DNA from: Tenuifilaceae bacterium CYCD
GTDB lineage: Bacteria > Bacteroidota > Bacteroidia > Bacteroidales > Tenuifilaceae
Reading direction: 5' to 3'
NCBI GenBank assembly: GCA_036322835.1
Contig: AP027304.1
Coordinates: forward strand, 3,286,001 to 3,350,000
Length of the DNA: 64,000 bases
Shown: positions 1 to 64,000 of the stretch, piece by piece
Position numbering within the stretch: the first letter of the stretch is position 1
Layout: the number at the start of each line of letters is the position of its first letter
The notes under the pieces: model-generated
Database searches by the model: none
Told to the model about the DNA's origin: nothing
Seen by the model: the letters and a program-made list of their open reading frames with translations, nothing else
Made by a program: the position numbers and the translations under genes

Positions 1-1142
1 ACCATAACTTTCACCCTCGAGTTAGGTTTAGTTAGTAATTTATCCTTACCACGAACGCCCTTGTTTGCATCAACATCAAAATCAATTCCCATAAAATCTA
101 ACGAACACGAAACCTTTTCGCGGAGCAAGTAATCATTTTCGCCAATACCACCTGTAAAGATTACAAGATCAACGCCATCCATGGCGGCTGCATAAGCACC
201 AACATACTTTTTAACGCGATAGTAGTACATATCCAACGCCAACTGCGCACGCTCATTACCATCTGCTGCAGCATTCTCGATATCGCGCATATCCGAAGAT
301 AATCCAGAAACACCAGCAACACCGCTCTTCTTATTGATTACATCGTTAACCTCTTTGATACTTAGATTCTCTTTTTCGGCAATGTAAAGTAGGATGCCCG
401 CATCTAAATCTCCACTACGAGTTCCCATAATTAAACCTTCAACTGGTGTGAATCCCATGGAAGTATCAACCGATTTTCCATTCTGGATTGCTGCAATAGA
501 AGCTCCATTGCCTAAATGGCAAGTAATAACCTTCTGTGTATTAAAATCTACACCGAGAATATTACAAGCCTTTTGTGCTACATACTTATGGCTTGTACCG
601 TGAAAACCGTATCTGCGAATCTTATACTTGTCGTAGTACTCGTAGGGCAATCCATATAGATACGAATACTTTGGCATCGATTGATGGAACGATGTATCGA
701 ATACTGCAACCTGAGGAATATTAGGAAGTAATTTCTCCATCGACATAATACCCTTTAGGTTTGCGGGATTATGAAGCGGAGCAAGTTCAATACATTTCTC
801 TATCTCACTCTTAACATGATCGTTTATTAAACTGCTAGATGTAAAAAATTCGCCACCATGCGCAACACGATGACCTACTGCTTTAATCTCATTTAAACTG
901 GAAATAACACCGTGCTTTTTATCCACAAGAGCCTCAAGTACAAGATTAATCCCCACGGTATGGTCAGGAATATTGGTTACTGCCTCATACCTATCCTTAC
1001 CCTCTGGTTTATGGGTTAATATTGCATCGGTAAATCCAATGCGTTCAACAAGACCTTTAGCTAATAGTTGGCTCTCCTGTGCCATGTTAATTAGCTGGTA
1101 CTTTATTGAAGAACTTCCGCAGTTTAATACAAGTACAATCAT
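1..1142 (-). CDS. ackA: Acetate kinase, 3' end cut by window edge
   Basis: Interconverts acetyl phosphate and acetate with ATP/ADP, the last energy-conserving step of acetate fermentation; cytoplasmic. The reading frame starts with ATG at 1142 and gives MIVLVLNCGSSSIKYQL, the ASKHA phosphate-binding start of acetate kinases. It stays open to base 1, where it reads GVRGKDKLLTKPNSRVKVM, which matches the family's end just before the final NEEL-type motif. About 380 residues are present against the usual ~400, so only some 20 C-terminal residues lie outside. A TAnnTTTG box 45-60 bases upstream supports the start. The usual partner pta is not visible and may lie beyond the left edge. Confidence 0.95.
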   Translation of the reverse strand, partial: MIVLVLNCGSSSIKYQLINMAQESQLLAKGLVERIGFTDAILTHKPEGKDRYEAVTNIPDHTVGINLVLEALVDKKHGVISSLNEIKAVGHRVAHGGEFFTSSSLINDHVKSEIEKCIELAPLHNPANLKGIMSMEKLLPNIPQVAVFDTSFHQSMPKYSYLYGLPYEYYDKYKIRRYGFHGTSHKYVAQKACNILGVDFNTQKVITCHLGNGASIAAIQNGKSVDTSMGFTPVEGLIMGTRSGDLDAGILLYIAEKENLSIKEVNDVINKKSGVAGVSGLSSDMRDIENAAADGNERAQLALDMYYYRVKKYVGAYAAAMDGVDLVIFTGGIGENDYLLREKVSCSLDFMGIDFDVDANKGVRGKDKLLTKPNSRVKVM

Positions 1143-1193
1143 TTGATTAATATTTTGATTATAAGACAATTAAGTTGTTTTTATGAAGACATG

Positions 1194-1201
1194 CAAAAAT
1201 A
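1194..1201 (-). promoter_or_regulatory. Putative ackA promoter -7 box (TATTTTTG)
   Basis: On the minus strand the bases read TATTTTTG, matching the Bacteroidota -7 consensus TAnnTTTG, about 50 bases upstream of the ackA ATG. No convincing -33 TTG was fixed. Inference from consensus only. Confidence 0.45.
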
Positions 1202-1427
1202 GCAATAAAAGCCGTGCAATACAAAGTAAAAAGAATGCTTTAAGAACATATAAAACACTGATTTTTAACAAAACAAATGTTTAATTTACGTGCAATTATT
1301 TGATTTTGCAAGACTTAATAAATAAAATGTTTTTCAACAGGTTAGTTGGTACTAATGGCAAATGGGATATCAAAAATTTAATCATGTTTTATATTGACAA
1401 TTGTCTTCAATTATTTTATAATGTGAA

Positions 1428-1435
1428 TATATTTG
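1428..1435 (+). promoter_or_regulatory. Putative -7 box (TATATTTG) for the caspase-like gene
   Basis: TATATTTG fits TAnnTTTG exactly and lies 29 bases before the ATG at 1464. A TTG at 1401-1403 lies 24 bases upstream of it, slightly far for the -33 element. Confidence 0.45.
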
Positions 1436-1463
1436 GGTTTAGAAATTTTGAAATAATGCCGAT

Positions 1464-3752
1464 ATGAAAAGACTATATAACGCAATATCAATCTGCATAT
1501 TGCTAATAATGACAACGAGTGCCGCAGAGGCTCAGCAAGCATCGAACGATTACAAAGCATCGAATTACTATGGTTTTTCATCCTCCGATAAGCAACTTGT
1601 ATTCACCGATGAGTTTAACGACGATGGGAATGGATGGGCCAATGGGGCAACTAAAAATGGTGAAGCATACGTTAGCAACGGATCTCTAATTTTCAACTCT
1701 ACAGTTGAGGATGGAGCCGCTGGTTGTACCCGATCGCTTTTCCATATCGATCAACGTAAGGACTTCGAATTTGAAACACGGCTATCGTGGATTGGCGGTG
1801 CCGAGAATAAATCGTTTTACTTTGTTTTTGGCAAAAAGCCAAGTGAGTGGAGCCGTTTTGATTTTGGCTTAAGCGGAGACGGGTACTACTTAATTGACAA
1901 AAGCTATATGAATGAGTACTCCGATATCGTTAAGTGGACCCTATCATCATATATTCAACAAAAATCATACAATACCCTTACCGTCCGAAAAGTAGGAGGT
2001 ACAATTTACTACTTTATCAATTCAAACTTAGTTTACTCAATGCCATTCGAATCGTTCTACGGCGATGAAATAGGCTATCAAATATCGGCAACCGTTAAAA
2101 TTTTTATCGATTACATAAGGGTATACTATTTAGGGGATAATTCAAGCGAAATAGCCTACAACTCCTATAATTCATCACAAAAAACATCTTTTTATTCCGA
2201 CGAATTCTATAGCGATGCCAATAATTGGGCCAATGCCGTTTCAACAAATGGCTATGCCTACGTTTCGGATGGCAACTTGTATTTCAAGTCAACCAATCCC
2301 GATGGTGCTGCAGGGTGTACAAATTTAATTTCGGGATTCGACCCCAACAGGGATTTCGAAATTGAAACATCAATGAAATATTTGAATGGCAACGATAATA
2401 AGCAGATATCGTTAGTGTTTGGTAAGAATCCCGACGAATGGAGCCGATACAATTTTGGTTTTAGCGGCAATGGCTACTACACTATTGATAAGAGTTACAA
2501 TAACGAAAACACGGATATTGTGGGTTGGACTTTCTCAAAACTAGTTGAAATTGGCTCATACAATAAGTTCACAGTTCGTAAAATAAATAATACACTCTAC
2601 TTTTACATAAACGAGTCGTTTGTGTACTCAATGCCGTTTGCTCCGTTCTACGGTAACTCATTTGGCTATCAAACCCCACAAGGAACCGAAATAGCTGTAG
2701 ACTACTTACGAATATCATACCTGAACAAAATTCAACAAATCCAAAAAGACCTAACGGCACCTACCATTACTTTGCTTGAGCCATACGTGGGCAAAGAGCA
2801 AAAAATTAGCGAGACCAACAAACAAATTATAGTCCGAGGAAAAGTCTCCGACGATAGCGGAATATACGAATTGGTTATTAACGGTGTTGAAGCAGCTATT
2901 GATCAAGCTGGCAATTTTCAGCAAGCGGTTAAACTTGCAATAGGTGATAATACAATATCCATAAGAGCAACAGATACCCAGGATAATTCTTCGTTTTACA
3001 CCTTCTACGCAAATCGAGAGGCTGTAAACGCCACCCAGATTGCAGCACAGGATATCAAACCTATGTTTAACTCTAATGAAAAACGAATTGCACTTGTAAT
3101 AGGAAACTCGAATTATGCCGGCGGGCAATACCTTAAAAATCCTGCTAACGATGCTAATTTAATGATTGAAGCATTGAAGAGTTTAGGCTTCGAGGTAATC
3201 AGCAGAACCAATGCCGACAAGAAAAATATGGAACGTGCCATCCGTGAATTCAGCGAAAAATTACCTAACTATAACGTTGCCCTCTTCTATTACGCAGGAC
3301 ACGGATTACAGGTTGATGGAGTAAACTACTTAATTCCTACCGATGCAGAGCTTACCAAAAAAGAAGATTGTAAATGGGAAGCAGTATCGGTAAACTTTGT
3401 TGTTGAAGAATTTGAAAAGTATCCCGATAATACCAATATTGTAATCCTTGACGCATGCCGAAACAATCCATTCCGATCTTGGTCCCGCGGCGGAGAACGT
3501 GGATTTAAAGCAATTGTACCTACCAGTGGCACAATCATTTCGTTCGCAACATCGGAGGGTGCAACGGCTTCCGATGGTGATGGCGCAAATGGACTTTTTA
3601 CGCAAGAATTAATTAAGCAACTTCAGGTTCAACAACCTATCGAAAGTGTATTCAAAAAAACTAGGGTTGAAGTAGAAAGACTGAGCAATGGTGCACAAAG
3701 CCCTCAGGAATGGTCTAAACTAAAAGGTGATTTCTGGTTCAAACGGCAATAA
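1464..3752 (+). CDS. Secreted caspase-like (peptidase C14) protein with two beta-sandwich repeats
   Basis: The 762-residue protein starts with a signal peptide (about residues 1-24, ending AAEAQQ), so it is exported. Residues ~47-224 and ~243-423 are two copies of the same domain, each with DEF..D..NWAN near the start, DGAAGCT, FGK.P.EWSR..FG.SG.GYY.IDKSY and Y.MPF..FYG; they look like LamG/concanavalin-type sandwiches. An Ig-like module (~433-525) carries VSDDSGI and TDTQDNSS. The C-terminal caspase/metacaspase domain runs from KRIALVIGNSNYAG (residue 540) with the catalytic dyad His613 in YYAGHG and Cys665 in LDACRNNP. Both catalytic residues are intact. Substrate and partners are unknown; it is a single gene with its own promoter-like box. 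Confidence 0.85.
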   Translation: MKRLYNAISICILLIMTTSAAEAQQASNDYKASNYYGFSSSDKQLVFTDEFNDDGNGWANGATKNGEAYVSNGSLIFNSTVEDGAAGCTRSLFHIDQRKDFEFETRLSWIGGAENKSFYFVFGKKPSEWSRFDFGLSGDGYYLIDKSYMNEYSDIVKWTLSSYIQQKSYNTLTVRKVGGTIYYFINSNLVYSMPFESFYGDEIGYQISATVKIFIDYIRVYYLGDNSSEIAYNSYNSSQKTSFYSDEFYSDANNWANAVSTNGYAYVSDGNLYFKSTNPDGAAGCTNLISGFDPNRDFEIETSMKYLNGNDNKQISLVFGKNPDEWSRYNFGFSGNGYYTIDKSYNNENTDIVGWTFSKLVEIGSYNKFTVRKINNTLYFYINESFVYSMPFAPFYGNSFGYQTPQGTEIAVDYLRISYLNKIQQIQKDLTAPTITLLEPYVGKEQKISETNKQIIVRGKVSDDSGIYELVINGVEAAIDQAGNFQQAVKLAIGDNTISIRATDTQDNSSFYTFYANREAVNATQIAAQDIKPMFNSNEKRIALVIGNSNYAGGQYLKNPANDANLMIEALKSLGFEVISRTNADKKNMERAIREFSEKLPNYNVALFYYAGHGLQVDGVNYLIPTDAELTKKEDCKWEAVSVNFVVEEFEKYPDNTNIVILDACRNNPFRSWSRGGERGFKAIVPTSGTIISFATSEGATASDGDGANGLFTQELIKQLQVQQPIESVFKKTRVEVERLSNGAQSPQEWSKLKGDFWFKRQ

Positions 3753-3831
3753 CTAGTTTGCGAGTTTGCATTTCTTTCTATTACTAAAGATTTTTGTATA
3801 TTTAGTAACTTATAGAATAGTTGGATCAAGC

Positions 3832-5004
3832 ATGAAAATATCGGAAGACATTCGTCTAGAACTCAGAAAATTTGTAGCTCCAGAATATATCTTTGGTATT
3901 GATGCCCGAAAAATGGCTGCCAACTACTGCAAAAAATTGGGTGCTGAACGAGTTTTCATTGCTACTGATAAAAACCTTCGCAAGTCGCAATGGTTCATTG
4001 AACTGGAAAACTCCTTGCAAACTGCAAGAATTGAGTCCGTGGTATTCGATAACATATCTCCCAATCCTAGAGATTACGAAGTAATTGAAGGAGCCGAAAA
4101 TTATAACCAAAATAAGTGTAACATCATTATTGCCATAGGAGGCGGTAGTGTAATGGATTGCGCCAAAGGAATTGGTATTGTTGTCACCAATAATAAACAT
4201 ATACATTACTTCGAAGGAATTGATAAAATAGAAAAACCAACGCCTCCACTAATATGCATCCCAACCACAGCCGGAACATCCGCCGATGTTTCTCAATTTG
4301 CTATTATAAATAACACTACAGATAAGTACAAAATGGCTATAATAAGCAAAGCGCTAGTTCCAGATGTTGCCTTAATTGATCCGTTTGTACTGCAATCAAT
4401 GGACAATTACCTAACGGCCTGCACCGGAATGGATGCTCTTTGTCACGCATTTGAGGCATTTGTTTCCAATGCAAATTCGGCATTTACCGATTTATTTGCA
4501 TTGGAGGCGATCAGACTTCTTCATGAAAATTTAATCATCAACATTCAATCGCCTAACAATATTCAAGCCAGAGGGAAAACAATGCTGGGAAGCCTGTATG
4601 CGGGGTTGGCATTTTCCAATGCAAGCTTAGGCTGCGTTCATTCTATGGCACACAGCCTTGGCGGCTACTTGGATTTGCCCCATGGCGAATGCAATGCCAT
4701 ATTACTCCCCCATGTGGTTGACTTTAACTATAAATCGGCAATCGAAAGATACCGTAAAATAGCCGAAACCCTAGAAATTTCAACTTCAGGTTCAACCGAA
4801 AGCGATGTAAAAAAAACGTTGATAAATTATCTTTTCAATCTTAAGAAAAATTTAGACATCACCCATTCACTTAAGGACAAAAATGTTACAACCGATATCA
4901 TTCCATCGCTGGCCAAAAAGGCCATAAAAGATCCTTGCAACGCAACTAACCCAAAAGCTCCACATGTTAAAGACCTTGAACTAATTTACAACGAAGCATT
5001 ATAG
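3832..5004 (+). CDS. Iron-containing alcohol dehydrogenase, ErcA-like (possibly a sensor)
   Basis: Group III Fe-dependent alcohol dehydrogenase fold of 390 residues. The nucleotide-binding motif IAIGGGSVMDCAKG and IPTTAGTSADVSQF are present, as are metal-ligand regions GMDALCHAFEAF, HSMAHSLGG and LPHGECNA. The frame is open from 3766, but the first 22 residues are hydrophobic and unlike the family, so ATG 3832 (MKISEDIRLELRKF) is the likely start. The stop is followed after one base by the ATG of a hybrid histidine kinase, so the two are surely co-transcribed. In Pseudomonas the related ErcA acts with a PAS histidine kinase in control of ethanol oxidation. By that parallel this protein may sense or generate an alcohol/aldehyde signal rather than be a bulk catabolic enzyme; that role is inference. 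Confidence 0.85.
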   Translation: MKISEDIRLELRKFVAPEYIFGIDARKMAANYCKKLGAERVFIATDKNLRKSQWFIELENSLQTARIESVVFDNISPNPRDYEVIEGAENYNQNKCNIIIAIGGGSVMDCAKGIGIVVTNNKHIHYFEGIDKIEKPTPPLICIPTTAGTSADVSQFAIINNTTDKYKMAIISKALVPDVALIDPFVLQSMDNYLTACTGMDALCHAFEAFVSNANSAFTDLFALEAIRLLHENLIINIQSPNNIQARGKTMLGSLYAGLAFSNASLGCVHSMAHSLGGYLDLPHGECNAILLPHVVDFNYKSAIERYRKIAETLEISTSGSTESDVKKTLINYLFNLKKNLDITHSLKDKNVTTDIIPSLAKKAIKDPCNATNPKAPHVKDLELIYNEAL

Positions 5005-5005
5005 C

Positions 5006-6625
5006 ATGGAAAATAGCACGAATTGGGAAGAGCAGCGAAATCAGATAATTGGGTTGGGCGAGAATTCTTTTAAAAAAAGTTACTACCCCGAGTTACAATT
5101 GAAAATTGCAGAACTTGAAACCGCCTATTCGAATCTAAACACAATTTTCAACACAATAAACGATGGCATTGTAATTCATGATGAAGAAGGTAAGATTCTT
5201 TTGCTAAACTCGCAAAGCGAAAAGATTTTTAACATACAAACTGATGAAAAAGACCAATTCTCAATATTTGATTTTTCGTCCAAGAAAATAGATTCTGAAA
5301 AACTAACTCAGATTTGGGCTGACGTTTTAAATGGCAATCCCAGGACAATAGATTGGATAATTCAGCAAAATCGAACATCGGTTGAAATCCCCGTACAAAT
5401 ATCAATAAACAGCACAATTTGGTATAGCAAAAAGGCTATTGTGGCTGTAATCCGCGATATTACAGATAGGAAACAATTCGAAAACGAACTTATTAAAGCT
5501 AAGGAGAAAGCCGAAGAAAATGACAGATTGAAAACTGCATTTTTACAGAACATGTCGCATGAGATTAGAACACCCATGAACGCCATTTGCGGGTTCTCTA
5601 ACCTACTCAACGAGCCGGATTTAGCAGATGAAAAGAAAAAGAAATTCATAGCCATTATACAGAACAGCAGCAAACAGTTACTTTCCATAGTAACCGATAT
5701 CCTTACAATATCATCACTTGAAACAAAGCAGGAAAAGGTTAATATTCAACAAACAAACATCAATAGCATAATCCTTGAACTGTACTCAATATTCAATCAA
5801 CAAGCAACTAACCAAAACATTTTGCTACGCCATACAGAGCAACTATCGGATAAACAGGCCGAAACTGTTACAGATGGTACAAAGCTCACCCAAGTATTAA
5901 CGAATTTACTTACCAATGCATTAAAATTTACCCATACTGGATCCATTGAATTCGGTTATAGCACAGAACTTATTGATAATTTGCCCTTCCTTAAATTCTA
6001 CGTGAAAGATACCGGAATTGGAATCAGTCCAACACTCCACGAAAAAATATTCGAACGGTTTAGGCAAGCAGATACATCGATAAGCCGTACATATGGAGGA
6101 ACGGGACTAGGATTATCAATCTCAAAGGCATTCGTTGAACTACTCGGAGGATCAATATGGCTAGAGTCTGAGCCAGAAAATGGTTCAACTTTTTACTTTA
6201 CAATACCCTATAATCCGGTAAACGTAACAGATTCAACTTCAAGCGATACTCAAATAAAATTAGACACAAACTACTCCACCATAATTATAGCGGAGGACGA
6301 GGAATATAACTATTTATATATCAAAGAACTTCTAAGTAGACATGATTTCAAACTCATACGCGCTAAAAACGGATATGAAGCCATTGAATTTTGGAAGCAA
6401 AATCCCGACACATCGTTAATCCTTATGGATATTAAAATGCCCATAATGGATGGCTATACAGCAGCTAAACTAATTAAAGAAATCAAACCTGATTTACCAA
6501 TAATTGCTCAATCGGCGTATGCATTAGAGAACGAAATAGAATTATTTAAAAGTGTTTTTGACGGTTACCTCACCAAACCTATTAACGCCAACGATCTAAA
6601 TAGTATTATTCAGAGATTTAAGTAA
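5006..6625 (+). CDS. PAS hybrid histidine kinase coupled to the ErcA-like gene
   Basis: A 539-residue signalling protein with no predicted membrane segment, so cytoplasmic. Order: short N-terminal region, PAS domain (~35-155, ending in VAVIRDITDRKQFE), HisKA with phospho-acceptor His185 in NMSHEIRTPMNA, HATPase_c with DTGIGISP and GGTGLGLSI (~285-400), and a C-terminal receiver with Asp475 in LILMDIKMPIMDGY and Lys in YLTKPI. It begins one base after the alcohol dehydrogenase stop. No DNA-binding regulator lies nearby, so phosphate must pass to an unlinked partner or act in cis. PAS ligand unknown. Confidence 0.9.
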   Translation: MENSTNWEEQRNQIIGLGENSFKKSYYPELQLKIAELETAYSNLNTIFNTINDGIVIHDEEGKILLLNSQSEKIFNIQTDEKDQFSIFDFSSKKIDSEKLTQIWADVLNGNPRTIDWIIQQNRTSVEIPVQISINSTIWYSKKAIVAVIRDITDRKQFENELIKAKEKAEENDRLKTAFLQNMSHEIRTPMNAICGFSNLLNEPDLADEKKKKFIAIIQNSSKQLLSIVTDILTISSLETKQEKVNIQQTNINSIILELYSIFNQQATNQNILLRHTEQLSDKQAETVTDGTKLTQVLTNLLTNALKFTHTGSIEFGYSTELIDNLPFLKFYVKDTGIGISPTLHEKIFERFRQADTSISRTYGGTGLGLSISKAFVELLGGSIWLESEPENGSTFYFTIPYNPVNVTDSTSSDTQIKLDTNYSTIIIAEDEEYNYLYIKELLSRHDFKLIRAKNGYEAIEFWKQNPDTSLILMDIKMPIMDGYTAAKLIKEIKPDLPIIAQSAYALENEIELFKSVFDGYLTKPINANDLNSIIQRFK

Positions 6626-6737
6626 TTTTTATGATTCATCGATTCGCAATCTCCCCGCCGATCTACCTCGAAACTATATAAAAATTCTTCTCGTGTTTAT
6701 TTAAATGATTATCCATCTATATATTGGGTAAAATCAA

Positions 6738-6745
6738 TAGTTTTG
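6738..6745 (+). promoter_or_regulatory. Putative -7 box (TAGTTTTG)
   Basis: TAGTTTTG matches TAnnTTTG and ends 19 bases before the ATG at 6765, suggesting a very short leader for the FAD/Fe-S dehydrogenase gene. No clear -33 element. Confidence 0.4.
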
Positions 6746-6764
6746 TAGTACTAATTATAAACCG

Positions 6765-9692
6765 ATGTATTCACATATAAAAATTCCGTTCGAAATACTT
6801 AAAGGCAACCTCGAGGGCGAGATAAAATGGGACAATTCCACTTTAATCCAATATTCAACCGATGCCTCGGCCTACCGCGAAAAGCCAACAGCCGTTGCAT
6901 GGCCCAAAAGTAAAAACGACATCATTGTTCTTATTGATTTTGCAAAACAACACAAAGTACCTTTAACTCCAAGAACTGCCGGCACATCGCTTGCAGGGCA
7001 AGTAGTTGGCAGCGGTATAATTGTGGACATGTCCAAATACTGGGGACGGATTATCGAGATAAGTAGAGATAAAAATTGGGTTAAGGTTGAGCCAGGCGTT
7101 ATACTCGATGAGCTAAATATGGCCTTAAAGCCACACGGGCTCCTCTTTGGCCCCGAAACATCAACATCAAGCCGATGCATGATGGCAGGCATGGTTGGCA
7201 ATAACAGTTGTGGCTCGCATTCGCTCATCTATGGTAGCACTCGCGATCATCTCATTTCGGTTAAAATGATTCTGGATGATGGAGTTGAGTATGAATTTGG
7301 CAATCTGACTAAAGATGAATTCGAAGCCAAATGTAACCTAACCACAAGAGAGGGCGATATTTATCGTTTTTTCAACAACTTACTAAGCAACAGTAGCAAT
7401 GCAAATGAAATAGTAAATAAGGCCCCCGATAGTTCCATAAGAAGGAGAAATACAGGCTACGCTTTAGATCAACTGATTTCGGAAACTTTTTTTGGAAGTT
7501 ACATCCAAACATTCAACCTTAGTAAACTCATTGCAGGAAGCGAGGGAACTCTGGGGCTCATCACAGAAATCAAACTAAATCTTGTTCCGCTTCCCCCAAA
7601 AGAGAAAGCTGTTGTTGCAATCCACCTAAAAGAACGAAACGAAGCTTTTAAAGCCAACCTCATTGCCCTAAAGCATAATCCATCGGCAGTTGAAATGATG
7701 GACTATGTTATTTTAGGTTGCACTAAAGGCAACATTGAGCAACAAAAAAATAGATTCTTTGTAGAAGGGGAACCGGGAGCAATATTGCTTGTAGAATTTT
7801 ATCGCGACACAAAGGATGCAATAACCCTTGATGCTCAAAAACTTGAAAATGAATTAAGGACACAAAATTTAGGCTATCACTTCCCCATTGTATGGGGTGC
7901 AGAAACAACAAAAGTTTGGGCATTAAGAAAAGCAGGACTTGGCGTACTGGCTAACGTTGAGGGCGATGCAAAGCCCGTTTCGTTAGTGGAAGATACCGCG
8001 GTTGCCGTTGATAAATTGCCTAATTACATGGAGGAATTTGCTCAGATAATGGCAAAATATAACCTCGATTGTGTGTATCATGCCCACATAGGCACTGGCG
8101 AGCTGCATTTACGTCCGGTTTTGAACCTAAAGGATGAAAAGGACGTTGAGCTATTCCGCACCATCGGGCTGGAGGTGGCACATCTTGTAAAGAAATATAA
8201 GGGATCTTTAAGTGGCGAGCATGGCGATGGACGATTACGCGGGGAATTCATCCCAATAATGGTTGGCGAAAAAGTTTACGATTTAATGAGACAGGTTAAA
8301 ATCACCTTCGATCCCAACAACATATTTAACCCTGGAAAGATTATTGATACTCATGCCATGAATACCAACCTAAGGTATAAGCCTGGAGAAGCGCCAAAGA
8401 ATATCGATACAATTTTTGATTTTAGCAAAACCATGGGTATTCTGCGAGCAGCAGAAAAATGTAATGGTTCCGGCGACTGTCGGAAAACGCACCTTTCGGG
8501 TGGAACGCTTTGCCCCAGTTACATGGCCACGCTCAACGAGAGCAACACTACCCGTGCAAGGGCTAACTTGATGCGCGAATTCCTTACAAACAGCAATAAA
8601 AACAACCCATTCGACCACCGTGAACTGTATGATATTCTGGATCTTTGCCTATCGTGCAAGGGTTGCAAGAACGAATGCCCCTCTAGCGTTGATATGGCCA
8701 AACTAAAAGCTGAATTTTTACAGCATTGGTACGATGCACATGGAGTACCACTCCGAAGCCGAATGGTTGCATATATCACTCATATAAACAGACTTGGATC
8801 TATTGTTCCTGGTGTAACCAACTTTGTTCTTTCCAACAAGGCAACCTCTGCCCTACTAATGCGCAGCTTGGGCTTTGAGCCTAAACGCACCCTCCCATTG
8901 CTCAGCAAAACAACGCTAAAGAAATGGTACTCAAAACAAAAAAATGGCAAACAATTCCCTAACGGAAAAGTGTATCTGCTTCCCGATGAATTTACTAACT
9001 ACAACGATTCTCACATAGGAATAAAGGCCGTTGAACTACTCAATAGCCTTGGCTACGAGGCCATTCTTGCCGATGTTTTTGAAAGCGGACGCACCTATAT
9101 CTCCAAAGGATTAATTAGAACGGCAAAACGAATTGCCAACAAAAATATTGACAATCTGAAAGATGTTATTGGCGAAGACACCCCACTTGTTGGAATAGAA
9201 CCATCGGCAATACTCAGCTTTAGGGACGAATATCCCGATTTGGCCTTGAACCAAAACAAACAGGATGCATTGAACATTGCAAAAAATGCTTTGCTATTCG
9301 AAGAATTCTTTATGCGAGAGGTCAACAAAGGAAAAATATCTAAAGATCAGTTTAAATCCAGCACCCTCAATATAAAGTTACATGGACACTGCCAGCAGAA
9401 AGCAGTTGCTTCTACAATACCTACAAAGGCAATGTTATCATTTCCCGTTGGACATAGTGTAACAGAAATTCCAAGCGGCTGTTGCGGAATGGCAGGATCG
9501 TTCGGCTATGAGAAGGAGCATTATGAACTTTCGCTGAAGGTTGGTGAGTTGGTACTATTCCCTGAAATAAGAAAAACACCTGAAAATACAATAATAGTTG
9601 CACCCGGAACTAGTTGCCGACACCAAATTGCCGATGGTACTGGTCGTATTGCCCTCCATCCAATTGAAGTTATGAGGAACGCACTAAAATGA
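6765..9692 (+). CDS. Fused FAD-linked oxidase / Fe-S protein (YdiJ/D-2-hydroxyacid dehydrogenase type)
   Basis: A 975-residue fusion. The N-terminal half is a PCMH/VAO-type FAD oxidase: PRTAGTSLAGQVVGSG binds FAD, and HAHIGTGELHLRP plus SGEHGDGRLRGEF are the conserved substrate/metal segments of the D-lactate and D-2-hydroxyglutarate dehydrogenase branch. The C-terminal half is GlpC/HdrD-like, with CNGSGDCRKTH and CLSCKGCKNECP for two 4Fe-4S clusters, then CCG-type cysteine motifs (GHCQQKA, PSGCCGMAGSFG, PGTSCRHQI). Length and order match E. coli YdiJ and bacterial single-chain D-lactate dehydrogenases. It probably oxidises a D-2-hydroxy acid and passes electrons to a quinone or other carrier; the exact acid cannot be told from sequence. 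Monocistronic. Confidence 0.88.
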   Translation: MYSHIKIPFEILKGNLEGEIKWDNSTLIQYSTDASAYREKPTAVAWPKSKNDIIVLIDFAKQHKVPLTPRTAGTSLAGQVVGSGIIVDMSKYWGRIIEISRDKNWVKVEPGVILDELNMALKPHGLLFGPETSTSSRCMMAGMVGNNSCGSHSLIYGSTRDHLISVKMILDDGVEYEFGNLTKDEFEAKCNLTTREGDIYRFFNNLLSNSSNANEIVNKAPDSSIRRRNTGYALDQLISETFFGSYIQTFNLSKLIAGSEGTLGLITEIKLNLVPLPPKEKAVVAIHLKERNEAFKANLIALKHNPSAVEMMDYVILGCTKGNIEQQKNRFFVEGEPGAILLVEFYRDTKDAITLDAQKLENELRTQNLGYHFPIVWGAETTKVWALRKAGLGVLANVEGDAKPVSLVEDTAVAVDKLPNYMEEFAQIMAKYNLDCVYHAHIGTGELHLRPVLNLKDEKDVELFRTIGLEVAHLVKKYKGSLSGEHGDGRLRGEFIPIMVGEKVYDLMRQVKITFDPNNIFNPGKIIDTHAMNTNLRYKPGEAPKNIDTIFDFSKTMGILRAAEKCNGSGDCRKTHLSGGTLCPSYMATLNESNTTRARANLMREFLTNSNKNNPFDHRELYDILDLCLSCKGCKNECPSSVDMAKLKAEFLQHWYDAHGVPLRSRMVAYITHINRLGSIVPGVTNFVLSNKATSALLMRSLGFEPKRTLPLLSKTTLKKWYSKQKNGKQFPNGKVYLLPDEFTNYNDSHIGIKAVELLNSLGYEAILADVFESGRTYISKGLIRTAKRIANKNIDNLKDVIGEDTPLVGIEPSAILSFRDEYPDLALNQNKQDALNIAKNALLFEEFFMREVNKGKISKDQFKSSTLNIKLHGHCQQKAVASTIPTKAMLSFPVGHSVTEIPSGCCGMAGSFGYEKEHYELSLKVGELVLFPEIRKTPENTIIVAPGTSCRHQIADGTGRIALHPIEVMRNALK

Positions 9693-9804
9693 AATAGTTC
9701 TAACAAATAAATATTTTCAATTGGTTATATTATGATTTCTATATAAAATATGTAAATTGCTGATGGTTTTAACCAAACTTATGTCAAACTAAATCTATAA
9801 CCAA

Positions 9805-10404
9805 ATGAAACTTAAAGTTAAGCATCAGGAAAGTTACTCGCGTGTGGAGTTAATCCTCAGAACCTTATTTGGATTTTTATACATCATGCTTCCACATGGT
9901 TTTCTTCTTCTCTTCGTTACAATTTGGAGTTTTATTCTAAAAATAGTTGCTTTCTGGGCAATTCTTTTTACAGGGAAATATCCAAAGAGTTTATTCGATT
10001 TTCAGGTGGGCTTACTGCGTTGGTCGTTAAGAGTAAGCGCACGTTACTATAATGTTTCTGATGGATATCCTGCATTTGGAATTAGCGGAGCCGATGAATA
10101 CACTTCATTAGAAGTTGAATACCCTGAAAAAGTAAGTAGAGGATTAATGCTTCTTCGTTTTCTATTTGGAGGATTATTTGTTTATCTACCCCATTTCTTC
10201 ATTCTATTCTTCAGAGGTATTTTTATTCTGATTCTTGTATTTTTGGCTTGGTGGATTGTATTATTTACAGGAAACTATCCCGAATCATTCCACAACTGGG
10301 TTGTTGGTCAGTTACGCTGGGGTACAAGAGTTAACCTTTACATGAGCTACATGACCGATACTTACCCTGCATTCACAGGCGACGAATTACCAGAAGAAGT
10401 ATAA
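9805..10404 (+). CDS. Tandem DUF4389 membrane protein
   Basis: 199 residues made of two homologous halves. Each has an amphipathic start (SYSRVELILRTLFGFLYIMLPHGF; SRGLMLLRFLFGGLFVYLPHFF), a hydrophobic pair of helices and the signature LFTGKYP.SLF.F.VGLLRW / LFTGNYPESFHNWVVGQLRW followed by DGYPAF / DTYPAF. The LFTG.YP...LRW pattern is the DUF4389 hallmark, normally one copy per protein or two in tandem. About four membrane spans are expected. Function is unknown. A strong hairpin terminator follows, so this is a separate unit from the next gene. Confidence 0.75.
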   Translation: MKLKVKHQESYSRVELILRTLFGFLYIMLPHGFLLLFVTIWSFILKIVAFWAILFTGKYPKSLFDFQVGLLRWSLRVSARYYNVSDGYPAFGISGADEYTSLEVEYPEKVSRGLMLLRFLFGGLFVYLPHFFILFFRGIFILILVFLAWWIVLFTGNYPESFHNWVVGQLRWGTRVNLYMSYMTDTYPAFTGDELPEEV

Positions 10405-10421
10405 TCTTATTCATATACCAT

Positions 10422-10450
10422 AAAAGAGAAGTATTTGGTACTTCTCTTTT
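10422..10450 (+). terminator. Intrinsic terminator after the DUF4389 gene
   Basis: Perfect 12-bp stem AAAAGAGAAGTA / TACTTCTCTTTT with a 5-base loop, ending in a T-rich run, 17 bases after the stop codon. Confidence 0.8.
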
Positions 10451-10479
10451 ATTATGTCGAATAGCAAAAAGAGTTAACT

Positions 10480-10965
10480 ATGGAATTTCATCCAATACCA
10501 CAACCCGAAGAGGTTAGCGAAAGAGAGCGCCAGGATGGCATGGGAGCATACCTTATGATGTTTGCAACAACGGCACTGGGTCTCCCCCTTCCTATTATCA
10601 ACATGATTGCATCAATTGTGTACTACTTTGTAAATAAGTCGAAGGGACGCTTTGTGCAATTTCACTCATTACAGTCAATGTACTCACAGCTACCTGTATC
10701 TATACTAAACAGCTATTTAGTAATATGGGCTATTATTAATATTGTGAAAGATCATACCTTTACCAATGTTTTCTGGGGATTACTAATTACAGCCGGAGTA
10801 TTCAACGTTGTTTACTTTGTTTTCAGCATTGTAGCGGCAGTAAAAGCATACCGTGGACGTTTTTACTATTTCCTTTTCTTCGGAAAGTTATCGTACATTC
10901 AGGCCTATAAGGTAAAGGGAGATGAATCATCCAAAACCTTTGTAAATACGCCTCCCAAAATGTAA
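10480..10965 (+). CDS. DUF4870 (Tic20-like) small membrane protein
   Basis: 161 residues. A short acidic N-terminus is followed by about four hydrophobic helices and the motif YYFVNKSKGRFVQFHSLQS, in which a helix end plus K..G.FV.FH..QS is typical of DUF4870. Function of the family is not established. It ends 5 bases before the M48 protease gene, so the two form an operon. It could be a membrane partner of that protease, but nothing in the sequence proves this. Confidence 0.7.
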   Translation: MEFHPIPQPEEVSERERQDGMGAYLMMFATTALGLPLPIINMIASIVYYFVNKSKGRFVQFHSLQSMYSQLPVSILNSYLVIWAIINIVKDHTFTNVFWGLLITAGVFNVVYFVFSIVAAVKAYRGRFYYFLFFGKLSYIQAYKVKGDESSKTFVNTPPKM

Positions 10966-10970
10966 TCAAG

Positions 10971-11747
10971 ATGAAGAAAGTATTTATCGAATTTCTCATA
11001 CTAATAGGCATTGGCGGTATGCTCTGGGCTGTATTTGCCCTTTTCATAAAACTACCGGAACGGCCAACGCTCATCTCAGTTGAGGATGAGCAAAGTATTG
11101 GCGAACGTTACTCAAAAAGCATCCTTGCGCTAAATGGATTTAGTGAGAAAAATGATTTGTATATAGATTCAATCTTTGTATTGACCGCCGATACGATTAA
11201 GAACATTCAGAACAGCGCTTACAATTATAAGTTCATTTTAGTTGACAATGAAATGGTAAACGCATTTGCATTACCTGGTGGATATATAATCATTACAACC
11301 GGTCTTATTAAATTCTGCGAAACATCCGAAGAACTCCTAGCGGTAATATTCCACGAAATTGGTCATATTGAGAAAAGACATGTTGTATCAAGGTTGGTCA
11401 AAGACATTGGCCTTAACCTTATAACCTCCAGCGATCCTTACGTATCGGGCGAAATAGCTAAAGAATTACTTTCGCAAGGGTATAACAGGGAACAGGAGGA
11501 AGAGGCCGATCTTATTTCCTGCGAACTATTGCTAAAATGCAACCTAGAGCCAAGAACTCTTGCATCGTTTTTTAGACGATTAAAAGATAAAAATGAAAAT
11601 GGGTTATACGATAATTTCGAAATACTATCGTCGCACCCAAATATGAATAAACGAATAAAAACAATACTGCAATTCAAAGTTCCAAACGATTTTAAGCCTC
11701 AAAAATCTTGGATAAATATTGAAGAACTTAAGAAAAGGGTGGAATAA
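10971..11747 (+). CDS. M48-family membrane-anchored zinc metalloprotease
   Basis: 258 residues with one N-terminal membrane helix (FLILIGIGGMLWAVFALF). The zinc site is HEIGH at residues 128-132 in VIFHEIGHIEKRH, and the third ligand is the Glu in the EEEADLISCELL helix. Upstream ALPGGYIIITTGLI is the M48 beta-hairpin before the active-site helix. This is the BepA/LoiP/Oma1-like branch, often periplasmic quality-control proteases. It shares an operon with the DUF4870 gene. A bidirectional terminator overlaps its last codons. Confidence 0.85.
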   Translation: MKKVFIEFLILIGIGGMLWAVFALFIKLPERPTLISVEDEQSIGERYSKSILALNGFSEKNDLYIDSIFVLTADTIKNIQNSAYNYKFILVDNEMVNAFALPGGYIIITTGLIKFCETSEELLAVIFHEIGHIEKRHVVSRLVKDIGLNLITSSDPYVSGEIAKELLSQGYNREQEEEADLISCELLLKCNLEPRTLASFFRRLKDKNENGLYDNFEILSSHPNMNKRIKTILQFKVPNDFKPQKSWINIEELKKRVE

Positions 11748-11763
11748 GATCCGCCCTTTTTTC
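11733..11763. terminator. Terminator between convergent M48 and CHASE kinase genes
   Basis: AAAAGGGTGG pairs with CCGCCCTTTT (one G-T pair) around an 8-base loop and is followed by TT. It starts inside the end of the protease gene, whose stop is in the loop, and touches the kinase stop at 11762. It may serve both directions. Confidence 0.65.
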
Positions 11764-13831
11764 ATTTGAATATCTCCTTCAGTAAATTGAATAACTCTCC
11801 GTGGTCTATTGGTTTTGTGAGGTAATAGTTACATCCCGATTCCATTGCTAGCCGTTTTTCTTCTGACATAGCATATGCTGTTTGAGCAATAATGGGAATA
11901 TTAGCATTTTTTTGGCGAATTAATGCGACAGCCTCATAGCCACTCATAATCGGCATTTTAATATCCATAAGAATTAAATCTATTCTGCCGCCACTTTCAA
12001 TAATATCAACGGCTTCCCTCCCATTGCTAGCCCTAACAATATTCGCTTCGGTTTTCTCAATCAGTTTTTTAAGCAGCAAGAAGTTAAGATTATCGTCCTC
12101 GGCAATGAGTATTGTCTTGCTGTTTAAGCTTACTAACCTTTTATACGAATTAACCGGTGATTCATCAATTAGTTGACTCATAGCATAGGGCAAAACAAAA
12201 TAGAATGTAGACCCAACATTTGGAACGGATTCAACCCATATTTTACCATTCATCAACTCTACAATGGATTTACAAATTGATAATCCCAGACCCGTTCCTC
12301 CAAAATCTCTGGAAAGTTTATTGTCAACCTGTCTAAATCTTTCAAAGATGAGATCGTGAAATTCATTGGGTATACCAATTCCTGTATCATGGACAAAAAA
12401 CTTAACCTTATCTCCATCAACCGAATAACCAAATTCAACAAAACCAGCATGGGTAAACTTTATTGCATTACCTACAAGGTTGTTTATCACCTGAAAAAGA
12501 CGATATCCATCGGATGTAATAGAATCAGAACCATCTGCAAGAGCTACTTTTAAAATTAACTTTATATTCTTTTTGGCTGCGCCATGATTGTGTAAACCAA
12601 TAATATCATTCATCAACTTATTGAGCTGAACCGTTTCGGTTAATATTTTAAGTTGCCCCACCTCAATAATGGAAATGTCAATAATATCATTAATAACACC
12701 AAGCAGTTGCTTAGAACTTGTATTGATAATCTCGGTGAACTCACGGGTCATTTCTTTGCTTAAATCACTCTTAAGAAGAATCTCCGTGAAACCTTGAATG
12801 GCGTTCATGGGTGTTCTAATCTCATGCGACATGTTCGCCAAAAATGCAGTTTTTATCCGATTAGACTCCTCCGCCACTTCCTTTGCTTTTTTAAGTTCTA
12901 TCTCTATTTTCTTTCGCTCACCGATTTCTAATGCTAGCCTTTCATTCTTATCATGTATATTCTGATTCACATAAATTAGAATTGTTAGGAACACCACAAG
13001 CAACCCAGTTAGAACAATGCTAAAAATAAAATACTGCGAATGAAATACAGAATTTTCGCCCCAACCATTAATAGGAACTGCTATTAATTGCCATTTACCA
13101 CCCGGAATAGAAACATCAATTATTACTGGGTTTTGAAATAGCAAGGAGGAATCTCCCAAGAAGACCTTTCCTTCAGCACCTTTTCCATCTTCCCCCTGTA
13201 AGGCAATTTTTAAATTTTTCGAAGGATAAACACCTCCATCGCATAGAATCGAATCATAGTATGCAACAATGGATATAACCCCCCAGTATTTATTTATGCT
13301 ATCCTCCTCATTTAAAATAAACACAGGAGAACGATTTATTAGTCCTATTCCACCCTGAACCAAATGCACGGGACCAGCAAGCACAGGTTGTTGCAGGGTC
13401 ATTGCTTTAATTACGGATCCTTTCTGCTCCTCGTTTTTTAAGTATTCAAGACCTATTGCCTTTTCATTGCCAGTTAAAGGATAAACCAATTCTATTCTAT
13501 TGTTTGGAGCAAAGGCAATGTTTCTTATATACTTATTTTCCAACATCGCCATTTTTGAAAGTGCTTCAAATTGCACCTTTGACATACTCCCCTGAAAGCG
13601 AATTAAATGCACCATACCTTGGGTAAGGTTAAACGTTGAGCGAACAACTCCCTCAAGCCTATTACCAATAGTTGTAAGTTCTGACAGTACATTTAACCTT
13701 TGATTGCCTTGCTGCTTTTCGAGATCTAGCCTGCCAACTAAGAAACTTATGAATACAAATATAATTGCAATTGCCACTATCGATAATTGTAGCAATCGAA
13801 ATCGGATATTTCTAATTTTACTTTGCGACAT
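11762..13831 (-). CDS. CHASE-domain hybrid histidine kinase
   Basis: 689 residues. A membrane helix (~12-34) precedes an extracytoplasmic CHASE sensor (~60-265, with GMVHLIRFQGSMS, NIAFAPNNRIELVYPL and GPVHLVQGGIGLINRSPVF), then a second helix (~270-295) and a short coiled coil. HisKA has His336 in NMSHEIRTPMNA; HATPase_c has DTGIGIPNEF and GGTGLGLSI; the C-terminal receiver has Asp623 in LILMDIKMPIMSGY. CHASE domains bind small extracellular ligands, such as cytokinins in plants; the ligand here is unknown. The gene is alone, without a response regulator. Confidence 0.9.
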   Translation of the reverse strand: MSQSKIRNIRFRLLQLSIVAIAIIFVFISFLVGRLDLEKQQGNQRLNVLSELTTIGNRLEGVVRSTFNLTQGMVHLIRFQGSMSKVQFEALSKMAMLENKYIRNIAFAPNNRIELVYPLTGNEKAIGLEYLKNEEQKGSVIKAMTLQQPVLAGPVHLVQGGIGLINRSPVFILNEEDSINKYWGVISIVAYYDSILCDGGVYPSKNLKIALQGEDGKGAEGKVFLGDSSLLFQNPVIIDVSIPGGKWQLIAVPINGWGENSVFHSQYFIFSIVLTGLLVVFLTILIYVNQNIHDKNERLALEIGERKKIEIELKKAKEVAEESNRIKTAFLANMSHEIRTPMNAIQGFTEILLKSDLSKEMTREFTEIINTSSKQLLGVINDIIDISIIEVGQLKILTETVQLNKLMNDIIGLHNHGAAKKNIKLILKVALADGSDSITSDGYRLFQVINNLVGNAIKFTHAGFVEFGYSVDGDKVKFFVHDTGIGIPNEFHDLIFERFRQVDNKLSRDFGGTGLGLSICKSIVELMNGKIWVESVPNVGSTFYFVLPYAMSQLIDESPVNSYKRLVSLNSKTILIAEDDNLNFLLLKKLIEKTEANIVRASNGREAVDIIESGGRIDLILMDIKMPIMSGYEAVALIRQKNANIPIIAQTAYAMSEEKRLAMESGCNYYLTKPIDHGELFNLLKEIFK

Positions 13832-13907
13832 GAAGGCTTGGTATTAAAGAACAGGCCATAAATTATTGTACAATTTACTAAATCTATATGAACTTACATA
13901 GCCCATT

Positions 13908-13943
13908 AAAAAAAATGTCTATTCCAACTGAAATAGACATTTT
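13908..13943 (-). terminator. Intrinsic terminator of sucD
   Basis: On the minus strand AAAATGTCTATT pairs with AATAGACATTTT around an 8-base loop and runs into eight T residues. It lies about 20 bases past the sucD stop. Confidence 0.8.
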
Positions 13944-13962
13944 AGTTCAGTAAAACATTAAA

Positions 13963-14835
13963 TTACTTTAAGGCTTTAAACATTGTTCTACCAATATCGG
14001 CTGGCGACTCAACAACATGAATTCCACATTCATGCATCACCTTCATTTTGGCAGCAGCGGTATCGTCAACTCCTCCAATTATAGCTCCCGCATGCCCCAT
14101 TCTGCGTCCCTTTGGTGCAGTTTGTCCTGCAATAAAGCCAACTACAGGCTTTGTTCCATTATCTTTAATCCATTGCGCAGCCTCGGTCTCCATACATCCA
14201 CCAATTTCTCCAATCATAACAATGCCATAGGTTTCTGAATCGGCCATAAATAGTTTAACTGCATCAAGCACAGATGTCCCGATTATTGGATCACCGCCAA
14301 TTCCAACTCCCGAACTTTGTCCAAGCCCCAGTTTTGTAAGCTGATCCACCGCTTCGTAGGCCAAAGTTCCCGATCGGGATATCACCCCAGTATGTCCTTT
14401 TTTATGGATAAAACCTGGCATAATACCTACTTTAGCCTCACCTGGTGTTATTACTCCTGGACAATTAGGTCCTATTAATCTTGTAACAGGATAATCATTA
14501 AGAATATGCTTAACCTTTACCATGTCCAATATTGGAATTCCTTCGCTTATACAAACAATCAACTTAACTCCAGCCGCTGCAGCCTCTAGGATTCCATCAG
14601 CAGCATAGGCTGGCGGAACAAAGATTATAGACACATCAGCGTTTGTTGCTTTAACTGCATTGGATACAGTATTAAAAACTGGTAGGTTTAAGTGCGTTTG
14701 CCCTTCTTTTCCGGGCGTAACTCCACCTACCACGTTGGTACCATACTCAATCATCTGTGTAGCATGAAACGAACCTTCACTTCCAGTAAAACCCTGAACA
14801 ATAACTCTTGAGTATTTATCTACAAGTATGCTCAT
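13963..14835 (-). CDS. sucD: Succinyl-CoA synthetase alpha subunit
   Basis: 290 residues, full family length. It binds CoA through the N-terminal Rossmann domain ([31 protein letters not shown]) and carries the phosphohistidine loop near the C-terminus ([18 protein letters not shown]), with [11 protein letters not shown] in between. With a beta subunit it makes ATP or GTP from succinyl-CoA in the TCA cycle. No sucC is adjacent: the neighbours are a histidine kinase and a divergent malic enzyme. Separate sucC and sucD loci are common in Bacteroidota, so this need not mean a missing subunit. Confidence 0.95.
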
Positions 14836-14898
14836 TGGTTTTTATTTATCTCGCTGGAATTCAGATATGTTAAAAAACTATGTTATATGACATGTTTT

Positions 14899-14906
14899 CA
14901 AACGTA
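14899..14906 (-). promoter_or_regulatory. Putative sucD -7 box (TACGTTTG)
   Basis: Minus-strand TACGTTTG fits TAnnTTTG, 63 bases before the sucD ATG. Consensus match only. Confidence 0.35.
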
Positions 14907-15046
14907 GTGATTTTTAAATAAAAAAGCAATAGTAAACGGGTTTAAAAACATATGATTTAAGATTAAATTATTAAGAGCATTTAGTAACTTGTCATCCGAT
15001 ATTAAAATTCTTCTCAGGTTTATAATTAATTAAAAACTAACTCCAT

Positions 15047-16504
15047 ATGAGCGAAATAAACCTTAAACTCGAAAAACTCGGAGAAATGTTTCCCGAGAGC
15101 TGGAACGAGGAACAAAAAGCAAAAGGCAAAACATTATTCTTAAAATATCTGAGCGAAAAAACTCATAAATATTACGGTGGCAAAATTCAAACAGCCCCGA
15201 AAGCACCCGTTTTAGGCTTTAACTGGTTTAACGTTTGGTACACACCCGGAGTATCTAAGGTTTCCACTACAATTCGCGATAACAACGATACATCATTCGA
15301 ACTTAGTAATCGTGGAAATCTGGTTGCTGTTATCAGCGATTCCACTCGAGTTTTAGGCGATGGCGACTGCACTCCTCCTGGTGGGCTGGGTGTAATGGAA
15401 GGAAAGGCGTTTTTGATGAAGTACCTTGGCGGTGTTGATGCTGTTGCTCTTTGTATTGATAGCAAAGGGAAAGATGGAAAAAACGATCCTGAAAAGATTA
15501 TAGATTTTGTAAAGATGTGTCAGCACAGTTTTGGTGCTGTTAATCTAGAGGACATATCTCAGCCTAATTGCTACAGAGTTTTAGATGTACTAAGGGAAGA
15601 ATGCGATATTCCGGTATGGCACGATGATGCGCAAGGAACCGCATGCGTTACTCTTGCGGGCTTATTGAATGCTCTTAAATTGGCAAATAAGAAATTAAGT
15701 GATGCTAAAATCGTTTTCTATGGCGCAGGTGCTGCAAATTCAAGCATTGCAAGGTTAATAATTGCCGATGGAGGTGATCCAAAGAAGATGATTATGTTTG
15801 ATATTGATGGAGCATTGCATAAAAATCGTGAGGATATTAAGGCCGATAAACGTTTCTACCATCAATGGAATATTTGCCAAAAAACCAATCCCAATTGCAT
15901 AACCACCATGGAGGAAGCCATGAAAAATGCCGATGTGCTTATTTCATTATCGGCACCTGGCCCCGATACAATCAAAAAGGATTGGGTTAAACTAATGGCT
16001 AACAAATCCATTGTATTTGCTTGTGCAAATCCAGTTCCCGAAATTTACCCTTACGCAGCGAAAGAAGCCGGTGCATTTATTGTAGCAACGGGCCGGGGCG
16101 ATTTTCCAAATCAGGTAAATAACTCAATCGGATTCCCGGGAATCCTAAAGGGAGCATTAATGGTTCGCGCATCAAAAATCACCGATGAAATGGCAATCGC
16201 CGCAGCACACTCGTTGGCAAACTATGCCGAAAAACGAGGCATAAACCCCGAAAACATTGTTCCAACAATGGACGAAGCCGACGTATTCTCTGTAGAAGCT
16301 GCCGACGTTGCCATGCAAGCAATTAAGGATGGAGTCGCCCGCAAGCAAATGACATGGGATGAAGCATTCCAAATTGCAAAAAAGGACATCGACTACTCCC
16401 GTTCCATGGCAAAATCGTTACACGACAATGGCTTTATTGCAGACCCGCCGGTTGAAATGCTTGAAGAAACATTGAATTGGACAATCAAGCAAATCGAAAA
16501 ATAG
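15047..16504 (+). CDS. Malic enzyme, short NAD(P)-type
   Basis: 485 residues. Oxidative decarboxylation of malate to pyruvate with Mg/Mn and NAD(P). Key segments are YTPGVSKVS, SDSTRVLGDGDCTPPGG (malic N domain), NLEDISQPNCYRVLD and VWHDDAQGTA (metal and substrate site), and the Rossmann motif VFYGAGAANSSIARL (G-A-G-A-A-N rather than GAGAAG). ACANPVPEIYP and ATGRGDFPNQVNNSIGFPG complete the malic_M domain. There is no C-terminal phosphotransacetylase domain, unlike MaeB-type hybrids. Cofactor preference cannot be settled. Transcribed alone, followed by a strong hairpin. Confidence 0.9.
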   Translation: MSEINLKLEKLGEMFPESWNEEQKAKGKTLFLKYLSEKTHKYYGGKIQTAPKAPVLGFNWFNVWYTPGVSKVSTTIRDNNDTSFELSNRGNLVAVISDSTRVLGDGDCTPPGGLGVMEGKAFLMKYLGGVDAVALCIDSKGKDGKNDPEKIIDFVKMCQHSFGAVNLEDISQPNCYRVLDVLREECDIPVWHDDAQGTACVTLAGLLNALKLANKKLSDAKIVFYGAGAANSSIARLIIADGGDPKKMIMFDIDGALHKNREDIKADKRFYHQWNICQKTNPNCITTMEEAMKNADVLISLSAPGPDTIKKDWVKLMANKSIVFACANPVPEIYPYAAKEAGAFIVATGRGDFPNQVNNSIGFPGILKGALMVRASKITDEMAIAAAHSLANYAEKRGINPENIVPTMDEADVFSVEAADVAMQAIKDGVARKQMTWDEAFQIAKKDIDYSRSMAKSLHDNGFIADPPVEMLEETLNWTIKQIEK

Positions 16505-16528
16505 TATTTCGAAATATATACATCACCA

Positions 16529-16565
16529 AAAACCTTCTTGATTAAATCAAGGAGGTTTTCTTTTA
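16529..16565 (+). terminator. Intrinsic terminator after malic enzyme
   Basis: AAAACCTTCTTGATT faces AATCAAGGAGGTTTT with one G-T pair and a minimal loop; the stem runs into TTTTCTTTT. Confidence 0.8.
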
Positions 16566-16615
16566 AGCAGATTTCACATTAAACTTTATAAAATCAATGC
16601 ATTCAAAGTACATTA

Positions 16616-16647
16616 TTGCAAGTTTTTAATTTAAAAAACTATTTTTG
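16616..16647 (+). promoter_or_regulatory. Putative promoter of the NSS transporter operon
   Basis: TTG at 16616-16618 and TATTTTTG at 16640-16647, separated by 21 bases, fit the Bacteroidota -33/-7 pair. The transporter ATG is 39 bases downstream. Confidence 0.5.
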
Positions 16648-16686
16648 AGTAAATTTTAACCTAAAAACTAACCTAAACCAAACCAA

Positions 16687-18513
16687 ATGGGTAATAGTAA
16701 TTCTTCTTTAAAAACCGAAGCTTGGGGATCAAGGGTTGGCCTTGTCCTTGCAATGGCTGGAAATGCTGTGGGCTTTGGTAACTTTTTGCGTTTTCCAGTA
16801 CAAGCCGTTCAGAATGGTGGAGGAGCATTCATTATTCCATACCTTGTAAGTTTAGTTTTACTTGGCCTTCCGCTCCTTTTAATAGAATGGTCATCGGGAA
16901 GATATGGCGGTAAATACGGTTATCATACAACCCCTATGATTCTCCAAAAAATGAGCAACCGTAAATTCTGGATGTACGTTGGTGTTTTTGGTATTTTCAG
17001 CAATATTGCCATTGCATCGTACTATTGTTACATGGAGAGCTGGACAATTTCCTACGTTTACCACTCCATAGTTGGAACCTTTACCGGAATGGATCAGCAT
17101 CAAGTAGCATCTTTCTTTAGTGGCTACTTAGATGTTACCACATCAACAACGGGAATTCCATTCGAGGCCATACTTTTCTTCCTACTCTGCTTAGGGTTAA
17201 ATGTTTGGATTCTAAGTAAGGGCTTAAGCGATGGTATTGAAAAAGCGGCAAAGATTGGTGTTCCTCTACTAATATTTTTTGGAATATTCCTAGCAATTAA
17301 AGGTATATCGTTAAAAGCGGGTACCGATGGTGCTTCGTTCGATGGTGTGCTTGGTCTTAATTTCCTTTGGACACCGGAATTTAACTCATTGACAAACCCC
17401 AAAGTATGGTTGGCTGCTGCTGGGCAAATATTCTTTACGCTATCCGTTGGTATGGGATGTATTCAAGCCTATGCATCATATGTTGGATCTAAAGATGATA
17501 TTGCGTGTAACTCAATGTCAGCAGGGTTTATGAACGAGTTTGTTGAGATTGTTTTGGGTAGTTCAATTATTATCCCAATTGCAATTGGCTACTTTGGCAT
17601 TGATAAGGTTGTGGAGCTAACAAATCTTGGTGGCTTAGGACTTGGTTTCAGAACAATGCCTTTCCTATTTGCTCAGTGGGGCGAAGTGATGTCAGCATTG
17701 GCTGGTGTGGCTTTCTTTGGATTACTGTTCTTTGCAGGTATTACATCTTCGCTAGCAATGGGCACACCCGTTGTTGGCTTTTTTAGGGATGAATACGGAT
17801 GGAGTAGAAAAAAAGCCGCAATAGGATTTGGATTATCAATACTAATACTTGGCTTACCAACTGTACTATTCTTCCAAGAAGGTGTTTTTGATGAGTACGA
17901 CTACTGGGGAGGAACTGTAGCGCTCTTTGTTTTCGCAATGTTTGAATCAATTATGTTTGCCTGGGTATTTGGTTTGGATAAAGGTTGGAAGGAGATAACC
18001 GAGGGAGCCGATATTAAACTACCAAGAATATTTATTCCTATCCTAAAATATGTAACCCCTGTAATTTTGATTGTTGTCTTCGTGAGTTCGCTCATTCGCC
18101 CTGAAAATGATGAATGGTCGAAACTAAGTTTTACTGGATGGAAAGTTCATAACGAAAGTATTATCGGGCAGATAACCCATAAGGCCATTGGCCCTAATAA
18201 GGATTACTTTGCCGATGAATTCTACTCTGAAGATTCTGGGACAGTGCAAGGCGTTGTTAAAGAGAACTCAAGGGATTACCTTAAAATTGATAATAATGGT
18301 AACTCCAGACTATACTTAATTAAGGACAACATTGAAATTCTTGTAAACGAAGGAGATAAAGTTGAAGTTGGCACTCCTATTTTTAAAGGAAACATCATAA
18401 ATAGGGTTTTCTATATAGATATGGCGAGAATCCTGCTTCTGAGCTTATTCATTGGAATTGCCGTTATGGTTTACTTTGCATACAACCGTAGGAAAAAACT
18501 AAATCTACTATAA
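16687..18513 (+). CDS. Sodium:neurotransmitter symporter family transporter with a large loop insert
   Basis: 608 residues, NSS/SNF family (LeuT fold). The first helix has the unwound substrate/Na site AMAGNAVGFGNFLRFP, followed by NGGGAFIIPYL, and later helices contain FFTLSVGMGCIQAYASY and SSLAMGTPVVGFF. It would import an amino acid or amine with Na+; the substrate is unknown. Between the last two helices lies a hydrophilic stretch of about 105 residues (~470-575), rich in beta-prone repeats (GTVQGVVKEN, IEILVNEGDKVEVGTPIFKG) that resemble a lipoyl/barrel-sandwich fold. By LeuT topology this faces the periplasm; ordinary NSS loops there are short. A 35-codon MetS-like gene follows after two bases. 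Confidence 0.88.
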   Translation: MGNSNSSLKTEAWGSRVGLVLAMAGNAVGFGNFLRFPVQAVQNGGGAFIIPYLVSLVLLGLPLLLIEWSSGRYGGKYGYHTTPMILQKMSNRKFWMYVGVFGIFSNIAIASYYCYMESWTISYVYHSIVGTFTGMDQHQVASFFSGYLDVTTSTTGIPFEAILFFLLCLGLNVWILSKGLSDGIEKAAKIGVPLLIFFGIFLAIKGISLKAGTDGASFDGVLGLNFLWTPEFNSLTNPKVWLAAAGQIFFTLSVGMGCIQAYASYVGSKDDIACNSMSAGFMNEFVEIVLGSSIIIPIAIGYFGIDKVVELTNLGGLGLGFRTMPFLFAQWGEVMSALAGVAFFGLLFFAGITSSLAMGTPVVGFFRDEYGWSRKKAAIGFGLSILILGLPTVLFFQEGVFDEYDYWGGTVALFVFAMFESIMFAWVFGLDKGWKEITEGADIKLPRIFIPILKYVTPVILIVVFVSSLIRPENDEWSKLSFTGWKVHNESIIGQITHKAIGPNKDYFADEFYSEDSGTVQGVVKENSRDYLKIDNNGNSRLYLIKDNIEILVNEGDKVEVGTPIFKGNIINRVFYIDMARILLLSLFIGIAVMVYFAYNRRKKLNLL

Positions 18514-18515
18514 CT

Positions 18516-18623
18516 ATGAATACATCAGCACTAATAACAATAATTCTGGTATGGGGAGTAGTTTTTTTCTTTACCGGATACTTTTTCTACAAAGTGTTAA
18601 CATCAAAGAAAAAGGATGAATAG
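18516..18623 (+). CDS. MetS-like small subunit of the NSS transporter
   Basis: A 35-residue ORF two bases after the transporter stop encodes MNTSALITIILVWGVVFFFT, then GYFFYKVLTSKKKDE. It has one membrane helix with a Trp near the middle and a basic/charged C-terminal tail. Size, layout and position match the MetS-type companion peptides of NSS transporters (the methionine/alanine importer MetPS of Corynebacterium is the known example). It is probably translated together with the transporter and needed for its activity or stability; that role is inferred from the family. Confidence 0.8.
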   Translation: MNTSALITIILVWGVVFFFTGYFFYKVLTSKKKDE

Positions 18624-18643
18624 TATAGTCAATAAACGATAGA

Positions 18644-18680
18644 TAAAAATAAAACCCCAACGTTGGGGTTTTATTTTTTT
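18644..18680. terminator. Bidirectional terminator between NSS operon and ABC-F gene
   Basis: Near-perfect inverted repeat AATAAAACCCCAA / TTGGGGTTTTATT with a two-base centre, T-run on the plus side and A-rich flank on the other, between convergent genes. Confidence 0.85.
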
Positions 18681-18687
18681 GAGTTAT

Positions 18688-20325
18688 TTAGTTTTTCCGC
18701 TCAATCTCCTTCAGGTTATCCAACTTCTTAGTTTCGAGGAAGTACTGAATATCGCCCAAGTATTCCTTTACACGTTTATTGCCAAACTCGTAAACCTTAT
18801 TGGCTAGGCCATTTAGAAAATCGCGGTCGTGCGATACTACTATTAATGTACCATCGTAGTTCTGTAGCGCCTCTTTCAGAATATCCTTGGTGCGTAAATC
18901 CAAGTGGTTGGTTGGCTCATCCAGAATAAGCAGGTTAACTGGCGCAAGCAAAAGTTTTATCATTGCCAAACGGGTACGTTCTCCACCAGAAAGAACTTTT
19001 ACCTTTTTAGTCCAGCTATCACCACCAAACATAAATGCGCCCAGTAAATCCTTTATTTTAGTACGAATATCGCCTACAGCAACATCATCAATGGTTTGGT
19101 ATACTGTCACCTCCTCATCGAGGAGCGATGCCTCGTTCTGGGCAAAGTAGCCCACCATTACGTTATGACCTAAGCTAAGATTACCATCGTGGTCAATCTG
19201 CTTCATTATTGCCTTAACAAGGGTCGATTTACCCTCGCCATTCTTTCCCACAAAGGCAATCTTATCGCCACGTTCAAGCGTGAAAGTGGCGTTCTGGAAT
19301 ACCAAATGGTCGCCGTACGATTTTCCAACCCTATCAACAATTACAGGGTGATTTCCAGAGCGTGGCGATGGCGGGAAACGCAACTTCAGCGCCGATGTAT
19401 CCTCCTCGTCAATCTCCACCATATCAAGTTTATCCAGCATCTTAACCCTACTCTTAACCTGATTGGTTTTGGAGTAAGTTCCCTTAAAGCGCTCAATGAA
19501 CTCCTCGGTTTCGGCAATCATCTTTTGTTGCTCCTCCCAAGCCTTCTGCTGCTGAATGCGACGCTCCTTGCGCAACTCAAGGTACTTTGAGTAGTTTACC
19601 TTGTAATCGTATATCCGTCCAAGCGTAACCTCAATGGTACGATTGGTTATATTATCAACAAAAGCACGGTCGTGCGATATCACAATTACCGCCTTAGCAC
19701 TATTAATCAGAAAATCCTCCAACCACTGAATCGACTCAATATCCAAATGGTTTGTGGGCTCATCGAGCAGAATTAAATCGGGTTTCTTGAGCAGAATCTT
19801 GGCCAACTCAATACGCATACGCCAACCTCCGCTGAAATCGCTCGTAGGGCGATTAAAATCCTCGCGTACAAAGCCTAAACCTATTAGAATCTTCTCAACC
19901 TCGGCCTGATAGTTCACCTCCTCAATGGAGTAAAACTTTTCGCTTAATGTGGTAACATCCTCAATCAGCTTATAGTACTCTGGCGACTCGTAGTCGGTTC
20001 TGCTGGCCAATTCGGCATTCATAGCCTCAATTTTGGCCTCCATCTCAAAAATATGAGCAAACGCCTGCGATGTCTCCTCAAAAACCGACATCTTATTATC
20101 GGTCATCAAGTGCTGAGGCAGATAGGCAATAACAGCATCGTTGGGAGCTGAAACCACTCCACGGGATGGCGTCCTCTCCCCTGCCAAAATCTTGAGCAGG
20201 GTCGATTTTCCTGCACCGTTCTTACCCATCAGCGCAATTCTATCCTTCTCGTTAATTGCAAACGAGATATCCTTAAAAAGCGTAGTACCGCCAAACTCTA
20301 CCGCTAATCCGTCAACTGAAATCAT
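18688..20325 (-). CDS. ABC-F family ATPase (ribosome-associated type)
   Basis: 545 residues, two ATPase domains and no membrane helices. Walker A motifs are GKNGAGKST and GKNGEGKST, signatures FSGGWRMRIELAK and LSGGERTRLAM, and Walker B LILLDEPTNHLD / LLILDEPTNHLD. The linker between them is a charged helical hairpin (ERRIQQQKAWEEQQKMIAETEEF) typical of ABC-F proteins that enter the ribosomal E site. Closest by layout to the YbiT/Uup-type housekeeping members; no long antibiotic-resistance domain is evident, so a resistance role is not supported. A TATCTTTG box lies just upstream. Confidence 0.92.
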   Translation of the reverse strand: MISVDGLAVEFGGTTLFKDISFAINEKDRIALMGKNGAGKSTLLKILAGERTPSRGVVSAPNDAVIAYLPQHLMTDNKMSVFEETSQAFAHIFEMEAKIEAMNAELASRTDYESPEYYKLIEDVTTLSEKFYSIEEVNYQAEVEKILIGLGFVREDFNRPTSDFSGGWRMRIELAKILLKKPDLILLDEPTNHLDIESIQWLEDFLINSAKAVIVISHDRAFVDNITNRTIEVTLGRIYDYKVNYSKYLELRKERRIQQQKAWEEQQKMIAETEEFIERFKGTYSKTNQVKSRVKMLDKLDMVEIDEEDTSALKLRFPPSPRSGNHPVIVDRVGKSYGDHLVFQNATFTLERGDKIAFVGKNGEGKSTLVKAIMKQIDHDGNLSLGHNVMVGYFAQNEASLLDEEVTVYQTIDDVAVGDIRTKIKDLLGAFMFGGDSWTKKVKVLSGGERTRLAMIKLLLAPVNLLILDEPTNHLDLRTKDILKEALQNYDGTLIVVSHDRDFLNGLANKVYEFGNKRVKEYLGDIQYFLETKKLDNLKEIERKN

Positions 20326-20347
20326 CTACCTCTAAAAATTTAAGCCG

Positions 20348-20355
20348 CAAAGATA
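20348..20355 (-). promoter_or_regulatory. Putative ABC-F gene -7 box (TATCTTTG)
   Basis: Minus-strand TATCTTTG, an exact TAnnTTTG match, 22 bases before the ATG at 20325. Confidence 0.55.
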
Positions 20356-20385
20356 GACAATTAGTTAATAGTTAAAGGCTAAACC

Positions 20386-20476
20386 TTAAAAGATAAGAGT
20401 TAAAGTTTGTTGAAGACGGGAATGAAGGCTAATGCATGATTTATTACAAAGAAGCACGCGGTGAAATCGCGCGCCA
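20386..20476. repeat. Left copy of an imperfect ~85-90 bp direct repeat flanking HepT/MntA
   Basis: This copy shares with 21401-21485 the blocks TTAAAAGA, GAGTTAAAGTTTGTTGAAG, AATGAAGGCTAATG and GAAGCACGCG..AAATCGCGCGC in the same order and orientation. The last block is a hairpin (AGCACGCGGT facing ATCGCGCGCC). The two copies bracket the toxin-antitoxin genes and the hairpin cluster. Confidence 0.75.
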
Positions 20477-20492
20477 ACTATGAGCAAGTGCA

Positions 20493-20828
20493 TTATTCAT
20501 TGAGAAGAGCAGCAGTTTCCTGCCTTAATTTTATTAAGTCATTAGCAACAATCGCCCAAATAATATCTTCGGAAACAGAATCGTATCCGTGAATTATACG
20601 GTTCCTCGTATCAACAATCTTTCGTGCGTTAGTGATTCTAATTTCTGGATGTACCTTGAGTATTCGACTTACGGCTTCCCCAATTATTTCAATATTTCTT
20701 TCGATTGCTTTTCTTGCCTTCAAGTCTTTTTGAAATTCATAAAAGTTTCTCTTTTCGGGCAAAAACAGTTCAATTTCATCAATGGATTGTATAATGTCTT
20801 CAAGCCAAGTTAGGACTTCCATTTCCAT
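20493..20828 (-). CDS. hepT: HepT-like HEPN ribonuclease toxin (DUF86)
   Basis: About 112 residues from ATG 20828; the frame is open from 20858, so a start there or at 20822 is possible. HEPN fold with the RX4-6H catalytic motif RNRIIHGYDSV near the C-terminus, preceded by an ERNIEIIGEAVSRI helix characteristic of DUF86/HepT. It would cleave RNA, or be silenced by AMPylation of the Tyr after the motif (HGY), when its MNT partner acts. The gene overlaps the end of the upstream nucleotidyltransferase gene, the usual translational coupling of the type VII pair. Confidence 0.88.
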   Translation of the reverse strand: MEMEVLTWLEDIIQSIDEIELFLPEKRNFYEFQKDLKARKAIERNIEIIGEAVSRILKVHPEIRITNARKIVDTRNRIIHGYDSVSEDIIWAIVANDLIKLRQETAALLNE

Positions 20829-21123
20829 ATATTTGAACTTTTGTGCGTTCGATTTCACTTTTCAGGTATCTATTCCTAATGGCCTTTTGCTCTAAAAGGT
20901 CTATCTGCCTTTTAAGGATTTCTTCGAGTTGAAACTTAAGGTTAAAATATTTGTCGGAGTATGAAATCGGATCGTTTTCATCGATGTCTACAACTAAGTC
21001 AATATCGCTATCCGCTCTGAATTTTTCAGTTGTAACTGAACCGAAAGCAAATAGAGCTCTAACTTTGTTTAGTTCACAAAGTCTTTTGATTTGGTCAATA
21101 TGTAGGCTTATTATGCTATTCAT
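20800..21123 (-). CDS. mntA: MntA-type minimal nucleotidyltransferase antitoxin
   Basis: About 107 residues. The polymerase-beta-type site FGSVTTEKFRADSDIDLVVD fits GS-X(9-11)-D-X-D; the later metal carboxylate lies near RQIDLLEQ. In known HepT/MntA pairs this protein AMPylates the toxin's Tyr to neutralise it. The frame opens at 21144, but a TATCTTTG -7 box at 21131-21138 lies between, so ATG 21123 (MNSIISLHIDQIKRL) is chosen. First gene of a two-gene operon. Confidence 0.88.
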   Translation of the reverse strand: MNSIISLHIDQIKRLCELNKVRALFAFGSVTTEKFRADSDIDLVVDIDENDPISYSDKYFNLKFQLEEILKRQIDLLEQKAIRNRYLKSEIERTKVQIYGNGSPNLA

Positions 21124-21130
21124 AGCAATA

Positions 21131-21138
21131 CAAAGATA
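21131..21138 (-). promoter_or_regulatory. Putative mntA-hepT -7 box (TATCTTTG)
   Basis: Minus-strand TATCTTTG only 7 bases before the chosen ATG, implying a leaderless or nearly leaderless message. The match also rules out the more upstream start. Confidence 0.45.
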
Positions 21139-21222
21139 ATACAATTTGGCTTAAAGAGCAACATCGTTTAATAGTCCCCGTTTGGTCGAGGCTGTAAAAA
21201 GAAATAAACGAAACGTGTTTGG

Positions 21223-21368
21223 CGGTTGGCTGTGCCACCGTCGAACTATCGAAAGCAGGCTGTGCCTGCTATTTTTGAAACAATATCACTGGAAAACTTA
21301 CATTTAGCGATAAACCGGGCAGAGCCCGAAGAGACAGGTTCGACTGAGGCACATAGCCTCATCCGAAC
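21223..21368. repeat. Cluster of four small palindromes
   Basis: Between mntA and mnmE there are four hairpins: CGGTTGGC-TGT-GCCACCG (21223-21240, one bulged T), AGCAGGC-TGT-GCCTGCT (21254-21270, perfect 7 bp), CGGGC-AGA-GCCCG (21316-21328), and GTTCG-3nt-GAGGC-ACATA-GCCTC-3nt-CGAAC (21338-21368, two stacked stems). The GC-rich arms stand out from the AT-rich surroundings. The rest of 21145-21519 holds no gene I can support. Confidence 0.65.
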
Positions 21369-21400
21369 AAGGGATTTCGTGAGAAGTTAAACGTGAATCG

Positions 21401-21485
21401 TTAAAAGAAAGAGTTAAAGTTTGTTGAAGGCGTAAATGAAGGCTAATGAATAAATTATAGAAGCACGCGATAAAATCGCGCGCTA
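21401..21485. repeat. Right copy of the direct repeat flanking HepT/MntA
   Basis: Partner of 20386-20476 with the same blocks in the same order; its hairpin is AGCACGCGAT-AAA-ATCGCGCGCT with one mismatch. It ends about 35 bases before the mnmE promoter box. Confidence 0.75.
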
Positions 21486-21519
21486 GCAACCTAGTTAAAC
21501 AACTATCAACTAAAGACAC

Positions 21520-21527
21520 TATCTTTG
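21520..21527 (+). promoter_or_regulatory. mnmE -7 box (TATCTTTG)
   Basis: TATCTTTG, exact TAnnTTTG, 18 bases before ATG 21546. It overlaps the in-frame TTG at 21525, which therefore cannot be the start. Confidence 0.55.
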
Positions 21528-21545
21528 CAGAAAATTCAGATTTTG

Positions 21546-22946
21546 ATGCTCGACGATTCCACCATAGTTGCCATAGCCACACCCACAGGAATGGGCGCCA
21601 TTGCGGTTATCCGCCTTAGCGGTAAGGATTCTATTGCCATTGCCGATACTGTTTTTCAATCATCGAACAAAGGCAAAAAACTTGCCACTCAAAAGCCTTA
21701 CACCATTCATTACGGCTCAGTTTTGGATAATGGTAGGGTGCTGGACGATGTGCTGGTGAGTATATTCAAAGCTCCTCACTCCTACACTGGCGAAGATAGC
21801 ATTGAGATATCGTGCCACGGCTCGGTAGTTATTCAGCAGCAGATTCTGGAGTTGCTCATAAAAAGCGGTGCACGACTTGCCAAACCTGGCGAATTTACAC
21901 TGCGCGCTTTCCTAAACGGTAAAATTGACCTATCGCAGGCCGAGGCCATTGCCGACCTTATTGCATCGTCGAGCGAGGCTGCGCGCAGAGTTGCTTTACA
22001 GCAAATGCGTGGTGGATTCTCCGATAAGCTCAAAATCCTACGCGAGCAGTTGCTACAATTCACAGCGCTTATTGAACTGGAATTGGATTTCAGCGATGAG
22101 GATGTTGAGTTTGCCGATAGAAGTCAACTGGAGCAGCTTATCAATGGAATTCTTGCAGAGATAAACCGATTAATCGACTCGTTCAGTCACGGTAACGCCA
22201 TAAAAACAGGTATTCCAGTTACCATTGCAGGTAAACCCAACGTGGGTAAATCCACACTACTAAACCGTTTGCTCAACGAGGAAAAGGCCATTGTATCGGA
22301 AATTGCAGGTACAACCCGCGATTCCATTGAGGATACAATCCATTTAGGAGGTATCAACTTTAGGTTTATTGATACCGCTGGGCTACGCCACACCTCCGAC
22401 ACCATTGAGTCCATTGGAATTGAGCGTGCGCTCAACAAAATAGAACAGGCCACAGTGGTGCTTTACCTGCTAGATGCCCAGGAAACTATGACCGATTGCC
22501 TTGAGACAATATCGGAGTTCAGGCCCAAACTAACCAACGAGCAAAGCCTGATTGTGCTTGTTAATAAGGAGGATAAATCCAACCCACAACATACAATTGA
22601 CCTAGTAACTGCCATTAACAAGCAGTTTGGCTGTAAGTCAATTTCTATATCGGCAAAAGGAGGACGAAATATCGAACTTCTAACTCAAATCCTAATTGAA
22701 ATTGGACTAAGCGGTCAACCCGAGAATGAAGATGTGGTAGTTACCAACGCCCGCCACTACGATTCGCTTATAAACACCCAGAAAAACCTAAATCAGGCAC
22801 TTGTTGGGCTAAAATCCAATATCTCGGGTGATTTACTGGCCATTGATATCCGTCAGGCCATTTACCATTTGGGTGAGATAACTGGCGAGATAACTAACAA
22901 TGAGGTGCTCGGGTATATTTTCTCCAAGTTTTGCATCGGAAAGTAA
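21546..22946 (+). CDS. mnmE: tRNA modification GTPase MnmE
   Basis: 466 residues from ATG 21546 (MLDDSTIVAIATPTGMGAIA). With MnmG it installs the cmnm5 group on the wobble uridine of several tRNAs. The N-terminal tetrahydrofolate-binding domain (HSYTGEDSIEISCHGS, RAFLNGKIDLSQAEA) is followed by the helical domain and an inserted G domain: GKPNVGKSTLLNRLL (G1), AGTTRD (G2), DTAGLR (G3) and a NKED-type G4. The C-terminus ends in the invariant FCIGK, whose Cys is functionally required. The frame also opens seven codons earlier at a TTG lying inside the promoter box; that start is rejected. Confidence 0.96.
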   Translation: MLDDSTIVAIATPTGMGAIAVIRLSGKDSIAIADTVFQSSNKGKKLATQKPYTIHYGSVLDNGRVLDDVLVSIFKAPHSYTGEDSIEISCHGSVVIQQQILELLIKSGARLAKPGEFTLRAFLNGKIDLSQAEAIADLIASSSEAARRVALQQMRGGFSDKLKILREQLLQFTALIELELDFSDEDVEFADRSQLEQLINGILAEINRLIDSFSHGNAIKTGIPVTIAGKPNVGKSTLLNRLLNEEKAIVSEIAGTTRDSIEDTIHLGGINFRFIDTAGLRHTSDTIESIGIERALNKIEQATVVLYLLDAQETMTDCLETISEFRPKLTNEQSLIVLVNKEDKSNPQHTIDLVTAINKQFGCKSISISAKGGRNIELLTQILIEIGLSGQPENEDVVVTNARHYDSLINTQKNLNQALVGLKSNISGDLLAIDIRQAIYHLGEITGEITNNEVLGYIFSKFCIGK

Positions 22947-22966
22947 CCAGCATTTTACTTTACAGC

Positions 22967-25378
22967 TTAATTAGGAAGCGAAAAGGTAAATATACTACCC
23001 TCGCCTAACTTACTTTCGACCCATATTTTGCCATCATGCTTTTCGACAAATTCCTTGCAAACTAACAACCCAAGTCCAGTTCCCCTTTCGTTGGCTGTTC
23101 CTCTCTGCGATTTACTATTGGATAAACCAAATAAGTTGCTTTTAATCTCCTCGGTCATTCCAACGCCATAGTCGTGAACATTAATCTCGATACTATCTTT
23201 AAAACTTAAAGAATAAATATCTACTTTACTATTAGGATTGCTATATTTTATTGCATTGGTTAGCAGGTTCCGAATAATGATTCTTAACAAATAGCTATCG
23301 GCTTTTACCATTAATTTATTATTGAACGAATTGATAATGATATTCTTTTTTTGGGCAACGTAAAATACATTCTCAATCTCTTCACTAATAATCGCGTCTA
23401 AGTCAATCGGTTTAGGATTAAACGTTAGCATTCCTCGCTGCGTATTTGCCCAATTCAGCAAATTCTCCAGTAATGAATTTAAATTAGTGGCAGATGAATG
23501 AATACAGTTAGAGTACTCTCCTATTTTATGCGTTTCATAGGACTCATGATTATTCACCAATAGTTCAGAAAATCCAATAACAGCATTAAGAGGATTCCGA
23601 AGATCATGGGCTATAATTGAAAAGAGTTTGTCTTTGGTCGAATTAGCCTCCGCAATTTGAATCTGGGCAATTTTACGATCGGTAATATCCTTCATGAAAC
23701 CGATCATTTCGATCGGCATGCCATCAGCATCAACTTTTACAACTTTTACTGAGGCCAATACCCACTTAATTTCTCCACTCTTGGTAATCATACGGTGTTC
23801 AAACGAATTGGCATCGTTTTCCTTTACCATACTCTCTTTTATATGATTTATTACCGTTTCTTTATCATCGGGGTGCAAAAATGATTGCATTATTGAATCA
23901 GTTGGAACTACAGATAATTCTTCCTTTGTAAATCCTAGCATATTAGCCCAAACTTCGTCAATTACTGTAGTATTTTTCGAAAAATCGGTAAACCAAAAGC
24001 CTATCCCTCCTGATCTTAGAACCATATCAAGATACTCTTTAAACTTTGTTGCTTTTTGCTCGGACTGCTTTTGAATGGTTATATCTCTAGCAATTCCCCT
24101 TAATCCTACAAAATCACCCTTATCATTAAAAATCAGGCTTGTACTTATATCAACATTGATTTCTTTTCCATTTTGCCCGTGTATTGCCTTTACCTCAAAT
24201 GCAATTACCGGCTGTAGGTTTTTAACATCCTCGGCAAAGCGCTTGCTCACTCGTTCTATCTCACTGGGTGCTAACAGATCGAAAAAACGCATACCATATA
24301 ATTCCTGGGGTTTATACCCAAAAATACTTAACGATTGAGGGCTTACATATACAAACCTTCCGTCTGGTAGTATTTCCCATGTTAAATTAGGACTTGTTTC
24401 AACCAAAGAGCGGAACTTTTCCTCACTTTCAATAAGTTTTTGCTCATTCTTCTTTATCTGTGTTATATCTCTAATTATAAAGATAATACCATACGGAATA
24501 CTACTTTCATCGCGAAGGACATCGCCATTCACACCACAGAAAGCATCCTCAGATCCATTAATACTTAATTTATACTGCTCTAATCCCAATTGTTTTTCGA
24601 ACATTAGTTTGATATTCCGTTCTGCTTTCGGTCGATCCTCTGGGGATATTATGCTGAGCAAATTTCTGCCGATATAACTTTCAGAAGTATATTTACCTAT
24701 AATATCTAAACCCTTATCGTTAATAAAGTTTATATACCCGTCGACATCAGTTTGGATAAAAATATCAGGTATGGTATAAATAATTTTTTTGTAAAGGAGC
24801 TTACTCTCTCGGAGCTGGTTCTCAATTTGTTTTTGTAGCGAGATATCGGTTATTGAGCATTGATATCCATGCATTCTACCTCTTTCATCCTTAAGAGCAA
24901 TTGCAGAAACCAATGCATCGAAACATTCGCCATCCTTTTTTACAAATCTACAAGGACTATCCTTATAGAATCCCACTCTAAACAATTCTTGGGAACACAC
25001 CTCTTTGAAGTATGTCTTTGATTCATCGGCTAAAAAATCGAAAATGCTACGTCCAATGACCTCATTCTTGCCGAACCCAAAGTTTTCAAGCCAATAATTG
25101 CTCACCCCTGTTAATCTTCCAGCATTATCTGCATTAAGAAGCATTACAGGAATATGATCAAATCTATTATCCTTAAATAATCGTACTGCTCTTCTCCAAA
25201 CAACAAGAGCAAATGCAATGGCAAATAGAATTACAAGGAATAGAATAACCGCAAAGCTTATTTCATTTAGAGTTAAAACTCTTACTAAAGATGTTTCTAG
25301 TGCAACAAAAACAACAAAAATGAATAAAATCTGTACAATTTTATTCCTATAAAGTTCCCCAACAATAAATCCCCTCAT
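22967..25378 (-). CDS. Membrane multi-PAS histidine kinase
   Basis: 803 residues. Two N-terminal membrane helices (~12-32 and ~40-62) have almost no periplasmic loop, so sensing is by the PAS domains. Four PAS modules follow (~75-190, ~195-315, ~320-440, ~445-565), several ending in a PAC-type GI..DIT or GFMKDITDR segment. HisKA has His591 in IIAHDLRNPLNAVIGF, the HDLRNPL subtype of sensor kinases rather than the SHEIRTP type of the hybrid kinases nearby. HATPase_c carries HDYGVGM and GTGLGLLVCKEF. No receiver domain. A cognate regulator is not adjacent. Confidence 0.9.
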   Translation of the reverse strand: MRGFIVGELYRNKIVQILFIFVVFVALETSLVRVLTLNEISFAVILFLVILFAIAFALVVWRRAVRLFKDNRFDHIPVMLLNADNAGRLTGVSNYWLENFGFGKNEVIGRSIFDFLADESKTYFKEVCSQELFRVGFYKDSPCRFVKKDGECFDALVSAIALKDERGRMHGYQCSITDISLQKQIENQLRESKLLYKKIIYTIPDIFIQTDVDGYINFINDKGLDIIGKYTSESYIGRNLLSIISPEDRPKAERNIKLMFEKQLGLEQYKLSINGSEDAFCGVNGDVLRDESSIPYGIIFIIRDITQIKKNEQKLIESEEKFRSLVETSPNLTWEILPDGRFVYVSPQSLSIFGYKPQELYGMRFFDLLAPSEIERVSKRFAEDVKNLQPVIAFEVKAIHGQNGKEINVDISTSLIFNDKGDFVGLRGIARDITIQKQSEQKATKFKEYLDMVLRSGGIGFWFTDFSKNTTVIDEVWANMLGFTKEELSVVPTDSIMQSFLHPDDKETVINHIKESMVKENDANSFEHRMITKSGEIKWVLASVKVVKVDADGMPIEMIGFMKDITDRKIAQIQIAEANSTKDKLFSIIAHDLRNPLNAVIGFSELLVNNHESYETHKIGEYSNCIHSSATNLNSLLENLLNWANTQRGMLTFNPKPIDLDAIISEEIENVFYVAQKKNIIINSFNNKLMVKADSYLLRIIIRNLLTNAIKYSNPNSKVDIYSLSFKDSIEINVHDYGVGMTEEIKSNLFGLSNSKSQRGTANERGTGLGLLVCKEFVEKHDGKIWVESKLGEGSIFTFSLPN

Positions 25379-25565
25379 ATATCTTGCAGTAAATGATGTA
25401 TTATATCGAAGAAAACTAAATTTGTTTCGGAATTAATGCTAATTTATATCACCATTAATAGTAAATAACAGTCCTCTTCTTACTTGAATAAGAAACGTAA
25501 ATTCTTAGCAAAAATTATGATGGGTATTGTTAGGTTTGCCTATTTCGCTTTAAAACCTAATCTTT

Positions 25566-28229
25566 TCAGATATACTTACTTAAAGTCTCGAAAAGTAGTA
25601 TTTGAGCAATTGGCTTGGTAACAAAGTCGACACATCCCGCTTGCAAACATTTTGATTTATCCTCATCGGATGCATAGGCCGTTTGGGCTATGATTTTTAA
25701 ATCACCACGCTCCTTTAGCATTTTTTTGGTAAGGTCGAATCCGTTGGTATCGGGCAAGCGAATATCCATTAAAACGAGGTCTATATGACCATTTTCACGA
25801 AACACATTAATTGCGCTGATTCCATCCTTTGCCTTAAGCAATTTAGCATTGGTAGGTCTGAATAGTTCAACAAGGTAATCCATATTATAGTCAACGTCCT
25901 CCACTATAAGGATTGTTTTACCCGAATAATCAATCTTTTTATCTTTTGTTGTAGGTTGCTTTTGTACCTGATCCTCCTGAATAGGTTTATAAGGAATAGT
26001 AAAGAAAAACGTTGATCCTTTTTCTATTTCGGATTCAACCCAAATCTTTCCTCCTAAAAGATCAATAATTCCTTTGCAGATAGAAAGCCCCAGCCCTGTT
26101 CCACCATACTCACGGGCCAGATACGATTCATCAACCTGCCTAAAGCGTTCAAAAACTAGTTCGAGATTCTCTTTTGAGATTCCTATTCCAGTATCTTTAA
26201 CCGAGAATTGCAGGTTACTAGCATCAACAAGCTTACATCCAACAATTATCTCACCCTTAGGGGTATATTTATGAGCATTATCAATTAAGTTGATTAGTAT
26301 TTGTTTAAGTCTATCAAAGTCGGTTTTAATTATATTTTGCCCATCAACCAACTCATTATTCACCTCGAATCTGATTGATTTTGGCGAAAGTTCTTCCTCC
26401 CGAATCGTAAAGAAATTATTAATTTCGGTTAGGATATCGTTTACATTTCCTTTTCTTTCACTAATTCTTAATGTATGCGATTCTATCCTAGCAATATCCA
26501 GAATATCATTAATGATATTTAGCAAATCCTTGGTCCGTTGACGAATTGTTTTGGTGAACATTTTACGCTTCTCGAAAGGCATATCCTCCATATCAAGAAT
26601 ATCGGCAAAGCCCATAATGGCATTCATCGGAGTACGAATCTCGTGGCTCATGTTGGCCAGAAATGCCGATTTCAGCCTATCGCTCTCCTCGGCTTGCCGC
26701 CTAGCTTCGTCTAACTTTTGCAAATTCTCCCGCAACGCTTCATTGGTAGTAAGCAATTCTTCGTTTGTTGATCGCAGTTCCTCCTCGGCGGTTTGAAGCT
26801 CATAGTTCATCATCTGCAAATCGATCTCAACCTTTTTTTGCTCGGTAATATCGCTCGATACACCAAATACGCGTTTTGCCTTGCCATTTTCATCGCGCTC
26901 AATTTCGGCAAAAGTCAAAAGATACTGCAACTCACCATCGGGCTTGTAGCGTCGATATAAATTTGAATAATTATCGAGGTTTGCCAGAGCATCCTGCAGA
27001 TAATATCGAGTTTCGTCTCTATCGTCAGGATGAATGCTGTTGTACATCTCTTCAACGCTCAAAATATTACTATCTAGACCTGTAATCTTTGCTAGGCTAT
27101 CCGAAAGTTTAAAGGTTTTAGTTTTAATATCGTAGTAGAACTCGCCTACTTTGGCAATTTCCTGAGCTTTAACTAAAAGCGCATTCTTCTCTCGAAGAAT
27201 ATTTTCCATTTGCACCCTCTCAGTAATATCATCTATACTAACTAAGATTGTTGACTTATCACCGAAATCAATGTATAGCGTAGATATTAGCGTGTTACGT
27301 TCAAATACATTATCCAATTTCCCCATTGTAAGTTTCGACTCACGCTTGTACAAATTCGCATGGGTTTCGATTGTATATTTTATAGAATTATTCAAAACAC
27401 AACTACTGCAACTTGGCGTATACCCACATCTATCATTCTCATCCTGTAAGCTATTACAGTTTATAACTTCGCCAGGAAATAGACCGATTACCTCTTGAGC
27501 ACTTTTATCTGATAAACTAAGGCAAGCATGGTTGGCCTTCAATACGCGACCATTCATGTCAAGTAGCATCATCAGTAATGGAGTGCTATCGAAAATAGCC
27601 AATAACTGCTTTTCGTTCTCCACTAATTCCATCTCAGCCTGTTTGCGAGCTGTAATATCACGGAATGCAACAATGCGAACCTGTTTTCCTTGATACAAGA
27701 TTGGCTTACTGTTAATCTCACCCCAGAGAATATCCCCATTCTTCTTTCGGGTAAGAATTTCATACACCACTGCGTCCTTTTTTAACGAATTGTTGTAAGA
27801 TATACGCCTATAATCCATATCTACCATCAATTCAATAATATTCTCTCCAACCAATTCATCCCTGCTATAACCCGTAATGTTGGAAAAAGCTTTATTAATA
27901 TCAATGACAATGCCATTATCATGGATTACAATTCCTTCAAAAGTTAAATCGGCTAGAACATGATACTTTTCCTCACTAGTGTTTGGTTCTTTTTTCCTTC
28001 TCCTAGAAATCCAGTATATAAATAACCCCGAAAGCAGAACAAAACCCCAACCCTTGTATATGCTTATCACTCTGATAAGTTTTATATCAATGAGTAAAAC
28101 GCTTACCAAGTAATCGGAGAGCACGATATATACACAACTAATTACTACATAGATAGTTGATATTCGAATAGCGGGACTTGTTTTATAACTTTTCACCAAC
28201 TTCTTTATGTCTTTCCCTTTAATACTCAT
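25566..28229 (-). CDS. Multi-PAS hybrid histidine kinase with receiver domain
   Basis: 887 residues. Two closely spaced membrane helices (~21-44, ~55-75), then PAS (~88-200, GYSRDELVGENIIEL), a second PAS with an unusual Cys-rich loop (CNSLQDENDRCGYTPSCSSC, about residues 254-273), a third PAS (~350-465), and a coiled coil (~465-515). HisKA has His529 in NMSHEIRTPMNAIMGF, HATPase_c has DTGIGISKENL and GGTGLGLSICKG, and the receiver has Asp822 in LVLMDIRLPDTNGF. The Cys cluster could bind a metal or Fe-S cluster, or form disulfides; that is speculation. Transcribed away from the xdh genes. Confidence 0.9.
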   Translation of the reverse strand: MSIKGKDIKKLVKSYKTSPAIRISTIYVVISCVYIVLSDYLVSVLLIDIKLIRVISIYKGWGFVLLSGLFIYWISRRRKKEPNTSEEKYHVLADLTFEGIVIHDNGIVIDINKAFSNITGYSRDELVGENIIELMVDMDYRRISYNNSLKKDAVVYEILTRKKNGDILWGEINSKPILYQGKQVRIVAFRDITARKQAEMELVENEKQLLAIFDSTPLLMMLLDMNGRVLKANHACLSLSDKSAQEVIGLFPGEVINCNSLQDENDRCGYTPSCSSCVLNNSIKYTIETHANLYKRESKLTMGKLDNVFERNTLISTLYIDFGDKSTILVSIDDITERVQMENILREKNALLVKAQEIAKVGEFYYDIKTKTFKLSDSLAKITGLDSNILSVEEMYNSIHPDDRDETRYYLQDALANLDNYSNLYRRYKPDGELQYLLTFAEIERDENGKAKRVFGVSSDITEQKKVEIDLQMMNYELQTAEEELRSTNEELLTTNEALRENLQKLDEARRQAEESDRLKSAFLANMSHEIRTPMNAIMGFADILDMEDMPFEKRKMFTKTIRQRTKDLLNIINDILDIARIESHTLRISERKGNVNDILTEINNFFTIREEELSPKSIRFEVNNELVDGQNIIKTDFDRLKQILINLIDNAHKYTPKGEIIVGCKLVDASNLQFSVKDTGIGISKENLELVFERFRQVDESYLAREYGGTGLGLSICKGIIDLLGGKIWVESEIEKGSTFFFTIPYKPIQEDQVQKQPTTKDKKIDYSGKTILIVEDVDYNMDYLVELFRPTNAKLLKAKDGISAINVFRENGHIDLVLMDIRLPDTNGFDLTKKMLKERGDLKIIAQTAYASDEDKSKCLQAGCVDFVTKPIAQILLFETLSKYI

Positions 28230-28431
28230 AATAAATGATTATTTAATAATAATTATCCATTATTTTTTTCTGTAAGTTAATATTTTTTTAGGTTGAAAAG
28301 AGTTTTTTAAATTATCATTTATCTGTTTATTTGTAGATATTAGATATTGAATTGATTATATTTAAACAAGTTTGATATAAATCCTGTTTAAATACTTAGT
28401 CGCAAAATTGGTTTCATCATACTAATGTTTT

Positions 28432-29817
28432 ATGATATCATTTATTCTAAACAATCAGATTATTCATACTGATAAACCGAATGGCATATCATTACTGGAT
28501 TTTATTCGGTACGAGGTTGGACTTTCTGGAACTAAAATAGGCTGCCGCGAGGGCGACTGTGGAGCATGCACAGTTCTTGAAGGCACACTAACCGATGATC
28601 AGGTAAATTATAAAAGCATAGTTTCGTGCCTCACTCCTATTGTAAATGTACATGGTAAACACATTGTAACCATCGAGGGCATCAATCTTGAGGACAAGCT
28701 TTCCCCTGTTCAAAAAGCAATAATAGACAATGCCGCAACCCAGTGCGGATTCTGCACCCCTGGTTTTGTAATGTCATTTACAGGCCACTGCCTGAAAAAT
28801 GAGCTTTCAACCACCGAAAAGGCTATCGCCGCGGTAAGCGGGAATATTTGCCGATGCACCGGCTACAAATCCATTGAGCGCGCAGCTGTGGATATCGCTA
28901 AACATATGCAGAATAAAGATATCGACAATCCAATTAAATGGATGGTTGAGCAAAGTTATCTACCCAATTACTTCCTTCAAATTCCAGAAAAACTAAAAGG
29001 AATTAAACCGCTAGAAATTACACAATCAACTAAAACTACAATAATTGGAGGCGGAACCGATTTAATGGTTCAAAAAGCCGATACAATTTACGAATCAGAA
29101 GTAACCCCCGTACTTAATCATCAAAAATGTAAAGGTATTTCGGTGGAGAATGGTCGATGCCGAATTGGTGCATCAACCACTGTAAATGAATTAATGCAAT
29201 CGCCTTTGCTTCAGGAGCTTTTACCGGAACTAAACTCTCAGTTGGCGCTCATTTCGTCGGAACCAATTCGCAATGTTGGAACAATTGCGGGAAACATTGT
29301 AAACGCCTCTCCCATTGGCGATCTAAGCATTATTCTGCTTGCGCTGAATTCTGAAATTACAATACTCGATGGCGATAGAAAAAAGGGTAAACCGCTAAAG
29401 GATTTATACCTAGGATACAAGAAGTTAAACCTACAGATGGGAGATCTGGTTGAATCGATTAGCTTTCCGATTCTTCAAAAACCATATTTTTTCAACTTTG
29501 AAAAGGTCAGCAAGCGTACGTACCTTGATATTGCCAGCGTAAACTCTGCAATGCTTATTAAGGTCGATAACAATAAGATTGTAGAATGTCACCTGTCGGC
29601 CGGTGGAGTATCGCCAATTCCTTTGTACCTAAAGGAAACATCCAAATTCTTGGTTGGAAAATCCATATCAGATGGAACTTTAAATCAGGCCAATGAAGTG
29701 CTTCAATTCGAGATATCACCTATTGGCGATATCCGGGGAAGTATAGAGTATAAACGATTGTTACTAAAACAGTTATTTTTTGCTCACTTCTTAAAGCTTT
29801 TTCCTGATAAATTTTAA
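28432..29817 (+). CDS. Xanthine dehydrogenase-type small subunit (2Fe-2S + FAD)
   Basis: 461 residues. The N-terminal half is a plant-type 2Fe-2S domain (CREGDCGACTVLEG) and an alpha-helical 2Fe-2S domain (CGFCTPGFVMSF, GNICRCTGYKSI). The C-terminal half is the FAD-binding domain (IIGGGTDLMVQK, NVGTIAGNIVNASPIGDL) plus the CO-dehydrogenase-flavoprotein C domain. It carries electrons from the Mo centre of the next gene's product to FAD and NAD. The fused 2Fe-2S/FAD layout is that of bacterial XdhA. The substrate may be xanthine, hypoxanthine or another N-heterocycle. Starts a new plus-strand operon. Confidence 0.92.
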   Translation: MISFILNNQIIHTDKPNGISLLDFIRYEVGLSGTKIGCREGDCGACTVLEGTLTDDQVNYKSIVSCLTPIVNVHGKHIVTIEGINLEDKLSPVQKAIIDNAATQCGFCTPGFVMSFTGHCLKNELSTTEKAIAAVSGNICRCTGYKSIERAAVDIAKHMQNKDIDNPIKWMVEQSYLPNYFLQIPEKLKGIKPLEITQSTKTTIIGGGTDLMVQKADTIYESEVTPVLNHQKCKGISVENGRCRIGASTTVNELMQSPLLQELLPELNSQLALISSEPIRNVGTIAGNIVNASPIGDLSIILLALNSEITILDGDRKKGKPLKDLYLGYKKLNLQMGDLVESISFPILQKPYFFNFEKVSKRTYLDIASVNSAMLIKVDNNKIVECHLSAGGVSPIPLYLKETSKFLVGKSISDGTLNQANEVLQFEISPIGDIRGSIEYKRLLLKQLFFAHFLKLFPDKF

Positions 29818-29818
29818 T

Positions 29819-29884
29819 TGTCATTTCGGGCGAAGACCCGGAATCTATTTCAATAAATTGGATTCCTGCTTTCGCAGGAATGAA
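29819..29884. repeat. REP-like palindromic repeat between the two xdh subunit genes
   Basis: Two arms, TGTCATTTCGGGCGAAGACC (continuing GGAATC) and GGATTCCTGCTTTCGCAGGA (continuing ATGA), form an outer inverted repeat, and each arm is itself a hairpin (CGGGCGAAGACCCG; ATTCCTGCTTTCGCAGGAAT). Translation gives the well-known hallmarks MDSCFRRNE on one strand and FIPAKAGIQF on the other, as seen with widespread bacterial palindromic repeats of this kind. It fills the gap between the subunit genes. Confidence 0.8.
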
Positions 29885-29911
29885 AGATTCAAAACAGATA
29901 AGTTCAACAAA

Positions 29912-32164
29912 ATGAAAAATATAGACTCCATAGGTCATGTCACAGGAAAATCAGTTTATATTGATGATATTCCGACTCTAAAAGGAACTCTGCATGCCAC
30001 AATATTTGGCTCCACTATTGCACATGGGAAAATCCTAAAATTAGACGCAACCAAGGCTTTGAATCTTGAAGGAGTTGAGGGAATATTCACCTATAAGGAC
30101 ATCCCCGGAGAAAATCAAATTGGTGGTATTATCCCTGATGAACCACTATTTGCTGAGCAGGAAATACACTTTCACGGTCATCCTATTGCACTTATTGTGT
30201 CAACAAGCGAGTATATTGCCCGTAAAGCGGCATCGCTTATAAAGGTTGAATACGAGGAGCATACTCCAGTTGTTGATCCCCGCGAAGCACAGAAAAAAGG
30301 GCTATTGCTGATTCCTCCACGTACATTTAAGATGGGAAATACTGATGAATCGTGGAAAAAATGCAAGTATGTTTTTGAAGGTTCAGTAGAGATGGGTGGA
30401 CAGGAACACCTGTATATCGAAACTCAAGGCGCCTACGCCTATCCGCTGGAGGGTGGCTATATAAAAGTTCACTCATCAACTCAAGGCCCCAATGCGGTTC
30501 AAAAAACCGTTGCACGTGTGCTTGGGTTGCCTATGCACATGATTGAGGTTGATGTTGTAAGGCTAGGTGGTGCATTTGGCGGAAAAGAGGAACAAGCATC
30601 AGGGTTTGGCGCTATGGCTGCATTGGCTGCACATGTTCTCCAAAAACCTGTGAAACTGATTCTTTCTCGCCACGATGATATGCGGATGACTGGAAAACGG
30701 CACCCCTACAGCGCTGATTTTAAGATAGGCCTATCGAGCGACTATAAGATACTATCGTATCAGGCTGTTCTATACCAAAATGGTGGTGCAACCGCTGACC
30801 TTTCTCCTTCAATAATGGAGCGTACGCTGCTTCATTCAACAGGAGCCTATTTTATCCCGAATACACATGTTACCGTATACAGCTGCAAGACCAATCTTCC
30901 GCCCAACACCGCTTTCCGTGGTTTTGGAGGTCCTCAGGGAATGTTCGTCATAGAATCGGCCATAGCTAAGGCTGCCGATGAACTTAAAATCCCCATGGAA
31001 ACCATACAGGGGATAAATCTGCTTAAAGAGAATGACGAATTCCATTATGGACAAATTGCCGAAAATGTCAACATGGAAGAATGCTTTAGCGCTTTAAACA
31101 GTAAATTTAAGATAGAGCAGATACAAAAAGGAATTGACCAATTCAATCAGGATAACAAGTTTAAAAAACGAGGAATGGCAATAATGCCATTATGTTTCGG
31201 AATATCGTTCACAACTATATTTTTGAATCAGGCTCGTGCATTGGTGCATATCTACCAGGATGGAAGTGTATCTGTTAGTACAGGTGTTATTGAGATGGGG
31301 CAAGGTGTTAACACTAAGTTAGCCCAAATTGCGGCCCTAACTCTTGGAATAAACATTGAGAAAGTAAAGATTCACTCAACCAACACCTCGCGAGTAGCCA
31401 ACTCATCACCTACAGCAGCCAGCAGCGGAGCCGATTTAAACGGTAACGCTCTTTTAGTTGCAGCAAACGCTCTTGTTAAAAGACTAAAAGAGGTTGCTGC
31501 TGAAATGGTAAACGAACAACCAGAAAGTATTGAGATACTTAATAACGAGGTGTTGCTAAATGGCAACTCAACGGGTATTAGCTGGGAAAAATTAATTACA
31601 ACGGCCTACCTGAAACGGGTTAGCCTTTCGGAACACGGACATTACGCTACACCAACCATCTACTTTGATAAAACAAAGGAAAAAGGTCATCCATTTGCAT
31701 ACCATGTGTACGGAGCAGCAGCAATTACAACCACTGTTGATTGTATAAGAGGAACCTACGAAATTGATGATGTGCTGATTATTCACGATTTTGGAAATAG
31801 TATTAACCCAACCATCGACCTAGGTCAGGTTGAAGGCGCAGTTGTACAAGGTATTGGCTGGGCAACACTTGAGGAGTTAGCCTATAACGAAAAAGGCCGA
31901 CTGCTCTCAAACAGTTTGTCCACCTATAAGGTTCCCGATATCTACTTTGCCCCAAAATCAATTAAATGCGAAGCATTAGACACGAAAGGGCACGAACTTG
32001 CTGTGCTTAAGTCTAAAGCAGTGGGCGAACCGCCATTTATGTATGGCATTGCGGCCTACTTCGCCATTCAGAATGCGATTAAAACGTTCAACCCAAACTA
32101 TAAACCTGATTTTGATTTACCAATGACTCCGGAGAAGGTGTTGATGAGGCTTTATGGAGAGTGA
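29912..32164 (+). CDS. Xanthine dehydrogenase-type molybdopterin large subunit
   Basis: 750 residues from ATG 29912 (MKNIDSIGHVTGKSVYIDDI). The frame opens at 29858, but the extra 18 residues come from the palindromic repeat and are not family sequence. It shows the Mo-hydroxylase motifs GGAFGGKEEQASG, AFRGFGGPQGMF and GQVEGAVVQGIGWA, and the catalytic Glu at residue 706 in VGEPPFMYGIAA. It hydroxylates an aromatic N-heterocycle at the molybdenum centre using water. It pairs with the upstream small subunit; downstream ygfK and mocA-like genes support a purine-related molybdoenzyme locus. Confidence 0.92.
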   Translation: MKNIDSIGHVTGKSVYIDDIPTLKGTLHATIFGSTIAHGKILKLDATKALNLEGVEGIFTYKDIPGENQIGGIIPDEPLFAEQEIHFHGHPIALIVSTSEYIARKAASLIKVEYEEHTPVVDPREAQKKGLLLIPPRTFKMGNTDESWKKCKYVFEGSVEMGGQEHLYIETQGAYAYPLEGGYIKVHSSTQGPNAVQKTVARVLGLPMHMIEVDVVRLGGAFGGKEEQASGFGAMAALAAHVLQKPVKLILSRHDDMRMTGKRHPYSADFKIGLSSDYKILSYQAVLYQNGGATADLSPSIMERTLLHSTGAYFIPNTHVTVYSCKTNLPPNTAFRGFGGPQGMFVIESAIAKAADELKIPMETIQGINLLKENDEFHYGQIAENVNMEECFSALNSKFKIEQIQKGIDQFNQDNKFKKRGMAIMPLCFGISFTTIFLNQARALVHIYQDGSVSVSTGVIEMGQGVNTKLAQIAALTLGINIEKVKIHSTNTSRVANSSPTAASSGADLNGNALLVAANALVKRLKEVAAEMVNEQPESIEILNNEVLLNGNSTGISWEKLITTAYLKRVSLSEHGHYATPTIYFDKTKEKGHPFAYHVYGAAAITTTVDCIRGTYEIDDVLIIHDFGNSINPTIDLGQVEGAVVQGIGWATLEELAYNEKGRLLSNSLSTYKVPDIYFAPKSIKCEALDTKGHELAVLKSKAVGEPPFMYGIAAYFAIQNAIKTFNPNYKPDFDLPMTPEKVLMRLYGE

Positions 32165-32226
32165 TGAAATTGGGTTATTGAGTTTGTTTACTAATTTCCA
32201 AATACTCTCGAAGTATGAGATTGAAT

Positions 32227-32261
32227 AAAAAGCATGAGACCTAGATCCCACGCCTTTATTT
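32227..32261. terminator. Possible terminator between xdh large subunit and ygfK-like gene
   Basis: AAAAAGCATGAGA faces TCCCACGCCTTT with G-T pairs and flanking A/T runs, in the gap between the convergent genes. Moderate stem. Confidence 0.5.
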
Positions 32262-32276
32262 TAATGTGCGTTTTGG

Positions 32277-35200
32277 TTATAGCAATTTTGCACCCTGAAT
32301 TATAATGCTCATCTCGGCTGCATGCTGGAACTGTACCTGCTTAACACAAGGCGTTTTTACTTTCACCTCAAGCAATTTGAAATCGCCTTGGTTAAAACGG
32401 GCATAAACGTGGTCGGTTTCGTAAATAAACTCATTACCAACCTCCGAAAGGGTTTTGACTCCACCTTGTTGCTTGTATATCAGATTTACCCTATCTTTTA
32501 GATGAACAACCATATAGCCCTCCTCGCACTTATTGAACGATTCAGTTGTGATATGCAGCTTTGGTTTAGCCATATACGGAGCGCTATCGGTTGGGCAGAA
32601 TGTTCCACAGTTGCCACACTCGTTGCAGAAATTGGCAATATTTAGTATTTGGTACCTCTGATTTATCACAAAATCCTTATCGGGTTGATATTCCAATGCT
32701 CCATTCTCTCCAACAACAACCTTTTGAAGTTTCAAACTAACAGGCTCTACTTGGTAGGAGTAGTTCGCGAGGTTTGGACACACTGTTGTGCAGATATTGC
32801 AAATCTCATCGCAGTTTAGGCAACGCTTAGCCTCTTCAACAATGGTATTTTCATCAAGAGTTTGGCTAACCAACTTAAAGGTTTTGCTATCCTCCAACGA
32901 AATGGAGTGAACCTTTGGCGCGAACTTGCGCTGTGAGCGCATTTCCATTAACTCTTTCTTGGAGTGATTTTTACCCTCAACTTTAACTGTGTTTACAGTA
33001 AAGCCCGACTGCTTAATGATTTTCTCTGCGGCTTTACGGCCGTCGCCAATGGCGTTGATAGCGGTTGAAGCACCACGTAAAGCATCTCCACCAATATATA
33101 CGTTGCCCAGCAGGGTTTTGTAGGTTCTGGTATCGGCCTTCAGCAGTTCGCTTGGAACAAAGTCGATATCCAACGCCTGACCCACTGCGGGAATTATTAC
33201 ATCGCACTCAATTTCATATTCCGAGTTAGCAACCTTTACAGGATTTGGGCGACCTTTTGCATCAACGCCTTTTAGTTCCATTCTGCTGCAAAGCAGGGCT
33301 TTCACCTTGCCATTGGCCGATACAATCTTCTCGGGCGCTGTAAGCTCAACAATTTGAATTCCCTCCTCAATAACAGCGCTTATTTCGCCCTCATCGGCAG
33401 GCATTTCATCAACTGTTCGGCGGTAAACTACAGTAACCTTACCGTTATTGCCAACTAAACGATGCGCTGTACGGGCAGAGTCCATAGCGGTGTTTCCACC
33501 ACCAATAATTACTACGTTTTTGCCTAGTTCTTTAATGCTACCATCCTTAACACCGAAAAGTAGCGATAGCGGGTCGATAACACCATTGGTTTCAATTCCG
33601 TCGATATTCAAATCGGCCGATTTTTGCGCACCGGGCGATAGGTAAACGTAATCGTATGTAGATTTTAGTTTTGCAAACTCGTCCTTGCCAACCTTGTGGT
33701 TGTATGCTACTTTAACTCCAAGTTGCTCCAATCTACCGAAATCGCGATTAATTGCCTCGTCGGTCAATCTAAAGCCAGGAATTGCGTACTTAACCATACC
33801 ACCCGATTTAGAGTGAGCCTCAAAAACATCAACCTTGAAGCCATTAATGGCTAGGTAAAAGGCACATGATAGGCCCGATGGACCAGCCCCAACTATTGCA
33901 GCCGATTTACCGTTTGCAGCTTTTGGATTTAACTTGATATCTGAATTCTCCGCAATAAAGCGCTTTACCTCACGGATTAGCAGCGAATCATCGTAATTAA
34001 TCCTTGTACACTTATTCTGGCATTGATGGTCGCAAACCATACCCGTAATTGATGGGAATGGGTTGGTTTTAAGAATCACCTCCAGTGCTTTATCGTACTG
34101 TTTTGTGGCTGTGAAGTATAGGTAATCTGGGATATCCTGATTTGTTGCGCAGGTATCGCGGCAAGGCGCCGAAATACAATCGAAGTAATCCAATTCACGT
34201 TTTGTTTTGATAGATGGCTCGCGCAGATGGTCGCGGGTGTAAAGTTTACTAGTCAGAACATCATCGGCATACTTTTTCAGAAATTGATGTGCCGATTCCT
34301 TGCCAACCAGCTCAACCATAGTGTTGCACTTACCTATAGCAATATCGCTGGTAATATTCTCAACATACTGCTTTAACCTTGTATAACCACCTGGTTTAAG
34401 CAAATCGGAGCAAACGGTGATGGTTCTGAATCCGCACTTTAGGGTATTGGTTACGTTGAAAGCATTTACCCCAGCCGAGAACGAAAGCAGAAGTTTGCCG
34501 TTAAACTCATTCTGCAACTTCCGCGCAACGTTTATTGATACTGGATGCAACGCTCTTCCGCTCATATACATCATCTCAACATCGGACTTAAAGGCATTCT
34601 TTGTATTCACCGATTCAAGCGTATTTGTTAGCTTTAATCCAAAGGTTAAGCCTTGCTTATTGGCAGTTTGCTGTAACGAATTGATGATTTTAACTGCATC
34701 GGGATACTTTAGGTCGTGTTCAAAGGCAATGTCTGGTACGTTTGTCTTGAATTTCAACTCCTTGTTAAGAATCCTTCTCAGCTCTTCTGGGCCCAGTAAG
34801 GTTGGATTTAACTTAACGAATGTATGGAGTTTTTTCTCGGTAAGCAGATATTTCGCAATGTCCTCAATCTCGTTAGCAGGGCATCCGTGCATGGTAGAAA
34901 GGGTGATGTTGTTTGAAAGCTGATGCGGAATACTGATTTTTTCCACCTCAGGGTACAGCAATTTAACTTTCTCTATTTTCTCGTCCAACTCAGCCTTGCA
35001 GCTAGTCATCTTATCGAAAAACCATTGAACGTTGGGTTGTTTAATGCCCTCAAGGTTGTAGCCCACGCTCATATTGAAAATGGTGTTTGGGTTAGCACCA
35101 AAGCCTAATTTGTGGTTAAGTATATGGATAATAACCCAAGCATTTAGGTACTCATTGAAACTCTGCTCAATCTTCAATTCCTGCGACCATTCGCAGTTAT

Positions 35201-35519
35201 ACCCCTCGTCCTGCATGTCGATACAGGGCTTGGAGATTTCAAGTTCATCTAAAGTCTGGATAGTTTTTAGTTCGATATAACGACAACCCATTAACCACGA
35301 CACAATGATGTTCTGCGCCAATTGCGTGTGTGGGCCTGCGGCTACGCCTAGGGGCGTATCTATTTTTTGTCCGAAAATCTCTGTATTTAACTTACTATTT
35401 TGCGATGGATTGAAAAATAAATCCTTGTTGATACCAAATATTGATTGATTTTTCTGAAATTCGTTCAAAATCATTTGGAGCATTTGCTCCACGGGAATTG
35501 TGTAGAATTTATCGGTCAT
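32277..35519 (-). CDS. ygfK: YgfK-like flavin/Fe-S oxidoreductase
   Basis: 1080 residues. The N-terminal ~430 residues are dihydroorotate-dehydrogenase-like (TPLGVAAGPHTQLAQNII, STMHGCPANEIEDIAKYL). Next comes a GltD-type Fe-S region (CRDTCATNQDIPDYLY, CDHQCQNKCTRI), then FAD (AIVGAGPSGLSCAFYLA) and NAD(P) (VIIGGGNTAMDSARTA) sites, and C-terminal ferredoxin-like cysteines (CLNCDEICNICTTVCPN, CNECGNCGTFCP). This order is that of E. coli YgfK, labelled putative selenate reductase subunit and encoded beside a Mo-hydroxylase (xdhD) and purine genes. Its true reaction is not settled. It lies tail-to-tail with the xdh genes. Confidence 0.9.
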   Translation of the reverse strand: MTDKFYTIPVEQMLQMILNEFQKNQSIFGINKDLFFNPSQNSKLNTEIFGQKIDTPLGVAAGPHTQLAQNIIVSWLMGCRYIELKTIQTLDELEISKPCIDMQDEGYNCEWSQELKIEQSFNEYLNAWVIIHILNHKLGFGANPNTIFNMSVGYNLEGIKQPNVQWFFDKMTSCKAELDEKIEKVKLLYPEVEKISIPHQLSNNITLSTMHGCPANEIEDIAKYLLTEKKLHTFVKLNPTLLGPEELRRILNKELKFKTNVPDIAFEHDLKYPDAVKIINSLQQTANKQGLTFGLKLTNTLESVNTKNAFKSDVEMMYMSGRALHPVSINVARKLQNEFNGKLLLSFSAGVNAFNVTNTLKCGFRTITVCSDLLKPGGYTRLKQYVENITSDIAIGKCNTMVELVGKESAHQFLKKYADDVLTSKLYTRDHLREPSIKTKRELDYFDCISAPCRDTCATNQDIPDYLYFTATKQYDKALEVILKTNPFPSITGMVCDHQCQNKCTRINYDDSLLIREVKRFIAENSDIKLNPKAANGKSAAIVGAGPSGLSCAFYLAINGFKVDVFEAHSKSGGMVKYAIPGFRLTDEAINRDFGRLEQLGVKVAYNHKVGKDEFAKLKSTYDYVYLSPGAQKSADLNIDGIETNGVIDPLSLLFGVKDGSIKELGKNVVIIGGGNTAMDSARTAHRLVGNNGKVTVVYRRTVDEMPADEGEISAVIEEGIQIVELTAPEKIVSANGKVKALLCSRMELKGVDAKGRPNPVKVANSEYEIECDVIIPAVGQALDIDFVPSELLKADTRTYKTLLGNVYIGGDALRGASTAINAIGDGRKAAEKIIKQSGFTVNTVKVEGKNHSKKELMEMRSQRKFAPKVHSISLEDSKTFKLVSQTLDENTIVEEAKRCLNCDEICNICTTVCPNLANYSYQVEPVSLKLQKVVVGENGALEYQPDKDFVINQRYQILNIANFCNECGNCGTFCPTDSAPYMAKPKLHITTESFNKCEEGYMVVHLKDRVNLIYKQQGGVKTLSEVGNEFIYETDHVYARFNQGDFKLLEVKVKTPCVKQVQFQHAAEMSIIIQGAKLL

Positions 35520-35615
35520 AGTTTTAGTGAAAAGTTATATCACAAAACTAAAAATAAACGCCGTAAGAATTACATTTGTCATTAAAATTATTGATTAATT
35601 GGAAAAATATTACAG

Positions 35616-36218
35616 ATGATACAGAAAGAACAGAAAAATATATCAGCAATTATTCTTTCGGCTGGAAAATCTGAACGAATGGGTGTGCCAAAATTCTCCT
35701 TAAAATTCGATAGTAAAGCTACTTTTCTGGAAAAACTCATTGGCGAATACAGCACCTTTGGTTGTGATGAGATTGTAGTAGTTATCAACCCTAAAAGCGC
35801 AGAACTACTTAATAAACTTCAACTTAACATTCCAAACACCGTAAAAATTGTAATAAACCATCACCCCGAATGGGAACGGTTTTACTCACTTAAGTTGGCT
35901 GCATTGGCTTTGCATGAAGTTAAACCTGTGTTTGTTAGTAATATTGACAATCCGTTTTTAACTCAAGAAACTCTAAACATTCTATTCAAAAAGGCTGATA
36001 ATTTCGACTATATCAGCCCCAGTTTTAACGGAAAAGGGGGACATCCATTCTTTTTATCTGCTAAAGTTATAAATGAATTAAAAACTGAAAAACTCGACCA
36101 AATTCACCTAAGAGAGTTTTTAGAAAAATACTCTAAAAAATTGGTAGAGGTAAATGATGAAAAAATTTTATTGAATATCAACACAATGGAGGAGTATAGC
36201 CGATTTTTCAACTTATAG
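35616..36218 (+). CDS. MocA-like molybdenum cofactor nucleotidyltransferase
   Basis: 200 residues, NTP-transferase fold. The P-loop-like ILSAGKSERMGVPK and the metal site SNIDNPFL are in the positions found in MocA/MobA. MocA adds CMP to molybdopterin to give the cytosine dinucleotide form used by bacterial xanthine-dehydrogenase-type enzymes, so its place beside the xdh and ygfK genes makes sense. It is divergent from ygfK. A related role as a general sugar-nucleotide transferase cannot be excluded. Confidence 0.82.
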   Translation: MIQKEQKNISAIILSAGKSERMGVPKFSLKFDSKATFLEKLIGEYSTFGCDEIVVVINPKSAELLNKLQLNIPNTVKIVINHHPEWERFYSLKLAALALHEVKPVFVSNIDNPFLTQETLNILFKKADNFDYISPSFNGKGGHPFFLSAKVINELKTEKLDQIHLREFLEKYSKKLVEVNDEKILLNINTMEEYSRFFNL

Positions 36219-36275
36219 ACAACAACTATTGCGCAAAAAATCAATATATTAGCAAAGTAATTACATCATTGCTAA

Positions 36276-38255
36276 ATGGAACTTTCGCTACTAAAGGATA
36301 TTGTAATAATTTTTGCCCTATCAACCCTTGTAAACCTTATTTTCACAAGGATTAAGGTACCTACAGTTGTTGGTTACCTTATGACAGGAATTATTGCAGG
36401 CCCTCACCTACTGGGTTTAGTTCATAGCGAGCATCAAATAGAACTTCTGGCTGAGATTGGAGTAATCCTCCTACTGTTTACAATAGGAATGGAATTTTCG
36501 CTCAAGCATTTGCTAAAAATTAGGCGGATTGTATTCTTTGGCGGATTACTTCAGGTAATCATTACAGCAGGAACATTCTACCTTATATCATCATTCTACA
36601 ATCTAAATTGGCAATCAGGACTATTCATAGGATTCTTAGTGGCGTTAAGCAGTTCCGCGCTGGTTCTAAAAATACTACAGGAACGCTCTGAACTCACATC
36701 AAACTACGGGCGAACTACACTTGGAATTCTTATATTTCAGGATTTAATGTTAGTTCCTCTCCTACTATTCACAAATCTACTGGGAAATAACGAGGTTGAT
36801 ATCGTAAATGAAATAGCAATCCTAACCCTGAAGGCAATTATAATAATAGGGATGGTTTACGCTGGAAATAGATGGCTCTTACCAAAACTTCTACATTCCA
36901 TAGCCCTAACAAAAAACCAGGAACTATTCATGATGAGCATTCTGCTTATTTGCCTTGCAGTAGCACTACTAACATCGCAAATGGGGATGTCGCTAGCATT
37001 TGGAGCATTCCTAGCCGGGTTGATGATCTCCGACTCACAGTATAGCCACAACGCCTTCTCAAATCTTATTCCGTTTAAGGATACTTTTACCAGTTTTTTC
37101 TTTGTATCCATTGGAATGCTACTAGACCTAAACTTTGCGGTAAACAACTACGCTATAGTCATTTTCACAGTATTCTTGGTTGCTACGGTAAAGGCCATAA
37201 TTGCTGGCGGAACCGGGTTTATTCTGGGGCACACCTTTAGGGGAACTGTAATGATAGGTATTGCATTAAGTCAGGTTGGTGAATTCTCATTTATTCTTGC
37301 CAAAATCGGGCTAAGCAACTCTATAATTACCAACTACTTCTATCAGTTATTCCTTGCAGTTGCGGTTATAACCATGGCATTAGCACCATTTCTGATGAAA
37401 GCATCGCTGCCATTTGCAAATTCGTTGCTAAAACTGCCTCTCCCAAAATTCATGGTCGATGGACTTTTCCCGCTAAAAGAGGTTGAAATCCCCGACCTAA
37501 AAAATCACCTGGTTATTATAGGCAAGGACACTAGCGCGCTGAAGCTATCAAAAATGGCTAAAATTAATAGTATTAAGCATGTTTCAATAGTATTCGATCC
37601 GCTGACGGTTAAAGACAAAATCCAGAATGGCGATGCGGTGGTATACGGCGATGCGGTTAATGAACCAATCCTGCGCAAAGCGCATGTAGATACAGCCGAT
37701 GTTGTGGTGGTTTCGGTTGGTAGCATAATACCATCGATGGCAATTATTGAGAAGGTACGCAACCTTAACAAAAATGCCTACATAATTGCCCGGGCTAAAT
37801 ACCTGGCAAACGTTGAGCAACTTTACAAGATTGGCGCCGATCAGGTTCTTCCAGAAAAATTTGAGATTGCAATTGATCTATTCAACCGGGTTTTGGTAAA
37901 TAGGCTATACCCACAAAAAGATATAAACCGCATTTTAAACCATATCCGGAGTTCAAACCTAGGTGAATTCACCGAAAAGGATACCATAAACCAGCCATCC
38001 ATTTTCGATGAACTTCCGAATATGAATATTTCTGCAATAAAGATCGATCCTAACTCACAGGCCGAAGGCAAATCGATCTCCGATATTCAACTCAGGAACA
38101 GAACAGGCGTAACATTACTGGCAATTAAGCGTGGAAATGATGTCATTGAGCACCCTACTCCTAAAACAATATTTAAAGGAAACGATATTGTATACGTACT
38201 AGGCAATCCCGAACAAGTAAATTTATCGATTGAATTATTCACCAACGAGCAATAA
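36276..38255 (+). CDS. Kef-type CPA2 cation/proton antiporter with degenerate TrkA-N domain
   Basis: 659 residues. About 12-13 membrane helices carry CPA2 signatures (VVGYLMTGIIAGPHLLGL, LLLFTIGMEFSLKHLL, GIALSQVGEFSFILAK). A cytoplasmic RCK/TrkA-N module (~411-530) is followed by TrkA-C (~575-655, ending GNDIVYVLGNPEQ). The Rossmann glycine motif expected as GxGxxG reads IIGKDTSAL (Gly416), so NAD(H) binding in the normal way looks doubtful. It would exchange K+ or Na+ for H+. It is 57 bases after the mocA-like gene, probably unrelated in function. Confidence 0.88.
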   Translation: MELSLLKDIVIIFALSTLVNLIFTRIKVPTVVGYLMTGIIAGPHLLGLVHSEHQIELLAEIGVILLLFTIGMEFSLKHLLKIRRIVFFGGLLQVIITAGTFYLISSFYNLNWQSGLFIGFLVALSSSALVLKILQERSELTSNYGRTTLGILIFQDLMLVPLLLFTNLLGNNEVDIVNEIAILTLKAIIIIGMVYAGNRWLLPKLLHSIALTKNQELFMMSILLICLAVALLTSQMGMSLAFGAFLAGLMISDSQYSHNAFSNLIPFKDTFTSFFFVSIGMLLDLNFAVNNYAIVIFTVFLVATVKAIIAGGTGFILGHTFRGTVMIGIALSQVGEFSFILAKIGLSNSIITNYFYQLFLAVAVITMALAPFLMKASLPFANSLLKLPLPKFMVDGLFPLKEVEIPDLKNHLVIIGKDTSALKLSKMAKINSIKHVSIVFDPLTVKDKIQNGDAVVYGDAVNEPILRKAHVDTADVVVVSVGSIIPSMAIIEKVRNLNKNAYIIARAKYLANVEQLYKIGADQVLPEKFEIAIDLFNRVLVNRLYPQKDINRILNHIRSSNLGEFTEKDTINQPSIFDELPNMNISAIKIDPNSQAEGKSISDIQLRNRTGVTLLAIKRGNDVIEHPTPKTIFKGNDIVYVLGNPEQVNLSIELFTNEQ

Positions 38256-38282
38256 ATCAAACAATATAAACTACTCATATCA

Positions 38283-40367
38283 TCATTTTCTCAATTCATT
38301 TAGAATAAAACCATACACATCGGCCTTTTCCTGAATATGCATAAGCATTGTTGATGCACCATTGTGCCCACCCTTCTTCTCGACTCTAAGTATTATTGGA
38401 TTCTTCTGCGCACTTCGGCTCTGCAATCTTGCTGCAAACTTGTAGGAATGGAACGGAGGCACCCTATCATCGTATTCTGAAGTAGCAATTAGCATTGATG
38501 GGTAGTTTACATCCTCCTTAATGTTATAGTATGGTGAGTAACTGCTAATATTAAGGAATCCAAGACTATCACTTACAGAACCATATTCATTAACCCACCA
38601 ATGACCTGCTGTGAACTTCTCGAACCTAATCATATCAAGCGGAGCTACTTCCGGAACAACTGCCTTAAACAAATCGGGACGCTGAATTGCAGCTGCTGCA
38701 ACCACAAGCCCACCATTTGATGCTCCGGTTATGGCAAGTTTATCGCTACTCGTATACTTGTTATTAATTAAGTATTCCGCAGCTGCTATAAAATCATCAA
38801 ACGACTTTTGTTTGTTTTTTCCTCGTCCCTGACGGGCCCAATCAACACCCTTATCGCCACCCCCTCGAATATTGGCAAATGCATAAATTCCACCTTGCTT
38901 GATAAAGTAAACAACACCTGCATCGAACGAAGGAGTTTCAACAATACCAAAACCTCCATAGGCTTTAAGTATTGTAGGATTTTTACCATCGAATTTTATT
39001 CCTTTTTCATAGACAAGAATCATTGGAATCTTAACACTATCTTTGCTAAGATACTCAACCTCCTTGTAATCAACCTTATCAATATCAAAGTTTACGGCTA
39101 CTTTCTGAACCAACTCCTTACTAAATGTTATAATATTGAACTTATACATAACTGGTGGTAATGTATAGGTGGTATAGCTAAATAACAAATCTTCATCGAA
39201 AAAACTCCCATAAAATCCATCAACCGATGATGCAATAGGTAACTTCAATCTATATAAAACCTTCCCCGAATAATCGATTATCATAATTATAGGTCGCTGG
39301 CTGGTTTGGTAAACAGCAACCATACGATCGGCAAAGGGAATAACTTTGAGCAAAAGGGTATCGGTTCGTTCTTCAACAATTGTCCTACTATTAGCAGAAT
39401 CCTTGGGATCAATCTCTAAAATACTTCCGTTATTAGAATCACGTGATAATCGGGTAGCAATAAATTTACCATTAGGGCTATCGAGAATATTGATGTTTGC
39501 TTTTTGATTAATCACCAATGGTTTTACCACAGGATTTTCTGCCTTAAAATCGATGTAGTAGTAGTTAATTGCCTTTTTTGATTTGTTAATCTCCTCAAGA
39601 ACAAAAAAACGCTCATCGGAGGTTACAAGGTAATTCAAATCAACGGCCATGTTATCCTTGGATTCAAAGATTAGAGAATCCTGCTGCTGTTGGGTCCCTA
39701 TCTTGTGGTAAAAGATCTTTTGGTTGTTGGTAACTCCAAATTGGCTTTTCTGAGAATATGTTGTATAGAAGAAACCGTTCCCTAGCCATGATACTGGAGA
39801 GAATTTTAATCCTTTTAGATGATCCTCGGTGTGAATGCCATTAACTAACGATATAACCTTAACCTCATTCCAATCACTTCCATTAACGCTAAACTTATAT
39901 GCAAGAAGTTTAGAGTCCTTCGATACCGCATAATCATTAATGATAATCCTATCCTTTATCGAAAACAGGTTAGGATCGACCAAAACCTCAGGTTCATCAG
40001 ATATTTTTGATTGATAGAATAGCGCAGGAACTCCCTCATTGTACGATGCCAATTTAAAATAGTACTTGCCCATTTTGACCAAGTTTTTAAACTTCACATA
40101 CGAGTACTTATCTATGATCCTGTAAGAACTAGTGCTATTAACAACTTTGGACAAATATTTTGTGCTTAGCTTATACTGCTGCTCAACCCAATTCTGGGCC
40201 TCTAAACTATTCGTATTTTCCAGCCACCTATATTTATCTTCAACAATATAGTTGGCAAAAAAGGTGTCAATTGCGGTATCTTCGCGGGTAACTATTGGCT
40301 CGTATTTTTGCCCCCATGATAAAACACATGCAAAAACTAAAGAAAGAGTGGTAAATAACTTCATCAT
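38283..40367 (-). CDS. Secreted prolyl oligopeptidase family serine peptidase
   Basis: 694 residues with a signal peptide (MMKLFTTLSLVFACVLSWGQ). The N-terminal beta-propeller begins after the conserved helical region (TFFANYIVEDKYRWLENTNS, typical D.Y.WLE). The C-terminal alpha/beta hydrolase has GGFGI, RGGGDKGVDW, the nucleophile Ser550 in GASNGGLV, Asp in EYDDRVPPFHS and His668 in GGHNGAS. It cleaves short peptides after Pro, in the periplasm or outside the cell. Transcribed alone, on the opposite strand to the antiporter. Confidence 0.92.
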   Translation of the reverse strand: MMKLFTTLSLVFACVLSWGQKYEPIVTREDTAIDTFFANYIVEDKYRWLENTNSLEAQNWVEQQYKLSTKYLSKVVNSTSSYRIIDKYSYVKFKNLVKMGKYYFKLASYNEGVPALFYQSKISDEPEVLVDPNLFSIKDRIIINDYAVSKDSKLLAYKFSVNGSDWNEVKVISLVNGIHTEDHLKGLKFSPVSWLGNGFFYTTYSQKSQFGVTNNQKIFYHKIGTQQQQDSLIFESKDNMAVDLNYLVTSDERFFVLEEINKSKKAINYYYIDFKAENPVVKPLVINQKANINILDSPNGKFIATRLSRDSNNGSILEIDPKDSANSRTIVEERTDTLLLKVIPFADRMVAVYQTSQRPIIMIIDYSGKVLYRLKLPIASSVDGFYGSFFDEDLLFSYTTYTLPPVMYKFNIITFSKELVQKVAVNFDIDKVDYKEVEYLSKDSVKIPMILVYEKGIKFDGKNPTILKAYGGFGIVETPSFDAGVVYFIKQGGIYAFANIRGGGDKGVDWARQGRGKNKQKSFDDFIAAAEYLINNKYTSSDKLAITGASNGGLVVAAAAIQRPDLFKAVVPEVAPLDMIRFEKFTAGHWWVNEYGSVSDSLGFLNISSYSPYYNIKEDVNYPSMLIATSEYDDRVPPFHSYKFAARLQSRSAQKNPIILRVEKKGGHNGASTMLMHIQEKADVYGFILNELRK

Positions 40368-40402
40368 TTTATAAATAAGAAATTTTGATGTAATATATTT
40401 TA

Positions 40403-41194
40403 TTATTTATCCAAATCGAATCCAGTTTCAATATATCTTGTTAAATCATTAATAAACCTAACCATTGGCGCACCATCAATAACATCATGGTCAATAAGTA
40501 TTGTCACATTTAAGATTTCTCTTACCTTAACCTCATTATTAACTACAGCGGGCTTTCTCAAAACGGATCCAACACCAAACGATATCGGATGAACAGTTTT
40601 ATGAATAAACCAGCCATTTATTTTACCCATCATAACCAATGACGTAATTACAGCATTCCCCATCTTTTTGAATGCAAATTTTGGTCGTTTTAACATAAAT
40701 CTCCAAATAGCACGCCGTATGATTCCTGGCAATCGATAGTATAGCCTTTCATAGAATGCCGATTGATTGCTCAAAACTATATCGTTACCGGACAGTACCT
40801 GATTTTTTGCTGTTTCTATTTCCTTTGTGATTACCGGAATGCTTTTCTCATTTACCTTTTCAATAACCAGAGGAATTGGCACCTTTTTACCGTTTATTTC
40901 CTTTTCTACAATAATTGATATATTAATACAATCAAAAACAATTAACTTTCGTTTGCCATACAGATATGCCGCAACCTCGGGATGTTGCGTTAACGCTTTA
41001 CCTATAACCTTGATGAGCCACGCATTAAAAGACACCTTGTGTCCTGCTCTCTTCAACTCTCTAAGTTTATTTCTACTGTCAGTTACATCAAACTCAAGCA
41101 ACGCACTTACGTGATGCCTAGAGAGTCCTATAGAGTAAACATCGAAGGTTGCAATTCTTGATTGAGGAAATTTTAGAATCCGATAGTTTGACAT
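40403..41194 (-). CDS. Stand-alone 2-oxoacid dehydrogenase-type (E2) acyltransferase domain protein
   Basis: 263 residues from ATG 41194 (MSNYRILKFPQSRIATFDVY); a longer start at 41254 would overlap the DUF4301 gene. It consists only of the chloramphenicol-acetyltransferase-like E2 catalytic fold: FNAWLIKVIGKALTQHPEVAAY, KKVPIPLVIEKVNEKS, and the His-containing motif LIDHDVIDGAPMVRF (HxxxDG). There is no lipoyl or E1/E3-binding domain. It is probably a trimeric acyltransferase with an unknown acyl donor and acceptor. It follows the DUF4301 gene closely. Confidence 0.8.
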   Translation of the reverse strand: MSNYRILKFPQSRIATFDVYSIGLSRHHVSALLEFDVTDSRNKLRELKRAGHKVSFNAWLIKVIGKALTQHPEVAAYLYGKRKLIVFDCINISIIVEKEINGKKVPIPLVIEKVNEKSIPVITKEIETAKNQVLSGNDIVLSNQSAFYERLYYRLPGIIRRAIWRFMLKRPKFAFKKMGNAVITSLVMMGKINGWFIHKTVHPISFGVGSVLRKPAVVNNEVKVREILNVTILIDHDVIDGAPMVRFINDLTRYIETGFDLDK

Positions 41195-41243
41195 ACAAGT
41201 ACATAAAATCCTTGGTAAAAATATCCTTTCAATATATCCACAT

Positions 41244-42794
41244 CTAACATCCACCTCCCTGGTGCTCGTTTCTTAGCAAATCGTTCACAGTCTTTACTGG
41301 ACTAAATGTTGCCAATGGAACCTCAACAAAAATTGTATTCCAATTGCTCATTGCACCATTCCATAGCCCCGGTAATTCCAATGCTTTTAGTTGCTTCCCA
41401 TCCTTGCTTTTCACCGAAATGAAACCTGTTTCTGAATCGCGAAATTGGTGTAGGTTAAATCGTTGTCCCTGATAATCCTTGGTGCAGCAAACCAAATCGA
41501 CAGGGTTAAAGTGGGTTGATTGACCAAATATTTCCTTCATTCTAGGATTGCTCAAATCAATCTGCGAGCTTTCAACAATCTGAAGCGAGGATGTTCCGTT
41601 AGGATTAATAGCCCAAAACGGGCCACCGCCAGGCTCTCCCTGATTCTTAACCATCCCACAAACCCTTATCGGTCTGTTTAAAACAGATACAAGGTACTTT
41701 ACAACACTCGGTAAATCATTACCATTCAAAGCAGCAGGGGGAATTATGCATAGTTCATCGCGGGTAAATTCCATTACCTCATTAATCAACTCTTCATTTA
41801 AACCCAACGATTCGTCATTCAACCGTCGAATGTAATCGTAAATAAGATTTCTATAGCTAATCAGCAAGCCTGCTAATGCCTTCTTAAAACGGATTGTTTG
41901 ATGCTTTAGGTGATCGGGTGCCACATTATCGATATTCTTAATAAAAATGATATCGGATTCTAAATCGTTTAGATTCTCAATTAAAGCACCATGCCCTCCC
42001 GGCCGAAATGCTATAGTTCCATCGGAATTTCGGAACGGATTATTCTGCATATCTACAGCAATAGTATCGGTACAGGGTTTTTGCTCCGAAAATGTAATAT
42101 GTAAGGTTACCTCGTAATGGTTCTCGTAAAACGATTTTACCCTATCAATCAGCTCCAAAAAGCCCTGTCGATGCTCCGGTGAAACGGTTAAATGCATGTA
42201 TACATTGCCATGAATGTCGCGAGCATACTTTGAACCTTCAACAATATGTTCTTCAAGTGCCGTTCGAGCAATATCGCCATATTTATGAAAATATATTAAT
42301 CCCTTAGGTAAAAAACCATAGTTGAGCCCATCGGAATTAAGCAAACTGTCGATTATTGGCAAATAGTCGTTATTCGCGAGCAACTCCTCCATCTTATACC
42401 CTATACTCCAAAGCTCGTTGTAGAGCTTATCGTAAAATGGAAACTTTTGGATGTTCTGGAAAAAGTAGTGTATCGAATTGAAAGTTTTATCGCTAAAGCA
42501 TTCCATCCCCTTCGAAGGAAATTCATCACGAAACTCGAATAAGTGTTTAAACATTCGAGTTGCCGCTCCCGATGCAGGAACAAATTTCAAGCGACTCCCC
42601 TCAAATGTTCTATATAGATCAATAAGATTGTCAACCTCCTCGGGGTCTAGCCTTATGATACCATCGCCAATAGTGGCTGGCTTAACAATCTGTAAAAATG
42701 GAAAGCCTTTAGTGAACGATTCTATTTGTGTTTTAATCTCCGAGGAATTTATCCCCTTTTCTTCCAGCTGTTTTAAATCCAATTCGGTTAGCAT
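41244..42794 (-). CDS. DUF4301 family protein
   Basis: 516 residues, full-length DUF4301, a family mainly of Bacteroidota. Striking segments are KFVPASGAATRMFKHLFEF near the N-terminus and IAFRPGGHGALIENLNDLES with DIIFIKNIDNVAPD. These look like the substrate and metal sites of a nucleotidyltransferase-like fold, but no reaction is known. GEPGGGPFWAINPNGTSSLQ is also conserved in appearance. It is cytoplasmic and sits at the head of a small minus-strand unit with the E2-type acyltransferase. Function unassigned. Confidence 0.8.
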   Translation of the reverse strand: MLTELDLKQLEEKGINSSEIKTQIESFTKGFPFLQIVKPATIGDGIIRLDPEEVDNLIDLYRTFEGSRLKFVPASGAATRMFKHLFEFRDEFPSKGMECFSDKTFNSIHYFFQNIQKFPFYDKLYNELWSIGYKMEELLANNDYLPIIDSLLNSDGLNYGFLPKGLIYFHKYGDIARTALEEHIVEGSKYARDIHGNVYMHLTVSPEHRQGFLELIDRVKSFYENHYEVTLHITFSEQKPCTDTIAVDMQNNPFRNSDGTIAFRPGGHGALIENLNDLESDIIFIKNIDNVAPDHLKHQTIRFKKALAGLLISYRNLIYDYIRRLNDESLGLNEELINEVMEFTRDELCIIPPAALNGNDLPSVVKYLVSVLNRPIRVCGMVKNQGEPGGGPFWAINPNGTSSLQIVESSQIDLSNPRMKEIFGQSTHFNPVDLVCCTKDYQGQRFNLHQFRDSETGFISVKSKDGKQLKALELPGLWNGAMSNWNTIFVEVPLATFSPVKTVNDLLRNEHQGGGC

Positions 42795-42875
42795 AGATTT
42801 TAAATTTTCGATTTATACTAAGATAAGTAAAATTAGGCGAAATGCCTAGTTACAAGTGTTAAAATGCATCTACCC

Positions 42876-42914
42876 TAAAAATAAAATGCTGCCCAAATTT
42901 AGGTTAGGCAGCAT
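42876..42914 (-). terminator. Terminator of the acyl-ACP thioesterase gene
   Basis: ATGCTGCC / GGCAGCAT stem with a 13-base loop; on the minus strand it runs into TTTTATTTTT. It lies 24 bases past the stop. Confidence 0.65.
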
Positions 42915-42937
42915 CAATTTCCTTCCTGCTGCTTTTA

Positions 42938-43693
42938 TTACGCTTTGGTTTTCCAGCAAAACTCAATTTTACAAATATTTTTTGAATCCGATACTCTACC
43001 AATATTAACAATACTAGAGTTTTCTGGCATATCTATCCGATCAATTTTAATAACATCGCCAGATCGCCCCTCTGCGTTGAAATTAACCACAACCGATTTT
43101 GGCATAAACCGTTTAAAATGATCGATGGTAAAAGTATTGTAAGCCCAATCGATATACCGTACATTATTCACATGCTGATTCACATCGATATCCCCAATTC
43201 GAACATCGAATTGTTCTGTGAATACAGGCGTAACGGCTTCATCCTTAATCTTCGACGCAACACGTCCAATAGCAGTTCTTTCAGCAAAATCGAAACCCAT
43301 ATACCAGTCGTTTACCCGAACTGGTCTGCGGGTGTTGATATCGAGTACGATCCAACTACTTGTTGCCGCAATAATCTTGTCTCCAACTGAATTATAGAAC
43401 TCGTAATCGCGAAGGGCAAATATTCCATCGGCCCCACGGGGCCATGTTATCAGGGTTAACTCATCTATCCATTTAGGCTGCTCATAAATTTCCACCTCAA
43501 TTCTTGATAGAACCCAAATTTGTCCTTTCTCATGCAAATGGTTGAATCCATACTTTAATTTATCGGCATGTTCCCATGCTATCTCCTGCAAATAGTTAAA
43601 AATTGCAGGTATACTGAGGTTCTGGTTTAGATCAATTTCGTAGGAATGAACCCTTAGTTGATGTTTGTGGTACTGAGGAAAAGGAACGTCCAT
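42938..43693 (-). CDS. Acyl-ACP thioesterase (FatA/FatB type)
   Basis: 251 residues from ATG 43693 (MDVPFPQYHKHQLRVHSYEI); the frame opens eight codons earlier. Two hot-dog domains: the first with LQEIAWEHADKLKYGF and WVLSRIEVEIYEQPKW, the second with the catalytic-type segment DIDVNQHVNNVRYIDWAY (N-x-H). It releases fatty acids from acyl carrier protein; TSSWIVLDINTRRPVR is typical of the family. Cytoplasmic. No fatty-acid synthesis gene is adjacent. Confidence 0.88.
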   Translation of the reverse strand: MDVPFPQYHKHQLRVHSYEIDLNQNLSIPAIFNYLQEIAWEHADKLKYGFNHLHEKGQIWVLSRIEVEIYEQPKWIDELTLITWPRGADGIFALRDYEFYNSVGDKIIAATSSWIVLDINTRRPVRVNDWYMGFDFAERTAIGRVASKIKDEAVTPVFTEQFDVRIGDIDVNQHVNNVRYIDWAYNTFTIDHFKRFMPKSVVVNFNAEGRSGDVIKIDRIDMPENSSIVNIGRVSDSKNICKIEFCWKTKA

Positions 43694-43761
43694 TTTATTT
43701 TTTTTAATATCGAACAAGGAATGATGATTTTTGATTTTAGAAGTGTTTACACTTCATAATT

Positions 43762-44154
43762 CTAATATTTCTTAGCAAGTTTCTCCATAAACTTTTTGGA
43801 ATCGATAATGTAACGGGTATGAGTTCCGCGACCAATCTCGCCCTCCTCATCCCAAGCAACAACCTCAAAAACCAATCGTTTACCATCCACTTCGGTCAAA
43901 GTTGCCTTGCTCAATACTTTCATACCCATTGGAGTTGCCTTGGTATGCTTAACACAAACCTCTACGCCAACGGTGTTGAAGCCCTCCGGCAATTTGGGCA
44001 GAACAGCGTTTAGCGATGCATTCTCCATAAGAGCGACCATGGCTGGCGTTGCAAAGACATCCACCAATCCCGAGCCATACTTCGATGCGACATTATCGGC
44101 ACCAACAACCTCTGATGCAGTATATTCAAGACCTATTGATAAGTTGAATTCCAT
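43762..44154 (-). CDS. Hot-dog thioesterase, fluoroacetyl-CoA thioesterase (FlK)-like
   Basis: 130 residues, single hot-dog domain. The catalytic-type residues of the FlK group are visible: Thr in FATPAMVALMENAS with the Glu eight residues on, and His in GRGTHTRYIID. Such proteins hydrolyse small acyl-CoAs; most bacterial members lack fluoroacetate specificity, so it should be read as a general short-chain acyl-CoA thioesterase. It is just upstream of the acyl-ACP thioesterase on the same strand. Confidence 0.82.
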   Translation of the reverse strand: MEFNLSIGLEYTASEVVGADNVASKYGSGLVDVFATPAMVALMENASLNAVLPKLPEGFNTVGVEVCVKHTKATPMGMKVLSKATLTEVDGKRLVFEVVAWDEEGEIGRGTHTRYIIDSKKFMEKLAKKY

Positions 44155-44343
44155 ACCTCTTACATTTAGTACATTCTATGACAAAGGTAGTTGTTTTGAT
44201 TTATTTTATGGCTACAAGTGATAATGAATAACCGGTGACAATTAATCTCCAAGTTAAATATCAAAACTATTGATCATAACCAATCTTAGGTTAGACTGTT
44301 ACATTTCATTCACGTTCCTCTTCCATCTTCAAACTAAAAACTC

Positions 44344-44351
44344 TAGATTTG
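44344..44351 (+). promoter_or_regulatory. Putative cupin gene -7 box (TAGATTTG)
   Basis: TAGATTTG matches TAnnTTTG and lies 20 bases before ATG 44372. It falls inside the longer open frame from 44270 and so argues for the shorter start. Confidence 0.5.
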
Positions 44352-44371
44352 CATCTACTAATCCTAAAGCT

Positions 44372-44641
44372 ATGAGTAACGTTATTATAGAAAAACTAAG
44401 CAACGATGAAATAACCAAGCGTGGAATAAAGAACTGGCCTATTTGGACAAAAGAAATTTCCGAATTCGATTGGTTTTACGATTCAAAAGAAGAGTGCTTA
44501 ATACTCGAAGGTGAAGTTGATGTTACAACCCCCGAAGGCGTTTACACCGTTGAGGCTGGCGATTTTGTAACCTTTAAGCAGGGTTTAAAATGCGTTTGGA
44601 AAGTGAAAAAGCCAGTTAAAAAGCATTACAATTTTTTATAG
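44372..44641 (+). CDS. Small cupin protein (DUF861 type)
   Basis: 89 residues from ATG 44372 (MSNVIIEKLSNDEITKRGIK). A single cupin barrel: EECLILEGEVDVTTPEGVYTV, AGDFVTFKQGLKCVWKV. It matches the (S)-ureidoglycine-aminohydrolase-like cupin family of small stand-alone proteins. The usual metal-binding His pair of larger cupins is missing, so an enzymatic role is uncertain. Alone on its strand with a terminator behind it. Confidence 0.8.
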   Translation: MSNVIIEKLSNDEITKRGIKNWPIWTKEISEFDWFYDSKEECLILEGEVDVTTPEGVYTVEAGDFVTFKQGLKCVWKVKKPVKKHYNFL

Positions 44642-44664
44642 ATATTGATACTTTACAAAACAAA

Positions 44665-44685
44665 AAGGCTGGATAATCCAGCCTT
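44665..44685. terminator. Terminator between convergent cupin and flavodiiron genes
   Basis: AAGGCTGGAT / ATCCAGCCTT, 10-bp near-perfect stem with a one-base centre (a 4-base loop in practice). Confidence 0.7.
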
Positions 44686-44705
44686 ATCTATTTCTACAAA
44701 AATCA

Positions 44706-45896
44706 CTACTGTTTAATTTTTTCGGCCATCTTTTGTGCCAAAATATCATATTGGGCTAGTTTTTCCTCGTTTGGTTTACCGTAAATCTCGCAGGGCTCAG
44801 TTACTAATTCCAACTCACTCTCCTCAATGAATTTCGTTAGATTCTTCACTCCACCGCCATTCCAGCTATAACTACCAAAAAGCCCTAAATACTTATTCTT
44901 AATGCTCATATGGGTTAACTCTCGGGTCAGCTGCTCCATCAATGGAAACATCTGCGAGTTGTATGCACACGAGCCAAGAATTAACCCTTTGTACTTCCAA
45001 ATCTCGTTAATTAAGTGGCTAATATGTGTGCGCGACACATCGTGTATTCTGATATTTTTAACGCCATTCTCGCATAACTTACGACCAATGTAATCGGCAA
45101 TCTCCTCGGTATTTCCATACATCGATGCAAATACAATAACAACACCCTCCTCTGCCTCATAGCGACTCCATTTATCGTACAATTCAAGCACCTTTGATGG
45201 GTTTGAACGCCAAACTGGTCCGTGAGTTGCTGCAATAACCTTAACGGGTACTCCCTTTAGCTTTGCAAATGCCTTCTGAACCATATTGCTGTACTTGCCC
45301 ACAATGTTTGAGTAGTAACGACGCATCTCCTCCTCAAAGAAATCAAAGTTGATTTCATCGTCGAAAATACCACCATCCAACGTACCAAAACTTCCAAAAG
45401 CATCACCAGAGAATAGAATTTGGTCGGTAGTATCGTATGTCATCATAGTCTCAGGCCAGTGAACCCAAGGGGTCATAACAAACTTGATCTTATGATGGCC
45501 TAAATCCAACATATCGCCATCGTCAACCACATGAAGATTCTCCTTGATTCCCCAGTACGCTTCAACCATCTTAAAGGTTTTGGAATTACCCACCAACTTT
45601 ACCCCCTTAAAATGATCGAAAATAGCCTTAATTTCGCCAGAATGATCAGGTTCCATATGGTTAATGATTAGGTAGTCCAAGGCTCTTCCATTAAGCAACT
45701 TCTCAATACGCTCAATGTAGTTTCCTGCAGCTCTATCCTCAATGGTATCAACCAAGGCAGTTTTGTCATCAACAATAAGGTATGAGTTGTATGATACGCC
45801 CCTATCCAAAGGCCAAATATTCTCAAAGAGACGCTTACGGCGATCGTTTACGCCAATCCAATGAACTTTTCCAACAACTGGAACTGTGTAATACAT
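44706..45896 (-). CDS. A-type flavoprotein / flavodiiron protein (FprA)
   Basis: 396 residues. N-terminal metallo-beta-lactamase-like domain with the diiron ligand set HMEPDHSGE (H-x-E-x-D), HWPETMMTYD, SGDAFGSFG and AATHGPVWR; C-terminal flavodoxin domain with the FMN loop FASMYGNTEEIADYI and LGSCAYNSQMFP. It reduces O2 to water, or NO to N2O, in anaerobes, with electrons from rubredoxin or a similar carrier. No rubredoxin gene is adjacent. Length matches the minimal class A proteins. A TATTTTTG box lies upstream. Confidence 0.93.
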   Translation of the reverse strand: MYYTVPVVGKVHWIGVNDRRKRLFENIWPLDRGVSYNSYLIVDDKTALVDTIEDRAAGNYIERIEKLLNGRALDYLIINHMEPDHSGEIKAIFDHFKGVKLVGNSKTFKMVEAYWGIKENLHVVDDGDMLDLGHHKIKFVMTPWVHWPETMMTYDTTDQILFSGDAFGSFGTLDGGIFDDEINFDFFEEEMRRYYSNIVGKYSNMVQKAFAKLKGVPVKVIAATHGPVWRSNPSKVLELYDKWSRYEAEEGVVIVFASMYGNTEEIADYIGRKLCENGVKNIRIHDVSRTHISHLINEIWKYKGLILGSCAYNSQMFPLMEQLTRELTHMSIKNKYLGLFGSYSWNGGGVKNLTKFIEESELELVTEPCEIYGKPNEEKLAQYDILAQKMAEKIKQ

Positions 45897-45929
45897 ATGC
45901 TTAGTTTTTAATTATTCTCTATTTGATCG

Positions 45930-45937
45930 CAAAAATA
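45930..45937 (-). promoter_or_regulatory. Putative flavodiiron gene -7 box (TATTTTTG)
   Basis: Minus-strand TATTTTTG, 33 bases before the ATG at 45896. Confidence 0.45.
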
Positions 45938-45982
45938 ATAAACTTGGCTCTGTATTTACATGATAAATAATTGTTATTTAAC

Positions 45983-46018
45983 AAAAAAGGTTGCTGAACA
46001 TAATCAGCAACCTTTTTT
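45983..46018 (-). terminator. Terminator after the GH13 gene
   Basis: AAAAAAGGTTGCTGA / TCAGCAACCTTTTTT, a perfect 15-bp stem with a 6-base loop, flanked by T-runs on both strands. Confidence 0.85.
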
Positions 46019-46045
46019 AATAGGAAACCCCAAAATGACACTTCG

Positions 46046-47428
46046 TTATTCTTTAATATATACTTTGTAATCCCAGGGTTCTAAAACCATTTCCTGATCG
46101 GCAATAAACTCTTTTTGATTGCCGGTAAAGTACTCAGCATATTTCCCTAGATAAGCATCGCCAACAAACTTAACACTTTGCGTTACATTGGTTAGGTTGA
46201 AAACCATAAATAGCTTGTCCTTATCGTTCTCACGGGTAAATGCAAACACAGTACTATGGGCGTTTGATTTGATGCGGAATATATCAGCACCAGTTTCTCC
46301 AGCATTCAACACACTATATTTTTTCTTTAACGCGGTAAGTTTTTTGTAAAAATCGGTCATATTCGATGGATCATTCCAAACAACGGTATCCTTATCGAAG
46401 AATCTCAATCGTTTTGTAAAGCCAACCTCTTGCCCTGTATAAATTAATGGCATACCGTCAACCACAAACGAAAGAGTGGCCATTGCTTTAACGGCATCGC
46501 CCATACGCTCAAGTTCGGTTCCATTCCAAGAATTCTCATCGTGATTGGTAATAAAGTTCATTTTAAGAGCATTCTTTGGATAGGTTGCTACTTTCTTTAA
46601 TAGGTATTGCTCAAGATCTGTAGCATTCTTTTTACCTTGTGCAACAGAATTCATTACATGATGGAATTCCCATGCATAATCAGTATCGAAAGCATACTTC
46701 ATCAACTCAATATTTTCAGCCTCTGCAAGCATAAAAATAGGCTTAACTGTATTAAGCTGGGCGCGCGCTTCGTTCCAAAAATCGGCAGGGACCTCGGCTG
46801 CCACATCGCAACGGAAACCATCAAGATTTACATCTTTCAGCCAGTACTTAAGCATATCAATCATATACTTGCGTAATTCGGGTTTGCTATAGTCAAGTTT
46901 AGCCACATCAGTCCAATCAAAAGGAGATACAACTTTGCCCACAGAATCACGAACGTACCAATCGGGATGCTCATTCATAAGTACAGCATCGTGCGATGTG
47001 TGGTTTGCAACCACATCAATAATAACTTTCATTCCCAACTCGTGTGCCTTTGCAACAACAGATTTGAAATCATCTAATGTGCCGTACTCTGGATTAATTC
47101 CATAATAATCCTTAACAGAATAGTAACTTCCTAAAGAACCTTTACGGTTAACCATACCTATAGGGTGAATTGGCATAAACCAAAGAATATCCACCCCAAG
47201 TTCCTTTAAACGGGGCAAATGAGCCTCAAATGCCTTAAAAGTACCTTCTGGGGTATACTGCCTAACATTCACCTCGTAAATAGTAGCACTCGGAACCCAA
47301 CCGGTATGCTCCACCTTAAATGGCTCGGACTGCTCAACCTTTTGCTTACACGAAATTGTTAGCAGCATGGTCGCAATTATTGCAACAACCAAAAGGTTTT
47401 TGAATAGAAATAATGGTGATTTTCTCAT
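46046..47428 (-). CDS. GH13 alpha-amylase family lipoprotein
   Basis: 460 residues. The N-terminus has a signal peptide with a lipobox (LLTISCKQ), so the mature protein is anchored by Cys27. The GH13 barrel shows VIDVVANHTS, the nucleophile Asp208 in LDGFRCDVAAEVP, the acid/base Glu236 in MLAEAENIE, and Asp297 in FITNHDENSWNG. All three catalytic residues are present. It cleaves alpha-1,4-glucans outside the inner membrane; no SusC/SusD genes are nearby. It is divergent from the phosphofructokinase gene across a 326-base gap. Confidence 0.92.
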   Translation of the reverse strand: MRKSPLFLFKNLLVVAIIATMLLTISCKQKVEQSEPFKVEHTGWVPSATIYEVNVRQYTPEGTFKAFEAHLPRLKELGVDILWFMPIHPIGMVNRKGSLGSYYSVKDYYGINPEYGTLDDFKSVVAKAHELGMKVIIDVVANHTSHDAVLMNEHPDWYVRDSVGKVVSPFDWTDVAKLDYSKPELRKYMIDMLKYWLKDVNLDGFRCDVAAEVPADFWNEARAQLNTVKPIFMLAEAENIELMKYAFDTDYAWEFHHVMNSVAQGKKNATDLEQYLLKKVATYPKNALKMNFITNHDENSWNGTELERMGDAVKAMATLSFVVDGMPLIYTGQEVGFTKRLRFFDKDTVVWNDPSNMTDFYKKLTALKKKYSVLNAGETGADIFRIKSNAHSTVFAFTRENDKDKLFMVFNLTNVTQSVKFVGDAYLGKYAEYFTGNQKEFIADQEMVLEPWDYKVYIKE

Positions 47429-47754
47429 CGTTAAAATGGATTTAGTTATAAATTATTGTTAAATTGATATAAATTTTAAAAGATGACATAAATTTGACAA
47501 AACTGTAATCATTAGTTTTCACACGATTGCGAAATAATATTATCAGTATTTTCAAGGCTTTAATCGTTGTTAGCTAATATAGCATTGATTTTTTTTATAT
47601 TTTTGTCAAGGTGGAAAAATTTGTCTCAAATGCAAATTGTTAGTCTGTATTTTTCTGATTAGCAAAACAATATGAATGACAAATAGATTTTTCAGGGATA
47701 TTTTTTAACAAATTGACACACCGTATTTAGTTAATAAACTTAAATGTTATTAGA
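47429..47754. other. Divergent intergenic region GH13 / phosphofructokinase
   Basis: 326 AT-rich bases between divergent genes. A plus-strand TATTTTTG (47598-47605) could be a -7 box with a leader of about 145 bases for the phosphofructokinase gene. I found no clear -7 match on the minus strand and no ORF or RNA gene I can name. Confidence 0.35.
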
Positions 47755-48849
47755 ATGAAAAGAGTTTTAGTTGCTACTGGTGGAGGTGATTGTCCTGGTT
47801 TAAATGCAGTTATAAGGGCAATTGTTAAACGTGCCTCACAGGAGCCAGATTGGGAAGTTATTGGAAGCATTCAATCCTTTGATGGAATACTTCGCGAACC
47901 AACTGAAATTAGAGTTTTAGACGAAAAAGCAGTTGCGGGTATTCACGTACAAGGCGGAACTATAATTGGTACTACCAACAAGGGAGGCCCCTTTGCATGG
48001 CCATTTAAAAATAAGGATGGTTCATGGGGCGCAGTAGACCGTTCCGATGAAATGATCCGTAAACTACAATACTTAGGGATTGATGCCGTAATTAGCATTG
48101 GAGGCGATGGCTCTCAAAAAATATCGCAACAACTATACGAGAAAGGATTGAACATTATTGGAGTTCCCAAAACAATTGATAACGACCTTTCTGCTACAGA
48201 CTTTACCTTCGGTTTTCAAACCGCTGTCCAGATTGCTACCGATGCAGTTGATAAACTTGTAACCACCGCATCGAGCCACAACCGTGTACTTATTCTTGAG
48301 GTTATGGGACGTTACGCAGGTTGGATTGCACTTCACGCAGCCATTGCAGGAGGAGCCGAGGTATGCTTGATTCCTGAGGTTCCTTACGATATCAACAAGG
48401 TTGCCGATAAGCTGAAAAGCAGATACGATAAAGGCAAAGGACATGCAATTGTTGTTGTTGCCGAAGGGGCTATGCCCGTTGGTGGCTCTTTAACTTCAGA
48501 GGAAAGCGATGAGATTGGTTACCACAACCTACGATTAGGTGGCGTTGCCCATAAACTTACCAGCGACTTAAAGAAAATCGGCTTTGATGCCGATATTCGC
48601 GAAACTGTTTTGGGTCACTTACAACGTGGAGGTATACCAGTTGCCTACGATAGAGTTTTGGCTACCCAATTCGGTGTAAAAGCTTTTGAAATGGTACTAG
48701 AGGGAAAATTTGGGGAAATGGTAGCGTACCGTCATCCCGATATCATTTCAGTTCCGCTGATTGATGCGATTAACCGTCCTAACTTTGTAGAACCCGATTG
48801 CGACTTAATAAATACAGCAAGAGGCGTCGGAATAAGTTTTGGTGATTAA
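47755..48849 (+). CDS. pfkA: 6-phosphofructokinase
   Basis: 364 residues. Phosphorylates fructose 6-phosphate. It begins with the nucleotide loop VATGGGDCPGLNAVIR and has IGGDGSQ (Gly119, equivalent to E. coli Gly104) and GVPKTIDNDL with Lys139 in place of Gly124. EVMGRYAGWIAL and LGHLQRGGIP complete the substrate site. Gly at the first position favours ATP; Lys at the second is the residue seen in PPi-dependent enzymes. This G/K combination is known from some ATP-type enzymes (for example of plants and trypanosomes), so ATP is the more likely donor. Alone, with a strong terminator. Confidence 0.92.
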   Translation: MKRVLVATGGGDCPGLNAVIRAIVKRASQEPDWEVIGSIQSFDGILREPTEIRVLDEKAVAGIHVQGGTIIGTTNKGGPFAWPFKNKDGSWGAVDRSDEMIRKLQYLGIDAVISIGGDGSQKISQQLYEKGLNIIGVPKTIDNDLSATDFTFGFQTAVQIATDAVDKLVTTASSHNRVLILEVMGRYAGWIALHAAIAGGAEVCLIPEVPYDINKVADKLKSRYDKGKGHAIVVVAEGAMPVGGSLTSEESDEIGYHNLRLGGVAHKLTSDLKKIGFDADIRETVLGHLQRGGIPVAYDRVLATQFGVKAFEMVLEGKFGEMVAYRHPDIISVPLIDAINRPNFVEPDCDLINTARGVGISFGD

Positions 48850-48854
48850 AACAT

Positions 48855-48883
48855 AAAAAAGGGAGCAAATTGCTCCCTTTTTT
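48855..48883. terminator. Bidirectional terminator between pfkA and the SiaC-like genes
   Basis: AAAAAAGGGAGCA / TGCTCCCTTTTTT with a three-base centre, between convergent genes. Confidence 0.85.
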
Positions 48884-48901
48884 ATTACCTATATCCTCTA
48901 A

Positions 48902-49315
48902 CTAAATTGAATCAGAACAAACATTGCAGGTGAATGGAATTTTAATATTCGAGTATTCCATCAACTCATAGCCAGCATCACGCATATCATCGTCTTCAGG
49001 CTCATATTGCCACTCCATACTAACAGGTATCCCCGCAATCACAAACTCGTTCATTTTCTGCAAAAATGTAATTAAATATTTATACGATGCAGAGTTTATG
49101 TATTTAAAGAATAATCTCAATTTTATTGGTTTTGCACTTCCAATACCTGTTTTGTGAAGTTCGGTTAAATAGTCGTCGAGCCATTTCATGACTGGATCGA
49201 AGAAATTGGAGATATTTTCGGGATGGCTAACACCTACAATAGAAAAATTCCCTGTTTGAGGCTCAAAAACCACTTCAGGAGAATCTTTTTTTGGTAGTAC
49301 GTGTAACTGTTTCAT
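48902..49315 (-). CDS. SiaC-like (DUF1987) regulatory phosphoprotein, third paralogue
   Basis: 137 residues. Same fold as its two upstream neighbours, with conserved positions SPEVVFEPQTGNFSIVGVSHPENI and FFKYINSASYKYLITFL. At the phospho-acceptor site that is Thr68 in P. aeruginosa SiaC and in both neighbours, this copy has Ser75 (NSAS instead of NTAS). A longer N-terminus and a Cys-containing C-terminus (IPFTCNVCSDS) also set it apart. It may be phosphorylated on Ser, or be a decoy. Last gene of a three-gene row. Confidence 0.82.
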   Translation of the reverse strand: MKQLHVLPKKDSPEVVFEPQTGNFSIVGVSHPENISNFFDPVMKWLDDYLTELHKTGIGSAKPIKLRLFFKYINSASYKYLITFLQKMNEFVIAGIPVSMEWQYEPEDDDMRDAGYELMEYSNIKIPFTCNVCSDSI

Positions 49316-49347
49316 CGCTCTAAAAGGATTTATAGTAAAGTATAAAG

Positions 49348-49731
49348 TTAATCAATTGGTTTAGCAATCATTTCAAAGGGGACGTTAAGCAACTCTGCAA
49401 ATTCCTCCCCTGCTTCCTCCAACTCAGCGTCTAGCTGAGGATACTTCCAAGTTATAAGAACATCGTGCCCATTCTTATGTAATTCTTTTACTTTATTTAA
49501 AAGAATAAGCAACATTTTAGATGATGCCGTATTAAAATAATCAAAATCTAGAATTAAGTTAGTACTAGGATTTGGATTCTTAATGTAAATATCCCACCAC
49601 TGAATCATTGGGAGATAATACGACTTAACATCTTCAGGCAAAGATCTTCCTTGCATCACAAAAACACCCGTTGTTCTGTCAAATTCAACAAAAGGGGTAA
49701 TCGGCGTAGCCTCAAGGAAAAACCTATCCAT
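49348..49731 (-). CDS. SiaC-like (DUF1987) regulatory phosphoprotein, second paralogue
   Basis: 127 residues, DUF1987. It has TPFVEFDRTTGVFVMQGRSLPEDVKSYY, then FDYFNTASSKMLLILLNKV with the phospho-site Thr68. SiaC in Pseudomonas is an unphosphorylated activator of the diguanylate cyclase SiaD; its phosphorylation by the SiaB kinase and dephosphorylation by the SiaA phosphatase control biofilm formation. None of those partners is next to this row. It lies 6 bases after the first paralogue and 32 bases before the third. Confidence 0.85.
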   Translation of the reverse strand: MDRFFLEATPITPFVEFDRTTGVFVMQGRSLPEDVKSYYLPMIQWWDIYIKNPNPSTNLILDFDYFNTASSKMLLILLNKVKELHKNGHDVLITWKYPQLDAELEEAGEEFAELLNVPFEMIAKPID

Positions 49732-49737
49732 AACTAT

Positions 49738-50127
49738 CTATTTTGAAACAGATTGAAAACTAATCATCTTAAAGGGAACTTCAAGCATATCGGCATAATC
49801 AGCGCCGGCATCCTGCATATCTTCATCATCCTCCTGATAATACCACTCAATAACTACACTTTTACCAGCTTCGTGCATCTCGTTAAGCACTTCAAAAAGT
49901 TCAAGAATCATCTTTGACGATGCCGTATTGAAATAATCCATCTTGATTTTAAGAGTAGTTGAAGGATTTGGAGAATCGGCATAACTTTTTAACCATTTAA
50001 GCAATGGATTGTAAAATTCTTTTACATCTTCAGGCAATGATTTTCCCGACAACTCGAACATATTACTTGCTGGATCAAAAAGCACCTCTGGTGTTTCGGG
50101 TGTTCCTTTGATATTTAGTGTATCCAT
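49738..50127 (-). CDS. SiaC-like (DUF1987) regulatory phosphoprotein, first paralogue
   Basis: 129 residues, DUF1987. TPEVLFDPASNMFELSGKSLPEDVKEFY is followed by MDYFNTASSKMILELFEVLNEMH with Thr68 at the site phosphorylated in P. aeruginosa SiaC. The conserved acidic stretch QEDDEDMQDAGADYADML is at the C-terminus. Close to the second copy, less so to the third. A TATATTTG box lies 39 bases upstream, so the row of three is probably one transcript. Confidence 0.87.
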   Translation of the reverse strand: MDTLNIKGTPETPEVLFDPASNMFELSGKSLPEDVKEFYNPLLKWLKSYADSPNPSTTLKIKMDYFNTASSKMILELFEVLNEMHEAGKSVVIEWYYQEDDEDMQDAGADYADMLEVPFKMISFQSVSK

Positions 50128-50165
50128 ATTTATGGTTGTTTATTTCTGATTATACTTCATATTAA

Positions 50166-50173
50166 CAAATATA
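50166..50173 (-). promoter_or_regulatory. Putative -7 box (TATATTTG) of the SiaC-like row
   Basis: Minus-strand TATATTTG, exact consensus, 38 bases before the first SiaC-like ATG. The gap 50128-50269 separates it from the molybdoenzyme genes. Confidence 0.5.
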
Positions 50174-50269
50174 AGAATAAACATTCAAAAACCAATTAAA
50201 AAAGTTTTTACTTATACATAAAAAATGTTACTGTTAGTCAAACAAAATCAGGCCTCCTAAAACTAATAA

Positions 50270-51604
50270 TTACAACTTTTCAATTTTATTTGGTAACGTA
50301 TTCATCAGAATGTAAGGAGTATCCACATGTAGTTCGTTATAAAATTCAAGCCTATCAATTAGTTCACCTACAATAAAAGGGATGATGACTAATGATGTGG
50401 AAATTTTTAGTAGTAAAATGCTCACTATGGGCATCATACATCCAACAAAAAAGCGAGTAAAACTAAAAATAACTGATAGTGTATAAATATCTTTTCTTGC
50501 ATAACGAACAATATAGAGAATGGCTTTTAGCACAATGAAACCAACGGCAATGGTCTTAAAATCTGTGAGCAGCAATCCGAAAGTAATAGCAGTTAGAATT
50601 GTGTTTGCGCTATGAATCGGAGTTGAATATTTCTTATCAGCAATAGCATACACATACTCAATTGAAACCAAAAGCAGTGCTCCTAAAACAGCAGAGACAG
50701 AAACGACTAGAATACTTGAATTTACAAAAAAAACAATCAACGAAAATCCAGCAAAAAGCATAAATAGTAGAATCTCCCTACTCAACCAACTTGTCCTAAA
50801 ATTAATGGTTGCCCGATAAGCCCTAAATGGCTTTCCGAGATGTAAAGAGCTTAGAGCCATTGCCACAAACCCTAAAGTAGCATAAAGGACTCCAAACTGG
50901 GGTTCTCTTCTATCGAACAGAAAATATGCAATCCAGCCGACCAATAGAGATGAGATCAATGTGAATATTGCCAATGGACATTCCTTTAACGCATTAATTT
51001 TCGATTCTTTATCAACTAAATATCGCATGCTTTTTTGAGTGCCATAACCCGAAGCACTTAAATCCATTAGAGGTATAGAATTTACTACTTCGGAATTTTT
51101 AAAGTTGATTCTTGGTCTTGTCGATTTTTGTGACATGCCAGGAACGTCATGCATGTCAGCAACTTCAATATCATTGAATGATAATGCTCCAGTAGGACAA
51201 GAATTAGAACATGCAGGAATTTGTTTGATCTTTAGTCTCTCATTACAAAAATTACATTTTTCCACAACACCTTTCTTTTTGTTGTACTGCGGAGCATCGA
51301 ATGGACAAGCCCAAGTACAATAAGTACAACCAATGCATTTCTCAGCATGATGAATAATTGCGCCTGTTTCAGAATCTTTTTGGTATGCATTTGCAGGGCA
51401 AGCCTTTAAACAAGGAGCATCCAAACAATGATTGCACGCAATGGATAAATTGATGAATCCTGATAATGGAACTTTTTGCTTATTGAAAGGCTGCACTTGC
51501 CGCCAAGAAATTGGAGGTTGAGTATGATTCTCGTTATAGCAAGCCACCAAGCACGCATGGCACCCTACACATTTTGAGTAATCAAATATAAAACCTTTTT
51601 CCAT
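50270..51604 (-). CDS. Fused DmsB-DmsC type protein (Fe-S electron transfer plus membrane anchor)
   Basis: 444 residues. The N-terminal ~160 residues are a four-cluster ferredoxin: CVGCHACLVACYNE, CNHCLDAPCLKACP, CIGCTYCTWACP, and CNFCNERLKIKQIPACSNSCP. The C-terminal ~250 residues form about eight membrane helices of the DmsC anchor family (ASSLHLGKPFRAYRA is typical). In E. coli these are two proteins; here one polypeptide spans both. It would pass electrons from menaquinol to the catalytic subunit encoded just upstream. The stop of the catalytic gene and the start of this one are adjacent. Confidence 0.88.
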   Translation of the reverse strand: MEKGFIFDYSKCVGCHACLVACYNENHTQPPISWRQVQPFNKQKVPLSGFINLSIACNHCLDAPCLKACPANAYQKDSETGAIIHHAEKCIGCTYCTWACPFDAPQYNKKKGVVEKCNFCNERLKIKQIPACSNSCPTGALSFNDIEVADMHDVPGMSQKSTRPRINFKNSEVVNSIPLMDLSASGYGTQKSMRYLVDKESKINALKECPLAIFTLISSLLVGWIAYFLFDRREPQFGVLYATLGFVAMALSSLHLGKPFRAYRATINFRTSWLSREILLFMLFAGFSLIVFFVNSSILVVSVSAVLGALLLVSIEYVYAIADKKYSTPIHSANTILTAITFGLLLTDFKTIAVGFIVLKAILYIVRYARKDIYTLSVIFSFTRFFVGCMMPIVSILLLKISTSLVIIPFIVGELIDRLEFYNELHVDTPYILMNTLPNKIEKL

Positions 51605-53659
51605 CTATTTCGGATTTATCCTTTTGACCTCTACCCTATTATTATGAAAAGCAGAGCCATACCCCATATCTGTTTCTCTACCAATGGATAGACAATTTAC
51701 AGGAACGCCTTGGGTTTTCCACCAACCGTTGGGAATTACAACACATCCTATTCTTACCCCATAACTTATTTCTGCTATAATAGGAAATCGTCCTCTACCG
51801 TTAAAAACTTCAACCAAATCTCCATTCTTAATTTTTCGTACCTCTGCATCAACCGGATTTATACTGATAGTTGGAGGTCCACTTACCATTTTTATTATCT
51901 CTAGGTTTCCAAACTGAGAGTGAATCCTATTCTTTGTATTAGGACTCATCAGAAGTAATGGAAATTGATCTTTTAACTCATTCTCAATTTCTATTGCGGA
52001 ATCATAAGTAGGAAAAGGATTCACGCCCCATTTTTCTTTTGCTTGAATTGAACTCAATTCAATTTTACCGGACGGAGTATTGAATTTAAAATCGGAAAAA
52101 GCAATCTCCTGAAGACCCGGAGCCAAAAGTGGTCCTTGCCTCAATGCCTCGAACGATAAAGAAGGAAAAAGGGCAAGTTTCTCTTTGAGAAAATCCTCAA
52201 CAGATCCATCACCCGGAGGCAAAAGAATTCCCTTTAACTGTTCATCTGTAAAACCAAGTTTTTTTGCTAGCAGGTAATATATTTCAGTTTCAGGCTTTAC
52301 TTCACCAGCAGGCTCCACAACCTTTTGCCGTAACTGAACATAGGGATTCCAGTATGACCCTATAATATCAGTTTGCTCAAACATATTCTTTGCAGGCAAA
52401 ACAATATCAGCCTCAAGGGCTGTATCGGTAAAGAATTGCTCCACTACAACCCTGAATTCTAACTTCCGAAATGCTTTTAAAACGGTATTAGTGTCGGGGT
52501 TTTGGGTTAAGGGATTCCCGCGTTCTACCCATACCATTTTTAGTTCAGGATCCTTCGTACTAAGCATATCGGCACCCAACCGAGCAGTAGAAATTGAACG
52601 ACGAGTAATACCATCGGGCTTTTCTGAAGGATAATAGCACAAGGGTTCTAAAACATCATCAAAAACATAACTTTGGAGATTCGCATAATGCCAGCAAGCA
52701 CCTTGCTTCCCAATATTTCCTGTTATCACTGATAAAGCGAGGATGGCCCGAACGGTTTGTCCACCATTGGTATAACGCTGCATGCCGTAACCAGGAATTA
52801 ATGTCATAGGTTTTAGATTTCCTATATACCAAGCCAATGTTTCAATTAAATCTACAGGAACACCTGTAATATTTGAAGCCCATTCCGGCGTTAATTGCAG
52901 AACATGCTCCTTAAACCCATCGAATCCTAAAACATTCTCGGCAATAAAATCCCTATCAATCCAGTCATTCTTAATAATGATATTTGCAACAGCCAACGCC
53001 AACGCCGCATCGGTTGAAGGGTAAGGCTGAATTAACAATTCCGCTCTTTGGGTTGATTCAGTTCTCCTCGGATCAATTACAACAAGTTTTCCTCCATTAT
53101 CGAGAGCACGTCCAACTGGAATCATCTCGTGAATGTTACTCTCCGCTGGATTTTTACCCCAAAGAACAATAAGTTTTGCATTCGCTAAATCCCAAGGAAC
53201 ATTGTGTTTATTCTCACCTAAAGTAAGGCGAGTTGCCTCTAATCCAGCAGGCCAGCATAAGTTCCCATAAACAGTAGTAACGCCACCATAAATCTGCCGC
53301 CAAAACCGACCACTTATTTCGTTCAACAATCCGGACATTCCGCTTGCCGCATAAAACAAAACGGATTGTGATCCATACTCTTTTTTAAGTGTTTCTAATT
53401 TTGTGGCGATTAAATCTAAAGCTTCATCCCAAGATATTCGCTTAAACTTACCATTTGCAATCCGTTTATGAGGGTACAGAATTCGATCCTTTGAATTTGC
53501 ACGCTCAACATAACTTAAACCTTTTAGACAAACACCATTAGGTGTTGCAAGATTCTCAGGAAGAGGTGCAACATTAACGACTTGATTATTATCGACAAAA
53601 ACCTTTAAACTACATGTACTGTAGCAATTGCGTGGGCATGCTGTAATAAATTCCTTCAT
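51605..53659 (-). CDS. Molybdopterin oxidoreductase, DMSO-reductase family catalytic subunit
   Basis: 684 residues. The N-terminus has the 4Fe-4S set CPRNCYSTC...GVCLKG directly after MKEFITA, with no twin-arginine or other signal peptide. MGD-binding motifs include LWGKNPAESNIHEM, VIDPRRTEST and MQRYTNGGQTVRAI; the C-terminal MGD domain reads LLMSPNTKNRIHSQFGN. Cys135 in TVYGNLCWPAG is in the region of the Mo ligand. Electron partner is the fused DmsBC. The terminal acceptor (DMSO, polysulfide, other) cannot be told. Without a Tat signal the catalytic face may be cytoplasmic, or targeting differs. Confidence 0.87.
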   Translation of the reverse strand: MKEFITACPRNCYSTCSLKVFVDNNQVVNVAPLPENLATPNGVCLKGLSYVERANSKDRILYPHKRIANGKFKRISWDEALDLIATKLETLKKEYGSQSVLFYAASGMSGLLNEISGRFWRQIYGGVTTVYGNLCWPAGLEATRLTLGENKHNVPWDLANAKLIVLWGKNPAESNIHEMIPVGRALDNGGKLVVIDPRRTESTQRAELLIQPYPSTDAALALAVANIIIKNDWIDRDFIAENVLGFDGFKEHVLQLTPEWASNITGVPVDLIETLAWYIGNLKPMTLIPGYGMQRYTNGGQTVRAILALSVITGNIGKQGACWHYANLQSYVFDDVLEPLCYYPSEKPDGITRRSISTARLGADMLSTKDPELKMVWVERGNPLTQNPDTNTVLKAFRKLEFRVVVEQFFTDTALEADIVLPAKNMFEQTDIIGSYWNPYVQLRQKVVEPAGEVKPETEIYYLLAKKLGFTDEQLKGILLPPGDGSVEDFLKEKLALFPSLSFEALRQGPLLAPGLQEIAFSDFKFNTPSGKIELSSIQAKEKWGVNPFPTYDSAIEIENELKDQFPLLLMSPNTKNRIHSQFGNLEIIKMVSGPPTISINPVDAEVRKIKNGDLVEVFNGRGRFPIIAEISYGVRIGCVVIPNGWWKTQGVPVNCLSIGRETDMGYGSAFHNNRVEVKRINPK

Positions 53660-53677
53660 TAATAAAAATAGTGGGCG

Positions 53678-55903
53678 CTATTTGGTTTCTGTTCTATACT
53701 GTTCCTCTGAAATGGTAAAACCATCCTTGAAGAAGAAAACTACACCCCATTCATGATCCACTCTGGTATAGAAAGTAATTTTATCGTTTCGGTTATATAC
53801 CGTTCGAGTTATAATAATTCTAGGAAGACGAATAACCTCATCGGTACGTTCTCTAGTATATTTTCTAGTGATATCATCGGGAGTAAGCAAATTAACAACC
53901 CGTTCGGCATCCTCGCTACCAATTGTTGAACTCATTTTCTCAGCAACTAATTTCAAACGTAAAGCAGCATCTCGCTTCTTTTGATCTTCCAACTTAAGTT
54001 TTTGTTCAACTAGAGCCTTTGCATTAGACTCTTCTTCCCGTTTCTTCCTTTCAGCCTCCTTTTTAACCTTTTCTTCCTCAATTTTTCGTTGCTCTTCCTT
54101 TGCTTTTGCATCGGCAATGGCCCTTTCCTCTGCTTCCTTTTTAAGTCTCTCTATTTCCTGTGCAGTTGCCTCTTGCTCTGCTTTCCGTTTTGCCTCTTCA
54201 GCCAATCGTGCTTTTTCAGTCTCTTCTTTAATTCGTTGTTCTTCCTTTATTTTTGCTTCCTCTTCCGCTTTTCTTTTTTCTTCCTCAGCTAATCGAATCT
54301 TCTCTGCTTCATGTTTTACTCTATCTTCCTCTAATTTTTTCTGTTCTGCAATTTTTTTTGCATCTTCCTCTGCTTTTATTCGGGCTGCCTCAGCCGCCTT
54401 TGCACGGGACTCTTCCTCAATACGTTTTTGCTCAGCAATTTTCTTAGCATCATCCTCTGCCTTTATTCGGGCTTCCTCTATGGCTTTAGCACGAGCCTCT
54501 GCCTCTTTTTTCAATACTTCTTCCTTAGCCTTTGCCTCTGCAATTGCACGATCATCTGCTTCTTTTTTCAAGCGTTCTTGCTCTTTAATTCTAGCCTCTT
54601 CATCGGACTTGCGTTTTGCCTCTTCTGCCAAGCGAACCTTCTCGGCCTCTTGTTTTAATTTTTCCTCTTCTAGCCTCTTTTGTTCTGCAAGTTTTTTTGC
54701 ATCTTCCTCAGCTTTTATTCGGGCTACCTCAGCCGCCTTTGCACGAGACTCCTCTTCAATTCGTTTCTGCTCAGCAATTTTTTTAGCCTCTTCCTCAGCC
54801 TTTATTCTTGCCTCCTCAGCAGCCTTAACCTTGGCTTCCTCCTCTTTTTTGCGCAATTCTTCTTTTGCTTTTGTTTCAGCAATAGCTCGTTCCTCTGCCT
54901 CTTTCTTAATTCGTTCCTGCTCTTTTATTTTTGCCTCCTCGTCTGCTTTACGTTTAGCCTCTTCAGCCAACCGAACCTTCTCCGCCTCTTGCTTAATTTT
55001 CTCCTCCTCAAGTTTCTTCTGCTCAGCAATACGCTTTGCCTCTTCAGCGGCTTTTATTCGTGCCTCTTCAGCAGCCTTTATTCGTGCCTCTTCCTCCAAT
55101 CTTTTCTGTTCAGCAATTCGTTTGGCCTCTTCTTCCTGACGCTTGCGCATTTCTTCGGCAGCTTTAACCCTTGCTTCCTCTTCTTTCTTCTTGGCTTCTG
55201 CCTTTGCTTGAGCCTCGGCTTGAGCTCTGGCAAGAGCTTCTGCCTTTATTCGCTCAGCCTCTTTTTGCTTAGCTTCAACTTCGGCTTTCTTCTTTGCCTC
55301 CTCCTCCTCTTTACGTTTCTGAGCTTCGGCAACCATTTGTTGTTTTTTTGCTTCCTCGGCCTTCGCGGCTTCCTCTTTCTCTTGCTTTTTAATTTCCTCG
55401 GCAAGCGCCTTGGTTTCTTTTTCTATCTGCTTTTGAATAGTACTGGAGTAATCCAAATCATAGTCAAAATCATCAATGTCGGAAGCGTAACGTACCTTGG
55501 CTACAGGATTTTTGTATATCAGCAATTCCTTTTCATTGGCCTGCTTAAACAGCTCTACCTCAAACTGCTTTACCTGCTCAATATCTTTTCTGAAGGATTC
55601 TGGAACTTTGGTATCAATCTCAATTTTTTTTGTCACATAACCCGCCTTTTCAAAGGACAAAATAAAATCGCTATTATACTCTAGGTTAACCTCAAATCGA
55701 CCACTACTAACAGGCACTTCCTCAATAACTTGCCCATTGCGATAAAGCACAATTTTAGATCCAGCAGTATCACCCTTTTTAATTATCAAACGCACCAAAA
55801 CCTTTAACGCTCCTTGAGAATAAATACGTTCAGTTGGTATTGTTAATAGGAACAATAGGGCAAATAAAACAAGGATTGACTGTTTGTATTTATGTTGTAC
55901 CAT
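53678..55903 (-). CDS. Secreted protein with a long charged helical repeat region (TolA-like)
   Basis: 741 residues. Signal peptide (~1-28), then a small beta domain (~30-105; IVLYRNGQVIEEVPVSSGRFEV, FEKAGYVTKKIEI, resembling a PEGA or carboxypeptidase-regulatory-like fold), then a long Glu/Lys/Ala/Arg-rich helix (~150-650) built on a ~113-residue repeat with units such as RIKAEEDAKKIAEQKRIEEE. The C-terminal ~80 residues are a distinct globular part (IIITRTVYNRNDKITFYTRVDHEWG). It could span the periplasm like TolA, with the C-terminal part binding a partner. No further function can be named. It ends 18 bases before the molybdoenzyme gene starts, so it may be co-transcribed with it. Confidence 0.7.
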   Translation of the reverse strand: MVQHKYKQSILVLFALLFLLTIPTERIYSQGALKVLVRLIIKKGDTAGSKIVLYRNGQVIEEVPVSSGRFEVNLEYNSDFILSFEKAGYVTKKIEIDTKVPESFRKDIEQVKQFEVELFKQANEKELLIYKNPVAKVRYASDIDDFDYDLDYSSTIQKQIEKETKALAEEIKKQEKEEAAKAEEAKKQQMVAEAQKRKEEEEAKKKAEVEAKQKEAERIKAEALARAQAEAQAKAEAKKKEEEARVKAAEEMRKRQEEEAKRIAEQKRLEEEARIKAAEEARIKAAEEAKRIAEQKKLEEEKIKQEAEKVRLAEEAKRKADEEAKIKEQERIKKEAEERAIAETKAKEELRKKEEEAKVKAAEEARIKAEEEAKKIAEQKRIEEESRAKAAEVARIKAEEDAKKLAEQKRLEEEKLKQEAEKVRLAEEAKRKSDEEARIKEQERLKKEADDRAIAEAKAKEEVLKKEAEARAKAIEEARIKAEDDAKKIAEQKRIEEESRAKAAEAARIKAEEDAKKIAEQKKLEEDRVKHEAEKIRLAEEEKRKAEEEAKIKEEQRIKEETEKARLAEEAKRKAEQEATAQEIERLKKEAEERAIADAKAKEEQRKIEEEKVKKEAERKKREEESNAKALVEQKLKLEDQKKRDAALRLKLVAEKMSSTIGSEDAERVVNLLTPDDITRKYTRERTDEVIRLPRIIITRTVYNRNDKITFYTRVDHEWGVVFFFKDGFTISEEQYRTETK
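54240..55030 (-). repeat. Tandem ~339-bp coding repeats in the TolA-like gene
   Basis: The block encoding AEKVRLAEEAKRK recurs with starts 339 bases apart (around 54973, 54634 and 54295 on the plus-strand numbering), that is 113 codons. Two units are nearly complete and a third is diverged. The complementary strand carries long Ser/Phe-rich open frames that are only its shadow. Confidence 0.75.
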
Positions 55904-55992
55904 TTACGCTAACTCAATTTTAGGATTGATTTAATGCATCAATTCAATAACAAAAAAAAGAAAAAAATTTAATATTTCTACGAAAACAATAA

Positions 55993-57021
55993 CTAATCTG
56001 TTCTACACCCTTCAATTATTTCTTTTTTGGCTTTACTCTTGTTATTAATTATATCATAAAAATCATCAATGAAACGAATTGCTTTACTCCTAGTTTTTAT
56101 ATCTAAATAGTTAAACGAATCGATACAATGAATTATTTCGCTCCTTTTATCATTAAATAGCTGGAAAGCATACTCAAACTCTTCTGCATTTCGACAATAG
56201 CCATTGAAATACCTTTCGGTAACCGATTTTATTGGCAGATGCTCAGCAGGTAGGGCGTAAGGAGCATCAACAAAACCAGAAAAATCAAAATCAAAGGGAA
56301 TAGGAATTGGAGGTGCAGCAATATATGGTTCAAATAAAGTAATATTATGTAACGCTTTAATGGACCAATCGGTATGCCCAATCATAAACTGAAAAAGAGA
56401 CATACTAGTTGCTAAGGTATGATTACAAGCATTAGGGTGAATATTTTTTCTCTCATCAAGAGTTGCATTAAGTCGAACAGCCAGCATTTCAGAAGGTTCT
56501 ATAAAAAAACCCAGCATATCAACTCTTTTATCGGAGATTTTATCAATAAGGCTGACCCTTACCAATCGAACCTGATAACTATATGGTGAAATAATGCTGT
56601 ATAATTTATAGATCAAATATTCTTTAAAAAGCAACTCTTGGTACTGAGACCTATCAAAGCATTGAAGCACTAACTTAACTTTATCAACACCCTCAAATGG
56701 TGTATTTCTTACATCTTTATGGTTAAATTTCACCCATAAAGGAGGCTGAGAACAGTTATTGGGGTTTCTACGGAAAATGCCGCGAGTTTTAATATCAACA
56801 TCAAATTTAGACATCCCGCCCCAAATATTCTTATAGCGCAATAAGGCACTATGAAACATCGGACTACTATCGTAATCTCTTTTTAACTCATCAAAATTAT
56901 AGTGTAATTCTACTTCAAGTAACGAAGTATCGGCAAACAGCAAAGGTTCTACCTCCTGTGCAAGCAAAGACTTAAAAACAAATACTGAAATAAAAGCAAG
57001 CAGGTACAATTTACCAAACAT
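55993..57021 (-). CDS. Secreted protein of unknown function, possibly CotH-like kinase fold
   Basis: 342 residues with a signal peptide (MFGKLYLLAFISVFVFKSLLAQ). I do not recognise a firm family. Segments KTRGIFRRNP..., WVKFNHKDVRNTPFEGVDKV, MIGHTDWSIKALHNITLF and IPFDFDFSGFVDAPY recall the order of atypical secreted kinases of the CotH type: an R-G motif, a Lys-bearing strand, an HxN-like loop and a DFD motif. That is inference from eye only. It lies 89 bases before the TolA-like gene on the same strand. Confidence 0.55.
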   Translation of the reverse strand: MFGKLYLLAFISVFVFKSLLAQEVEPLLFADTSLLEVELHYNFDELKRDYDSSPMFHSALLRYKNIWGGMSKFDVDIKTRGIFRRNPNNCSQPPLWVKFNHKDVRNTPFEGVDKVKLVLQCFDRSQYQELLFKEYLIYKLYSIISPYSYQVRLVRVSLIDKISDKRVDMLGFFIEPSEMLAVRLNATLDERKNIHPNACNHTLATSMSLFQFMIGHTDWSIKALHNITLFEPYIAAPPIPIPFDFDFSGFVDAPYALPAEHLPIKSVTERYFNGYCRNAEEFEYAFQLFNDKRSEIIHCIDSFNYLDIKTRSKAIRFIDDFYDIINNKSKAKKEIIEGCRTD

Positions 57022-57092
57022 AACTCCATTTTCTACAAATTTATGCTAAAAATGGAATTATGTTATAACTTAAAATGAAACTTTAGAATATC

Positions 57093-58202
57093 TTAACTTG
57101 ATGTTTTTCGGTACCGTAACACTGCCCATGTTAGTGTTAACAGGGCTAGTATTGAGATAAAACCAAATTGTACTTTGATATCGGCAAAATTAGAGCCTTT
57201 GAGAATTACCATCCGGTTCACGTCCATAAAGTAATAGAGTGGGTTTATTTTATTGAATAATTGTGCCCACTGAGGCATACTTTCGGTGGAAGTAAACAAT
57301 CCGCTCATCAGTATAAAAAGAATCATAAAGAAATACGACATAAACATTACCTGCTGCTGATTATCGGCTGCTGTAGAAAGGATCAACCCTCCCGATAGTG
57401 CTACCAACAAGTATATTGATGCAAAGCCAAAAAGCAATGGAATACTACCCGCAATGGTTAAGTTAAACACTAATCGGGCAATGAGCAAACCAAATGCCAA
57501 CTCAAAAAGCGCAATAATCCAGAATGGAATTAACTTCCCAACTATAAACTGATAACGCTTAATTGGCGTAACATTTATCTGCTCAATGGTTCCCAACTCC
57601 TTTTCGCGCACAATGTTCAGTGCGGTTAAAAACATCCCCACAACCGTTACCAATATTACCAGAATACCCGGAACCATGTAAAGTTTATAGTTTAACTCAG
57701 GATTGTACCAGTGCCTTACCTTTGTTGCTATTGCGGGCTTAAACTGTTCAACATTTTGAATTCCTATTTTAGCTGAATACCCTGCAACAATTGATGATGT
57801 ATATCCATTTATCAGCGATGCTGCCGTGCCATTTATTGCATTAACCAGTAACTGCAATTCGACATTTTCACTTTTCACAATCTTTTCCTCAAAATCGTCC
57901 TCAATCACAAGAATAGCATCGGCCTGACTGTTATGAACCTTATCCATTGCACTATTTACGGATTGCTTTACCGGAATAATTGTGTAGAAAGGCGAGTTAA
58001 CAAATGCATTGATAAGTTCCCTTGAAGTTTTTGAATTATCAAAATCCACAACAGCCAGGTTGATATTCTTCATTTCCTGAGTTGCAGCATTAGCCAATAT
58101 AAGCAACTGCACAATTGGCAGCATAAATATTATTGGCAACATCGCCTTGTTTCTGAATATCTGAATGAATTCTTTTTGAAGTATAAATAGTATTGTTTTC
58201 AT
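57093..58202 (-). CDS. ABC-2 type permease, second of the efflux operon
   Basis: 369 residues. An N-terminal helix (IIFMLPIVQLLILANAATQ) is followed by a large periplasmic domain (~45-175) and five C-terminal helices with the ABC-2 motif NIVREKELGTIEQINVTPI. Layout matches YbhR/YbhS. It pairs with the upstream permease to form the pore of a drug or lipid exporter. Substrate unknown. The last gene of the minus-strand efflux operon. Confidence 0.88.
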   Translation of the reverse strand: MKTILFILQKEFIQIFRNKAMLPIIFMLPIVQLLILANAATQEMKNINLAVVDFDNSKTSRELINAFVNSPFYTIIPVKQSVNSAMDKVHNSQADAILVIEDDFEEKIVKSENVELQLLVNAINGTAASLINGYTSSIVAGYSAKIGIQNVEQFKPAIATKVRHWYNPELNYKLYMVPGILVILVTVVGMFLTALNIVREKELGTIEQINVTPIKRYQFIVGKLIPFWIIALFELAFGLLIARLVFNLTIAGSIPLLFGFASIYLLVALSGGLILSTAADNQQQVMFMSYFFMILFILMSGLFTSTESMPQWAQLFNKINPLYYFMDVNRMVILKGSNFADIKVQFGFISILALLTLTWAVLRYRKTSS

Positions 58203-58298
58203 GTTGTCGGTTATCTGTTTTCAGTTATCTGTTAAAACGGGTCTATCTGTGTTCTTTCGTCATCAACTTAACTGTTGTCGGTTATCGGTTATCTGTTT
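58203..58298. repeat. Spacer with repeated GTTATC(T)GTT units
   Basis: GTTGTCGGTTATCTGTT at 58203 and GTTGTCGGTTATCGGTTATC at 58273 share one unit, with a shortened copy CAGTTATCTGTT at 58222. The 148-base gap to the next gene holds no ORF. Simple-sequence spacer in an otherwise tight operon. Confidence 0.6.
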
Positions 58299-58350
58299 AT
58301 AATTAAATGTTTAGCCAGAACTCATAACTGATAACTTACAACAACATTTA

Positions 58351-59463
58351 TCATTCTAACCTCACTTTAAATTTTTTCACACTTAAGGCTAGGAAAAAGG
58401 CTGTCATTCCTAACATTATGGCTATCTCCTTCCATACATAAGCAAAGCCCTCCCCTTTTATCATAATGGTTTTTAGTGCCGACAGAAACCAACGTGGTGG
58501 CATTGCTAAGCTCAACCATTGTAGAACTTTAGGCATATTATCGATTGGAAAAATAAAACCCGATAGTAGAATGGTTGGAAGCATTAAAGCAAACATCGAC
58601 ATAAACATTGCGATGGCCTGTGTTTTGCTTAAAGTTGATATTAAAATACCTAACGATAGAGCAAGGAGTATAAAAATAAAACAAACCAAAAGCAAAAGAG
58701 CCAAACTTCCGCGTAACGGCAACCCAAATACAGTGTAACCCATTAATAGTATGATAATTGTATTAAAGAATGCCAAACTTATGTATGGTAAAACCTTACC
58801 AAATATGATTTGCGAAGGGCGCAATGGCGAAACCAACAGAATCTCCATCGTGCCTAGCTCTTTCTCGCGAGTAATCGAAATTGATGTCATCATTGCGGTG
58901 ATAAGCATAAGTATAAGCACCATTGTTCCGGGAACAAACATATAAACGGCCTTCAACTCCTCGTTGTAAAGCATTCTAGAGCGGATATCGAGCCTATTGG
59001 CTGAAATTCCATTATTATTCTGCTCGTTAGTAAATGTTGTTATTACTGCCTGAGCATAGTTAGCCAAAATACTTGCGGTATTCGGTTCCGATGCATCGGT
59101 AATGATTTGTACATCGGCCTTGTTATTCCTAATAAAATTCTCGGCAAAGTTTGGTTCATAAACAATAACCAACTTAACATCGCCAGCCTTGAATGCTTGG
59201 TCAATTTCAGCATCGGTTTTAATGTTACGCACTGGCAAAAAGTATCCCGATGCAGCTAACTTCTGGGTTAACTTCTGACTCAAGTAATCGTTGGATTTGT
59301 CGTAAATGGCAATTCTGGCATCCGATATCTCGTTGGATACAACGTATCCAAATATTATCAGCTGCAATACTGGCATCAGAATTACAATGAGTAAAGTGCG
59401 GGGGTCGCGGATTATATGTTTGAACTCCTTTACAAGGAAATCTCTGAATCTATTTTGTACCAT
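58351..59463 (-). CDS. ABC-2 type permease, first of the efflux operon
   Basis: 370 residues with the same layout as the next permease: first helix TLLIVILMPVLQLIIFGYVV, periplasmic domain to about residue 175, then five helices with SITREKELGTMEILLVSPLRP. The motif FKHIIRDPRTLL at the N-terminus is typical of the YbhS/YbhR group. Together they form a heterodimeric exporter channel. Confidence 0.88.
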   Translation of the reverse strand: MVQNRFRDFLVKEFKHIIRDPRTLLIVILMPVLQLIIFGYVVSNEISDARIAIYDKSNDYLSQKLTQKLAASGYFLPVRNIKTDAEIDQAFKAGDVKLVIVYEPNFAENFIRNNKADVQIITDASEPNTASILANYAQAVITTFTNEQNNNGISANRLDIRSRMLYNEELKAVYMFVPGTMVLILMLITAMMTSISITREKELGTMEILLVSPLRPSQIIFGKVLPYISLAFFNTIIILLMGYTVFGLPLRGSLALLLLVCFIFILLALSLGILISTLSKTQAIAMFMSMFALMLPTILLSGFIFPIDNMPKVLQWLSLAMPPRWFLSALKTIMIKGEGFAYVWKEIAIMLGMTAFFLALSVKKFKVRLE

Positions 59464-59566
59464 AATTCGTTGTTTGTTAATCGTTGTTTATTTTCAATGA
59501 GCTCGCAAAAAACGCTCGGTTGTTGATGGTGTTTCGACTGATTGACTATTAGGCTTTAAGGTTTTA

Positions 59567-59611
59567 TTTTAACTTTTAACTTCTAACTTTTAACTTTCTA
59601 CTTCTAACTCT
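59567..59611. repeat. Spacer with TTTTAACTT/CTAACTT repeats
   Basis: The gap between the ATPase and permease genes contains about six units of TTTTAACTT, CTTCTAACT and TTTAACTTTC, just before the ATPase stop codon. It is an A/T-rich tandem tract of unknown use. Confidence 0.55.
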
Positions 59612-60364
59612 CTACTCCACCCTCTGCCCTTGACGTGCCAACGATATAAATACCTCATTCATGCTGCTTGCAGAATACTCCTTCTTTAAATTTGCAGGTG
59701 TATTGAACGCTACCATCTTACCATCGACCAAAATCGCTACTCTATGGCAGTACTCGGCCTCGTCCATATAGTGTGTTGTGACAAATACCGTTGTTCCGGA
59801 GGCTGCAACTTCGTTAATCATCTCCCAGAATTGCCTACGGGCAATTGGGTCAACCCCACCAGTTGGTTCATCCAGAAAAACGATTGGTGGTTTATGAATC
59901 ATCGATACTGCAAACGATAGTCGTTGTCGCCAGCCAAGAGGTAACGAGCTAATCAGCACATCCCTAGAATCGTTCATCTGTAGATTGTTGATTAACTCAT
60001 CGGCTCTACTTTTGAGTTCACTCCCCCACAAGCCGTAAATCCCACCAAAAAACCTAATATTCTCCCAAACACTTAAATCGTTGTACAACGAGAATTTTTG
60101 GCTCATATAGCCAATATTTGCCTTAATTAAATCCGACTGTGTATATGCGTCGAAGCCAGCCACTTTCACATCGCCCGATGTTGGTTGCAGCAAACCACAT
60201 AGCATACGGATTGCGGTTGTTTTACCAGCACCATTGGCTCCCAAAAAGCCAAATATTTCGCCTTTGTAAACATTGAAGGTAAGATGATCGTCGGCCACAA
60301 ACGTGCCAAAGCGCTTCACCAAGTCCTTAACCTCAATTACGATATCGTTTTTTGAATTAGCCAT
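59612..60364 (-). CDS. ABC transporter ATPase with LPLGW signature, efflux operon
   Basis: 250 residues. Walker A GANGAGKTT, Walker B IVFLDEPTGGVDP and a switch His in FVTTHYMDEAEYC. The signature loop reads SSLPLGWRQRLSF instead of LSGGQ. The same non-canonical form is found in one half of YbhF, where one ATPase is canonical and the other is not. Here the two halves are separate genes; the partner is the next upstream ATPase. It drives the ABC-2 permeases. Confidence 0.9.
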   Translation of the reverse strand: MANSKNDIVIEVKDLVKRFGTFVADDHLTFNVYKGEIFGFLGANGAGKTTAIRMLCGLLQPTSGDVKVAGFDAYTQSDLIKANIGYMSQKFSLYNDLSVWENIRFFGGIYGLWGSELKSRADELINNLQMNDSRDVLISSLPLGWRQRLSFAVSMIHKPPIVFLDEPTGGVDPIARRQFWEMINEVAASGTTVFVTTHYMDEAEYCHRVAILVDGKMVAFNTPANLKKEYSASSMNEVFISLARQGQRVE

Positions 60365-60468
60365 AGTTTAAAAAAATTTAGAAGATAGCATTCAGAATAA
60401 AGAACTTAGAATTTTTAATAAAACCTTAGAATCCAAAACTAGTCACCTGTCACTCAAAGTCACCTTAT

Positions 60469-61377
60469 CTAACTCTCCATCATCTGAATAAAGCAATCCT
60501 CAATTCCAGCGTCAATGGATTTTACAATTGGATTCGAAATTCCTATTCCATTCAACTGATTAATTATACCTTCGGGTGTTTCATTGTTATTTATCGACGA
60601 AAAGTGTAACGCTCCGCCAAACAGGTACGCACCCTTACACGAATTAAACCCTCGCACCTCATTCAGTTTCAATGTAACATCGGGATGCTCAATGCTGAAT
60701 AATCTGTATGGATACTCTTTTGCAAATTGTTCAGGTTTATTAACTCCCAGTATTTCACCTTTCTGAATCAATGCAACCCTATCGCAAAGCGATGCTTCGT
60801 CCATGTAGGCTGTGGAAACCAAAATTGTAATTCCTTCGGCTTTCAACTTACGGAGTAAGCCCCAGAACTCCTTCCTCGAAACGGCATCAACACCTGTAGT
60901 TGGCTCGTCCAGAATTAGAACCTCCGGCTTGTGAATTAACGCACACGAAAGCGCCAATTTCTGTTTCATACCGCCGGAAAGTTTGCCAGCAGGACGGTTT
61001 TTAAATGGCTCAAGCATCTTATACACATCCTCAATCAGATGATAATTCTCCTCAATGGTGGTTCCAAAAACACCCGCAAAGAATTTCAGGTTTTCCTCCA
61101 CGCTCAAATCCTGATAAAGTGAGAATTGGCCGGGCATATACCCAAGGATATTTCGAACCTTTCGGTAATCGTTAACCACATCCAACTCGCAAACCTGTGC
61201 GCTTCCTTTATCGGGTAGCAGAAGCGTAGTCAAAATCCTCATCAAGGTGGTCTTCCCTGCACCATCGGGGCCAATTAAACCGAATAGTTCGCCACGCTCC
61301 ACACTTAAGGTTATATCCTTTAATGCCTTAACTGTGGCATAGGATTTTGAAACGTTGGTTATTTTGATTACGTTCAT
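60469..61377 (-). CDS. ABC transporter ATPase with canonical signature, efflux operon
   Basis: 302 residues. Walker A GPDGAGKTT, signature LSGGMKQKLAL, Walker B VLILDEPTTGVDA, and an altered switch segment VSTAYMDEASLC with Ala-Tyr where His is usual. It matches the N-terminal half of YbhF, including about 60 extra C-terminal residues. Together with the LPLGW partner it forms an asymmetric ATPase pair. Confidence 0.9.
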   Translation of the reverse strand: MNVIKITNVSKSYATVKALKDITLSVERGELFGLIGPDGAGKTTLMRILTTLLLPDKGSAQVCELDVVNDYRKVRNILGYMPGQFSLYQDLSVEENLKFFAGVFGTTIEENYHLIEDVYKMLEPFKNRPAGKLSGGMKQKLALSCALIHKPEVLILDEPTTGVDAVSRKEFWGLLRKLKAEGITILVSTAYMDEASLCDRVALIQKGEILGVNKPEQFAKEYPYRLFSIEHPDVTLKLNEVRGFNSCKGAYLFGGALHFSSINNNETPEGIINQLNGIGISNPIVKSIDAGIEDCFIQMMES

Positions 61378-61410
61378 TTTACTAGACTTTTAGATTGTTA
61401 GGCGTATTTT

Positions 61411-61459
61411 GTGACTTGTGACTTGTGACTATCAACTATCAACTATCAACTATCAACAA
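61411..61459. repeat. Short tandem repeats (GTGACTT and ATCAACT) in the operon spacer
   Basis: Three GTGACTT-type units (61411-61430) run into four ATCAACT units (61431-61459). A third example of a simple repeat tract in the gaps of this operon. Confidence 0.75.
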
Positions 61460-61489
61460 ACAACGAACAATTCACTTCAAACACATTAT

Positions 61490-62389
61490 TTACCTTATAA
61501 TACTTATCTCTACAGGCATTCCAATTTTATAAATACCCGAGGTGTTAGGAATACGCACTTTTGCGGCATATACCAAGTTAACTCTCTCATTACGTGTTTG
61601 TATTACTTTTGGAGTAAACTCGGCCTCCGATGCAATCCAGGTAATAGTTCCATCATTCTCTATTAATTTTCCTTCAGCACCATCGGTTATTACCTTAACT
61701 GTTGTTCCAATTTTAAAATCGGCGAGTTGAGTTTCATCTATATAAATTCGAGCATAAACGGTATCGAGTTTTGCCACACGGCACATAGGTTTTCCGGTAG
61801 TTACCAATTCGCCCTCGCGAACGTAACGAGCCACTACGGTTCCAGATGTAGGCGATAGAATTTTACAGCGATTTATTTGGTCATTAACTTGGTCAATTTG
61901 TGCAGTAATTGCAGCCATTTCAGCAGCCACACCGCTACGTTGAACCTCAATGCTACTTTTTTGACGTACAGCAATACTATAACGACCTTCCACATCGTCT
62001 AACTGACGCTGAGTTGCAGCGCTATCGGCCATCAAGCGTTTAACCCTATCGAGTTCAACTTTAATCACCTTAACCTGCTCCTCCTGTACTGCCACCTGGG
62101 CATTAATACTCTGTAACTTTGCTTTGGCAGCATCGGACTGAGCGTATAGCTGATTTAACTTAAGTTGAAGCTGAACGGTGTCAACCAGCGCGATTGGTTG
62201 ATTTTTCACAACAATATCACCCTCATCTACTTTAAGTTGTACCAACTTACCACTAACCTCCGACGAAACAGTAACATCATCGGTTTCAATATTTCCATAT
62301 GCATCGGATTCACCATTCTTGCTACCGCACGATGAAATAACCACAACTGCAAGCAACATCGACAAATATTTAATTCTACTGAAAATCAT
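61490..62389 (-). CDS. HlyD/YbhG-type membrane fusion lipoprotein of the efflux operon
   Basis: 299 residues. N-terminal lipobox (VVVISSCGSK) anchors it in a membrane. It has a barrel-sandwich half (YGNIETDDVTVSSEVSGKLV, LKVDEGDIVVKNQPIALVDT), a coiled-coil hairpin (~70-165) and the second half (SPTSGTVVARYVREGELVTTG) plus a beta-barrel. It bridges the ABC-2 pump and the TolC-type channel. Operon order TolC, HlyD, ATPase, ATPase, permease, permease fits YbhG-like systems. Confidence 0.9.
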   Translation of the reverse strand: MIFSRIKYLSMLLAVVVISSCGSKNGESDAYGNIETDDVTVSSEVSGKLVQLKVDEGDIVVKNQPIALVDTVQLQLKLNQLYAQSDAAKAKLQSINAQVAVQEEQVKVIKVELDRVKRLMADSAATQRQLDDVEGRYSIAVRQKSSIEVQRSGVAAEMAAITAQIDQVNDQINRCKILSPTSGTVVARYVREGELVTTGKPMCRVAKLDTVYARIYIDETQLADFKIGTTVKVITDGAEGKLIENDGTITWIASEAEFTPKVIQTRNERVNLVYAAKVRIPNTSGIYKIGMPVEISIIR

Positions 62390-62401
62390 ATCCTTATATT
62401 T

Positions 62402-63682
62402 TTATTCGTTAATATCTAAACCCATTGTAAAATAAAGTTTCACCTTCTCGTGCGAGAGTTTTACTTTTCGCAAACTCATATCTATTCTTGCTCGCAAAAG
62501 GCTATTAAAATCTGACAGATAAGTGGCAGATGTTATTGTTCCGTTCTTCAACTGCGATGCAGAGACCTGAACAGATTTCTCAAGGAGTTGAACAATCTTT
62601 TCATCGCTTAATATTTGCTTCTCCAAAGAGTTGATTTGCGCTATTGAAGATTTTACCTGCGAATTGTAATTGTCATCGAATACATCGCGACGGTACTCCA
62701 TAATATTCTGCTGTATTTTGATGTTCTGGCGCTCACGCGATGTACTATTCCAATCCCATATATTCCACGATAAGCGTGCTCCCAGTATTGCGTAGGTATC
62801 GAACTCGCTCGAAAGCATATTTAATCCTGGTTTCCCATAACCAGCCTTGGCAAATGCAGCAAGCGTTGGCATTCGTTTACTCGACAATATTTTTGATGTT
62901 GAAGCGAGATAGCCCTTCTGTAAATCGAAAGTTTTATAATCGGGTCTATTACACTGGTTGTTGGTTGGAACAACTAAGTTGGGAAGTTTTAACTCCGTTT
63001 GTTCTCCAATATTTACTCCAGTAATGGCGTAAATAGATTCTAACAAGTTAGTGCGTTGAGCCAAATTTGCATCAATGCTCTGCCCTAGCCTTAACTTTTC
63101 GGCCTGCAACGAAATCAAAGATGATTCCAGAATTGCCCCAGCATTCACTCCCGACTGAATTTCAGCAATACGCTTGTCCAGTTCGCCCTCCATAATTCTT
63201 AATTGCTGAATAGCAATATCGATGGATGATACACCGAAGTACAGGGTTGAAACCCTATCTTTAAGGGTATATAACTCATTATCCACCTTATTCTGCTCAA
63301 GCATACGTGCGTTCTCCTCCGATTTCAAGCGCGAACTAGTAACTCCTCCATCCCATATTAACTGGCTCACATCAACTGTCAACTTATAGTTATCCTTATC
63401 GGGCGATGGCATTGAAATGGTTGGAATAGGAATGTTAACGGAGGTAACATCGGACTGCCAGGTTGCCTCTGCATTAAAATCTACCCTTGGTAAATAGTTT
63501 ACTTTAATATTTGATTTGCGCAGAGCGTAAACCGAATCCGTTGCAGAGGATACTCTATAAAGAGAGTTGTTCTGCTGCATACCTTTTAGCAAAAACTGCA
63601 AGGAAAGTGTATCCTGAGAGTAAACCGTAGCAGGAATCACTATAACAAGCATAAATGCGCATTTAAAAATTAACCTTTTCAT
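62402..63682 (-). CDS. TolC-family outer membrane efflux protein
   Basis: 426 residues with a signal peptide (MKRLIFKCAFMLVIVIPATVYSQ). Two outer-membrane efflux repeats of long helices and beta strands: NNSLYRVSSATDSVYALRKS and LPRVDFNAEATWQ in the first, RMPTLAAFAKAGYGKPGLN and GARLSWNIWDW in the second. It forms the outer membrane channel for the downstream MFP and ABC-2 pump. It begins 2 bases after the TetR stop, which indicates one transcript. Confidence 0.92.
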   Translation of the reverse strand: MKRLIFKCAFMLVIVIPATVYSQDTLSLQFLLKGMQQNNSLYRVSSATDSVYALRKSNIKVNYLPRVDFNAEATWQSDVTSVNIPIPTISMPSPDKDNYKLTVDVSQLIWDGGVTSSRLKSEENARMLEQNKVDNELYTLKDRVSTLYFGVSSIDIAIQQLRIMEGELDKRIAEIQSGVNAGAILESSLISLQAEKLRLGQSIDANLAQRTNLLESIYAITGVNIGEQTELKLPNLVVPTNNQCNRPDYKTFDLQKGYLASTSKILSSKRMPTLAAFAKAGYGKPGLNMLSSEFDTYAILGARLSWNIWDWNSTSRERQNIKIQQNIMEYRRDVFDDNYNSQVKSSIAQINSLEKQILSDEKIVQLLEKSVQVSASQLKNGTITSATYLSDFNSLLRARIDMSLRKVKLSHEKVKLYFTMGLDINE

Positions 63683-63684
63683 CG

Positions 63685-64000
63685 TTATACATTATTAATC
63701 ATTCTACCCTTAATTGAACTAATCACAAAATCAGCAACAAACTTTTTGCGTTCCTCCAGGAAGAGGTTATACTCATCAGAATTCCCATCAAAAAAAACCT
63801 GCTCAATAATTGGTCTAACTGCAAATGGGAAAATACAAGCGCTTACAGTATTAATAATAAGGTGAAATGCCTCTTTTGGATTCATACCCAACTCAGCAGC
63901 AAACCCTGCAATTATTAACTTAAAGTTGCTTGATTCAATACCTGCCTCCTTAAAAAACTGCGCAACCATTTGTGGATTGCGGTTTATTTCTCGAATAATA
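63685..64000 (-). CDS. TetR-family regulator, partial (N-terminal part beyond the right edge)
   Basis: The frame is open to base 64000, reading IIREINRNPQMVAQFFKEAG and continuing to a stop at 63685; an in-frame ATG at 63969 is internal. About 105 C-terminal residues are visible, the ligand-binding half of a TetR regulator (REINRNP plus an FPFAVRPIIEQVFF helix fit the YbhL/CecR-like C-terminal domain). The HTH lies outside the window. It is the first gene of the efflux operon and probably represses it; that role is from family and position. Confidence 0.75.
   Translation of the reverse strand, partial: IIREINRNPQMVAQFFKEAGIESSNFKLIIAGFAAELGMNPKEAFHLIINTVSACIFPFAVRPIIEQVFFDGNSDEYNLFLEERKKFVADFVISSIKGRMINNV

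Follow-up and report, generated by a model that had tools for sequence, protein, structure and literature searches.

A conserved gene trio of SiaC-type proteins with Thr, Thr and Ser acceptors, and the SiaC repertoire to which it belongs

The window that we analysed, a 64-kb stretch of a closed 3.92-Mb Bacteroidota genome, contains three siaC genes arranged head to tail on the minus strand, with 6 bp separating copies 1 and 2 and 32 bp separating copies 2 and 3 (Table 1). This trio is a real, conserved SiaC-type feature, and its main interest is the repertoire that it belongs to, more than the three tandem copies as such. A profile search of the source genome found 16 SiaC genes, all of which pass the family cut-off; for nearly every one of them orthologues could be assigned in five or six genera, which gives about 16 lines. 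We consider it probable that the three genes form a single operon, and that their products are non-equivalent SiaC partner-switch proteins drawn from this family-wide set of about 16 lines. They would be phosphorylated by SiaB in trans and reset by a sensor PP2C, and the unphosphorylated form would bind a line-specific partner, the likeliest partner of another branch being a TerB/ABC-2 transporter.

Table 1. Positions within the 64-kb window of the three siaC genes, their predicted acceptor codons and the putative promoter element.
Feature	Position	Strand	Description	Basis
siaC copy 1	49738..50127	-	129 aa; Thr68 acceptor (YFNTASSK); first gene of the trio	PF09345, 147.3 bits
siaC copy 2	49348..49731	-	127 aa; Thr68 acceptor (YFNTASSK)	PF09345, 114.3 bits; own orthogroup
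siaC copy 3	48902..49315	-	137 aa; Ser75 acceptor (YINSASYK)	PF09345, 93.9 bits; AlphaFold2 model
Copy 1 Thr68 codon	49924..49926	-	predicted phospho-acceptor	alignment with SiaC Thr68
Copy 2 Thr68 codon	49528..49530	-	predicted phospho-acceptor	alignment of the trio copies
Copy 3 Ser75 codon	49091..49093	-	predicted phospho-acceptor	two alignments and start of helix 75-93 in the model
TAnnTTTG (TATATTTG)	50166..50173	-	putative -7 promoter element of the trio; 46 nt upstream of the copy 1 ATG	

A first-pass annotation of this DNA had described the genes as three DUF1987 paralogues, and over their whole length all three proteins do fall within the Pfam SiaC profile (PF09345, DUF1987), with scores of 93.9-147.3 bits against a cut-off of 24.5. 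Pfam returned SiaC alone, with no match to STAS (PF01740) in the trio. The NCBIfam SiaC model matched the trio as well (62.6, 76.0 and 88.9 bits), below its strict 150-bit equivalog threshold. Residues 1-121 of copy 1 aligned end to end with SiaC of Pseudomonas aeruginosa (6kko; E 6e-15), placing Thr68 on Thr68 (YFNTAS over YLNTSS), and Ser75 of copy 3 occupies the same column in a profile of the trio and its orthologues. The acceptors claimed at residues 68, 68 and 75 are thus aligned both with each other and with Thr68 of a solved SiaC. The fold was checked with a model for copy 3 and by sequence alone for copies 1 and 2. The AlphaFold2 model of copy 3 (mean pLDDT 92.5) has Ser75 as the first residue of helix 75-93, a placement that parallels Thr68 at the N-terminal part of SiaC alpha2. 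Its best eight PDB matches are all SiaC chains, whether free, SiaB-bound or SiaD-bound (TM 0.77-0.81 by query length), and the best of them is SiaC in 6kko. A phosphorylatable residue is retained in all three copies. A decoy among them had been suggested, and none looks like a dead one.

Within the family, whose named relatives are uncultured Bacteroidales MAGs such as ADurb.Bin008, UBA1064, UBA2287 and UBA4073, an orthologue of copy 3 is present in 19 of 21 genomes, the source genome included. Beyond these, G001 has a copy 3 fragment at a contig end, and none was seen in G012, a genome that is 63% complete. The T/T/S pattern, which had been read as meaningful, is kept in every trio read from the family, always in that order: Thr in 19 of 19 copy 1 orthologues, Thr in 18 of 18 for copy 2 and Ser in 18 of 18 for copy 3. 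In one genome copy 3 is broken by a stop codon (G007:C12:75476-75886); it is intact in three relatives of the same genus.

The surroundings of the trio are less constant. Upstream, on the same strand, the window and several genera have genes for a molybdoenzyme and a 4Fe-4S/DmsC-like subunit, other genera have 2-oxoacid dehydrogenase E2-E1 and flavodoxin genes (named by eye), and one genus has a coiled-coil protein gene alone. On the downstream side lies either a phosphofructokinase gene in convergent orientation or a set of ECF-sigma-like genes. The sequence TAnnTTTG is the -7 consensus of Bacteroidota promoters, and it occurs 44-76 nt before the trio's first start codon in all 22 distinct upstream regions, whatever the upstream gene. 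Because this element stays constant while the surroundings change, the trio is best seen as its own operon. We also considered that the trio might serve the upstream enzymes, as its position behind the molybdoenzyme and 4Fe-4S/DmsC-like genes in the window and several genera could suggest. This is very unlikely, given the different upstream genes of the other genera and the promoter-like element that the trio retains throughout, and both the molybdoenzyme and the E1/E2/flavodoxin neighbours were rejected as targets since they differ between genera. No kinase, phosphatase or partner gene was linked to the trio in any relative.

To place the copies we used a set of 162 SiaC domains (the complete or almost complete SiaC sets of seven family genomes, together with the trio copies of other genomes and three outgroups) and a tree of 124 columns from which the acceptor column was left out; its deep branches are weak. 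The trio copies fall in three separate orthogroups. Copy 2 groups with the line of C1:1896971, a SiaC beside a two-component system (SH-aLRT 93), copy 3 forms one clade with the Ser line of C1:2952115 (SH-aLRT 96), and copy 1 stands apart from both groups. Copies that are adjacent and on the same strand could have arisen by a recent tandem duplication and have a redundant, dosage-like function, but this is hardly credible here: the copies are 32-46% identical, each belongs to an orthogroup of its own that is common to the whole family, and copies 1 and 2 are each closer to distant loci than to one another. Identities and tree together contradict a local tandem duplication. Copy 3 in particular is 32% identical to its trio neighbours as against 43% to the Ser-type SiaC at C1:2952115, which on sequence grounds assigns it to an older Ser class. 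The series with one changed acceptor that the first-pass annotation had envisaged does not agree with this placement, in which copy 3 is not an altered sister of its neighbours.

By orthogroup (about 16), the acceptor is Thr in eight, Ser in six, Gly in one and mixed Ser/Thr in one (C1:2362471); one of the Thr lines shows Ser in a single genome. The tree requires seven acceptor changes, compared with 21-36 in 300 label shuffles which ignore relatedness; the figure thus tells us only that acceptor and ancestry go together and is no evidence of selection. The stronger point is that the acceptor stays constant inside lines in which up to half of the remaining positions vary. Just one copy has an unphosphorylatable residue, a Gly-acceptor SiaC (FVNGCSEH; L039:8613-9020, equivalent to C1:1641612-1642019). 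Since a single T68A SiaC is still functional in P. aeruginosa (PMC8457831), this Gly copy, not switchable at the acceptor site, may by analogy be permanently active rather than dead.

The window contains no SiaB, SpoIIE-type PP2C or GGDEF gene, consistent with the earlier statement that no SiaB, SiaA or SiaD is adjacent to the trio. Profile searches of the whole genome found five SiaB/DUF6272 (PF19788) kinases and 28 SpoIIE-type PP2C domains, all outside the window. SiaB is therefore not missing but supplied in trans by the five siaB genes elsewhere in the genome. The SiaB copies match the solved SiaB (6kko_A), and all five have an unchanged Glu68 and Asn72, which lie in the region around Glu61, the residue predicted to be catalytic in P. 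aeruginosa SiaB. By contrast with P. aeruginosa, GGDEF domains were not found in the source genome or in any of the 30 relatives searched, using a profile search that was positive in eight of 14 control genomes. The trio's partners therefore cannot be SiaD, and a c-di-GMP output like that of Pseudomonas is excluded to the extent that GGDEF is its hallmark. The four histidine kinases that had also been pointed out are all present in the window (5006-6625, 11762-13831, 22967-25378 and 25566-28229; three of the four are hybrids with a receiver domain); they lie more than 20 kb from the trio, and nothing ties them to it.

The repertoire is a property of the family. All 18 same-family relatives carry 11-21 SiaC and 4-10 SiaB domains and no GGDEF, and the 11-21 SiaC are maintained even in family genomes of 2.4-2.5 Mb. 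Among 147 other Bacteroidota genomes, drawn evenly, SiaC was found in just seven, with one to three copies each.

The trio resembles RsbV/SpoIIAA STAS antagonists and other partner switches (HsbA, BgrV, SypA) in the combination of small phosphoprotein, GHKL-type kinase and PP2C phosphatase, and Ser acceptors are usual in RsbV/SpoIIAA-type switches. It differs from the STAS antagonists in sequence family, which is SiaC and not PF01740. The STAS proteins of the source genome are three, two small and one transporter-sized, and none is a SiaC. With one or two RsbW-like kinases besides, these small numbers leave few rival substrates for the PP2Cs.

Candidate kinases, phosphatases and partners are encoded beside other SiaC lines. 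One line lies in a full operon encoding a CheR-like protein (by eye), a CheB-like protein, a GAF protein, a GAF-PAS-PAS-SpoIIE phosphatase, SiaB, SiaC, a 1028-aa transporter and a possible lipoprotein (by eye). The phosphatase domain beside siaB matches the NCBIfam SiaA model with an E value of 7e-53, far under that model's equivalog cut-off, and the 1028-aa protein combines TerB, ABC ATPase and ABC-2 membrane domains. A second siaB-siaC line faces a second copy of this transporter. Next to siaB-siaC, the TerB/ABC-2 transporter recurs in six families (f1 and the outgroup families f20, f21, f7, f8 and f11), several of them with the same PP2C, and by gene order and analogy with P. aeruginosa it is the best candidate partner of that siaB-siaC branch. 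An arrangement of the siaA-siaB-siaC type is present for another SiaC of the genome (C1:1589602-1593225); the trio is without one.

A further siaB is stably paired with two Ser-type SiaC genes (C1:828817-830112), which hints that it encodes the kinase for the Ser class; it might also serve copy 3. This pairing bears on a reading in which the Ser protein, copy 3, acts as a sink or decoy, drawing the same SiaB or phosphatase away from copies 1 and 2 and so creating a threshold. The joint conservation of two Thr forms and one Ser form in a single operon would fit, as would five kinases for 16 substrates. However, Ser and Thr both serve as acceptors in such switches, copy 3 is a long-lived line with conserved features of its own and a Ser sister line elsewhere, and the siaB that accompanies two further Ser-type copies points to a separate channel for Ser proteins more than to competition. 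We regard a sink as unlikely.

Under the partner-switch scheme that we favour, each of the three copies would be phosphorylated at the tip of helix 2 (Thr68, Thr68 and Ser75) by one or another of the few SiaB kinases encoded elsewhere, and a SpoIIE-type PP2C carrying sensor domains would remove the phosphate and reset SiaC. Each unphosphorylated copy would bind and switch its own line-specific partner, a contact that phosphorylation would block. That the unphosphorylated form would be the active one is drawn by analogy with P. aeruginosa, where the acceptor helix of SiaC makes the contact with the partner, SiaC is active when unphosphorylated, and phosphorylated Thr68 blocks binding (PMC8457831); DUF1987 proteins have been suggested to modulate adjacent proteins more generally (PMC8457831). 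We infer the phosphorylation itself, the active state, the pairing of SiaB with each copy and the trio's partners; the genes, their family and fold, the acceptor register, the conserved T/T/S order, the promoter-like element, the kinases and phosphatases in trans and the absence of GGDEF are observed.

Alternatively, the SiaC paralogues could be classical anti-sigma-factor antagonists, such that unphosphorylated SiaC binds an anti-sigma factor or kinase and frees a sigma factor, and the trio tunes transcription instead of an enzyme or transporter. The SiaC fold is nearest to that of anti-sigma antagonists (PMC7647112). In each of the four genomes with a Gly-type SiaC, its gene lies behind an ECF-sigma-like gene and two small genes, and the SiaC gene at C1:2571312 adjoins serine-protease-like and RpoD-like sigma genes in seven of seven genomes (neighbours named by eye); in some genera an ECF sigma/anti-sigma-like gene pair comes after the trio. 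We nevertheless think this reading rather unlikely, since sigma neighbours of the trio are limited to those genera, no sigma gene is linked to any of the five siaB genes, and it is a transporter that accompanies siaBC most consistently from family to family.

Compared with SiaABCD of P. aeruginosa, the source genome shares the SiaC family and fold, the acceptor at the start of helix 2, kinases of the SiaB family and a SiaA-like PP2C. It differs in having neither SiaD nor any other GGDEF protein, 16 SiaC instead of one, a kinase unlinked to the trio, Ser or Gly as the acceptor in half of its copies, and the TerB/ABC-2 transporter as the candidate partner of one branch. Three outgroup Bacteroidota siaB-siaC operons (L204-L206), in which SiaC is single copy, all have the SiaB-SiaC pair, and in two of them a PP2C gene precedes the pair and a gene for a SiaD-like GGDEF protein follows it. 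In those two, the operon runs SpoIIE-type gene-siaB-siaC-GGDEF, closed by the GGDEF protein (L205:5994-6740 and L206:7193-8023), whose stalk reads KITRIGDSTQ or KMTKIGDGTQ. In L204 its place is taken by a histidine kinase, encoded by the third gene of the siaBC operon (L204:8091-9155), that lacks GGDEF but has the stalk KITRISDSTQ.

In P. aeruginosa, S82 and Q86 of SiaD contact Thr68 of SiaC (PMC8457831), and the spacing in the outgroup stalks fits S82...Q86. Searched alone against the PDB, these stalks, a short and plain helix, gave no significant match. The link to SiaD comes from this spacing and from the full-length L205 protein, which matches SiaD 7e6g_A over stalk and cyclase (query 39-246, judged by the matched span). 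From these sequences, the outgroup operons appear to have kept the docking stalk and exchanged the output domain. A scan of 1.09 Mb (28%) of the source genome gave no significant hit to a SiaD-type stalk motif, and partner binding there may therefore use another surface.

In the literature that we searched, with subscription papers outside its scope, SiaC has been studied only in P. aeruginosa, as the activator of one diguanylate cyclase. The papers on the SiaABC switch concern that species, DUF1987 appears in a single paper, and neither DUF6272 nor 'SiaC family' was found. A family with 11-21 SiaC and no GGDEF makes SiaC a general protein switch with other outputs. More tentatively, and with somewhat less than even confidence, we propose a c-di-GMP-free, multi-channel partner-switch network in which about 16 SiaC lines with Thr, Ser or unphosphorylatable Gly acceptors form insulated channels served by five SiaB. 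The partner would have been exchanged in evolution (GGDEF cyclase, histidine kinase or TerB/ABC transporter), and the T-T-S operon would be the single place that always makes two Thr channels and one Ser channel together. Ready comparisons exist between members of the same protein family with Thr, Ser or Gly acceptors and between versions of the same operon that end in a cyclase, a histidine kinase or a transporter. What else SiaC switches, and how parallel partner switches stay apart, can now be tested with purified proteins.

Fusion proteins occur in other Bacteroidales families, in the form of a SiaB-SiaC protein (L189:5924-6799, 291 aa) and a SiaB-SiaB-SiaC protein (L131:5822-7330, 502 aa), and two-domain SiaB proteins also occur in relatives. 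The SiaB-SiaC fusions support kinase-substrate pairing in this lineage. In G005, a 715-aa HEAT-repeat protein ends in two SiaC domains (L124:3605-5752) and is followed by a two-domain SiaC protein (5756-6508). The second domain of two-domain SiaC proteins is without an acceptor, having Arg, Lys or Gln at that position (Arg in both L124 proteins).

The same-looking transposase ORF (313 aa, beginning MNFIDFVKKYPDEASC, with the first 60 residues identical) lies near four siaC/siaB loci of the source genome (L034, L037, L043 and L045), in one case between siaB and the next conserved gene. Elsewhere in the window, a 762-aa protein encoded on the plus strand (1464-3752) carries a C-terminal caspase domain (Peptidase_C14, E 3e-40) together with a glucodextranase-B-like domain.
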